A stretch of DNA of 41,776 nt from Candidatus Saccharibacteria bacterium RIFCSPHIGHO2_12_FULL_41_12. Its GTDB lineage: Bacteria; Patescibacteriota; Saccharimonadia; Saccharimonadales; 2-12-FULL-41-12. How positions within the stretch are numbered: position 1 is the stretch's first letter; each line of letters begins with the position of its first letter. The stretch is taken from assembly GCA_001790445.1 (NCBI GenBank), contig MGCQ01000007.1, positions 17,030 through 58,805 of the forward strand. The letters are read 5' to 3'. The translations under genes were made by a program, and so were the position numbers. This document shows, piece after piece, positions 1 through 41,776 of this stretch. The notes beneath the pieces were generated by a model, which saw nothing but the letters and a program-made list of their open reading frames with translations, did no database searches and had not been told where the DNA came from.

Positions 1-2
1 AC

Positions 3-839
3 ACAAAAAGTAATGCTTTTACAAACCCTGCCAAAAGACAGCTGACAAGCGATATTTTAGGCGTTAATCAAAATATTCAATTTATAGATGTGTCAGCAAA
101 CTTTAGCAAACTCAGGCAAATCAAACAGCCTGAGGAAATAGCAATGATGAAAACTGCCGCAAAACAAACAGTCAAAATATTTAAAAATATTGCCACAAAA
201 TTACCAAAATTCACCAGCGAACACGATCTATCCATAGAACTCGGCGTAGCCTTAGTCAAAGGTGACATTGCTGTGGCTTATGACCCGATTATCGCGGGTG
301 GTGCAAATGCCAATACTCTACATTACCACGGAGCCAGCGCGCAATCAGTTGCCGAAGTAGTTCTTCTTGATATTGGCGTAGAGCACGGTGGTTATGCATC
401 TGACGTCACGAGGACTTATTTTGATCCGACAAATCAACGGTACGGCGATGTGCACAAGGCGCTTCTAGAAGTCTATGACTATGCTTGTTCTCTCGTAATG
501 CCAGGGATGACCATGACACTGATAGAACAACGGGTCCGACAATTTATGGGTGAAAAACTGCGTGAGCTTGGTCTTGTTGACGTGATCACCCCCCAGCTAA
601 TTGGTCAATTTTTCCCACACGGTCTAGGACATTTCGTAGGACTTGATGTACATGATGTTGGAGATAAAGATAAACCACTCGTTGCGGGTATGGTAGTGAC
701 GATGGAGCCTGGCATTTACATCGAAAATGAGGGTTTTGGTATGCGTCACGAAGATACTCTTCTCATTACCGAGTCAGGATATGAAAATTTAACTCAGCAG
801 GCACCAATCACTGGAGAGAGCAGTTCCTCGAAATTATGA
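3..839 (+). CDS. pepP: M24 family Xaa-Pro aminopeptidase (5' partial, open at left window edge)
   Basis: Frame of ORF 90..839 remains open to the window edge (TKSNAFTNPAKRQLTSDILGVNQNIQFIDVSANFSKLRQIKQPEEI); HGLGHFVGLDVHD, MVVTMEPGIY and RHEDTLLIT are M24 metallopeptidase motifs. Confidence 0.88.
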   Translation, partial: TKSNAFTNPAKRQLTSDILGVNQNIQFIDVSANFSKLRQIKQPEEIAMMKTAAKQTVKIFKNIATKLPKFTSEHDLSIELGVALVKGDIAVAYDPIIAGGANANTLHYHGASAQSVAEVVLLDIGVEHGGYASDVTRTYFDPTNQRYGDVHKALLEVYDYACSLVMPGMTMTLIEQRVRQFMGEKLRELGLVDVITPQLIGQFFPHGLGHFVGLDVHDVGDKDKPLVAGMVVTMEPGIYIENEGFGMRHEDTLLITESGYENLTQQAPITGESSSSKL

Positions 840-1219
840 GACGTAGACACAGCTTATTATCATTGTTTTTGTTGCGTTGGTTTGTCGGCTCTCTTGGCAT
901 TTGGATCGCTGCGGGACTTTTGGGTGGGTCTATAGACTACCAAAATAGTCCAAAAGTAATTATTTTTTCGGGCCTGATTCTTGCAATTGTTAATACTCTT
1001 ATCAAGCCAATCTTAGTATTTTTAGCATTTCCGTTTATATTGCTGAGTCTCGGTCTGTTTATGATTGTAGTTAATGGGCTTATTCTTGCAGTTGTGAGCA
1101 ATTTGTATGGTCCGCTTCATATCGACGGTTTTGGCTCAGCTATGCTTGCAGGAATGATCATCGGGCTGGTAAACTATCTAGTAGTAACTATTATTGAACA
1201 ACCAAGGGGAAAAGAATGA
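836..1219 (+). CDS. Phage holin family / PF04020-like 4-TM membrane protein
   Basis: 127 aa, four hydrophobic segments, 'NTLIKPILVFLAFPFILLSLGLFMIVVNGLIL' typical of the family; ATGA overlap with upstream CDS. Confidence 0.75.
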   Translation: MRRRHSLLSLFLLRWFVGSLGIWIAAGLLGGSIDYQNSPKVIIFSGLILAIVNTLIKPILVFLAFPFILLSLGLFMIVVNGLILAVVSNLYGPLHIDGFGSAMLAGMIIGLVNYLVVTIIEQPRGKE

Positions 1220-1428
1220 ACATTTTTGGGTATATAGCAATCGTGTCTATGGTTCTGATGACTATACTTATTTTGATGCAGACTAGGGGCGCAGGACTTG
1301 GTGCAGGACTTGGTGGTGGTGGCGAAGTTAATACGGTCAGGCGGGGGAGCGATAAAAGCATTCACCAAATTACTATTATATTGGTGATTATTTTTTGCGT
1401 GTCTTTGCTCCTTGGCATCTTAGTTTAG
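1216..1428 (+). CDS. secG: Preprotein translocase subunit SecG
   Basis: 70 aa, two TM segments with glycine-rich linker GAGLGAGLGGGGE; overlaps the upstream ORF. Confidence 0.8.
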   Translation: MNIFGYIAIVSMVLMTILILMQTRGAGLGAGLGGGGEVNTVRRGSDKSIHQITIILVIIFCVSLLLGILV

Positions 1429-1434
1429 AGCGTT

Positions 1435-3228
1435 TTGGGTACTCATTTGGATAATCAAAAAACCACAAGATTCAAACGTTTGCTAAGAAAGCAGCGAAGA
1501 AAAGCAGAAAAGAGCGCTTTGTCAGCTGATTCACGGATTGACCAGCATCTTGGAAACAAAGTCTATCGGTTTGAGTCAGTTCGGAGATTTATGTTCGGCT
1601 GGATAGCGATTGTTTTGTTGATAGCTGGGGTTACTCTTTATCAGTTTAATGTTTTTTATGATGCAACAAGACAAGTTGTTCCCGCAAAGGGGGGTGTTTT
1701 TCGTGAAGGCATTATTGGTAGATTTACAAATGCTAATCCTGTTTTTGCTGTCGGAGCAGTAGATACATCCGTATCAAAATTATTATATTCTGGGTTACTC
1801 AAATACGATGGAAATGGCACATTAGTTGGTGATTTGGCAGAGAGTTGGACTATTGATCCTGGTGGCAAAATCTATACTGTAAAACTCAAAAAAGACGTAC
1901 AGTGGCATGACAAAAAACCTCTTACTGCTGAGGACGTAGAATATACATACAAAATAATCCAAAACCCAGACATCAAATCACCATTTAGGAGTAGTTGGGA
2001 GGGGGTTGAAGTCAAAAAGACTGATGATCGAACTATTATCTTCACCCTGAAAGGATCAATTAGCTCGTTCCCTCATTATTTGACTAATGGCATAATTCCT
2101 AAACATATTTTTAGCAAAATTGATACTCAGCAAATTCGCTCATCAAGCCATAACAACCAGGACGTAATTGGCTCGGGACCGTTTAAGCTGACCAAAGTAG
2201 AAGTTAAGAAATCCGATGACGGACGAACGGCAGAAAGGATATCACTAGCTACTAATACAAATTATCACCTGGGCCGACCAAAAATCAATCAGTATTTTAT
2301 TCAGACCTATAAAGGAGAAGATTCTTTGATCCGTGATTTAAACCAGAGTAGACTCGATGCGATAAATGGTGTTTCAAATCCAGAGAAAATAATTGCCCAA
2401 AACGATAAAATAGTTGACATGTCCAGAATTCTCACAAGCCAGGTCAACGTGTTTTTCAAGGTTAGCGAGCCACCTTTTAACGATGTCAATCTCAGAAAAG
2501 CGCTGACGCTGGCGGTGGATCGCAAAGAAGCCACAAAGGGGCTTGGCTATCCGGTGAAAATATCTGACAGTCCGTTTCTTGACACTACATTTGCTTACGA
2601 CAAAAAACAGATTCAAAAGACAGATGATATTAATAAAGCTAACGCCTTGCTTGAATCTTCTGGCTGGGTTATGAACAAATCTACTGGGGTCAGAGAAAAA
2701 GCTGGGCAGAAGTTAGAGTTTAGTTTGACAGCGAGATCTTTGGATGATTACAAAAAAGTTTCAGAATCTTTGGTCCAACAATGGAAGGCAATCGGCGCCA
2801 ACGTAAGGGTAATTTTATTAGACGAAGAAGAAATGCAAAGTGCAATCGCCACTCATAATTATTCTGTCGTATTGTCAGCGATTAGTCTGGGATATGATCC
2901 TGATGTCTTTGCTTTTTGGCATAGTTCACAGAAAAATATTGGCTCTTCAACGAAGCTAAATCTCAGTGAATATTCCTCAAAACCAGCAGATATTGCGCTG
3001 GAAGGTGGTCGTTCTAGAAGTGATCCAAGTGTTCGAGCTGTTAAGTATGCTCCATTTACCACAAATTGGTTAAACGATAATCCTGCGCTGACTTTGTACC
3101 AGCCACGGTATGTATTTTTGGTCAGAGAACCTTTTTATAATTTCAATACGACCACCATGAGCGCAAGTACGGATCGTTACAATAATGTACATAATTGGAC
3201 AGTCAAAGATAAAAAAGTTCGCAAGTAG
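1435..3228 (+). CDS. ABC transporter substrate-binding protein (peptide/OppA-like) with N-terminal TM anchor; TTG start
   Basis: 597 aa; 'LAESWTIDPGGKIYTVKLKKDVQWHDKKPLTAEDVEYTYKII' is an SBP family 5 signature. Confidence 0.88.
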   Translation: MGTHLDNQKTTRFKRLLRKQRRKAEKSALSADSRIDQHLGNKVYRFESVRRFMFGWIAIVLLIAGVTLYQFNVFYDATRQVVPAKGGVFREGIIGRFTNANPVFAVGAVDTSVSKLLYSGLLKYDGNGTLVGDLAESWTIDPGGKIYTVKLKKDVQWHDKKPLTAEDVEYTYKIIQNPDIKSPFRSSWEGVEVKKTDDRTIIFTLKGSISSFPHYLTNGIIPKHIFSKIDTQQIRSSSHNNQDVIGSGPFKLTKVEVKKSDDGRTAERISLATNTNYHLGRPKINQYFIQTYKGEDSLIRDLNQSRLDAINGVSNPEKIIAQNDKIVDMSRILTSQVNVFFKVSEPPFNDVNLRKALTLAVDRKEATKGLGYPVKISDSPFLDTTFAYDKKQIQKTDDINKANALLESSGWVMNKSTGVREKAGQKLEFSLTARSLDDYKKVSESLVQQWKAIGANVRVILLDEEEMQSAIATHNYSVVLSAISLGYDPDVFAFWHSSQKNIGSSTKLNLSEYSSKPADIALEGGRSRSDPSVRAVKYAPFTTNWLNDNPALTLYQPRYVFLVREPFYNFNTTTMSASTDRYNNVHNWTVKDKKVRK

Positions 3229-3339
3229 CCCTCGCGGGGCAGAATTAATATAAATGCCAATTGCCTAAGACTCCTTGCTTATGCTACTCTGGTATGTAGA
3301 TTATGAGGGTAAATAGAGCAAGAAAGGTGGCATCAGGTT

Positions 3340-4959
3340 GTGAATAAGTTGGCCCATTATTTGCAAGAGCATCTTCGTGGTGAAGTTATCGTATCTGACA
3401 GCGTTAGACAAAGATACGCTCGTGACGCTAGTATTTTTGAACAAATGCCTAGTCTCGTGGCATATCCGATGGACGAAAGTGACATCCGCAAGGCAGCACG
3501 GTTTGCCTGGCAACTTGCTGAAAGAGGCCGGATTATATCTATTACCACACGCGGAGGCGGTAGTGATTTTTCTGGTGGTGCGATAGGTCAGGGGATTATG
3601 CTGGTGACGCCAGTGCACATGAACAAGATTTTAGAATTTGATTCAAAGAGTGGCTTTGTGGTGGTTGAACCAGGTATTAATTATGCCAAATTGCAACAGA
3701 TGCTACATACACACGGACGATTTTTGCCTGCTTACCCTGCGTCCTTAGAATATTCAACAATCGGCGGAGCAGTTGCCAATAATTCTAGTGGGGAACTGTC
3801 TGTAAAATACGGCGACACCAAAAATTTTGTCAATAGTCTACGGATAGTTTTGGCAAACGGCGAAGTCATAGATACAGGGCGACTGTCAAAGAGAGAACTA
3901 AGCAAAAAAATGGGCTTGTCATCGTTCGAGGGTGAACTATATCGCAATCTAGATACTTTGATCGAAGAAAACCATGATCTTATCACCAAATTTGAGCCAA
4001 CTTGGACCAAGAATGTTTGCGGTTATGATATCTTTTCGGTTAAGAAAAAAGACGGTTCTTTTGATCTAACCCCTCTGATAGTTGGGTCGCAGGGCACACT
4101 TGCGATTGTCAGTGAGGTGACTATGACCAGTGCAGATTATAATCCAGAGACAACGGTTATTGCCGCATATTTGCATGATTTTGGAAATATAGAAAAGATC
4201 ATTCAGCAGGTGTTAAAGATTAAGCCAAGTGCGTTTGAAGTTGTGGATAAATACTCACTAGAACAAGTCGTCAAAACCAGCCCAAATTTTCTTAAGGGAA
4301 GCCTGCCAAGCCGAATGCCAGAACTTATTTTGTTAATAGAGTTTGATGATCCGACCAAACAACAGACCAAAAATGTCAAAAAGACCCTTAAAATTCTCGA
4401 AGGTTTGCAGATAGATTACAGAGTCGAAACAGAAGAATCAGAACGACAAAACCTCTGGAAATTGCGTCATAGTGTCGGTTCAATTCATCTGCATAATGAT
4501 TCACAGACGGCACCTTTGCCAATCGTTGATGATGGCGTGGTGGCAATAGATAAATTAGAGCAATATTTTACAGGAGTTTATCAGATTTTAGAGAAGTATA
4601 ATCTCAAAATTGCTGTTTGGGGCCATATTGGGCAGGGCAACTTGCACATGCAGCCCTTGCTGGACATTGGGCAGCTAGGTGATAGACAAAAGGTCTTTCG
4701 GCTAATGCGTGAATATCATGATTTGGTGCTGTCCCTGGGTGGTTCTATCTCTGGTGAATACAATGACGGCAGACTGCGCGGTCCATATATCAAGCAACAA
4801 TTTGGTGACGAAATTTACGAGCTATTTATGAAGGTCAAAGCAGTCTTTGATCCATATTTTATTCTTAATCCAAAGGTAAAGATCGACGTTACTGGTGATG
4901 ATGTCTTGCCACTGCTACGAAGTGAATATTCCCTAGATCAACATATCCCAAGAAGCTAA
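3340..4959 (+). CDS. FAD-binding oxidoreductase (GlcD/D-lactate dehydrogenase-like); GTG start
   Basis: 539 aa; 'RGGGSDFSGGAIGQGIML', 'SLEYSTIGGAVANNSSGELSVKYGDT' PCMH-type FAD domain and C-terminal 'WGHIGQGNLHMQP'. Confidence 0.88.
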   Translation: MNKLAHYLQEHLRGEVIVSDSVRQRYARDASIFEQMPSLVAYPMDESDIRKAARFAWQLAERGRIISITTRGGGSDFSGGAIGQGIMLVTPVHMNKILEFDSKSGFVVVEPGINYAKLQQMLHTHGRFLPAYPASLEYSTIGGAVANNSSGELSVKYGDTKNFVNSLRIVLANGEVIDTGRLSKRELSKKMGLSSFEGELYRNLDTLIEENHDLITKFEPTWTKNVCGYDIFSVKKKDGSFDLTPLIVGSQGTLAIVSEVTMTSADYNPETTVIAAYLHDFGNIEKIIQQVLKIKPSAFEVVDKYSLEQVVKTSPNFLKGSLPSRMPELILLIEFDDPTKQQTKNVKKTLKILEGLQIDYRVETEESERQNLWKLRHSVGSIHLHNDSQTAPLPIVDDGVVAIDKLEQYFTGVYQILEKYNLKIAVWGHIGQGNLHMQPLLDIGQLGDRQKVFRLMREYHDLVLSLGGSISGEYNDGRLRGPYIKQQFGDEIYELFMKVKAVFDPYFILNPKVKIDVTGDDVLPLLRSEYSLDQHIPRS

Positions 4960-5816
4960 ATTTTTATTAACACGGCAGCGACTATCACTAGTATGGCCGA
5001 AATAAATTTTCTGAAAAGGTGATTTTTCTCTTTGAGCAAAAAGTAGCTTAATAAAACAGTCGGTATGATCTGTGCAGGCAAAATTATTGCGACTTTTGCA
5101 GGTTCTGGCGCCGACCGATAAGCCCAGTACGTGAATACAAAATAGCTCACGCTAGGTATGGCGGAAATAAACAGAATGTGCAGGGTGTTGATCAACTTTT
5201 CTTTATGTTCTGATATGTCTGCAACAATTGCTCGCCATTTTACTGCGAACACAACAGAAGTTGAGCTAACGTAGGCAATAACGAGGTACGAAGCAGCACT
5301 GACTTGTTGTGATAATTCTGAGCTAGCCAGTAAAAATGCTGAGAAAGAAAGCCCAGAAAGGATCATCAGTGTTACCCCGCGTTTGTGGAACTCGACCTTG
5401 CCATTAACTACGTTCAAAATGGCTAGAGCCAAGATGATAATTCCGACGAAATTAATCGGGCTAAGTTTTAGATCAAGAAAAACGAGTGACATCAAAGTCG
5501 TGAACACCAATGTGGAAGAAAAAGCTATTTGTGCTGTGCCGTTTGTCAGGTTTTTGATTGCAGCAAAATATAGGATATTCCCGACTCCTTGGCCAATTGC
5601 TACCAGCGCTACGGCAGTCAGGCTAACCTTGGCAAGATCGATGTCGATACCACCCAAAAAAGGTGACACAAGGACCGAAACGATAAGTCCAGCGATTAGA
5701 AATAAAACAGTTTGGGTTTCACTGGATACTTTGATTTTATTTGATACAACTTTTGTAGAAATGCCCATAAAGGCACGAAAAATAACAGCAAATAATGTCA
5801 ACACTAACCAATTCAT
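4956..5816 (-). CDS. EamA/DMT-type transporter
   Basis: 286 aa, multiple TM segments, C-terminal 'ILPAQIIPTVLLSYFLLKEKNHLFRKFISAILVIVAAVLI'; convergent 4-nt overlap with the upstream oxidoreductase. Confidence 0.8.
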   Translation of the reverse strand: MNWLVLTLFAVIFRAFMGISTKVVSNKIKVSSETQTVLFLIAGLIVSVLVSPFLGGIDIDLAKVSLTAVALVAIGQGVGNILYFAAIKNLTNGTAQIAFSSTLVFTTLMSLVFLDLKLSPINFVGIIILALAILNVVNGKVEFHKRGVTLMILSGLSFSAFLLASSELSQQVSAASYLVIAYVSSTSVVFAVKWRAIVADISEHKEKLINTLHILFISAIPSVSYFVFTYWAYRSAPEPAKVAIILPAQIIPTVLLSYFLLKEKNHLFRKFISAILVIVAAVLIKI

Positions 5817-5856
5817 TGACGGTATTATAACAGGCGTCTATCAATTTGGAGGAGTT
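5773..5856 (-). repeat. Long direct repeat copy 1: 5' end of the EamA gene plus upstream leader
   Basis: Matches 7957..8040 with 7 mismatches over 84 nt by manual alignment. Confidence 0.9.
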
Positions 5857-5984
5857 ATAAAACTGCACCATGACAAGTGTCATTTACTGGTAGTTTTTTC
5901 GTGGTCTGATGGTTCTAAATCTCGGCCTCATCGAAGATTAGAAAATAACGCTATGTAGGTGTTAGAAGAGAATTAAGACACATT

Positions 5985-6053
5985 TTGTTAATTAGGAGGA
6001 ACGTCCTCAGATACCTCAGATACTTGTTAATTAGGAGGAGCGTTCTCAGATAC
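5985..6053. repeat. Two direct copies of a 30-nt imperfect palindromic element (TTGTTAATTAGGAGGANCGTYCTCAGATAC)
   Basis: Copies 5985..6014 and 6024..6053; a related element (TTGGGAGGACCGTCCTCCGCTACCTCAGCTAC) occurs near 10911-10942. Confidence 0.75.
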
Positions 6054-6109
6054 GTACTCTACTAGGGGGTTTTTGCAATAATAAAGTCGAATAATATTAC
6101 TGTTAAAAA

Positions 6110-7780
6110 TCATCCGCTCACAACGCACCTTACATAAATGGAGGCGGATTTCCCAAGATTGGGTTCTATAGAGCCATCGGAGAAATATACGGCCCACGCG
6201 GAATTGTATTCACCAAATTCTGGATCATAACCGACGGTCTCCGTAGCCGACCAATAGTAACTCGCCTGGAAGTTATTTCCATAGGAAACCTTCCCGGCAT
6301 AGATAGCTAGCAGTTCTTGCATGTTAGGCAGACGACCTCCAATCGCCTTACAGGCGTTTTGAGCTGGGTAGCCAGAGAAGTCTACCCCAGGGTTTACCTG
6401 TGGACTGACAAAACTGTACTCTGAGGGATAATTCGGATCAAGGCCGGTGGCACACTGGGGACTGCGACAAATAGAATCAGTTGGGTCCCAAGTGTAGGTG
6501 GAGCCAAGATCGGCACTACGAACATACTTGCCAGACAAGGTACCGGTTCCTGCTATCCAGTTTGGATCTGTTACTACTGTCGTAGCAGCGCTCGTTTGTG
6601 TACCAGTGTAGTTGCTTGTGCCGGTTGCCACAACCTTTATAAATTTAGTCCAATCACCCGTGACTAGGGTATATGTACTTGAGGTTGCTCCGGGTATATC
6701 TGTGTATGTCCCTTCAGAAGTAGCTGCATTTTGCCATTGATAAGTTACGGTCGCACCCAGCGGTGTTAAGGCACCAGCTGTTAAGACCTGACCTACTGTA
6801 GGCGTTCCGGTTATGGCTCCAATAGCGGTGAGTGGGGCTGTCGTAATCACACCAGTCGCTACCACATAATCTACCGGTTTTACATACTTAGCGGCGTCAG
6901 CTCCACCCAGCGTGTAGACGACAGTGATGGTTTTACCGGTACCGACGGCCGAGGTATCGTAAGTTGCTACGGCACTGACAGTGACAACGTCAGGTGCAAC
7001 TACGCCACTGAGAGATCCAGCAGTCACAGCGGCTGTTGTGTCACCATCATATGGTTTTGATAGTGTAAGGCTTGGCGCAGATATGGTTAGTTGATTGATA
7101 GCAAAGGTTACTGAGATAGTATGGTTGGCAGAAACATTCGAAAAAGTGTATGTACTAACTGCACCGGCCGAAACACCATCAACTAGAACATCATCAATAT
7201 GATAAGTGGCACCTGGAGTAATAGTGTAGGTTTGACTTGATCCATCATTTTTAGTTGTAACACCATTAGGAGTAATTGAACCGTTTGCTCCTGCTGTAGA
7301 AGTTAAAGTAAAGGTAGGGATACTTTGAACAGTCGAGACAGTCGTTGCCCCTGTATTGCCTGAACCATAATAGCTTCTTTGAGATGGAGCACTGGGGGTA
7401 GTGTCGTTTGATTCGGCGGTCGGGGTTAAAGTATCAGTGGTTAGTGGATCGGCTTTAAAAATGGCTGTTGCATTAATATCACCTTGAACATTTGTATCAA
7501 TCCTTGAAGCTTCGGTACTGCCATTGTCGCTCCATTTTACAAAGTGATATTTAGAATTAGAAACAGCAGTAACTTTTGTGCCGGTTCTACCCTTGTCAAC
7601 AGTTTGAGGAGTAGTGCCTTCAATCGAGCCGTTTGTTCCTGCTGTGTAGGTCAAAGTAAATTGAGGAATTGGTTTGTTTATGAAAAACTGGTTGATTATA
7701 AAGACAAGAGTAAGTATAGAAAGAAAGCCAACACAAATGCTAATAAATATAGCCCTGTAGGATTTACCGCCTATCATCAA
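6110..7780 (-). CDS. Membrane-anchored surface/adhesin-like repeat protein: two divergent bacterial/InlB-type repeats, YDG-like domain, Ig-like repeat and C-terminal DUF1566/Fib_succ_major-like domain
   Basis: 556 aa; N-terminal TM; 'FTLTYTAGTNGSIEGTTPQTVDKGRTGTKVTAVSNSKYHFVKWSDNGSTEASR' ; 'KPYDGDTTAAVT' ; 'GGRLPNMQELLAIYAG...YYWSATET...SASIYVRCV'. Confidence 0.78.
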   Translation of the reverse strand: MMIGGKSYRAIFISICVGFLSILTLVFIINQFFINKPIPQFTLTYTAGTNGSIEGTTPQTVDKGRTGTKVTAVSNSKYHFVKWSDNGSTEASRIDTNVQGDINATAIFKADPLTTDTLTPTAESNDTTPSAPSQRSYYGSGNTGATTVSTVQSIPTFTLTSTAGANGSITPNGVTTKNDGSSQTYTITPGATYHIDDVLVDGVSAGAVSTYTFSNVSANHTISVTFAINQLTISAPSLTLSKPYDGDTTAAVTAGSLSGVVAPDVVTVSAVATYDTSAVGTGKTITVVYTLGGADAAKYVKPVDYVVATGVITTAPLTAIGAITGTPTVGQVLTAGALTPLGATVTYQWQNAATSEGTYTDIPGATSSTYTLVTGDWTKFIKVVATGTSNYTGTQTSAATTVVTDPNWIAGTGTLSGKYVRSADLGSTYTWDPTDSICRSPQCATGLDPNYPSEYSFVSPQVNPGVDFSGYPAQNACKAIGGRLPNMQELLAIYAGKVSYGNNFQASYYWSATETVGYDPEFGEYNSAWAVYFSDGSIEPNLGKSASIYVRCVVSG

Positions 7781-7956
7781 TAACCTCTTTCCTACTGCGC
7801 GAAAAGAATTGTGACTCGAGTATGATAAAACCGTTAATTTTTCCCCTCTTTTATCTAAGCCTTTTTAGTAATTTAGGAATAGCCTTGACCATTAATTTTC
7901 TATAGACTTTCCCAATGGTAGTATATCAATAAAAAACTTATACTTATATACCATAA

Positions 7957-8040
7957 GCACGAAAAATAACGGCAAAAAATGTCAACACTAACCAATTCAT
8001 TGACGCTATTATAACAGGCGTCTATCGAATTGGTGGAGCT
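7957..8040 (-). pseudogene. Remnant duplicate of EamA transporter 5' end (direct repeat copy 2)
   Basis: Reverse strand encodes MNWLVLTFFAVIFRAYGI* i.e. the EamA N-terminus followed immediately by a stop; 77/84 identity with 5773..5856. Confidence 0.88.
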
Positions 8041-8162
8041 TTGCAACTTCGCTTGAACCTATTTCCAGCAAAATGTCTAAGCCCAGCCGCCATAAACGGC
8101 AGAGGCGGATGGGGCTCGCCAAACAGAGGAATAACAGGCTAGAAACCTGCTATAATTTTGTT

Positions 8163-9145
8163 ATGAGTGAAAGCAATTTAATTACATACAACAACCAACT
8201 TCGCCTAGCTTTCTCTGACGTAGACGAAACGATAGCAGATGTTTATACACCTGCCGAGCCAGAGATGATTACTGAGCTTTCGTCATATTTACAAGACGGT
8301 GGCAAACTATTTATGGTAACTGGCGGAGTATAGCACGCATACAAAGGGATATAACTGACCATATAGATCCCTCATTACGCCATGATATTCTTGTTAGCCA
8401 TTGTAGTGGTGTTGAAGTATGGGGTTTCACGGATACAGGCAGCTTGAGAGATGAGCCTTTTTATAGTATCTATGAAGCAACATTTACGCCAGAAATGAAA
8501 GAAGCGTGGCGGGAAGTCATTGAGCAGCTCGTAAGAGAGTTTGTGCTTCGCGCTCACCCCGCCCAGCCAAAAATAGATTTTTGGGATACCATTGGTCGTG
8601 ACCCACTAGATATTATGCTTGATGACCGTGGCCCGCAGATAACAATGGAGGTTGTAAACGGTACAGATTTAACTGATGAGCAACTATCCAAGTTAAGTTA
8701 TCCTGTACCTATCACGCATGGAAAGCGAGATTTGCGTACAGCAATTAAAGAGCGTTCTATAAAGCTTTTGAAAGAAGCAGGCGTTCCCATTACCCCACGA
8801 TTCGGCGGTAATTTTGCGTTGGATTTTGCAGTTGAGGGTGTGTCAAAGACTACTTCAATCAAGTCTGTACTCATGAAGCCAGAAGTTCTGTCCACAATAG
8901 GCTTAAAATTAGAAGATGTCCAAAACCCAGCAGAGCTAGAAGTTTGGGGTGATAAATACTCTGTTTTGCATGGTGGTACAGATAGGCACATGAGTGAAGC
9001 TTTACCTCCAGAAGTCCGTTCTATTGATTTTCGAGAAGAGGATCCGTCTGAGTTCCCCGAAGGCTACAATATTGTGGTTTGGGGTGGCGAAAAGCATCTT
9101 CACTATGGATTACTTGAATATTTGCGGTCAAGACACGAGCAATAA
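8163..9145 (+). pseudogene. HAD-like hydrolase disrupted by a single frameshift near 8325-8332
   Basis: Frame 1: MSESNLITYNNQLRLAFSDVDETIADVYTPAEPEMITELSSYLQDGGKLFMVTGG|V*; the shifted frame continues from 8330 as IARIQRDITDHIDPSLRHDILVSHCSGVEVWGF... into ORF 8444..9145. Confidence 0.75.
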
Positions 9146-9159
9146 TTCTCTACCGTTCT

Positions 9160-9245
9160 TGGTGCGCGAGAGAGGACTTGAACCTCCACGCCTTTGCAGG
9201 CACTTGCCCCTCAGACAAGCGTGTCTACCATTCCACCACTCGCGC
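9160..9245 (-). tRNA. tRNA-Leu(GAG)
   Basis: Reverse complement GCGCGAGTGGTGGAATGGTAGACACGCTTGTCTGAGGGGCAAG...GGAGGTTCAAGTCCTCTCTCGCGCACCA; class II variable arm; encoded CCA. Confidence 0.92.
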
Positions 9246-9312
9246 GCATTGATCCAATTATAGCATTTATATCTTTCATAATCTAAGAGGTTAATGTATA
9301 ATTATTTGATAT

Positions 9313-9389
9313 GGGTGATTAGCTCAGTTGGCTAGAGCACCTCGTTTACACCGAGGGGGTCGGGGGTTCGAATCCCTCATCACCCACCA
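9313..9389 (+). tRNA. tRNA-Val(TAC)
   Basis: GGGTGAT..CCTCGTTTACACCGAGG..GGGGGTTCGAATCCCTC..ATCACCCACCA cloverleaf. Confidence 0.95.
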
Positions 9390-9410
9390 TTGAATATGAA
9401 TAGCCTACGT

Positions 9411-9486
9411 GGCTCTGTAGCTCAGTTGGTAGAGCAGAGGCTTGAAGAGCCTTGTGTCCACAGTTCGAGTCTGTGCGGAGCCACCA
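9411..9486 (+). tRNA. tRNA-Phe(GAA)
   Basis: GGCTCTG..GAGGCTTGAAGAGCCTT..CACAGTTCGAGTCTGTG..CGGAGCCACCA cloverleaf. Confidence 0.95.
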
Positions 9487-9584
9487 TTCGACCTTTTATA
9501 AAAGGGAAAAGAGTAGCCCGAGTGTCGAATTTATTTCGCACCCGGAGCGTTGAGAAAAACCGTAGGTTTGTCTCAAGGATGTAG

Positions 9585-9660
9585 GCGGGTATAGCTCAGT
9601 TGATAGAGCGCATCCTTGCCAAGGATGAGGCCAGGAGTTTGAGTCTCCTTACCCGCACCA
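9585..9660 (+). tRNA. tRNA-Gly(GCC) with non-canonical D/T loops
   Basis: GCGGGTA..CATCCTTGCCAAGGATG..AGGAGTTTGAGTCTCCT..TACCCGCACCA; D loop AGTTGATA, T loop TTTGAGT. Confidence 0.93.
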
Positions 9661-9697
9661 AAGAAAGAAGGTCTTGAAAAAGGCCTTTTTTCTTTGG
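9661..9697 (+). terminator. Rho-independent-type terminator after tRNA-Gly
   Basis: AAGAAAGAAGGTCTTGAAAAAGGCCTTTTTTCTTT hairpin with T-run. Confidence 0.65.
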
Positions 9698-9709
9698 TCT
9701 GAGCGAGCT

Positions 9710-9800
9710 CTCAAACTCCTGGCCTCATCAAAAATCAAAAATAGGCCATTCTCCCGACCTGCCTACGGTCGGGAAGTTTGAGTCTCCTTACCCGCACCAA
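9710..9800. repeat. tRNA-Gly-derived boundary repeat, copy A
   Basis: 9710..9728 is the exact reverse complement of tRNA-Gly 9625..9643; 9776..9799 directly repeats the tRNA 3' end GTTTGAGTCTCCTTACCCGCACCA. Confidence 0.9.
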
Positions 9801-9962
9801 CGCGTCTCTTATTATTAGTATTTGATTATGATGTTATGACTAGGGAGGGGAACGTATAGCTGTTTGACATAAAACGTTCAATTGACTGGTTTGCTAAATA
9901 CGTATCATAAGAATAGTATTAGCTTATGGGGAACGTATAAATAATATGCAGAGATTCGCTAA

Positions 9963-10871
9963 ATGTCAGGAATGAATCACGGCTCAACCAACGTAAAAGG
10001 CTTGAAAATAAGTGCCGTACTATTATTCACGTACTTTATTGCGGAAATAACAGTAGCTTTGATAACCGGAAGCTTATCGTTATTGGCTGACGCTGCTCAT
10101 GAACTATCTACTGTCGTAGCTATAAGCGTATCTTTAATAGCAATTAAACTTACACACACTAAGCCTACATCTAAACGCACATTTGGATTTCACAGAGCCG
10201 AGACCGTAGCCGCACTAACTAACGGTCTTTTATTGTTAGGTATGGCTGCATTCATTATCATACGAGGCATTGATCGCCTGTCCAATCCAGTTGAAATGAA
10301 TGCAGCCCCGATGTTTGCTATGGCAATTGGCGGTATAGGACTTGAAATAGCCGCTTTGATAATTATGTATAAAGGCCAAAAAGAAAGCCTCAATATACGA
10401 GGCTCATTCTGGCATGTCATAAATGCCTTTCTAGGCAGTATTGCAGTTATCATCGCGGCTATATTTATTCAAGTAGGTCAAATATACGAAGCAGACACTT
10501 GGGCGGGGCTGGTCTTTGCCGTCATTTTGACATACGCCGCATATGGAATTATAAGGGATGCTTTACGGATATTAATTGATGCCACACCTGCAAGAATTGA
10601 TATAACCCTGATTGAAAAAGATCTCAAAGCAATAAAAGGCGTAAAAACAACCCATCATTTGCATGCTCGTACAGTCGGCGGTGGTATAGAAACTTTCTCA
10701 GGTCACCTAGTAGTAAGTAATAGTAAAAATACTATAGTCGTCCTTACCCAAGCTAAATCAATACTAGAAAAGAAATATGGTTTCAGCCTTTCAACTATTC
10801 AAATAGAAGATGACAGCATATTTGAAAGCGACCCCAAAGAGATTGAATATCAATCTAACGTGAAGCACTAA
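9963..10871 (+). CDS. CDF (cation diffusion facilitator) family transporter homologue with atypical site-A residues
   Basis: 302 aa; 'SLSLLADAAHELSTVVAISVSLIAIKL', 'KRTFGFHRAETVAALTNGLLLL', C-terminal 'LHARTVGGGIETFSGHLVV' match the CDF/CzcD/ZitB architecture. Confidence 0.85.
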   Translation: MSGMNHGSTNVKGLKISAVLLFTYFIAEITVALITGSLSLLADAAHELSTVVAISVSLIAIKLTHTKPTSKRTFGFHRAETVAALTNGLLLLGMAAFIIIRGIDRLSNPVEMNAAPMFAMAIGGIGLEIAALIIMYKGQKESLNIRGSFWHVINAFLGSIAVIIAAIFIQVGQIYEADTWAGLVFAVILTYAAYGIIRDALRILIDATPARIDITLIEKDLKAIKGVKTTHHLHARTVGGGIETFSGHLVVSNSKNTIVVLTQAKSILEKKYGFSLSTIQIEDDSIFESDPKEIEYQSNVKH

Positions 10872-10940
10872 ACAAAAACGAACACCACATATACGCAATG
10901 AAGTATATAATTGGGAGGACCGTCCTCCGCTACCTCAGCT

Positions 10941-10986
10941 ACAAAATTACACCAAGGAGCTCGGCATAGATTCGCTGGTTGAAATG
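10941..10986 (+). pseudogene. Short remnant of an hsdM 3' end
   Basis: aaTTACACCAAGGAGCTCGGCATAGATTCGCTGG = NYTKELGIDSLV, matching intact HsdM KYTKELGINSPF at about 13873-13908. Confidence 0.65.
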
Positions 10987-10991
10987 CATGG

Positions 10992-11109
10992 GCACCAAAG
11001 AAAGAGTCTGGTGTTTTGGCTCAAACTCCTGGCCTCATCAAAAATCAAAAATAGGTCATTCCCCCGTCCGTCTACGGCCAATGAAGTTTGAGTCTCCTTA
11101 CCAGCACCA
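10992..11109. repeat. tRNA-Gly-derived boundary repeat, copy B
   Basis: GCACCAAAGAAAGAG...CTCAAACTCCTGGCCTCATCAAAAATCAAAAATAGG.CATTC...GAAGTTTGAGTCTCCTTACC.GCACCA, near identical to copy A over most of its length. Confidence 0.88.
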
Positions 11110-11110
11110 C

Positions 11111-11144
11111 AAAAGACTTTTCAGGTTTTGAAAGGTCTTTTTTT
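11111..11144 (+). terminator. Terminator-like hairpin
   Basis: AAAAGACTTTTCAGGTTTTGAAAGGTCTTTTTTT stem-loop plus T-run. Confidence 0.6.
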
Positions 11145-11259
11145 GCCCACCAATCTGTAGATTATCTGATTTTTGGGTGTAAATATTGTTTGAAAGGTTC
11201 GGTTTTTAGTTGTTAGTAAAATTGAAACTTCATAGAGTTTGTGATAACATTATAAAGTT

Positions 11260-12180
11260 ATGAACTACTCAACACAGTTAAAATCTATCCTCAACGCCTC
11301 TGGTTGGTCTCAAGAACAGTTGGCGCATAACCTCAACGTATCTTTTGCGACGCTTAACTCTTGGATCAATGACCGCTCACAACCGAGAGCTAAAGCATTA
11401 CTGAGCATTGAAAAACTGTATCTTGATACGGTCGGCGTAGATAGTGTAGACGATGCAGCACTCATGCCAGCCAAACTGGCCGCATTGAAGCTATTGGCTA
11501 GCCCCAAATCAATCTCTGGTAGTAAAGAAGTTCTAGATAAATTAACTCTTTACCTGACTTATCACACCAACACTATTGAAGGTAGCACGATGACCCTCAG
11601 TGATGTTGAAGATGTTATCTTTGACCATAAAGTATTATCCAATCGTACCGCCATAGAACAGACCGAGGCGCGCAACCACCAAGCAACGCTCCACTGGTTG
11701 CTACAGGAACTTGTAGATAAGGGTAATGGCTTTGTTATTGATGAGAAGCTAATACTTGGTATTCACTTACGCCTCATGAATGGGATTATCAGCGATGCAG
11801 GCCAGTATCGAAAACATGCTGTGCGGATTATAGGTTCGCATGTGGCCTTGGCTAACTGGGCAAAAGTACCCGAACTTGTAGCCAGCCTTATCGATGACTT
11901 AAAAAGCCCATCTACGGATATCATCAAAGTGTTAGCTGCTACTCATGCCCGATTTGAGAAAATACATCCGTTTAGTGATGGCAATGGACGTGCTGGTCGT
12001 TTAATTTTGCTCGCTCAAGCCCTCAAAGCTGGACTTATCCCACCACTAGTAGTTAAAGAGCGCAAGCATGCTTACTACAAATATCTTGAACTTGCCCAAA
12101 CTAAGGATGACTACATGCCACTCGAGCTGTTTATCTCTGAATCTATGCACTTCACGCAGGAGCTGCTCAATAGTAAGTAG
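11260..12180 (+). CDS. Fic/DOC family protein with N-terminal XRE-type HTH; class II-like inhibitory motif
   Basis: 306 aa; HPFSDGNGRAGR Fic motif; TNTIEG fits (S/T)xxxE(G/N); N-terminal 'NASGWSQEQLAHNLNVSFATLNSWINDRSQP' HTH. Confidence 0.93.
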   Translation: MNYSTQLKSILNASGWSQEQLAHNLNVSFATLNSWINDRSQPRAKALLSIEKLYLDTVGVDSVDDAALMPAKLAALKLLASPKSISGSKEVLDKLTLYLTYHTNTIEGSTMTLSDVEDVIFDHKVLSNRTAIEQTEARNHQATLHWLLQELVDKGNGFVIDEKLILGIHLRLMNGIISDAGQYRKHAVRIIGSHVALANWAKVPELVASLIDDLKSPSTDIIKVLAATHARFEKIHPFSDGNGRAGRLILLAQALKAGLIPPLVVKERKHAYYKYLELAQTKDDYMPLELFISESMHFTQELLNSK

Positions 12181-12246
12181 ATAGCCCTATAAACATCTAG
12201 TATCATATCTTCTGAGGAATAGAGTTATACTTTCAGCAATAATGCT

Positions 12247-12295
12247 GCACCAAAGAAAGAGTCTGTTGTTCAGGCTCAAACCCTGGCCTACATAC
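12247..12295. repeat. tRNA-Gly-derived boundary repeat, degenerate copy C
   Basis: GCACCAAAGAAAGAGTCTGTTGTTCAGGCTCAAACCCTGGCCTACAT aligns with copy B 10992..11038. Confidence 0.75.
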
Positions 12296-12349
12296 CTCTA
12301 GATTTTCTCTGTTAATAGGAGTAAAATTATAGAGAAAAAGAGAGGTAAA

Positions 12350-13921
12350 ATGTCCGAAGACCAGAAAAAACAGCTACAAACCCAACTATGGAAAATCGCT
12401 AACGAACTACGTGGCAAGATGGATGCTGATGAATTTCGCGATTATATCCTTGGCTTCATCTTTTACAAATATCTTTCAGAAAAAATTGAGCTCTACGCCA
12501 ACAAAGAGCTTTTAGCCAATGACGGCATCAAGTACGCCGATATTGATGAATCTACGGATCAGGGAGCAGAAATTTTAGGGGCTGTGAAAATCGCGGCCAT
12601 CGACAAACTTGGCTATTTCCTCAAACCCAGCGAGCTGTTCCATCACGTTGCTGCGCACGGCAATCTGAACGACAACCTGATCGAACAGCTAGAAAAGACT
12701 CTGGGCGATATCGAATCTAGCACTATGGGCCAAGATAGCGAAGACGACTTTGACAAACTTTTTTCAGAGCTTGACCTCAACGCTAGTCGTTTGGGCAAAA
12801 CTGTTAGCCAACGCAACGATCTCATCGCCAAAGTACTGGTACATCTGGATAAAATTGATTTTCAGCTAGAAAATTCTCAGATCGATATTCTGGGCGATGC
12901 CTACGAATATCTGATCAGCCAATTTGCCAGTGGCGCCGGTAAAAAAGCTGGTGAATTCTACACTCCCCAAGAAGTAAGCACTATACTGGCCCGGGTCGTC
13001 ACGAACGGCAAAAAACAGCTCAAAAGTGTCTACGATCCAACCTGTGGCTCTGGCTCATTATTGCTGCGAGTAGCCAAATATGTGCAAGATGTTGATCATT
13101 TTTATGGTCAAGAACTAAATAACACCACCTACAACCTAGCGCGCATGAATATGATTTTGCATGACGTACATTTTGCCAATTTTGACATCAAGCAAGAGGA
13201 CACGCTCGAGAACCCACAACATGCCGAGCTACGTTTTGAGGCAATTGTTGCCAATCCGCCCTTTAGCGCCAACTGGTCAGCAAATCCGATCCACCTCAGT
13301 GATGATCGTTTTAGCCAATACGGCAAACTGGCACCCAGCAGCAAAGCAGATTATGCGTTTATTCAGCATATGGTTTACCAGCTCGACGACAACGGCACTA
13401 TGGCGGTGGTTATGCCACATGGCGTGCTATTTCGCGGGGCGGCTGAAGGCCATATCCGCCAATATTTGATCAAAGAAAAGAACTATCTCGATGCCGTGAT
13501 TGGTTTGCCTGCAAATTTGTTCTTTGGTACTAGCATTCCAGCCTGTATTTTAGTGTTCAAAAAATGCCGCACCAACCCAAATGATATTTTGTTTATTGAT
13601 TCCAGCCAACACTTTGAAAAGGGCAAGAACCAAAACCGACTGCGTCCGAGCGATATCGATAAAATCATCGAAACATACAGCCGACGCAAAAGCGAAGATA
13701 AATACAGCTACGTCGCTCCGCTTAGCGAGGTAAAAGAAAACGACTACAACCTCAACATCCCCCGCTACGTCGACACATTTGAGGAAGAGGAAGAGATCGA
13801 CCTCGACAAAGTCGTGGCAGAAATCCGCAAAATAGACAAAGAGTCAGTAGGAATTGACCAAAAAATCGCAAAATACACCAAGGAACTCGGCATAAACTCG
13901 CCATTCGGAGAAATAAAATGA
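12350..13921 (+). CDS. hsdM: Type I restriction-modification system methyltransferase subunit HsdM
   Basis: 523 aa; 'DPTCGSGSLLLRVAKY', 'NPPFS', 'GEFYTPQEVSTILARVV' N6-adenine MTase motifs. Confidence 0.96.
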   Translation: MSEDQKKQLQTQLWKIANELRGKMDADEFRDYILGFIFYKYLSEKIELYANKELLANDGIKYADIDESTDQGAEILGAVKIAAIDKLGYFLKPSELFHHVAAHGNLNDNLIEQLEKTLGDIESSTMGQDSEDDFDKLFSELDLNASRLGKTVSQRNDLIAKVLVHLDKIDFQLENSQIDILGDAYEYLISQFASGAGKKAGEFYTPQEVSTILARVVTNGKKQLKSVYDPTCGSGSLLLRVAKYVQDVDHFYGQELNNTTYNLARMNMILHDVHFANFDIKQEDTLENPQHAELRFEAIVANPPFSANWSANPIHLSDDRFSQYGKLAPSSKADYAFIQHMVYQLDDNGTMAVVMPHGVLFRGAAEGHIRQYLIKEKNYLDAVIGLPANLFFGTSIPACILVFKKCRTNPNDILFIDSSQHFEKGKNQNRLRPSDIDKIIETYSRRKSEDKYSYVAPLSEVKENDYNLNIPRYVDTFEEEEEIDLDKVVAEIRKIDKESVGIDQKIAKYTKELGINSPFGEIK

Positions 13922-14562
13922 GTAGTTACATATTTATGGACGAAAGCGGTGATTTGGGCTTCGATTTTACCAAAAAGAAAACCTCTCACTATTTTGTGGT
14001 AACCTTTTTATTTGCGAAAGACAAGAAAAAGCTTAACAAGTTGGTTCGGAAGATTTTTAGAAACTTTAGCAAAACAGAAATAAAAAATCACCACGGCACG
14101 CTACACGCATTCAAGGAAAAACCCGTAACTCGCATGCGGTTATTGAATCTACTCTCAGAGCAAGACGTGTATATTCTGACCGTTAGAATGAATAAAAAGA
14201 ACGTCTATACAAAATTGCAAGATGAAAAACACGTACTCTATAACTATGTGGTGAATATATTGCTAGATAGAATGATCAGAAAAAAGCTAGTCCCACAGAA
14301 CAAGCCCGTACACTTTGTTGCATCAAAAAGAGAAACGAACAAGTTTTTGAACGAAAACTTTGCGACATATCTTAAAGAACAGTCTAAAACTAATCACAAA
14401 CTAGATATTAATATTGAGATCAAAACCCCTAGTGAAGAAAAAGGGTTGCAAATTGTAGATAGTTTGGCGTGGAGCTTCTTTAGAAAATACGAGCACGAAG
14501 ATGAATCGTATGCAGACATAGTCAAAGGTAAAGTGGTTGAAGAAAATGGCTTATTCACATAA
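13918..14562 (+). CDS. DUF3800 domain protein embedded in the hsd operon
   Basis: 214 aa; N-terminal 'YIFMDESGDLGFDF' and late 'GLQIVDSLAWSFFRKYE' typical of DUF3800; ATGA overlap with hsdM. Confidence 0.82.
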   Translation: MSSYIFMDESGDLGFDFTKKKTSHYFVVTFLFAKDKKKLNKLVRKIFRNFSKTEIKNHHGTLHAFKEKPVTRMRLLNLLSEQDVYILTVRMNKKNVYTKLQDEKHVLYNYVVNILLDRMIRKKLVPQNKPVHFVASKRETNKFLNENFATYLKEQSKTNHKLDINIEIKTPSEEKGLQIVDSLAWSFFRKYEHEDESYADIVKGKVVEENGLFT

Positions 14563-14584
14563 CCATCACCCAGAAAAGGAAAAT

Positions 14585-14631
14585 CCTCTGTCGTTATTTA
14601 CGAGGAACCATACGGAGCCCCACGACAGAGG
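14585..14631. other. Inverted repeat / hairpin between DUF3800 and downstream genes
   Basis: CCTCTGTCGT (14585..14594) and ACGACAGAGG (14622..14631), perfect 10-bp arms. Confidence 0.75.
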
Positions 14632-14685
14632 AATTACTTACCATCTGCATTGTAGCATAAGCATTCCGCTTATGTCAATCTCACA

Positions 14686-14721
14686 ACAAAAAAGGAGCTC
14701 GGCGTAGCTTCGCCGGTTTAG
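14686..14721 (+). pseudogene. Second hsdM 3'-end remnant (TKKELGVASPV*)
   Basis: AAAAAGGAGCTCGGCGTAGCTTCGCCGGTTTAG aligns with the HsdM C-terminal coding region TKELGINSPF. Confidence 0.68.
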
Positions 14722-14724
14722 ATT

Positions 14725-15237
14725 ATGTCCACAATCCCTTTATCAAAAAAGAATAGGCGATTAATCCTCGAGTCATTGAGTAAAAGACAGAATCAACTTT
14801 GGGTAAAGCGCAATGAGCTATTAGAAGATGCAGGGATGAGTGAGGAAGGTATGCACTCAGATTTTATGTATTTGCTCGGCAAGGGGTACATTAGTGTTCC
14901 AGGTCCAGGTCCTATCGATCAGCTACAGTATATTCCTTACGCACACATGAAAATTACAGCTGCGGGTAATGATTATCTAGAGGAGCTTGCTCAAGAGCCA
15001 AAGCAAGCAGAAGCGCAAAAAACATTACTAAGTGTTCCAGGCAATCACAATAAGTTTCATAATGTATCGGTCGGTGGAGGAGTGGACGTGCCTGGCGAGA
15101 ATAATGCATTCACAAAAACAAGTATAGGTCATATACCGAGATCCAATGAACATAAATTGCTTTGGTGGTTTATGAGCATTGTAGCGGGTGTAATTGTTTT
15201 GCTAATAGGTGTGTATGTCCTCGGGGTAGGAAAATGA
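14725..15237 (+). CDS. Uncharacterised protein: N-terminal winged-helix-like region, asparagine/glycine repeat, C-terminal TM helix
   Basis: 170 aa; repeat VPGNHNKFHNVSVGGGVD / VPGENNAFTKTSIGHIPR followed by LLWWFMSIVAGVIVLLIGVYVLGVGK; ATGA overlap with hsdS. Confidence 0.75.
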   Translation: MSTIPLSKKNRRLILESLSKRQNQLWVKRNELLEDAGMSEEGMHSDFMYLLGKGYISVPGPGPIDQLQYIPYAHMKITAAGNDYLEELAQEPKQAEAQKTLLSVPGNHNKFHNVSVGGGVDVPGENNAFTKTSIGHIPRSNEHKLLWWFMSIVAGVIVLLIGVYVLGVGK

Positions 15238-16448
15238 ACACTACAACAACCAAAAAAGTGCCGGAGCTTCGCTTTCCTGAGTTTAGTGGTGAGTGGCAGA
15301 CTATAAAGCTTGGTGATTTTATCGATAGTCTTGATGCAGGAGTTAGCGTAAATTCCGAGGACAGAGTGGCCAAGGATGATGAAAAAGCAATATTAAAAAC
15401 TAGTTGTGTAACCAAAGGCACTTTTGACTGCAAGGAGAATAAGGTCGTTACCGACAGCGCAGAGACTCGAAGGCTAAAAGAATCAATCGAGGTAGATACA
15501 ATCATTATCAGCCGGATGAATACACCACAGTTAGTTGGCGCAAATGCACTTGTACATGAGTCGAACGAGAACATTTTTTTACCTGACAGACTTTGGGCTG
15601 CAAAAATCAAAACCAATGCATCACCAAGATGGATTGCTCTAAAACTTGGTAGTAAAAGTATGCGTGCTCATCTGAGCGTACTAGCAACAGGAACAAGCAA
15701 TTCTATGAAAAACGTCACAAAAGGCGATGTACTTAACGCGAAAATACTTGCTCCGTCGCGCGAGGAGCAGAAGAAGATTGCGGGGTTTTTGGGAGTGGTG
15801 GATGAGAGGGTTGCGGTGATTGATAAAAAAGTCGAGCTGCTGAAAAAATACAGAAAAGGCGTCATGCAAAAAATCTTTCCACCAGCAAACGGACAGACTC
15901 CCAAAATCCGCTTTTCTGATGAAAATGGCAAAAACTACCCTGACTGGCAAGGGAAAAAGCTTGGCGATATATTAGCCTATGAACAACCTACAAAATATAT
16001 TGTTAAATCGACGGAATACGATGATAAATATAAGACACCTGTATTAACAGCCGGCAAGACGTTTATCTTAGGGTATACAGACGAAGAAGACGGAATTAAC
16101 AATGATATTCCGGTCATCATTTTTGACGACTTTACGACCGCTAGTCACTTTGTTGATTTCCCGTTTAAAGTTAAGTCGTCCGCGATGAAAATTCTGAGAA
16201 CAAAAACAGACGTAAATATAAAAGTAGCATACGAGTTACTAAGCAAGATAAAGTTTGTGGTCGGTGATCATAAGCGACACTGGATTGGTGAATTTCAAGA
16301 CTTTGCTATTAACCTACCCAGCGAAAAAGAACAGCAGAAAATCGCAGATTTTCTGACAAACCTAGATGATAAAATTAATGTAGTAGAAAGGCAGCTGGAG
16401 CAGGCCAAAAACTTCAAAAAATCCCTCCTCCAACAAATGTTTGTATGA
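15234..16448 (+). CDS. hsdS: Type I restriction-modification specificity subunit HsdS (two TRDs)
   Basis: ORF 15162..16448, likely start 15234 (ATGA overlap); two conserved helical regions 'SREEQKKIAGFLGVVDERVAVIDKKVELLKKYRKGVMQKIF' and 'SEKEQQKIADFLTNLDDKINVVERQLEQAKNFKKSLLQQMF'. Confidence 0.94.
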   Translation: MNTTTTKKVPELRFPEFSGEWQTIKLGDFIDSLDAGVSVNSEDRVAKDDEKAILKTSCVTKGTFDCKENKVVTDSAETRRLKESIEVDTIIISRMNTPQLVGANALVHESNENIFLPDRLWAAKIKTNASPRWIALKLGSKSMRAHLSVLATGTSNSMKNVTKGDVLNAKILAPSREEQKKIAGFLGVVDERVAVIDKKVELLKKYRKGVMQKIFPPANGQTPKIRFSDENGKNYPDWQGKKLGDILAYEQPTKYIVKSTEYDDKYKTPVLTAGKTFILGYTDEEDGINNDIPVIIFDDFTTASHFVDFPFKVKSSAMKILRTKTDVNIKVAYELLSKIKFVVGDHKRHWIGEFQDFAINLPSEKEQQKIADFLTNLDDKINVVERQLEQAKNFKKSLLQQMFV

Positions 16449-18823
16449 AATTGTGCTTAATTAAAACTATAGAAAACTACAAGTCATTTCAAAATTTTCG
16501 ATGGCAGAATTTTTTTAATTCTCAAGAATTTCATGACACAATAAATATACTCTATGGTGAAAACGGAACTGGGAAAAGCTCAGTTTGTAATATCCTAAAA
16601 AGTGTTTGTGGTGATAAAAAGCCTTTCGTAACAAATCAGATACCTAACGGAATTTGTTTGAAGTTTGACAATGGAGAGTATAAATTTTCAAACAAATCAA
16701 ATGCTTGGGACAAAACTAAAAGTACTGACGATTTTTTGTTTTTCGATCGTGAATTTGTACATGACAACATACATCTAGGGAATATGAGAGATACACAAGC
16801 AAACGGACAGGAACAAAAGTCCGGTAAAATGATTGTTCAATTTGATAGCGAAGCGATAAAGCTCCGTGAAGCTCGTCAAAAAACGAAAAAGGCTAAAGAC
16901 GATAAAGATGGTGAAATCAAAAAATACAATGAAGACCATAAAGATACTTTGAAATTTCTACTTTCAGAAGACGAAAGTCCCTTATTTGATACTTATAAAG
17001 ATAAAACAAAAGAAGAAATTACAGGGCTAAAAAAAGAACTCACAAAAGACAAAAAGGGAACGGAGAAGAAACTTGAAACCGATGGAGCAACTCAAAAACA
17101 AGTTAATGATATTCAAAATTCAATCACCGAAATCAGCAACGAAAAAATTGAATTATCATTATCAGAACAATCGATTTATCAAGCATTTTTCAATTTTGAT
17201 CTAAAAGAACAAGTACAAATACAAGCAGAGCAAGATTTAATTGTCAAAATAAGAAAGCATGAAGATTTTTTTCAAACTGGTATTGAAATCAGAGAAGAAA
17301 ACAAAAGCAAATGCCCGTTTTGCCAGTCAGAGAATGAAGAAGAAAATATTGGAAAAATCATCAAAGCTTACAATGATATTTTTGACGATACTTATAAAAA
17401 ACAGCTTCAATCCTTTGAAGACAATAAAAAAGCACTGATTGAAGAACTGGAAGATCTTGTCAATGCAGTTAAAAACTATGATATCGATTCTGTTTTTGTT
17501 TCCATGAGTGAACTAAATCAAAAATACAAAATCAAAGATATTTATTCAGTAGAAGAACAAAAGAAGCACAAAAAACCGACAACAAACAAGATTGCGGATT
17601 TGAAGAAAAAAATCGAAAATCTAAAAAAGCCAAGAAGTGAAGATATTGTAGAAGTTTACAATAAGGCAAAAACCGAATTTGAAACTTTAGAAACCTTTTT
17701 TGACGATATTTACACATTTATTGAGAAGAAAAACAAACTTATTCGTAAATTTAAAACAGATAATACAGACGAGAAAATACAACAAAGAATCACAGTAAAT
17801 AATCAAAAAATTGGAGAAATTGATTTAAGGATAACTTTTTTTACCGAGGGAAAGATTGACAAACAAAAACAAAAAGAAGCTAAAGAAAAAGGACTTGCGA
17901 CTACTCAAAAGGAATTTGAAGATTTAAGGACAAAACACGATAAAGCGAAAGAAGATTATGAAAAATATTGCTCCGAAGAAGTATTTGAAAAGACTTTGAA
18001 AAAAATCGAAGAATATTTTGATAAATTTAAATTCAGTTTCAAATTAAAATTAAAGACAGAAAAAACAAGAAACAAAACTGAATTTCCTTTTGCTTTCAAG
18101 GTTTTGGATAATGAAGGAGATGAAAGAGATTTTAAGGAAGGATTATCAGAGGGAGAATTGCAAGTTTTATCATTATGCTTTTTCTTTGCTTTTCTTGATA
18201 TACAGACGAATCCTGAAAATAAAGTCTTGGTATTTGATGATCCGATTACGAGCCTTGATAACAACAACTTAAGCCATTTAGTAGATCTAATCGCAGAAGA
18301 ACACGCCAAATTTTCTCAAACTTTTATTTTCACTCATCACAGAACGTTTTTTAAGTTTTTGAGAAAGAGTTTTAAAACTGGAAAAAATAATGGCAATCTA
18401 GGAAATGAATACAACATAATTCGTAACAAAAAAGAACTCGGGGGCAGTTTTATTTGTAAAAGTTGTTCAACAGACTTTAAGAATAAACTGGAAGGTTTTG
18501 AAAATAATATTTATAATAAGGCACAACAAGGAACACCAATAAATATTGAGATGAAAATTGTTGAGTATGGTCAATATTTGAGATATGAAGTAGAAAAATT
18601 TATCAAAAACGATTTACTGTTTTGGGATGCTGATAGTCAATTTTCAAAAGCTATCGATGGTATAAAAAATAGCAGGAATGACATTTCTGATCAGGATTTA
18701 GATAAAATAAATAAAGTTTATGAATTTTGTAATTGGACAACCTCTCATGTAGATGTTGGAGATGACCACGGTCTAGAAACATTGAAAACGAATATAAATA
18801 CCTTTATGGGGATTGTTAAATGA
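16445..18823 (+). CDS. RloC/PrrC-like AAA_13/ABC-type ATPase with coiled coil and CPFC zinc-hook candidate; putative anticodon nuclease
   Basis: 792 aa; Walker A GENGTGKSS, ABC signature LSEGE, Walker B VLVFDDPITSLD, 'FIFTHH' switch; CPFC at residues 290-293 inside a coiled coil; C-terminal R713-x3-E717 and H768. Confidence 0.7.
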   Translation: MKLCLIKTIENYKSFQNFRWQNFFNSQEFHDTINILYGENGTGKSSVCNILKSVCGDKKPFVTNQIPNGICLKFDNGEYKFSNKSNAWDKTKSTDDFLFFDREFVHDNIHLGNMRDTQANGQEQKSGKMIVQFDSEAIKLREARQKTKKAKDDKDGEIKKYNEDHKDTLKFLLSEDESPLFDTYKDKTKEEITGLKKELTKDKKGTEKKLETDGATQKQVNDIQNSITEISNEKIELSLSEQSIYQAFFNFDLKEQVQIQAEQDLIVKIRKHEDFFQTGIEIREENKSKCPFCQSENEEENIGKIIKAYNDIFDDTYKKQLQSFEDNKKALIEELEDLVNAVKNYDIDSVFVSMSELNQKYKIKDIYSVEEQKKHKKPTTNKIADLKKKIENLKKPRSEDIVEVYNKAKTEFETLETFFDDIYTFIEKKNKLIRKFKTDNTDEKIQQRITVNNQKIGEIDLRITFFTEGKIDKQKQKEAKEKGLATTQKEFEDLRTKHDKAKEDYEKYCSEEVFEKTLKKIEEYFDKFKFSFKLKLKTEKTRNKTEFPFAFKVLDNEGDERDFKEGLSEGELQVLSLCFFFAFLDIQTNPENKVLVFDDPITSLDNNNLSHLVDLIAEEHAKFSQTFIFTHHRTFFKFLRKSFKTGKNNGNLGNEYNIIRNKKELGGSFICKSCSTDFKNKLEGFENNIYNKAQQGTPINIEMKIVEYGQYLRYEVEKFIKNDLLFWDADSQFSKAIDGIKNSRNDISDQDLDKINKVYEFCNWTTSHVDVGDDHGLETLKTNINTFMGIVK

Positions 18824-21666
18824 CTACGCAATCCGAACAAACACTAGAAAATAACCTTATCGCTCAGCTGCATGAGATGAAGTACGAGCGGGTTGCTATT
18901 GCTGATGAAGTGGCGTTGGTAGCAAATCTTAAAACACAACTAGAAAAACACAATGGTGTCACGCTGAGCGACAAGGAATTTAGCAAAGTACTGAGTTATC
19001 TGAGCAAAGGCAATGTGTTTGATCGCGCCAAAACGCTACGGGACAAAATGCATTTGGTACGAGATGACGGCACCAGCGCATACATAGAATTTATAAACCA
19101 AAAAAAGTGGTGCCAAAACCAGTTTCAGGTAACGAATCAAGTCACCATAGACGGCGCGTACAAAAACCGCTACGACGTCACGATCCTTGTAAACGGCTTG
19201 CCACTGGTGCAAATAGAGCTAAAACGCCGAGGCCTAGAGCTCAAAGAAGCCTTTAACCAAGTGAACCGCTACCGCAAACATTCGTATGCCGCAGGCTATG
19301 GGCTATACCAGTATGTGCAGATTTTTGTGATTAGCAACGGTGTAAATACAAAATATTATTCCAACACCGTGGGGTACGACAACGACAAAAAAGCATCGTT
19401 CAAATTCACCTCGTACTGGGCAGATAAAGACAACCTAAAAATCACAAAGCTAGAAGATTTTGCCAAAGTTTTCCTAGAAAAATGCCACATCGCCAAGATG
19501 ATTGCCAAATATACGGTGTTACAAACCAACAAAACATTGGTAGTGCTGCGACCGTATCAATATTATGCGGTAGAAGAAATTGTCGACCGCGTAAGTAGTG
19601 GCAACAAAAACGGCTATATTTGGCACACCACAGGCAGCGGCAAAACTCTAACATCGTTTAAAGCCAGTCAACTACTGGTAGATAACCCAGACGTCTACAA
19701 GGTTGTGTTTGTGGTGGACCGTAACGACCTAGACAACCAAACGATTCGTGAATTTAACAATTTTAAAAAAGACAGCGTGGACGCCACTGACAACACTCAT
19801 AGTTTGGTAAAGCAATTTGGCGAGCCCGATACCAAGCTAATCGTCACAACTATTCAAAAGCTCAATAACGCCGTCACGCACGAGCGTCATGCCCTAAAAA
19901 TGGTCACGCATCGCGATAAAAAGATTGTCTTTATCTTTGACGAATGCCATCGCAGCCAGTTTGGCGAAACACACAAGAAAATTACCGAATATTTCACCAA
20001 TCGCCAGTTGTTTGGCTTTACTGGCACACCGATTTTTGCCGAAAACGCCAGCGGCAATGCTATGGGCAAGCGCACTACAAAAGAACTGTTTGGCGAGTGC
20101 CTGCACAAATATGTGATTACCGATGCAATAAGTGATGAAAATGTGCTGAAATTTGCGGTAGAGTATGTCGGTAAATATAGGCGCAAAGACAGCGCCAACG
20201 AGATAGATGTTGATGTAGAAGCCATCGACACCAAAGAGTTGATGGAATCGCCGCAACGGATTGAGAAAATCACTGATTATATTATCGCCAATCACGACCG
20301 CAAGACGCACAGCCGCGATTTTACCGCGATTTTTGCCCTCAGCAGCATAGATGTACTGACAAAATACTATGATATATTTCGAGCCAAGAAACAGTCTGGC
20401 GATCACAACTTGAAAATCGCGACGATATTTAGCTATGGCACCAACGAAGAAGACAAAAATGCCGATAGTATGTTGGATGATGACCCGCAGTTGGATCTAT
20501 TTAGTCAGATCAATCAACATTCGCGCGACAAGCTGGAAAGCTATATTGCGGATTATAACGAGATGTTCGGCACGAGCTATTCTACCAAAGATAGCCAGAG
20601 CTTTTACAACTACTATCGCAACATTGCTGACCGCTTGAAAGCCCGCGAGATCGATATTTTGCTGGTGGTGAATATGTTTTTGACTGGGTTTGATAGCCCG
20701 ACCCTAAACACTATGTACGTAGATAAAAACTTGCGATATCACGGTTTGTTGCAAGCTTACTCTCGAACTAATCGCATATTAAACGAAACGAAATCACAGG
20801 GGAACATTGTGGTGTTTCGTAACCTCAAAAAGGCAACCGATGACGCGCTGCGACTTTTTGCTGATAAAAACGCCCAAGAGGTTATCTTTATGGAGCCGTA
20901 CGAAGATTACGCGGCGAAGTTTGACGAGATGGTGGCGCAACTATACGCACAGACGCCAACCCCCGAAAGTGTTGATAACTTAGTGGGCGAAGAAGCGCAG
21001 TTGGAATTTGTAAAGACGTTTCGTGAGTTAATGCGACTCAAAAACATCCTTGTTTCGTTTGCTGACTTTGATTTTAGCCATGTGTCTATAGGCGAGCAAA
21101 CATTCAATGACTTTAAGAGCAAATATTTGGACATTTACGACAAAGTCAGGGGTGATCACGAGAAAGAAAAGGTGTCAATATTGGAAGACGTCGACTTTGA
21201 ACTGGAGCTGATCCGAAGAGATGAGGTTAACGTGGATTACATTATCCGTCTGCTGGCGCAACTGGTTGGCGCGGATGAGGCCAAGACAGCAAAATTGATG
21301 CAGAACATTATGGACACGATGTCGACTGACGCAACGTTGCGCAGTAAGCGTGAGTTGATAGAGAAGTTTATCAATAGTACGATACCAAATATCTCTAATG
21401 CCGAGGATGTTGAAACGGAGTTTAATAACTTTTGGGACCAAGAAAAGCTCGAAGCTTTTCAGGAAATGTGCAGTGAGGAGGGGCTGATGAATGATAAGCT
21501 GCAGGCACTGATTGATCGCTATTTGTATAGTGGACGCAAGCCACGCAAGGAAGATTTTGCCAAAGCACTCGAAAAACAACCAGGAATTTTGCAAAGAGAA
21601 TCGATTATCAAACGTGTGACCAGCAAGTTTAATGGTTTTATTGAGACCTTTATCGAAGGAGTTTGA
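18820..21666 (+). CDS. hsdR: Type I restriction endonuclease subunit HsdR
   Basis: 948 aa; 'VQIELKRRGLELKEAFNQVNRY' nuclease region; 'GYIWHTTGSGKTLTSFKAS', 'IFDECHRSQFG' helicase motifs. Confidence 0.96.
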   Translation: MTTQSEQTLENNLIAQLHEMKYERVAIADEVALVANLKTQLEKHNGVTLSDKEFSKVLSYLSKGNVFDRAKTLRDKMHLVRDDGTSAYIEFINQKKWCQNQFQVTNQVTIDGAYKNRYDVTILVNGLPLVQIELKRRGLELKEAFNQVNRYRKHSYAAGYGLYQYVQIFVISNGVNTKYYSNTVGYDNDKKASFKFTSYWADKDNLKITKLEDFAKVFLEKCHIAKMIAKYTVLQTNKTLVVLRPYQYYAVEEIVDRVSSGNKNGYIWHTTGSGKTLTSFKASQLLVDNPDVYKVVFVVDRNDLDNQTIREFNNFKKDSVDATDNTHSLVKQFGEPDTKLIVTTIQKLNNAVTHERHALKMVTHRDKKIVFIFDECHRSQFGETHKKITEYFTNRQLFGFTGTPIFAENASGNAMGKRTTKELFGECLHKYVITDAISDENVLKFAVEYVGKYRRKDSANEIDVDVEAIDTKELMESPQRIEKITDYIIANHDRKTHSRDFTAIFALSSIDVLTKYYDIFRAKKQSGDHNLKIATIFSYGTNEEDKNADSMLDDDPQLDLFSQINQHSRDKLESYIADYNEMFGTSYSTKDSQSFYNYYRNIADRLKAREIDILLVVNMFLTGFDSPTLNTMYVDKNLRYHGLLQAYSRTNRILNETKSQGNIVVFRNLKKATDDALRLFADKNAQEVIFMEPYEDYAAKFDEMVAQLYAQTPTPESVDNLVGEEAQLEFVKTFRELMRLKNILVSFADFDFSHVSIGEQTFNDFKSKYLDIYDKVRGDHEKEKVSILEDVDFELELIRRDEVNVDYIIRLLAQLVGADEAKTAKLMQNIMDTMSTDATLRSKRELIEKFINSTIPNISNAEDVETEFNNFWDQEKLEAFQEMCSEEGLMNDKLQALIDRYLYSGRKPRKEDFAKALEKQPGILQRESIIKRVTSKFNGFIETFIEGV

Positions 21667-21731
21667 GGGTTTAATAATCGCAAAAGTACGTCAACAACTC
21701 ACAAAAAGGGGCTTTTTGGTATGATGTATCT

Positions 21732-22391
21732 ATGAAAAAACTATTTCTTGCATCAAGTGGGCTTGAATACATCAAGCAATTCGTTGGTTTTGGTCCATCT
21801 GAAGTTAAGATGCTCTTTATCCCAACTGCCGGAAATCTTGATAAAGATGCCTGGTGGATCGACAAAGATCGAGATGTTCTAGGCAAAATGGGTTTTCAGA
21901 TTACCGAGCTTGATATATCCAAAGCCAGTGTCGATGAGATGCAAAAGCAATTAGATGCTACCGATATTGTTTATATCGCAGGAGGGAACACATTCTATTT
22001 GCTAAAACAACTCCAGGACTCGGGGTTTGACAAGTTGCTCAAAAACTTCGTAGAAGGTGGCGGTCTGTATGCAGGTGTTAGTGCGGGGGCTATCGTAGCT
22101 GGTGTAGATATTGAGCCAGTTTTGACACTTGATGAACCTGAGAAAGTGCATGGGCTTGAGTCAACCAAAGGCTTGGGATTTGTGAATATTGTACCTATTC
22201 CTCATTACGATATGGCTTCTAGGTCAGCAGCGATAGACGAAATCAAGGAGAAATACGCAGGGAAGTACGACATAGTATTATTAACGGATGAGGATGCCAT
22301 ATATGTTGAGGGTGATACATGGAAGGTAGTGAAATCAGCAAAAACCGCTCTTGAGCACGAGTGGTTCAACAATAACCACGACGGCGTGTAA
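21732..22391 (+). CDS. Peptidase E (S51) family protein
   Basis: 219 aa; 'YIAGGNTFYLLKQL', 'GVSAGAIVAG' catalytic Ser region. Confidence 0.88.
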   Translation: MKKLFLASSGLEYIKQFVGFGPSEVKMLFIPTAGNLDKDAWWIDKDRDVLGKMGFQITELDISKASVDEMQKQLDATDIVYIAGGNTFYLLKQLQDSGFDKLLKNFVEGGGLYAGVSAGAIVAGVDIEPVLTLDEPEKVHGLESTKGLGFVNIVPIPHYDMASRSAAIDEIKEKYAGKYDIVLLTDEDAIYVEGDTWKVVKSAKTALEHEWFNNNHDGV

Positions 22392-22415
22392 CCCCAGATT
22401 TATTTGGTCTATATT

Positions 22416-22778
22416 TTACTCGACCTTTTGAGGTGGGCTACTAGATTCTGGCTTGCTCGGGGCGGTGGCTTGCTCCGCGTTTTTCTTTTCTGCAAAGAAG
22501 TACGCTATAGCGCCAATAAAGCTAAGTCCTACAACAAACGAAACAACGAGGACGAGTATCCATGTACTTCTATCAGGGCTGTTGTGCTTGATCGCATGTA
22601 TGAGCATTAATAGCCAAAAGATAAATGCAATAATTGAAATAACAAGGATAAAAACGAATATCCCAACGCCTAGACCGATAAATGGCTTTGCTTTTTCCGC
22701 AAGCTCGGCACAGTCTATTGGCTGACCATTTAATGTGCATTGTGATTGTGCCGTTTGTGCTATTAGCAAAAAATTCAT
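22416..22778 (-). CDS. Small membrane protein with putative signal peptide
   Basis: 120 aa, two or three hydrophobic helices, Ser/Pro-rich tail. Confidence 0.6.
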   Translation of the reverse strand: MNFLLIAQTAQSQCTLNGQPIDCAELAEKAKPFIGLGVGIFVFILVISIIAFIFWLLMLIHAIKHNSPDRSTWILVLVVSFVVGLSFIGAIAYFFAEKKNAEQATAPSKPESSSPPQKVE

Positions 22779-22913
22779 AACTATCTCCCTAAATTACTAC
22801 CACCATTTAAGCATTAAAATGTCTCAAATTGCAACAAATCTCCCTTTAGGCTTTTTTGGTAAAAATGATGAAAGAAATTGACACTATGTATTACATCGTG
22901 TAAAATGTATTAC

Positions 22914-23183
22914 ATGACATACAACACAACAGTTACAAGCAAAGGGACTATTACTATCGCTGCACCACTACGTAAAGCTTTAGGGTTAAAGACTGGTCAA
23001 AAGCTAACGGTTACGCTTAATTCAAACAATCAAGTAGTGCTTGATGCAGGCACTGACTTGAAAACCTTTGAAGCAACAAGAGCAAAAATAACCAAGAAAA
23101 TTCCCAGTCATCTTAAAGGACTTGCAGGCGATTCCTTGCGTGAAGCTGCCGCCAAAGCTTGGGTTGCCGGAAATAATGATTAG
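22914..23183 (+). CDS. AbrB/MazE-type antitoxin (VapB-like)
   Basis: 'MTYNTTVTSKGTITIAAPLRKALGLKTGQKLTVTLNSNNQVVL' swapped-hairpin AbrB motif. Confidence 0.85.
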   Translation: MTYNTTVTSKGTITIAAPLRKALGLKTGQKLTVTLNSNNQVVLDAGTDLKTFEATRAKITKKIPSHLKGLAGDSLREAAAKAWVAGNND

Positions 23184-23559
23184 TTTAGACACAAATGTAG
23201 TCCTGCGTTTTCTGCTTGATGATGTACCCGAGCAGACAAAAAAAGCGACAAATGTAATCGGAAAAAATAAGGTCTATGTCACAGACGTTGTAGTTGTCGA
23301 AGTAGTTTACGTCCTAGAAAAAGTTATCCTGCTACCGCGTCAGGACATAACTCGGCTAGTGACTGATTTTTTGGGGTTTGCAAACGTGGTGCATAATCCA
23401 TACTTTCTATTGGAAGTTATTCAACTGTATGAACACCACCCCTCACTTTCGGTTGTAGATTGTTATGCGACTGCAGAGGCAAAAGCCTACAATAATCAGT
23501 TGATAACATTTGATAAGCGATTAATTAGTCAAGGCGGTAGGCACGTCACTAGTTTGTAG
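23176..23559 (+). CDS. PIN-domain toxin (VapC-like)
   Basis: 'MISLDTNVVLRFLLDD', 'VVDCYATAEAKAYNNQLITFDKRL' PIN acidic residues; start overlaps the antitoxin stop. Confidence 0.88.
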   Translation: MISLDTNVVLRFLLDDVPEQTKKATNVIGKNKVYVTDVVVVEVVYVLEKVILLPRQDITRLVTDFLGFANVVHNPYFLLEVIQLYEHHPSLSVVDCYATAEAKAYNNQLITFDKRLISQGGRHVTSL

Positions 23560-23634
23560 TATCAAACTAGGTTGTTGTTATAGTACGCGAACGTACGTTT
23601 GTAATACGCTTTACTTTAGGGTATACATAGAAAC

Positions 23635-24177
23635 ATGAGTAAATTAGAAATTGTTCGCCTTGGGCACCCGGCTTTACGTAGCAAATCAAAGCCCGTAACT
23701 AAACGAGAAATAGCAACAAAAGATTTTCAAAAATTTGTAGACGAGTTAGCTGCTATATGCGATAAAAATAACGGGGCCGGTATTGCCGCCCCACAAGTTG
23801 GCGTGAATAAACGAGTAATTGTTGTCCATGTTGATCCAAATAACCCTCGTTATCCTGGCAAAAAGCCATTTCCGTTAGCTATCATAATTAATCCAAAAGT
23901 AATCAGTAGCTCAAAGCGTATTAAAGAAGATTGGGAAGGCGATTTATCATGTGGACTGCGTGCGCTCGTGCCACGACCTGATAAATGTGTGGTTATTGGC
24001 TTAGACCGAGACTCTAACCCTGTGAAGTATGATTTGGATTACGACTTTCACGCGCGTGTTTTCCAGCATGAGATTGACCATCTTGATGGTGTTTTTTTGA
24101 TTGACAAAGTGAAACGCGTGGATACAATAAGCGAAATAGCTGAATGGGAAAAGTATTGGAAGAACAAAAAAATATGA
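23635..24177 (+). CDS. def: Peptide deformylase, variant motif 2 (EGDLS)
   Basis: GAGIAAPQVG motif 1, QHEIDHLDG motif 3; motif 2 reads EGDLSCG rather than EGCLS. Confidence 0.85.
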   Translation: MSKLEIVRLGHPALRSKSKPVTKREIATKDFQKFVDELAAICDKNNGAGIAAPQVGVNKRVIVVHVDPNNPRYPGKKPFPLAIIINPKVISSSKRIKEDWEGDLSCGLRALVPRPDKCVVIGLDRDSNPVKYDLDYDFHARVFQHEIDHLDGVFLIDKVKRVDTISEIAEWEKYWKNKKI

Positions 24178-24285
24178 TAGTAGTCCAAGTCATATCTATA
24201 AATTGCGCATAACTTTTGCATATTTAGCATTCGTGGAATATAATCCTAGTATAAGGATAAGTATAATAAATGCATTGGGGGCTTT

Positions 24286-25449
24286 ATGCAAGAAGATCAA
24301 ACAAATAACACTTCAGACTCATCTGGAGATAATCCGGCGCCGCAGGACGCACAACCGGCTGCTAGTTCGGTTCCGCCTGCGCAGGACGCACAACCGGCTG
24401 CTAGTCCAGTTGTCTCACCAAAGGCTGGTGGTGGATCATCTGGTCCATTAAAAAACAAGAAAAAACTTGGAATAATTGCTGGTGTAATTGTTCTGCTGAT
24501 AGCAGCTAGCGCTGGGGCATATAAGTTTGTCTATCTGCCGAACACACCACAGAATGTCTTGAAAAAATCAGTGGCTAACACGTTGAAGCTTCAGCAAGTT
24601 TCTGGCAAGGGTAGTGCCAGTATTACGAGTAAGGGCACGCAATCATCAACAGTTGTTGTAGGTTACGATATCCAAAGTGATGCTGTTAAGAATGCTACAA
24701 ATGCAAAACTAGACGTTGCATTTAACGGAGTAAAAGTACCTCTAGAGGTTAGAGCTGTCGATAAGGCAATTTATCTAAAGTTTAGCGATCTTAGTACCGT
24801 CCAAGCTTTGGCTACTGGTTACATGGGGCCAGAAGGTGGTGCTTTCATGGGGCAATTGGGCAAACAGATCACAAATAAATGGATTGAAATCGATGAGAGC
24901 CTAGTCAAGAACTACACATCTGATAAGTGTTCTTTGCTATCAGGCAATAATCAATTGAGTGAAAAAGATATTAACCAAATCATTAGTCTATATGACAAGA
25001 ATACCTTTATTGACATTAATAAAACTGCTAGTGATACAGTTGATGGACGCAAAGTTACTAAGGCCAATCTGGGTATAAATAAAGACAAAGCCAAAGCTTT
25101 TGGTAAGGATTTCGAACAGCTTGACATGGTCAAAAAGCTAAATAGTTGTGGTGGTGATAAAGTTACCGGCTCCGATAGCGCAAAAAAGGCAGATAATTCT
25201 AAGACTTCTTATGAATTCACAGTTTGGCTAGATGCGTCCAAGAAAGAAATTGTCAAAGTTGCTATAAAAGCTAACGATGACACTACATCGCTCAGTGCTG
25301 ACTTTACCTTCAACAAAGCCAAAGTTGATATCCAAAAACCAACTGATGCAATTCCTGCCATGCAACTTCTTGGTCAGCTAGCGCCTCTTTTGGGCGGAGC
25401 AGGAGCTACAGGTACAGGTACGACTGCAAACCCAACTTTACTTCAATAG
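24286..25449 (+). CDS. Uncharacterised TM-anchored extracytoplasmic protein
   Basis: 387 aa; Pro/Ala-rich N-terminus with internal duplication, TM 'KLGIIAGVIVLLIAASAGAYKFVYL'. Confidence 0.7.
   Translation: MQEDQTNNTSDSSGDNPAPQDAQPAASSVPPAQDAQPAASPVVSPKAGGGSSGPLKNKKKLGIIAGVIVLLIAASAGAYKFVYLPNTPQNVLKKSVANTLKLQQVSGKGSASITSKGTQSSTVVVGYDIQSDAVKNATNAKLDVAFNGVKVPLEVRAVDKAIYLKFSDLSTVQALATGYMGPEGGAFMGQLGKQITNKWIEIDESLVKNYTSDKCSLLSGNNQLSEKDINQIISLYDKNTFIDINKTASDTVDGRKVTKANLGINKDKAKAFGKDFEQLDMVKKLNSCGGDKVTGSDSAKKADNSKTSYEFTVWLDASKKEIVKVAIKANDDTTSLSADFTFNKAKVDIQKPTDAIPAMQLLGQLAPLLGGAGATGTGTTANPTLLQ
24342..24405 (+). repeat. Intragenic tandem repeat, exact 25-nt copies at a 39-nt period
   Basis: GCAGGACGCACAACCGGCTGCTAGT at 24342..24366 and 24381..24405. 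Confidence 0.9.
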
Positions 25450-25513
25450 AAATTACCTGAATACAGAACACTTTTATAACCAACGATCATTGACCCATGT
25501 TATGCTTTAATGT

Positions 25514-26083
25514 ATGAAATATAAAATTGGGGTATATGGGTCTGCTGCTGGTGAGATTGATGGAGTGGTCCCGAAGATAATTGAACTTGGGAATGCCCTA
25601 AAGAAACACGCTGACTCGGTGATCGTAATCACAGGAGCTTGTAAGGGTCTGCCTTACATTGCCGCCAAGCAAGCACATAGTGGTGGAGTAGAAATCTGGG
25701 GTTATTCTCCTCTACACAACATGGATGAACTAAAACATGATGCTCCTGATGATGATCATAATATTTATGCTAAGTTACAATTTGTATCTGAAGATTTTGA
25801 ATTTGTTGCCAACAAAAGAGTTTGCATGAAATATCGCAACGTGATCTTAACAGCAAATTGTGACGCGGGGATTATAATTAGAGGTCGTTGGGGTAGTCTG
25901 AACGAATTTACCAACCTCATTGATATGCAAAAAGTTGTTGGCGTTCTGACTGACACCGGCGGCGTAGCTGATGAATTGGTGAAGTTAAATCAAAAAATAA
26001 CTAAAGAAGGTCAAGGAAAAATAATTTTCGACGAGGACCCTACAACTTTGATAGAAAAAGTTTTAGATGAACTAGGGTCCTAA
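25514..26083 (+). CDS. LOG/SLOG-like Rossmann-fold family protein
   Basis: 189 aa; 'IGVYGSAAGE', 'VITGACKGLPYIAAKQA', 'IIIRGRWGSLNEFTNLI' in place of PGGxGTxxE. Confidence 0.65.
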   Translation: MKYKIGVYGSAAGEIDGVVPKIIELGNALKKHADSVIVITGACKGLPYIAAKQAHSGGVEIWGYSPLHNMDELKHDAPDDDHNIYAKLQFVSEDFEFVANKRVCMKYRNVILTANCDAGIIIRGRWGSLNEFTNLIDMQKVVGVLTDTGGVADELVKLNQKITKEGQGKIIFDEDPTTLIEKVLDELGS

Positions 26084-26161
26084 ACGCCAAAAAAATAGTG
26101 TGATCACCTCTCTTCGACACCAGCCTAACAGATGTATGTTATAATTTTTAAGATACACCGA

Positions 26162-26223
26162 GGTCTCATCGTCAGAGCGGTCTAGGACACCAGGTTCTCA
26201 TCCTGGAAACTTCGAAGAAGACC
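26162..26223 (+). pseudogene. Truncated tRNA-Glu(CTC)-like sequence
   Basis: GGTCTCATCGTCAGAGCGGTCTAGGACACCAGGTTCTCATCCTGGAAACTTCGAAGAAGACC; anticodon arm identical to the tRNA at 26247 but T-arm missing or collapsed. Confidence 0.75.
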
Positions 26224-26246
26224 AACTTTAACAATTAAATTAACAT

Positions 26247-26321
26247 GGTCTCATCGTCTAACGGTTAGGACACCAGGTTCTCATCCTGGAAATCCGGGTT
26301 CGATTCCCGGTGAGATCACCA
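26247..26321 (+). tRNA. tRNA-Glu(CTC)
   Basis: GGTCTCA..CCAGGTTCTCATCCTGG..CCGGGTTCGATTCCCGG..TGAGATCACCA cloverleaf. Confidence 0.93.
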
Positions 26322-26498
26322 TCACGTATCCCGCACCAATCTGTCTGCTTTCTGGTGTAACCAGAAACACCACAGATTTCTTGCCTATTTTTGGCTTACA
26401 AGCTTGCGGTGCGCACTTCACCGTACTTAAGAGTACGGCTCGTTTGCGCTCCTCGCTGTTGCACCAAAACTAGACTAAGTGCGGAACACGTTAATTAT

Positions 26499-26572
26499 GG
26501 TGCGTTGGCCGAGAAGTTAGGCACAGGTCTGCAAAACCTGCTAGACGAGAGCGTTACTCGTACGCACCTCCA
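26499..26572 (+). tRNA. tRNA-Cys(GCA), atypical T-loop
   Basis: GGTGCGT..CAGGTCTGCAAAACCTG..ACGAGAGCGTTACTCGT..ACGCACCTCCA: 7-bp acceptor, U73 discriminator, encoded CCA, anticodon GCA. Confidence 0.78.
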
Positions 26573-26626
26573 TACTTTGCATAAAGCTTCGTATGGCAAG
26601 CCAAAACACAAAGTTGACAAAATAGC

Positions 26627-26714
26627 GGGCGAGTGGCGGAATTGGTATACGCGACGGACTTAAAATCCGTTGGTTGAATAAACCTTGAGGGTTCGAGTCC
26701 CTCCTTGCCCACCA
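26627..26714 (+). tRNA. tRNA-Leu(TAA)
   Basis: GGGCGAG..ACGGACTTAAAATCCGT..long variable arm..GAGGGTTCGAGTCCCTC..CTTGCCCACCA. Confidence 0.94.
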
Positions 26715-26783
26715 GTATATTTATGTGACAGCATGTGTTAAAATATAAAGTACGAATTACGTAGAAATTAAGGGGGAATTTAA

Positions 26784-27350
26784 ATGTCATTGATAGCAAT
26801 ATTAGGAATAATCGCGGTAGTAGTCGTAGTCGGACTAGTTGCGATATATAACGGACTTGTAAAATTAAAAATCAGGGTTGATGAAGCATGGAGTGATATC
26901 ACAGTTCAGCTAAAGAGACGATATGACTTGATTCCAAACTTAATCAGCAGCGTAAAAGGTTACGCCAAGCACGAATCCGAAACGCTACAGAAAGTTACCC
27001 AGGAACGTAGTACAGCTTTGCAGGGTGGTGGATCTGTAAAAGAGGCCGCACAAGCTGACAATGTGTTTAGTGAAGCTCTAAAGAGCTTGTTTGCCGTTGC
27101 AGAGAGCTACCCAGACCTTAAGGCAAACCAGAATTTCTTGGATCTACAGGCTCAGCTAACAGATACAGAGGACAAGATCCAGGCGTCTCGAAGATTTTAT
27201 AACGGCTCTGCCAGAGATCTCAATATCAAGATAAAAACTTTCCCAAACATTATTTTTGCGGGGATGTTAGGGTTCAAACAACGTGAATTCTTCGAAGTAG
27301 ACGAAAAAGAAAACGAGACCATCCAAAAACCTACAGAGGTTAAATTCTAA
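26784..27350 (+). CDS. lemA: LemA family protein
   Basis: 'RVDEAWSDITVQLKRRYDLIPNLISSVKGYAKHE' and 'QNFLDLQAQLTDTEDKIQASRRFYNGSARDLNIKI'. Confidence 0.95.
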   Translation: MSLIAILGIIAVVVVVGLVAIYNGLVKLKIRVDEAWSDITVQLKRRYDLIPNLISSVKGYAKHESETLQKVTQERSTALQGGGSVKEAAQADNVFSEALKSLFAVAESYPDLKANQNFLDLQAQLTDTEDKIQASRRFYNGSARDLNIKIKTFPNIIFAGMLGFKQREFFEVDEKENETIQKPTEVKF

Positions 27351-27386
27351 AGAACGTATAACGGATTACGAATAAAGTATAACGGC

Positions 27387-27764
27387 ATGGCTTCCGAGAA
27401 AATATTTAAATTTACTCAGCTTCGAGCGTGGCAAAATGCACGCAAATTTGCTGTTGAAGTGTATAGGTTAACTAGTGAATTCCCTAGTGACGAAAGATAT
27501 GGGCTTACTGCACAAATTAGAAGATCATCCGTCTCAGTTTCTGCAAATATAGCCGAAGGATTTTCCAGACAAGGTGCAAAAGAAAAAGCACAGTTTTATT
27601 CTATAGCTCTGGGTTCGTTAACCGAGACACTAAGTCATGCTTATATTGCGAATGATCTTGGTTTTTTGCCCTCCGATAGGCTACAATTGTTAGAGGAAAA
27701 GGTAACGGATATTCATAAAATGACGAACGGTCTAATAAAAAGCGCAAAAGGAAGAACCTCGTAA
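27387..27764 (+). CDS. Four-helix-bundle protein (S23 / 23S rRNA intervening-sequence protein family)
   Basis: 125 aa; 'FTQLRAWQNARKFAVEVYRLTSEFPSDERYGLTAQIRRSSVSVSANIAEGFSR' hallmark. Confidence 0.94.
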   Translation: MASEKIFKFTQLRAWQNARKFAVEVYRLTSEFPSDERYGLTAQIRRSSVSVSANIAEGFSRQGAKEKAQFYSIALGSLTETLSHAYIANDLGFLPSDRLQLLEEKVTDIHKMTNGLIKSAKGRTS

Positions 27765-27794
27765 TACGTTATACGTACTACGAAATACGTACTT

Positions 27795-28667
27795 ATGTAT
27801 TCTGAAATAGCTAGCAATAAACGTAAAACTTTCTATATCTTTATCTTTTTCATGTTGGTAGTTGGCGTTATGGCGTGGCTGGTTAGTGGATATCTTGGTT
27901 CGACTTATATCACCCCATATGTTCTTATCGGATGCTTGGTTTATGCGGTCATAACTTATTATTCAGGCGCCAAAATGGCTACCGCTGTCAACGGCGCCAA
28001 ACAAATAGAAAAAAATGACAACCCAAGACTCTGGCGAATAGTCGAAAACTTGGCTATAACTGACGGATTACCTATGCCAAAGGTCTATATCATGGACGAC
28101 CCAGCACCGAACGCCTTTGCCACTGGTCGGGATCCAAACCACGCTATAGTCTGCGCGACTACTGGGCTTTTGGATATGATGGATGATAAGGAACTCCAAG
28201 GAGTGATGGCTCACGAACTTGGGCATGTCAAAAACTACGACATTAGAGTATCTATGTATGCATTTGCTCTGGTCGCGGTCATAGCAGTTTTGGCAGATGT
28301 TATTATGTACACATTTTGGTTTAGAGATAACGACAATAATAACAACGGTATATTTATGATTATTGGCATTGTTGCAGCAATTATCGCACCAATTGTTGCT
28401 GGCATGATTCAGATGGCAATTTCACGCAAAAGAGAATATTTAGCAGACGCTGATGGCGTGCTCTCTACCAGATACCCAGAAGGCCTGGCTTCTGCTCTTG
28501 AGAAAATTGGCAAGACAGGTAGTGCTACTCAGAAACAAAACACAGCAACAGCACATTTGTTTTTTGCTAGTCCGCTCAAGAAAAGGACTTTGACAGGATT
28601 ATTTAGTACGCACCCACCTATTGAAGACAGAGTTGCTCGGATTCGCAATATGGGAACAAAAGCGTAA
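27795..28667 (+). CDS. htpX: HtpX-type M48 zinc metalloprotease
   Basis: 'GVMAHELGHVKNYDIR' HExxH, N-terminal TM segments, 'STHPPIEDRVARI'. Confidence 0.95.
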   Translation: MYSEIASNKRKTFYIFIFFMLVVGVMAWLVSGYLGSTYITPYVLIGCLVYAVITYYSGAKMATAVNGAKQIEKNDNPRLWRIVENLAITDGLPMPKVYIMDDPAPNAFATGRDPNHAIVCATTGLLDMMDDKELQGVMAHELGHVKNYDIRVSMYAFALVAVIAVLADVIMYTFWFRDNDNNNNGIFMIIGIVAAIIAPIVAGMIQMAISRKREYLADADGVLSTRYPEGLASALEKIGKTGSATQKQNTATAHLFFASPLKKRTLTGLFSTHPPIEDRVARIRNMGTKA

Positions 28668-28679
28668 AAGGGACTATTT

Positions 28680-29636
28680 GTGGTTAAAAAAGAGACAAAA
28701 CCAGCCACAAAAACTAAACCCTCAGCAAAAGTTCGCAAAAGAAAAGAATCTGGACATCGATCTTTTAAGGTCAGCCCCAAAAAATTTCTTACCCGGCAGG
28801 TCAAACTAAGCGGGTCCTGGCAGCTGTTGCGTGAATCTTGGAAGTTAATAATTTCAAACAAAAAAATCTTTTTAGGACTTATTGCCTTGTTCACCCTGTT
28901 GCAGCTACTCGTCATCCTCCTTTTTGGTGCTGGCCTAGACTTAAATAGCTCGAAACAGCAGATAAAAGAAATGTTAGGCTCTCAGGCTCCGGCATACTCT
29001 GTGGCGTATTCTCTGGTTAACTATTTGGTTATTTCAGTGCAACAGAGAAACAATGAGATAGTCGGAGTTTATCAGAATTTTATAACAGTTATATTTATGT
29101 TGGCAGCTATATGGGCGGTTCGTCAACGAACAGCAAACCAGAGATTTCGTTTTAGCGATATGTTTTACAAAAGCCAATATCCTCTTTTGCAATTTTTGGT
29201 GGTTCTTTTCATCCTAGGATTATCGATGATCCCTTTGATGATTGCGGGTTTTTTGTACACAACAACTATCGTGGGAGGGCTGGCTGTCACTCCCATAGAA
29301 CAAATTCTTTGGGTTTTTCTTTGCATATTGTTAGTCATACTAACAATATATTTATTGCTACCCGGGTTGCTGGCCATCTATATAGTGACATTGCCAGAAG
29401 TTTCACCACGAGCAGCTTATTCATCAGCCTGGAAATTATTAGAAAATCGCCGTCTTGGAGTCGGGATTAGGCTAGTTGCCGGCTATGTTTTTGTCTTTGT
29501 TATTAGCGGTATTTTGATTACGATACTCAGTTATTTGCTTACGTCTGCTAGCGAGTTAATATTTTATTTTGTTACTTTCGTCTCACTACTTGTTATCAAC
29601 ATTTATAGCTACAAGTTATATAGGGAACTGCTCTAA
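28680..29636 (+). CDS. Multi-TM membrane protein with basic N-terminal tail
   Basis: 318 aa, Lys-rich N-terminus then several TM helices. Confidence 0.65.
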   Translation: MVKKETKPATKTKPSAKVRKRKESGHRSFKVSPKKFLTRQVKLSGSWQLLRESWKLIISNKKIFLGLIALFTLLQLLVILLFGAGLDLNSSKQQIKEMLGSQAPAYSVAYSLVNYLVISVQQRNNEIVGVYQNFITVIFMLAAIWAVRQRTANQRFRFSDMFYKSQYPLLQFLVVLFILGLSMIPLMIAGFLYTTTIVGGLAVTPIEQILWVFLCILLVILTIYLLLPGLLAIYIVTLPEVSPRAAYSSAWKLLENRRLGVGIRLVAGYVFVFVISGILITILSYLLTSASELIFYFVTFVSLLVINIYSYKLYRELL

Positions 29637-29648
29637 AGAAGAAATTTT

Positions 29649-31646
29649 ATGAATTTGAAACAAGCCAAGCAACGAATAGTCAAACTTCGAGAAATTATTG
29701 ATGAGTATCGATATAACTATCATGTGTTAGACAAATCTATTATGAACGAAGAAGCAGCGGATAGCCTTAAACACGAACTAGAACGTATTGAATCACAGTT
29801 TCCTGAGTTAATAACCAGCGACAGCCCAACTCAAAGAGTTGCCGGTAGCCCATCAAATAAATTCAAAAAGGTAACGCATAGTAGGAGGATGCTTAGTCTA
29901 AATGATGTTTTTGACCTGGATGAAGTACAAAAATGGTCAGAACGCGCCACAAAACTTCTTGAAGGTGAGAAACTTGAGTATTTTGCAGATCTTAAGATGG
30001 ATGGGTTAGCCTGTAGCCTAGTCTATGAAGACGGCATGTTAACGGTTGGGGCTACTCGTGGTGATGGATACGTCGGTGAAGACGTGACTACAAACATTAG
30101 AACGATTCAGTCAATCCCTCTTGTTTTAAGGCAAAAAATCCCCGGACGTGTTGAGGTGCGAGGAGAAATAGTCATGTATAAAAAAGACTTTGAACAACTC
30201 AATAGCAGGCTGGAAAAAGTCGGCGAAAAGCCATATGCCAATCCACGAAATTTGAGTGCTGGAACTATTCGTCAACTTGATCCTAGCGTTGTGGCTTCCA
30301 GAAAATTATATTTCCATGCTTTTAGTTTGGTGTCAGAAAATATAAATACAAAAACTTGGCAACAAAACTATGAAACTCTGCAAATGTTAGGTTTTCGTGT
30401 GGGGGATAATCACGCCGTGTTAAAAAATGTTAAGGCGCTTTGGGAATTTGCGGAATCCTGGCGAGATAAAAGACTGGATTTGGAATATTTTACAGATGGG
30501 ATGGTTGTCAAAATCAATTCGCTTGATCAATTTGCAAGACTGGGTGTTGTTGGTAAAGCACCGCGCGCGGCAGTAGCGATAAAGTTTCCAGCAGAAGAGG
30601 CAACCAGTATTATTCGTGACATAGTTATTAGCATTGGCAGGACGGGTGCGGCAACGCCAGTAGCTGTTTTTGACCCAGTTATTATTGCTGGCACTACAGT
30701 GAGACATGCCAGCTTGCATAATTCCGACGAGATTAAGCGCAAAGATATCCGGATAGGTGACACAATAATCGTCTATAAAGCTGGAGATATTATTCCACAG
30801 GTAGAATCTGTAATTGAAAAACTCAGACCAAAAAACTCTAAAAAATTTGATTTTGAGCATGAACTCAAACGGCAATATTCTGATTTGCAATTTGAAAGAC
30901 ACGAAGGAGACGTAGTTTGGCGAGTCAAGGGACTAACAGGACCCCTGATTTTAAAGAGAGGTCTAGAACATTTTGCTAACAAGGGAGCTCTCAATATAGA
31001 AGGACTCGGAGAGAAAAATGTTGAGGCCTTAGTCGATAATAAACTAGTTTCATCTATTGCAGATATTTATAAACTCAGCAAAAAAGATATTTTGAGCCTT
31101 GATAGATTTGCTGAGTTGTCAGCAGATAATTTGATAAAGGCTATAGGCGAGACCAAGAATCCACCATTGCCAAAATTTATCTTTGGACTAGGAATCCGAC
31201 ATGTAGGAGCGCAGACAGCGATTGATTTGGCAGAAAATTTTAAAAGTTTGGATAAGCTATCAGAAGCAACTTTAGATGAACTACTTAATATTGAAGGAAT
31301 TGGCGACGTTGTCGCAGAATCGATAATTGCATGGTTCGCAGATCCGGATAACATAGAGCTTTTGAAGACATTCGAGAACTTAGGTGTAGAGCCACAGTTT
31401 ATTGAGCTTACAAACGCTCCATTATCTGGACAGAGTTTTGTGATTACTGGCACGCTGGAATTTATGAGTCGCGACGAGGCAGGTGATAAGATCAGAGCTC
31501 TCGGTGGGACATTCCAATCCTCAGTAGGAAAAGGTACAACCTATCTTGTAATGGGGAAAAACGCTGGCGCTTCAAAGGCTGAAAAAGCCAAAAAATTAGA
31601 TATCAAAGTGATTGATGAGCCAGAACTCTTAAATATGTTACAATAA
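29649..31646 (+). CDS. ligA: NAD-dependent DNA ligase LigA lacking recognisable Cys4 zinc finger
   Basis: 'FADLKMDGLACSLVYEDG' KxDG motif, HhH repeats, C-terminal BRCT 'GQSFVITGTLEFMSRDEAGDKIRALGG'. Confidence 0.96.
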   Translation: MNLKQAKQRIVKLREIIDEYRYNYHVLDKSIMNEEAADSLKHELERIESQFPELITSDSPTQRVAGSPSNKFKKVTHSRRMLSLNDVFDLDEVQKWSERATKLLEGEKLEYFADLKMDGLACSLVYEDGMLTVGATRGDGYVGEDVTTNIRTIQSIPLVLRQKIPGRVEVRGEIVMYKKDFEQLNSRLEKVGEKPYANPRNLSAGTIRQLDPSVVASRKLYFHAFSLVSENINTKTWQQNYETLQMLGFRVGDNHAVLKNVKALWEFAESWRDKRLDLEYFTDGMVVKINSLDQFARLGVVGKAPRAAVAIKFPAEEATSIIRDIVISIGRTGAATPVAVFDPVIIAGTTVRHASLHNSDEIKRKDIRIGDTIIVYKAGDIIPQVESVIEKLRPKNSKKFDFEHELKRQYSDLQFERHEGDVVWRVKGLTGPLILKRGLEHFANKGALNIEGLGEKNVEALVDNKLVSSIADIYKLSKKDILSLDRFAELSADNLIKAIGETKNPPLPKFIFGLGIRHVGAQTAIDLAENFKSLDKLSEATLDELLNIEGIGDVVAESIIAWFADPDNIELLKTFENLGVEPQFIELTNAPLSGQSFVITGTLEFMSRDEAGDKIRALGGTFQSSVGKGTTYLVMGKNAGASKAEKAKKLDIKVIDEPELLNMLQ

Positions 31647-31660
31647 TCGTTAATTGTTGA

Positions 31661-31737
31661 GGGGCTATGGCGCAGTTGGCTAGCGCGTTTGTATGGCATA
31701 CAAAAGGTCGCCGGTTCGAACCCGGCTAGCTCCACCA
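31661..31737 (+). tRNA. tRNA-Ala(GGC)
   Basis: GGGGCTA..TTTGTATGGCATACAAA..GCCGGTTCGAACCCGGC..TAGCTCCACCA. Confidence 0.94.
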
Positions 31738-31767
31738 AAATTTTAATGATATAATATAATTACAAAT

Positions 31768-32655
31768 ATGAAAAAGATCAACACCGTGGACATAGCTTCC
31801 AAAATATCAATGAAGACAGTTTTTTTTCTTTCGTTAGCCTTGCTAATCATTAGCAGCGTGGCTTATTGGAAGTATGTCGTCAATAATCCAGATAGAGTGT
31901 TTGAAGCAATGCTTAAAAATAGCCTTCAGACAAAAAGCCTAACAAAAACCATAGGGCAAGAAGAGCAAGGCGACTCCAACAATCAGACAATTGTTCTAAA
32001 GTTTTCACCTTCTGTAGGAGTAGCATCAAAATATGATCTTCAAAAAGGTCAAGGCGAACAATATGTTGGCACTCAGACAAATGTTATTGGAACAAAAACA
32101 GCAGATTATATCCAGTACAGCAAGATTGAATCATCTCAAGTGTCAGAAGCAAAAAAGAAAGACATAGTAGGCGTGTGGGCCAAAGTTGGCGATGAAAAGT
32201 CAGGTCAAAAGCCTAGTGTTTTTAATGATGCGCTTTTTGGGGTAATTTTGTTTGGCGATTTGGGAGATAACACTGCAAGCAGTATCGTCAGCCAACTTAC
32301 ATCTAGCGATGTCTATGGGATCGACAAGTATTCAACAACTTTTAGTGGAGGCAGGCTTGTTGGTAACTTTAGTATTAAACTTAAACCAAAAAATTTAGTT
32401 GATTCAATCAAGTACTATGCCCAGCAAACAGGCTACGCTAGCGCAGAAGGGCTTGGAGCAGAGGGTGTAAGCAACGAGCCAATTTCGCTTGATATCACAA
32501 TTGATTTAGTTTCTCGCCAGGTGAAAGAAATTAGTTTTGCGGGGGGGCAGAGGATAGAGAAGTACGGATCTTTTGGGCAATATAACGGCATAACTGTCCC
32601 AAATAATCCAATTTCTTTTAGTGAACTTTCTACCAGGCTTCAATCTACTCGATAA
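31768..32655 (+). CDS. Uncharacterised TM-anchored protein
   Basis: 295 aa, N-terminal TM 'TVFFLSLALLIISSVAYW'; similar size and topology to 24286..25449. Confidence 0.65.
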   Translation: MKKINTVDIASKISMKTVFFLSLALLIISSVAYWKYVVNNPDRVFEAMLKNSLQTKSLTKTIGQEEQGDSNNQTIVLKFSPSVGVASKYDLQKGQGEQYVGTQTNVIGTKTADYIQYSKIESSQVSEAKKKDIVGVWAKVGDEKSGQKPSVFNDALFGVILFGDLGDNTASSIVSQLTSSDVYGIDKYSTTFSGGRLVGNFSIKLKPKNLVDSIKYYAQQTGYASAEGLGAEGVSNEPISLDITIDLVSRQVKEISFAGGQRIEKYGSFGQYNGITVPNNPISFSELSTRLQSTR

Positions 32656-32727
32656 TATACTTAAAGTGATTTGCTATCTTGGTAAACAATATACTAAAAC
32701 TGCTCTAAACTGGTTTATAATAAGTAG

Positions 32728-33978
32728 GTGCTAAAGAAATTATTAAAATCAATCGTTGTCAGAATAGAATATTATTTTGTTGCGAAATTATTATCAAAAA
32801 ACCCTAATGTTAAAGTTGTAGGAGTTGTTGGTAGTGTTGGCAAAAGTGGCACAAAAAAAGCTGTGTTTACTGTGCTGGATCAAAAATACTCAGTTGCGTG
32901 GCAAGACGGCAATTATAACGATATTGTAACTATTCCGTTAGTGTTTTTTGGTCTTGGTTTGCCATCTCTTTTCAACCCATTTGCTTGGTTGACGGTGTTT
33001 TATAAAATGAGAAGATCAATACATAATTATTCTAACGATGTTGTAGTATTGGAACTGGGGACAGACGGTCCGGGCCAAATTTCAGAATTTGCCAAGTATC
33101 TAAAGCTTGATATTGCTATCGTTACTCATATATCAGAGGAACATATGGAATATTTCCAGACACTTGAAGCTGTGGCACAGGAAGAGTTAGACGTTCAGCA
33201 CTACGCAAAAGCTTTAATCGTCGAAGCTACTAGTGCTAGCAAATTTAGTAAATATATAACAGTAGAATATAAAACCTTTGGACCTGAGACCGACGCATAT
33301 GCTCATTTTGTGGTAGAAGGGCGCAATCTAGATATATTTATTGGTAGTAAAGTTTTTGCCTGTCAGTCCAACATTATTGGGGTGCACCAAATGAACAATC
33401 TTGTCGCAGCAGCTCTTGTTGCTGAATATATGGATCTAGAGGACTCCCAGATAGAAAATGGTGTCAGCTCTGTGTTGCCTATGGCGGGCAGGATGAACCT
33501 GTTTGAGGGCAAAGACGGCAGTCTAATAGTCGACGATACTTACAACTCTAGTCCTGATGCGGTGGTTAGGGCAATTAATTATCTTGCTTCTCTTGATATG
33601 CACAATAAGATCGCTGTAATAGGTAATATGAATGAGATGGGGGAGATGTCTTCTAAGCTTCACTACAAAGTTGGCGCTCAAGTCGCTACTAGGGATTTTA
33701 CCGAGGTACTAACGATAGGGGTCGATGCAAACGAACATTTAGCAACAGCTATTGAGAGTTCCGGGCAAAAAGTTCAGAGATTTGATTCCCCTTACGCCGT
33801 CGGCAAATATCTTGCCCAAAAAGATTTAAAAGATACAGCTATATTGTTCAAAGGTTCACAAAACGGAGTATATCTCGAAGAAGCGATCAAATATATTTTG
33901 GCCAATAAAGATGATAAGATGAATCTGGTGCGCCAATCAAAGCAGTGGCTGAACAAAAAGAAAAAGAGTTTTAAATAA
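32728..33978 (+). CDS. Mur ligase family protein (MurF-like); GTG start
   Basis: 'GVVGSVGKSGTKKAVF' P-loop, 'VLELGTDGPGQI', 'LIVDDTYNSSPDAVVRAINYL', 'AVIGNMNEMGE'. Confidence 0.88.
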   Translation: MLKKLLKSIVVRIEYYFVAKLLSKNPNVKVVGVVGSVGKSGTKKAVFTVLDQKYSVAWQDGNYNDIVTIPLVFFGLGLPSLFNPFAWLTVFYKMRRSIHNYSNDVVVLELGTDGPGQISEFAKYLKLDIAIVTHISEEHMEYFQTLEAVAQEELDVQHYAKALIVEATSASKFSKYITVEYKTFGPETDAYAHFVVEGRNLDIFIGSKVFACQSNIIGVHQMNNLVAAALVAEYMDLEDSQIENGVSSVLPMAGRMNLFEGKDGSLIVDDTYNSSPDAVVRAINYLASLDMHNKIAVIGNMNEMGEMSSKLHYKVGAQVATRDFTEVLTIGVDANEHLATAIESSGQKVQRFDSPYAVGKYLAQKDLKDTAILFKGSQNGVYLEEAIKYILANKDDKMNLVRQSKQWLNKKKKSFK

Positions 33979-34874
33979 TGAAAGTTTTAGTAATCGGCGG
34001 TGGTATTGGCGGCGAAAGAGAGGTGTCACTAAATTCTGCTCGCTATATTTTTGACGCAATAAATTCGAGTCATCAAAAAACATTTTATGACTGGGACGGC
34101 AAACAACAATGGTTGGATGAGAACTTAAATAAATATGACGTGGTGTTGCCGATTTTGCATGGAGAAGGGGGGGAGGATGGACAAATACAAGCCATTCTGG
34201 AAAAGCACAATACAAAATATTTAGGTTCTGACGAAGCTTGTAGCAAATTATGCATTAACAAAGACAGCACACAGAAAGTGTTGAAGGCGGATAATATCTT
34301 AGTCCCGCGCTACAGAGTTATGTCTTGGGAGGAATATCAAGAAAGTGATATCGCGCATAATCCACACGTTATTAAGCCAGTAGATGGTGGTTCTAGTCTG
34401 GATACTTTCATAGATGTTAGAACACATGACCCAAGATTAAGCCAAATCAAGGAAGTCTTTGACAACTACAAAACTCTTATGGTAGAAGAGTTTATTAATG
34501 GCATTGAAGTGACTGTACCAGTGCTTGAGGGGCAAGAGTTGCCATTGATAGAAATTATTCCTCCAGAAGGGGAGTTTTTTGACTATGATAATAAATATAA
34601 CGGACAGACTAAGGAGCTTTGTCCAAGCGTTAATGTCTCGAAAGAGCTGCAAGAAAAAGCACAGAAAATTGCTCAACGTTGTCACGTAGCACTGGGGTGT
34701 CGCCACTTATCCAGAGTAGATATGATCATAGATCGTTATGGGCAAATATATACTCTTGAAATTAATACTATGCCCGGGCTAACCAACCAAAGCTTGTTCC
34801 CTAAGGCTGCGCAGGTGGTGGGGCTAAGTATGCCTGATTTAGTAGAGTGTCTGCTCCGCCAAGTAGCGAATTAG
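33978..34874 (+). CDS. ddl: D-alanine--D-alanine ligase
   Basis: 'PILHGEGGEDGQIQAILE', 'YLGSDEACSKLCINKDSTQKVL', 'EINTMPGLTNQSLFPKAA'. Confidence 0.94.
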   Translation: MKVLVIGGGIGGEREVSLNSARYIFDAINSSHQKTFYDWDGKQQWLDENLNKYDVVLPILHGEGGEDGQIQAILEKHNTKYLGSDEACSKLCINKDSTQKVLKADNILVPRYRVMSWEEYQESDIAHNPHVIKPVDGGSSLDTFIDVRTHDPRLSQIKEVFDNYKTLMVEEFINGIEVTVPVLEGQELPLIEIIPPEGEFFDYDNKYNGQTKELCPSVNVSKELQEKAQKIAQRCHVALGCRHLSRVDMIIDRYGQIYTLEINTMPGLTNQSLFPKAAQVVGLSMPDLVECLLRQVAN

Positions 34875-34912
34875 AGCACCCTATTATTTGTTTGATCTGT
34901 TAAAATAGTTAT

Positions 34913-35821
34913 ATGGCGGATTTTAAAAACAAAAAGGTTTTTTACGGCGATAAATTTATTCCATTTGGCCAAGCGAACTTGAGCATTGCCAGCTCCGCCG
35001 TTTTATATGGTTTAAGTGTTTATACAGTTTTTCCGATCAATAAAACCACTAAAGGTCTGGCGGCTTTTCGGCTTAATGAGCATTTTAGTAGGCTTGTCGA
35101 TTCAGCTCACATTATTGGTATGGATAGTTTTGCGGGTCAATGGACATATAATAAATTTTTAAATAAAGTTAAAGAACTTGCCTCGGTTAACGGAGTTGAT
35201 GAGGATGTTTTTGTCAGGGCGAGTGTTCACATTGACGCAATTCTTCCAGGTACAAAATCTAGAGGTCTCTCTCACGTGCTGAGTATGTTTATATATCCCA
35301 GTGAGCCCATAGTCCCTCAGAGTGGATGTAGACTCAAAACAAGCCTTTGGCGACGTGTTTCCGATAATTCTATCCCTGCACGCGCAAAAGTAAATGGGGC
35401 ATACGTTAATTCCGTGCTGGCCAAACAAGATGCTATCGATAGCGGCTACGATGATTGTGTTTTCTTAGACACGGCGGGACATGTTTGCGAATCCAGCGCA
35501 GCCAATATATTTTTAATTCGGGATGGTGTGTTGATTACGCCTGATACGACTAGCGATTTACTTGAGGGGATAAATCGTAAAACCGTCATTCATATAGCAA
35601 AAGATCTTGGTATCCCTGTAGAGCAACGATTGGTTGATCTAACAGAGCTGTATATCGCGGATGAGGTCTTTTTGTGTGGTACTTCAGCCTACATCGCACC
35701 AGTTATAGAGATTGACTCAAGAAAAATATCTACCAGCAACCCGCAAATAGTTCAAAAGATACAAGAGAAGTATCAATATGTTACGCATTCAGCAGATTCT
35801 AAATTCCTCCAGTTTCTGTAA
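34913..35821 (+). CDS. Class IV aminotransferase (branched-chain amino acid aminotransferase-like)
   Basis: 'CESSAANIFLIRDGVLITPDTTSDLLEGINRKTVIHIAKDLGI', 'ADEVFLCGTSAYIAPVIEID'. Confidence 0.88.
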   Translation: MADFKNKKVFYGDKFIPFGQANLSIASSAVLYGLSVYTVFPINKTTKGLAAFRLNEHFSRLVDSAHIIGMDSFAGQWTYNKFLNKVKELASVNGVDEDVFVRASVHIDAILPGTKSRGLSHVLSMFIYPSEPIVPQSGCRLKTSLWRRVSDNSIPARAKVNGAYVNSVLAKQDAIDSGYDDCVFLDTAGHVCESSAANIFLIRDGVLITPDTTSDLLEGINRKTVIHIAKDLGIPVEQRLVDLTELYIADEVFLCGTSAYIAPVIEIDSRKISTSNPQIVQKIQEKYQYVTHSADSKFLQFL

Positions 35822-35868
35822 GAAGTAAATTATAGTTAAGTTAGCCCTGATCTGTTAAAATATGTGTT

Positions 35869-36042
35869 ATGAATACAACCTTTGCACTTGAGTATAGAAT
35901 TAACTTTCTCTTTGAGAAATGGAACAAGTCGTACATACGGTACGACGAAGTGAATCTCGCAGAAGAAAAGTTAATTCTATGCCAAGAGCCTTTTCGGTGC
36001 AACCCTGAGTTGTCTGGGTTGGCAGGGAGAGGCGGTGCATAG
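35869..36042 (+). CDS. Small ORF (57 aa) immediately upstream of leuS, overlapping a structured leader; candidate only
   Basis: MNTTFALEYRINFLFEKWNKSYIRYDEVNLAEEKLILCQEPFRCNPELSGLAGRGGA*, preceded by TTAAAATAT promoter-like sequence; stop 3 nt before leuS GTG. Confidence 0.4.
   Translation: MNTTFALEYRINFLFEKWNKSYIRYDEVNLAEEKLILCQEPFRCNPELSGLAGRGGA
35895..35979 (+). promoter_or_regulatory. Nested inverted repeats in the leuS leader
   Basis: TAGAATTAACTTT (35895..35907) / AAAGTTAATTCTA (35967..35979), 13 bp perfect; inner GTCGTAC-ATACG-GTACGAC (35928..35946); further CAACCC/GGGTTG at 36000..36021. Confidence 0.6.
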
Positions 36043-36045
36043 GTT

Positions 36046-38514
36046 GTGAGGTATAATCCGAAAGATATTGAACCCAAATGGCAAAAACTTTGGGAAGAAA
36101 AAGGTACGTATAAAGCGGATCTAAATAGTTCCAAGCCAAAGTATATCGCCATGAGCATGTTCAACTACCCGAGTGGTGCAGGCATTCACATTGGACATGC
36201 TATGAATTACACAATTAGTGACGTAAAAGCGCGTTTTAAAAGACAAAATGGCTATGAGAGCTATCATCCTGTTGGTTGGGACGCCTTTGGATTGCCTGCA
36301 GAAAATTACGCTATCAAGGCGGGCGTTTCGCCTCAGAAGAGTATGGCAACAATTATTCCAAAATACCATAAACAATACAGGGCGATGGGCTGGAGCAATG
36401 ATTGGTCAAAGGAGATATCGACCCATACACCTGAGTATTACAAGTGGACGCAGTGGATTTTTAGCCAAATGTATAAAAATGGGCTAGCATATCAAGACGC
36501 ACGCATGCAGTGGTGGTGCGAAAAATGTCAGACAGTTTTGGCTAACGAGCAAGTTATTGACGGAAAATGCTGGCGGCATGATGGGTCAGATGATCCAACA
36601 GTAGAAAAGAAGGAAGTCAAGCAATGGTTTTTCAAAATCACAGAGTATGCGGATGAACTTTTAGATTCAATAGACGGATTAGACTGGACCGAAAGTGTCA
36701 AATTAGCTCAAAAAAACTGGATCGGTAAAAGCGTTGGAGCAGATATAGATTTCAAGATTTGGGGTGGCAACCAGTCAATTTCGGTCTTTACAACCAGAGC
36801 TGATACGTTATTTAGTGCAGCCTTCATTGTTCTTGCACCTGAACATGATCTTGTAAATCAAATCACTAGCTCAAAAAACAAACCAGAAGTCGAGGCATAT
36901 CAGAAAGCAGCTCAACTAAAGAGTGAAATTGAGAGACAAGCAGTCACCGACAAAGAAAAATCAGGCGTTTTTACTGGCGCCTACGCAGTTAACCCTGCAA
37001 ACGACGAAAAAATACCGATTTGGGTTGGTGACTTCGTTCTGGCGGGTTATGGAACTGGTGCTGTTTTTGGTGACATCCATGATGAAAGAGATTTTCAATT
37101 TATCAATAAATTTAATATTCCGGCTAAAGTTACTGTTATACCTGAAGATTTGGGTGAGGCAGAACGCGTTAAAAATAAAGAGTATTCTTACACAAAAGAA
37201 GGAGTATTAATCGACTCAGGCAAGTTTAGTGGGATGCGTTCAGAAATTGCTCGAGACGCAATTATTCAATGGCTTAGCCAGAACAAAGTTGCAACCGAAA
37301 AAGTAAACTACAAAATGCGGGATTGGAGTGTTAGTCGTCAGCGCTATTGGGGTGCACCGATACCGATAATTAACTGCGAAAAATGTGGGACTGTACTTGT
37401 TCCAGATGATCAGTTGCCAGTTGTGTTGCCTGAGCTTGAAGATTTTCAACCAAGTGGAGACGGACGTAGTGCCCTTGCTCGCGCAAAAGATTGGTTAACC
37501 GTGGATTGTCCAAAGTGTGGCAAAAAAGCCGAGCGCGAAACAGACACGTTGGATACATACATTTGTAGCAGCTGGTATATGTATCGGTATTTTGACCCGA
37601 AAAACGATGAGAAAATATTTGATTCTGACGTTATTAACCACTGGATGCCGATAGATTTTTATAACGGCGGGGACCATGCGACAGCACATCTACTATATGC
37701 AAGGTTCATAGCACGGTTTTTCACCAAAATTGGCATTGTTGACAACCCGGAACCTTTCAAACACATGCTGTTTAATGGCAAGGTAACGGCCAGTGACGGC
37801 AGTGCCTTTAGCAAGTCGAAAGGCAACGGCGTTGATCCTCTAGAGATCATTGAGCAAGGTTATGGCGCTGATGCGCTCCGGACGTATTTGATGTTTGCTG
37901 CTCCTCTTGAATTCGGCGCACGCTGGGACCCACAGGGTGTCCCTGGTGCATATCGATTTTTGTCGCGTCTTTGGACTCTTGTGCAGGAGTATCTTGGCGC
38001 TAAAAAAGCACCAATTAGTCAAGAGGTTGAGAAAGAATTACTGCGTATAACACATTCAACCATCAAAAAGATGTCTGAGGATATAGAAGCAAACCGCTAC
38101 AATACGGCAATTGCCGCCGCTATGGGCGGAGTCAACGCCCTGTATAAACTAAAAACGGATGCTCTTAGCAACGGTGCAGCTTGGAAAACTGCGCTTGAGG
38201 CTACGGTAGCTTGCGTGGCACCTTTTGCGCCGCATATTGCAGATGAATTATGGGCTCAGCTGGGCAATGAGTCGAGCGTTCAGATTGATAGTTGGCCCAA
38301 GCACAACGATAGATATATTGTGACCGATAAAATCAAAATAGTCGTACAGATTAATGGAAAACTTCGTGGAATGGTTGAAGCATCCAAAGATACGAAGCAA
38401 AAAGATTTAGAAGAGTTGACCAAGAATGAAGAGAACGTAGCAAAACATTTACAGGGCAAAACTATCAAAAAAGTGATTTATGTTCCAGGTAAACTTATCA
38501 ATTTTGTCGTATAG
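36046..38514 (+). CDS. leuS: Leucyl-tRNA synthetase; GTG start
   Basis: 'MFNYPSGAGIHIGHAMNYT', 'FSKSKGNGVDPLEIIEQYG'-type KMSKS region, 'DRYNTAI'-like anticodon-binding domain, 822 aa. Confidence 0.97.
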   Translation: MRYNPKDIEPKWQKLWEEKGTYKADLNSSKPKYIAMSMFNYPSGAGIHIGHAMNYTISDVKARFKRQNGYESYHPVGWDAFGLPAENYAIKAGVSPQKSMATIIPKYHKQYRAMGWSNDWSKEISTHTPEYYKWTQWIFSQMYKNGLAYQDARMQWWCEKCQTVLANEQVIDGKCWRHDGSDDPTVEKKEVKQWFFKITEYADELLDSIDGLDWTESVKLAQKNWIGKSVGADIDFKIWGGNQSISVFTTRADTLFSAAFIVLAPEHDLVNQITSSKNKPEVEAYQKAAQLKSEIERQAVTDKEKSGVFTGAYAVNPANDEKIPIWVGDFVLAGYGTGAVFGDIHDERDFQFINKFNIPAKVTVIPEDLGEAERVKNKEYSYTKEGVLIDSGKFSGMRSEIARDAIIQWLSQNKVATEKVNYKMRDWSVSRQRYWGAPIPIINCEKCGTVLVPDDQLPVVLPELEDFQPSGDGRSALARAKDWLTVDCPKCGKKAERETDTLDTYICSSWYMYRYFDPKNDEKIFDSDVINHWMPIDFYNGGDHATAHLLYARFIARFFTKIGIVDNPEPFKHMLFNGKVTASDGSAFSKSKGNGVDPLEIIEQGYGADALRTYLMFAAPLEFGARWDPQGVPGAYRFLSRLWTLVQEYLGAKKAPISQEVEKELLRITHSTIKKMSEDIEANRYNTAIAAAMGGVNALYKLKTDALSNGAAWKTALEATVACVAPFAPHIADELWAQLGNESSVQIDSWPKHNDRYIVTDKIKIVVQINGKLRGMVEASKDTKQKDLEELTKNEENVAKHLQGKTIKKVIYVPGKLINFVV

Positions 38515-38604
38515 TTTTTGGTCAAGCTCGGCATCTAAGATATAATTACTATAAATAGTTGTCAATCAAAGCCAAATGCTTTGATTCAGAAAGGAGTAAA
38601 TTAA

Positions 38605-38745
38605 GTGGGAAAACCGAAAAAAAGGACTTCTCATCGTAAAACTGGCTTGAGGCGTAGCCATCTAGCGCTTAAACTGGCTCGTGCAGTGAATTCAAAAAGC
38701 CCCATTAAAGTATTTACAACAAAGAAACAGTCTCCAAAGGTTTAG
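38605..38745 (+). CDS. rpmF: Ribosomal protein bL32, zinc-less form; GTG start
   Basis: 46 aa MGKPKKRTSHRKTGLRRSHLALKLARAVNSKSPIKVFTTKKQSPKV with AGGAG RBS upstream; not in the supplied ORF track because short. Confidence 0.88.
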   Translation: MGKPKKRTSHRKTGLRRSHLALKLARAVNSKSPIKVFTTKKQSPKV

Positions 38746-38804
38746 TAATTAGATTATTTAGTGTAAACAGAGTAAAATAAACTTAAAGAAGTAGAATTAA
38801 CAAT

Positions 38805-39299
38805 ATGGCATCGAACAGGCATTTGAGTAGAATAATAGTCCTCCAAACCCTCTACGAATTTGACTTTCGTGGAGATGCGGGCGACAACAGTGCCGATATT
38901 GACGAGATATTGAACAGAAATCTCGAAAGATACAAATCTGCCGTTGACGACAAAAAGTTTGCCAAAAACATGACAATTAGCGTACACAAGTTGGCCAGCA
39001 GTTTGGATGAGCAACTGCAACCTTTGGCGCCGGATTGGCCAATTGCCCAGATAGCACGGGTAGATAGAGTTATATTAGAGATTGGTGCTTACGAATTACA
39101 GCATCACCCAGATGTTCCCCCAAAAGTGGTCATCAATGAGGCAGTAGAATTAGCAAAAAGTTTTGGCGGTGAAAATTCTTCAAAATTTATTAACGGGGTT
39201 CTAGGTAGCCTCTTAAAACAACTCAAGCCAGAGGAGTTTGGCGATAAATCAAAAATAAAGAAAAAGAAAGTCGCAAAAAAGAATAAATTAGCAGACTAA
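38805..39299 (+). CDS. nusB: Transcription antitermination factor NusB
   Basis: '[12 protein letters not shown]', '[14 protein letters not shown]', '[29 protein letters not shown]'. Confidence 0.95.
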
Positions 39300-39310
39300 A
39301 GGAGTGAGTA

Positions 39311-39814
39311 GTGGTTAAAAAACCAAATACGAACATCAACAAAATCAAGAAATTTTTCCCGAAGAGGAATTTTATCATCAAGGAGGCCGTAAAAGAGCCA
39401 ACTAGTGGTGGTATGATTTTTCGTCGTGATAAAAATAATTCAATTGAGATATTGTTGATCCAAGATGCAAAAAATCGTTGGACAATACCAAAGGGCCACA
39501 TAGAAAAAGGAGAGACAGCCAAGGAAACAGCAGAACGTGAGATCAAAGAAGAAACCGGACTTAAAGAGATGACGGTTTTGGGCTATTTGGGAAAGATAAA
39601 CTTTCGATACAGGCGAATGACTAGTTTGGTGCTGATGACCACAGAGATATTCCTAGTCCGAGCAGAGGGTGATAGTTCAAATCTTAAACCAGAAGAATGG
39701 ATGAACGGCATCAAATGGTTTGCAGCAACAGATGCTTTGGACAAAATCGAGTATGAGGATATAGGCAAGTTAATCTTGCTAGGATTAAAAAAAATAAGGG
39801 ATCAAAATTTATAG
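39311..39814 (+). CDS. NUDIX hydrolase
   Basis: GHIEKGETAKETAEREIKEETGL Nudix box. Confidence 0.94.
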   Translation: MVKKPNTNINKIKKFFPKRNFIIKEAVKEPTSGGMIFRRDKNNSIEILLIQDAKNRWTIPKGHIEKGETAKETAEREIKEETGLKEMTVLGYLGKINFRYRRMTSLVLMTTEIFLVRAEGDSSNLKPEEWMNGIKWFAATDALDKIEYEDIGKLILLGLKKIRDQNL

Positions 39815-39817
39815 TTT

Positions 39818-40558
39818 ATGTTTGATGTATCAAAATATATAGTTTTTGCAAAAGAAAAACTCAAAGTTAAGTTCGACAATATAGATATTTTAATAACAGC
39901 TTTTACCCATCGGTCATATCTCAATGAACACAAAAAAACCGTCAAGGAACACAATGAACGGCTTGAATTTTTAGGTGATGCTGTGCTTGAGTTGGTAGTT
40001 ACTGAATATCTTTATCTGAATTATAAAGAGGCCGAGGGTATTTTGACAAACTGGCGGAGTGCTCTTGTTCGGACAGAAAGCATTGGCGAGGCTGCCACAA
40101 AACTTGATTTTGAACCACTTTTGCGACTAAGCCGTGGAGAAAAAAGAGGTTCCGACAGAGCCAGAGCTCAGATACTGGCCAACGCATATGAGGCTGTAAT
40201 CGGTGCGATATATCTTGACCAAGGATATGAAGTGAGCAAACAATTTATTTTGGACACGTTAGTTGTCACTTTGCCTGAAATTCTTGAGACGGGGTCCTGG
40301 ATGGACGCAAAGAGCTACTTGCAGGAATTGTCTCAGAGTATAGAGGGGTTCACTCCAGTATATCGAGTTCTGGTTGAGGACGGCCCCGATCACGAAAAAA
40401 CATTCACTGTAGGCGCTTTTGTTGGTGAGAAGCTACGCGGTCAGGGCATGGGTCCGAGTAAGCAAATAGCCCAGCAAAAAGCTGCAAGTGAAGCTTTGGA
40501 ATACTACAGAAGCGTCCAGAGTAATATGAAAATTGACAAGAAGGGCAAGAAAAGTTAA
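39818..40558 (+). CDS. rnc: Ribonuclease III
   Basis: 'ERLEFLGDAVLELVVTEYLY' signature; C-terminal dsRBD. Confidence 0.96.
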   Translation: MFDVSKYIVFAKEKLKVKFDNIDILITAFTHRSYLNEHKKTVKEHNERLEFLGDAVLELVVTEYLYLNYKEAEGILTNWRSALVRTESIGEAATKLDFEPLLRLSRGEKRGSDRARAQILANAYEAVIGAIYLDQGYEVSKQFILDTLVVTLPEILETGSWMDAKSYLQELSQSIEGFTPVYRVLVEDGPDHEKTFTVGAFVGEKLRGQGMGPSKQIAQQKAASEALEYYRSVQSNMKIDKKGKKS

Positions 40559-40628
40559 AATTATACGCATAGATTGTATTATCAAAACGTTAAATTATTG
40601 TTAAGGAAGTGAGATTTTGTTTTAGTTT

Positions 40629-41114
40629 ATGTTAAGTATCAGAATGCAGCGGCTAGGTCGCAAAGGTTATCCAACGTACCGCATGGTTGTTCAGGACAAG
40701 CGGCAATCACCAACAAGCGGCAAAGTGATAGCACTAATTGGCAACTATAATCCACATACCAAAGAAGCCAATATAGACAAAGAAGTAGCTACCAAGTTTT
40801 TGTCTAACGGAGCTCACCCCAGCCCAAGAGCTGTTGCTTTATTAAAATCACAGGGTGTAAAAATTCCAAAATGGGTAAAATCAGAGAAGAAAACACAGAA
40901 ACCAATTAAGAATTCTGAAAAACTTCGTAAAAATCGCCCTGCAGAAGATGTAAAATCAGAAAAATCTAAAGAAGTTGAGGCACCGGCAGAAACCCCAGAA
41001 ACTGAAGTAACAGAAGACAAAGCAGAAGCCAAGCCAGAAGAGTCTGCGACAGACGTGCCTGCGGAAGAATCAGCGCCAGAGTCTGACAAAAAAGAACCTA
41101 CAAAAGAAGCCTGA
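40629..41114 (+). CDS. rpsP: Ribosomal protein bS16 with long acidic/Ala-Pro C-terminal extension
   Basis: 'MLSIRMQRLGRKGYPTYRMVVQDKRQSPTSGKVIALIGNYNPHTKE' core followed by ~60-aa low-complexity tail. Confidence 0.95.
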   Translation: MLSIRMQRLGRKGYPTYRMVVQDKRQSPTSGKVIALIGNYNPHTKEANIDKEVATKFLSNGAHPSPRAVALLKSQGVKIPKWVKSEKKTQKPIKNSEKLRKNRPAEDVKSEKSKEVEAPAETPETEVTEDKAEAKPEESATDVPAEESAPESDKKEPTKEA

Positions 41115-41338
41115 GGCTCTCTTTTATCTTTGTGCAATATAGGATTTTCGCACTTTCAGCCATCCCCAACCCTCACCTGACTGGCTGAAAACAACAGGTA
41201 TTCTTTCGATGTAACCTGCTACCTCTCAATAATCCCAGTAGTTTTCATCTAAGCCATATTGAGCTCTGTGAATTGGCGTAAAATACGAAAGTCCTATATA
41301 ATCAAAATATCAGAAATTAACAATCGAGGAGATAATTC

Positions 41339-41776
41339 ATGAGTAGTATTGATCAACAATTTGTTGAATTTGTTGTAAAATCAATTGTCAGCAATCCGGA
41401 TTCAGTCCAGATAACAAGAACAATAGACGAAAAGGGTGTGTTATTAGAACTAACTGTTTCGCCTGACGATCTAGGTAGAGTTATTGGTAAAAAAGGAGCA
41501 ACTGCACAAAGCATTCGAACGCTTCTACGAGCCCTAGGTACCAAAAACGAGGCCAGATACAATCTAAAAATAGTTGATAACGGCGAACCACGACCTGATA
41601 GAGCAGAGAGAGGTGAATCATCAGAGAATTCCGGCGGTTGGGGAGATGCCACGTCAAGTAGCGACGATGTCCAGATGGCTGAAACCAGTGAGCCAACAGC
41701 AGAACCAGTCGTAACGTCAGCAGAAGAACCAGCAGCAGAACAAGCAGAAACGGCTCAAGAAGAGCCAAAACAAGAT
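41339..41776 (+). CDS. khpA: KH-domain RNA-binding protein (KhpA-like) with acidic tail, 3' end beyond window
   Basis: 'MSSIDQQFVEFVVKSIVSNPDSVQITRTIDEKGVLLELTVSPDDLGRVIGKKGATAQSIRTLLRAL'; open to window end. Confidence 0.9.
   Translation, partial: MSSIDQQFVEFVVKSIVSNPDSVQITRTIDEKGVLLELTVSPDDLGRVIGKKGATAQSIRTLLRALGTKNEARYNLKIVDNGEPRPDRAERGESSENSGGWGDATSSSDDVQMAETSEPTAEPVVTSAEEPAAEQAETAQEEPKQD

What the first reader, a model, noticed from the sequence alone, without database searches (positions are those of the whole stretch)
16445..18823. RloC-like protein with CPFC zinc-hook candidate and R-x3-E...H C-terminal residues
Seen: Walker A GENGTGKS (aa 38-45), CPFC at aa 290-293 (nt 17312-17323) flanked by long Lys/Glu coiled-coil sequence, LSEGE, Walker B VLVFDDP, FTHH. 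Past the ATPase core lie R713-x3-E717 (nt 18581) and H768 (nt 18746). Established: PrrC's proposed catalytic triad is Arg320-Glu324-His356, i.e. an R-x3-E spacing, and RloC has a CxxC zinc hook. The R-to-H spacing here (55) is longer than in PrrC (36). A second CxxC (CKSC, in GGSFICKSCSTDF) sits between the ATPase core and the candidate nuclease region.
Basis: partly seen in the sequence, partly recalled or inferred. Interest (0 to 1): 0.72.

Follow-up and report, generated by a model that had tools for sequence, protein, structure and literature searches.

The report
RloC tRNA-cutter inside restriction operon
This gene encodes an ordinary-looking member of the RloC family of self-poisoning tRNA-cutting enzymes, sitting inside a DNA restriction operon of a tiny-genome bacterium at the place where the related enzyme PrrC is found; the family is known, and the mildly interesting part is that this place in the operon acts as an exchangeable slot for many anti-virus genes.

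Summary
The 792-aa protein has every sequence-testable mark of RloC: an ABC/Rad50-type ATPase, a coiled coil interrupted by one CxxC zinc hook (C290/C293), and R713-x3-E717-x50-H768. The published RloC motif is R-x3-E-x36-52-H, so the 'long' spacing is normal for RloC. The motif alone is weak evidence (25% of shuffled tails contain it). Conservation is strong: in 77 non-redundant homologues C290, C293, R713 and E717 are 77/77 and H768 is 76/77. The second CxxC is shared with only one close relative. The predicted C-terminal domain resembles HEPN RNases best, without significant E-values.

The gene overlaps hsdS and hsdR by four bases each, in PrrC's position. Related type I operons in the same class carry something else there: a reverse transcriptase, Shedu, a PHP-AAA protein or membrane proteins. 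A more distant type I locus of the same order carries a genuine PrrC whose R/E/H align with the window's. RloC has been embedded in this slot repeatedly.

Best reading: a second-line anticodon nuclease. New member of a known kind; tRNA cleavage is inferred, not shown.

The parts
16445..18823 (+). rloC-like gene, 792 aa: ABC/Rad50-type ATPase, coiled coil with zinc hook, C-terminal HEPN-like nuclease domain
   Evidence: Pfam AAA_13 E 4.6e-38 over aa 24-774; PADLOC PDC-S06; conservation
16556..16579 (+). Walker A GENGTGKS (aa 38-45)
   Evidence: N40, G43, K44 77/77
17312..17323 (+). zinc-hook candidate CPFC (aa 290-293) in a gap between predicted helices 273-285 and 299-312
   Evidence: C290 and C293 77/77; AlphaFold2 helices
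18143..18157 (+). ABC signature LSEGE (aa 567-571)
   Evidence: S568 77/77
18224..18244 (+). Walker B / D-loop start VLVFDDP (aa 594-600)
   Evidence: D598, D599, P600, D605 77/77
18329..18340 (+). FTHH switch region (aa 629-632)
   Evidence: H631 76/77
18362..18820 (+). C-terminal region folded separately (aa 640-792); helical nuclease domain, HEPN-like
   Evidence: model md3a58cbf653f, pLDDT 72.6, pTM 0.62; Foldseek
18455..18466 (+). second CxxC, CKSC (aa 671-674); not conserved
18581..18595 (+). R713-x3-E717, two residues of the predicted catalytic triad
   Evidence: 77/77 each; align with R304/E308 of an hsd-linked PrrC
18743..18748 (+). S767-H768, third residue of the triad with the usual preceding Ser
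   Evidence: H 76/77, S 39/77
12350..13921 (+). hsdM, type I modification subunit
   Evidence: TIGR00497 E 3.7e-142
13918..14562 (+). DUF3800 gene, cargo between hsdM and hsdS, ATGA overlap with hsdM
   Evidence: PF12686 E 2.5e-14
14725..15237 (+). 170-aa gene of unknown family between hsdM and hsdS
   Evidence: no significant family match
15234..16448 (+). hsdS, type I specificity subunit; ends with ATGA overlap with rloC
   Evidence: PF01420 E 1.2e-19; junction read
18820..21666 (+). hsdR, EcoR124/type IC-like restriction subunit; starts in ATGA overlap with rloC
   Evidence: TIGR00348 E 3.2e-152; EcoR124_C E 1.8e-69
11260..12180 (+). HTH-Fic/DOC gene just upstream of hsdM
   Evidence: PF02661 E 9.3e-19

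Best explanation
The gene encodes an RloC-type anticodon nuclease, carried as exchangeable cargo inside an intact type IC-like restriction operon and acting as a second line of defence. Shown from sequence: the domain order ATPase / coiled coil with zinc hook / C-terminal domain with near-invariant R713, E717 and H768, and the overlap with hsdS and hsdR. Inferred from studied RloCs: in the resting cell the zinc hook and ATPase hold the nuclease off; linear DNA ends (from phage attack, genome breakdown or restriction) drive one ATP cycle that releases it; the HEPN-like domain cuts tRNA at the anticodon, probably on both sides of the wobble base, and stops translation. Inferred from PrrC: because it sits in the PrrC position, the linked HsdMSR complex may add a second restraint that is lifted when a phage blocks restriction.
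For: All defining RloC sequence features are met. The ATPase and coiled coil resemble Rad50/SMC. In an unbiased search of 350,542 PDB chains, 10 of the top 16 structural neighbours of the C-terminal model are HEPN or HepT-type toxin chains, and PrrC/RloC nuclease domains are assigned to HEPN in the literature (PMC3710099). A genuine PrrC (PADLOC E 5.5e-82) lies between hsdS and hsdR in a genome of the same order, and its R304, E308, H342 align with R713, E717, H768. Four-base overlaps join rloC to hsdS and hsdR. Six further rloC genes lie between hsdS and hsdR elsewhere.
Against: No activity data. The HEPN match has no significant E-value (best 0.36) and the domain model is of moderate confidence. 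The canonical HEPN R-x4-6-H spacing is not seen before H768 (N763 stands five residues upstream). Control by the linked restriction enzyme is only positional: in Acinetobacter baylyi, where R-M is unlinked, RloC activation did not need it (PMC3874168). The tRNA target cannot be read from the sequence.
Confidence: 0.85

Rival explanations
1. It is a PrrC-like restriction guard in its control: HsdMSR silences the nuclease and phage inhibition of restriction releases it, with the zinc-hook switch secondary.
For: Same position and overlapping reading frames as the prr arrangement, in a type IC-like operon; true PrrC occupies the same slot in a genome of the same order.
Against: The protein keeps the complete RloC internal switch (zinc hook 77/77), and its closest relatives lie outside type I loci: L001 beside an AlwI-like type II system, L009 alone beside a serine recombinase. 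The same slot holds unrelated defence genes, so position need not mean control.
Confidence: 0.25
2. It is an RloC-fold ABC-HEPN defence protein that cuts an RNA other than the tRNA anticodon.
For: Only a few RloC/PrrC proteins have been assayed; the window clade is distant from the rest (at most about 21% identity outside it); no substrate-recognition signature could be tested.
Against: The full triad and the RloC architecture are kept; the RloC members described in the papers read cut anticodons (PMC2610378, PMC3874168).
Confidence: 0.15
3. It is a Rad50/SbcC-like DNA repair or DNA-cutting protein without RNase activity.
For: Rad50-like head and zinc hook.
Against: Rad50 and SbcC lack the C-terminal domain with the triad (PMC2610378); no Mre11/SbcD partner is encoded next to it; the triad is as conserved as the Walker motifs.
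Confidence: 0.04
4. The motif match is chance and the C-terminus is unrelated to anticodon nucleases.
For: The spacing pattern occurs in 25% of shuffled tails.
Against: R and E 77/77 and H 76/77 across deeply diverged homologues; triad in register with a PrrC.
Confidence: 0.01

Closest known systems
RloC (Geobacillus kaustophilus, Acinetobacter baylyi; C. jejuni restriction-linked orf family)
   Same: Size class, ABC ATPase, coiled coil with a CxxC at about aa 290 (C291 in G. kaustophilus), R-x3-E-x36-52-H often preceded by Ser; C. jejuni rlo genes are also inserted in type I loci (PMC2610378).
   Different: Other family members found here outside its small clade are only 13-21% identical; it is embedded in a type I operon, whereas the 2008 survey found linkage to type I or III in only 8 of 73 cases. 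The characterised RloC sequences themselves were not available for direct alignment.
PrrC of the type IC prr locus
   Same: Position between hsdS and hsdR of a type IC-like operon; ATPase motifs; triad in register with a Patescibacteria-type PrrC.
   Different: About twice as long; has the coiled coil and zinc hook that PrrC lacks; does not match the PADLOC PrrC model.
DarTG2 and TgvAB embedded in type I operons
   Same: A second defence system inserted between hsd genes (PMC12255303, PMC11411939).
   Different: Unrelated proteins and mechanisms; in enteropathogenic E. coli and Vibrio rather than a small-genome lineage.
Rad50/SbcC
   Same: ATPase head, coiled coil, zinc hook.
   Different: No C-terminal nuclease domain; work with a separate DNase partner.

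Membership tests
RloC | ABC-ATPase motifs (Walker A, signature, Walker B, switch His) | tested here: met
RloC | coiled coil interrupted by a CxxC zinc hook | tested here: met
   C290/C293 77/77; long helices on either side in the model; zinc binding itself not tested
RloC | C-terminal R-x3-E-x36-52-H, Ser often before His | tested here: met
   R713-x3-E717-x50-H768 with S767; conserved; definition from PMC2610378
RloC | length 658-897 aa | tested here: met
   792 aa
RloC | anticodon nuclease that excises the wobble nucleotide; activated by DNA ends and ATP | not testable with these tools
   needs expression and a tRNA assay
PrrC | linked to a type IC R-M operon | tested here: met
   hsdM-(cargo)-hsdS-rloC-hsdR, EcoR124_C domain in HsdR
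PrrC | short protein (about 370-400 aa) without coiled coil or zinc hook; match to PrrC model | tested here: not met
   792 aa with zinc hook; no PADLOC PrrC match, whereas the 373-aa L142 protein matches it at 5.5e-82
HEPN superfamily | all-helical HEPN fold of the C-terminal domain | tested here: inconclusive
   10 of top 16 PDB neighbours are HEPN or HepT-type toxins but best E is 0.36; sequence-profile search of PDB found none
HEPN superfamily | R-x4-6-H motif | tested here: not met
   N763, not R, stands five residues before H768; R713 lies on an earlier helix, as in the RloC homologues aligned
Rad50/SbcC | partner DNase and absence of a C-terminal nuclease domain | tested here: not met
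   C-terminal triad domain present; neighbours are hsd genes

The most novel reading that the evidence does not exclude
This is a two-key anticodon nuclease: an RloC with its own DNA-end-sensing zinc-hook switch that has, by moving into the PrrC slot of a type IC operon, also come under control of the restriction enzyme, so that either DNA damage or inhibition of restriction fires it; and the slot between hsdS and hsdR in this restriction family is a general docking place whose varied cargo (RloC, AbiP2-type RT, Shedu, PHP-AAA and others) is coupled to the state of restriction.
Probability: 0.2. Interest if true: 0.6.

Novelty: new member of a known kind. Interest (0 to 1): 0.32.

Why it matters
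RloC is a known family, so the gene by itself adds one more clade, in a small-genome lineage where such defence is little described. More useful is the natural experiment around it: closely related type IC-like operons that differ mainly in the gene between hsdS and hsdR, with RloC here, unrelated defence genes in others, and PrrC in a more distant type I locus of the same order. That makes the question of whether restriction enzymes control whatever is plugged into that position, as EcoprrI controls PrrC, directly testable by swapping cargo in a laboratory host.

Tried and rejected
The genome-contig scan with the single protein gave only one locus; phage records gave none. The own genome holds no second copy. 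phmmer and profile searches of PDB sequences found Rad50/SMC heads but no solved PrrC or RloC and no HEPN. Foldseek of the C-terminal model against viral predicted structures gave nothing meaningful. Importance of the second CxxC was considered and rejected. The idea that the window clade had long coevolved with type I loci was rejected: its sister sequences are outside type I loci and the hsd-embedded state needs at least six changes on the tree. The idea that the slot is filled in all type I loci of the class was rejected: in the more distant HsdR subfamily (about 41% identical) hsdS and hsdR are often directly adjacent. No attempt was made to name the host; the small genome (856 kb) and the sizes of its kin fit a Patescibacteria-type lineage, by inference only.

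Full report
What was claimed and what is there. Pfam places the whole length in AAA_13 (E 4.6e-38), a family that also matches the PrrC found below; PADLOC places it in PDC-S06. The primary definition of RloC (PMC2610378) is: ABC-ATPase motifs shared with PrrC, a coiled coil interrupted by a CxxC zinc hook, 658-897 aa, and a C-terminal Arg-x3-Glu-x36-52-His in which Ser often precedes His. The window protein has 792 aa, C290PFC293, and R713-x3-E717-x50-H768 with S767 before the His. The R-to-H spacing that looked long beside PrrC is inside the RloC range.

Is it more than chance? The motifs alone are weak: a matching R/E/H pattern appears in 25% of shuffled tails and a CxxC in 13% of shuffled copies. 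Conservation decides it. In 77 non-redundant homologues from genomes, plasmids and viral contigs, C290, C293, R713 and E717 are invariant and H768 is present in 76. In a 15-sequence alignment they are among only 15 invariant columns, along with the nucleotide-binding residues. The second CxxC is shared only with L001 (80% identical); L009 (52%) has CKSK there. It carries no weight.

Structure. AlphaFold2 on the window protein with 45 relatives gives a confident Rad50-like head, a helical coiled coil with CPFC in the gap between helices 273-285 and 299-312, and a helical C-terminal domain (mean pLDDT 74.3; the coiled coil is of lower confidence). Foldseek's best solved matches are Rad50 and SMC proteins. 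The C-terminal part modelled alone (aa 640-792, pLDDT 72.6, pTM 0.62) has no significant match in the PDB, but 10 of its 16 nearest chains are HEPN or HepT-type toxins (MntA-HepT, HEPN-MNT, AF_0298 and others; best probability 0.80, E 0.36). PrrC and RloC nuclease domains are assigned to HEPN in PMC3710099. I treat HEPN as likely, not proven. R713 and E717 lie on the helix of aa 701-724 and H768 just after the helix of aa 749-766; the canonical HEPN R-x4-6-H arginine is not present before H768.

Surroundings. The gene lies in a type I operon: hsdM (12350-13921), a DUF3800 gene, a 170-aa gene, hsdS (15234-16448), rloC, hsdR (18820-21666), with an HTH-Fic gene upstream. HsdR has the EcoR124 C-terminal domain of type IC enzymes. 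rloC overlaps hsdS and hsdR by four bases each (ATGA), hsdM overlaps the DUF3800 gene likewise, and rloC is much more AT-rich (GC 0.297, GC3 0.246) than hsdM and hsdR (GC 0.45 and 0.44), as expected of an acquired insert. The position is that of prrC, which is described as invariably linked to type IC loci (PMC2610378, PMC3874168). Association of RloC-like genes with R-M and Fic/DOC genes has been described (PMC3710099).

Is the position meaningful? Operons of the same class with HsdR 65-72% and HsdM 66-82% identical carry other genes between hsdS and hsdR: an AbiP2-type reverse transcriptase (L042, L045), a UG14-like reverse transcriptase (L047), Shedu SduA (L043 and its near-copy L044), a PHP-AAA protein with a SocA/Panacea-HTH gene (L049), and small membrane proteins (L046, L048); an interrupted hsdR locus (L143) has a 239-aa gene there. 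None of these was empty. The hsdM-hsdS gap is variable too: DUF3800 here, a PD-T7-4 protein in L043, a GIY-YIG/PDC-S14 protein in L047. In a more distant HsdR subfamily (about 41% identical) hsdS and hsdR are often directly adjacent, but one such locus of the same order, L142, has a genuine 373-aa PrrC there (PADLOC E 5.5e-82), with R304, E308, H342 in register with R713, E717, H768 and no CxxC. So the same slot holds RloC in one genome and PrrC in another of the same order. Defence genes embedded between hsd genes are known elsewhere (DarTG2, PMC12255303, which suggests a recombination hotspot; TgvAB and RloF, PMC11411939), so the slot itself is not new; its turnover in this lineage is a useful extension.

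History. On a quick tree of 77 homologues the window groups with L001 (support 99) and L009 (100), then L010 (99). L001 sits beside an AlwI-like type II system, L009 alone beside a serine recombinase, L010 between hsdS and hsdR. The hsd-embedded state, found in seven rows, needs at least six changes on the tree: RloC has entered or left this slot repeatedly. Some contigs are too short to show their neighbours, so this count is approximate.

Mechanism. Shown: architecture, conservation, operon overlap. Inferred from characterised RloCs: restraint by zinc hook and ATPase, activation by DNA ends with one ATP cycle, excision of the wobble nucleotide (PMC2610378, PMC3874168). Inferred from PrrC: possible additional restraint by HsdMSR. 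The one tested RloC with unlinked R-M did not need it; I found no test of an hsd-embedded RloC in the papers read. Verdict: a sound new member of the RloC family, in PrrC's place.

Noticed in passing
L042-L049, L143 (related type I loci of the same class): The gap between hsdS and hsdR holds a different gene in nearly every locus (AbiP2 RT, UG14-like RT, Shedu, PHP-AAA plus Panacea-HTH, small membrane proteins), and so does the hsdM-hsdS gap; none of these close relatives has an empty hsdS-hsdR slot.
   Followed up: partly
L142:2969-4087 (-): A genuine PrrC (373 aa) between hsdS and hsdR in a small-genome bacterium of the same order as the window.
   Followed up: yes
L001:3569-5377: A 602-aa ORF fusing a full RadC (UPF0758 plus JAB) to a D12-class adenine methyltransferase, next to an AlwI-like endonuclease gene and the 80% identical rloC.
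   Followed up: partly
window 13918-14562 and L017:5011-6123: DUF3800 genes occur near rloC in the window operon and directly upstream of an rloC-like gene on an Arcobacter plasmid.
   Followed up: no
window 14725-15237: 170-aa protein with a hydrophobic C-terminal segment in the hsdM-hsdS gap; no family match.
   Followed up: no
L046:2892-3536, L048:2959-3600: Small membrane proteins (213-214 aa) between hsdS and hsdR with no clear family match; L048 is only faintly like a Drt1b-associated membrane protein (E 0.0095).
   Followed up: no
L134:4267-6781: Gabija-like GajA/GajB pair between hsdM and hsdS of another type I locus.
   Followed up: no
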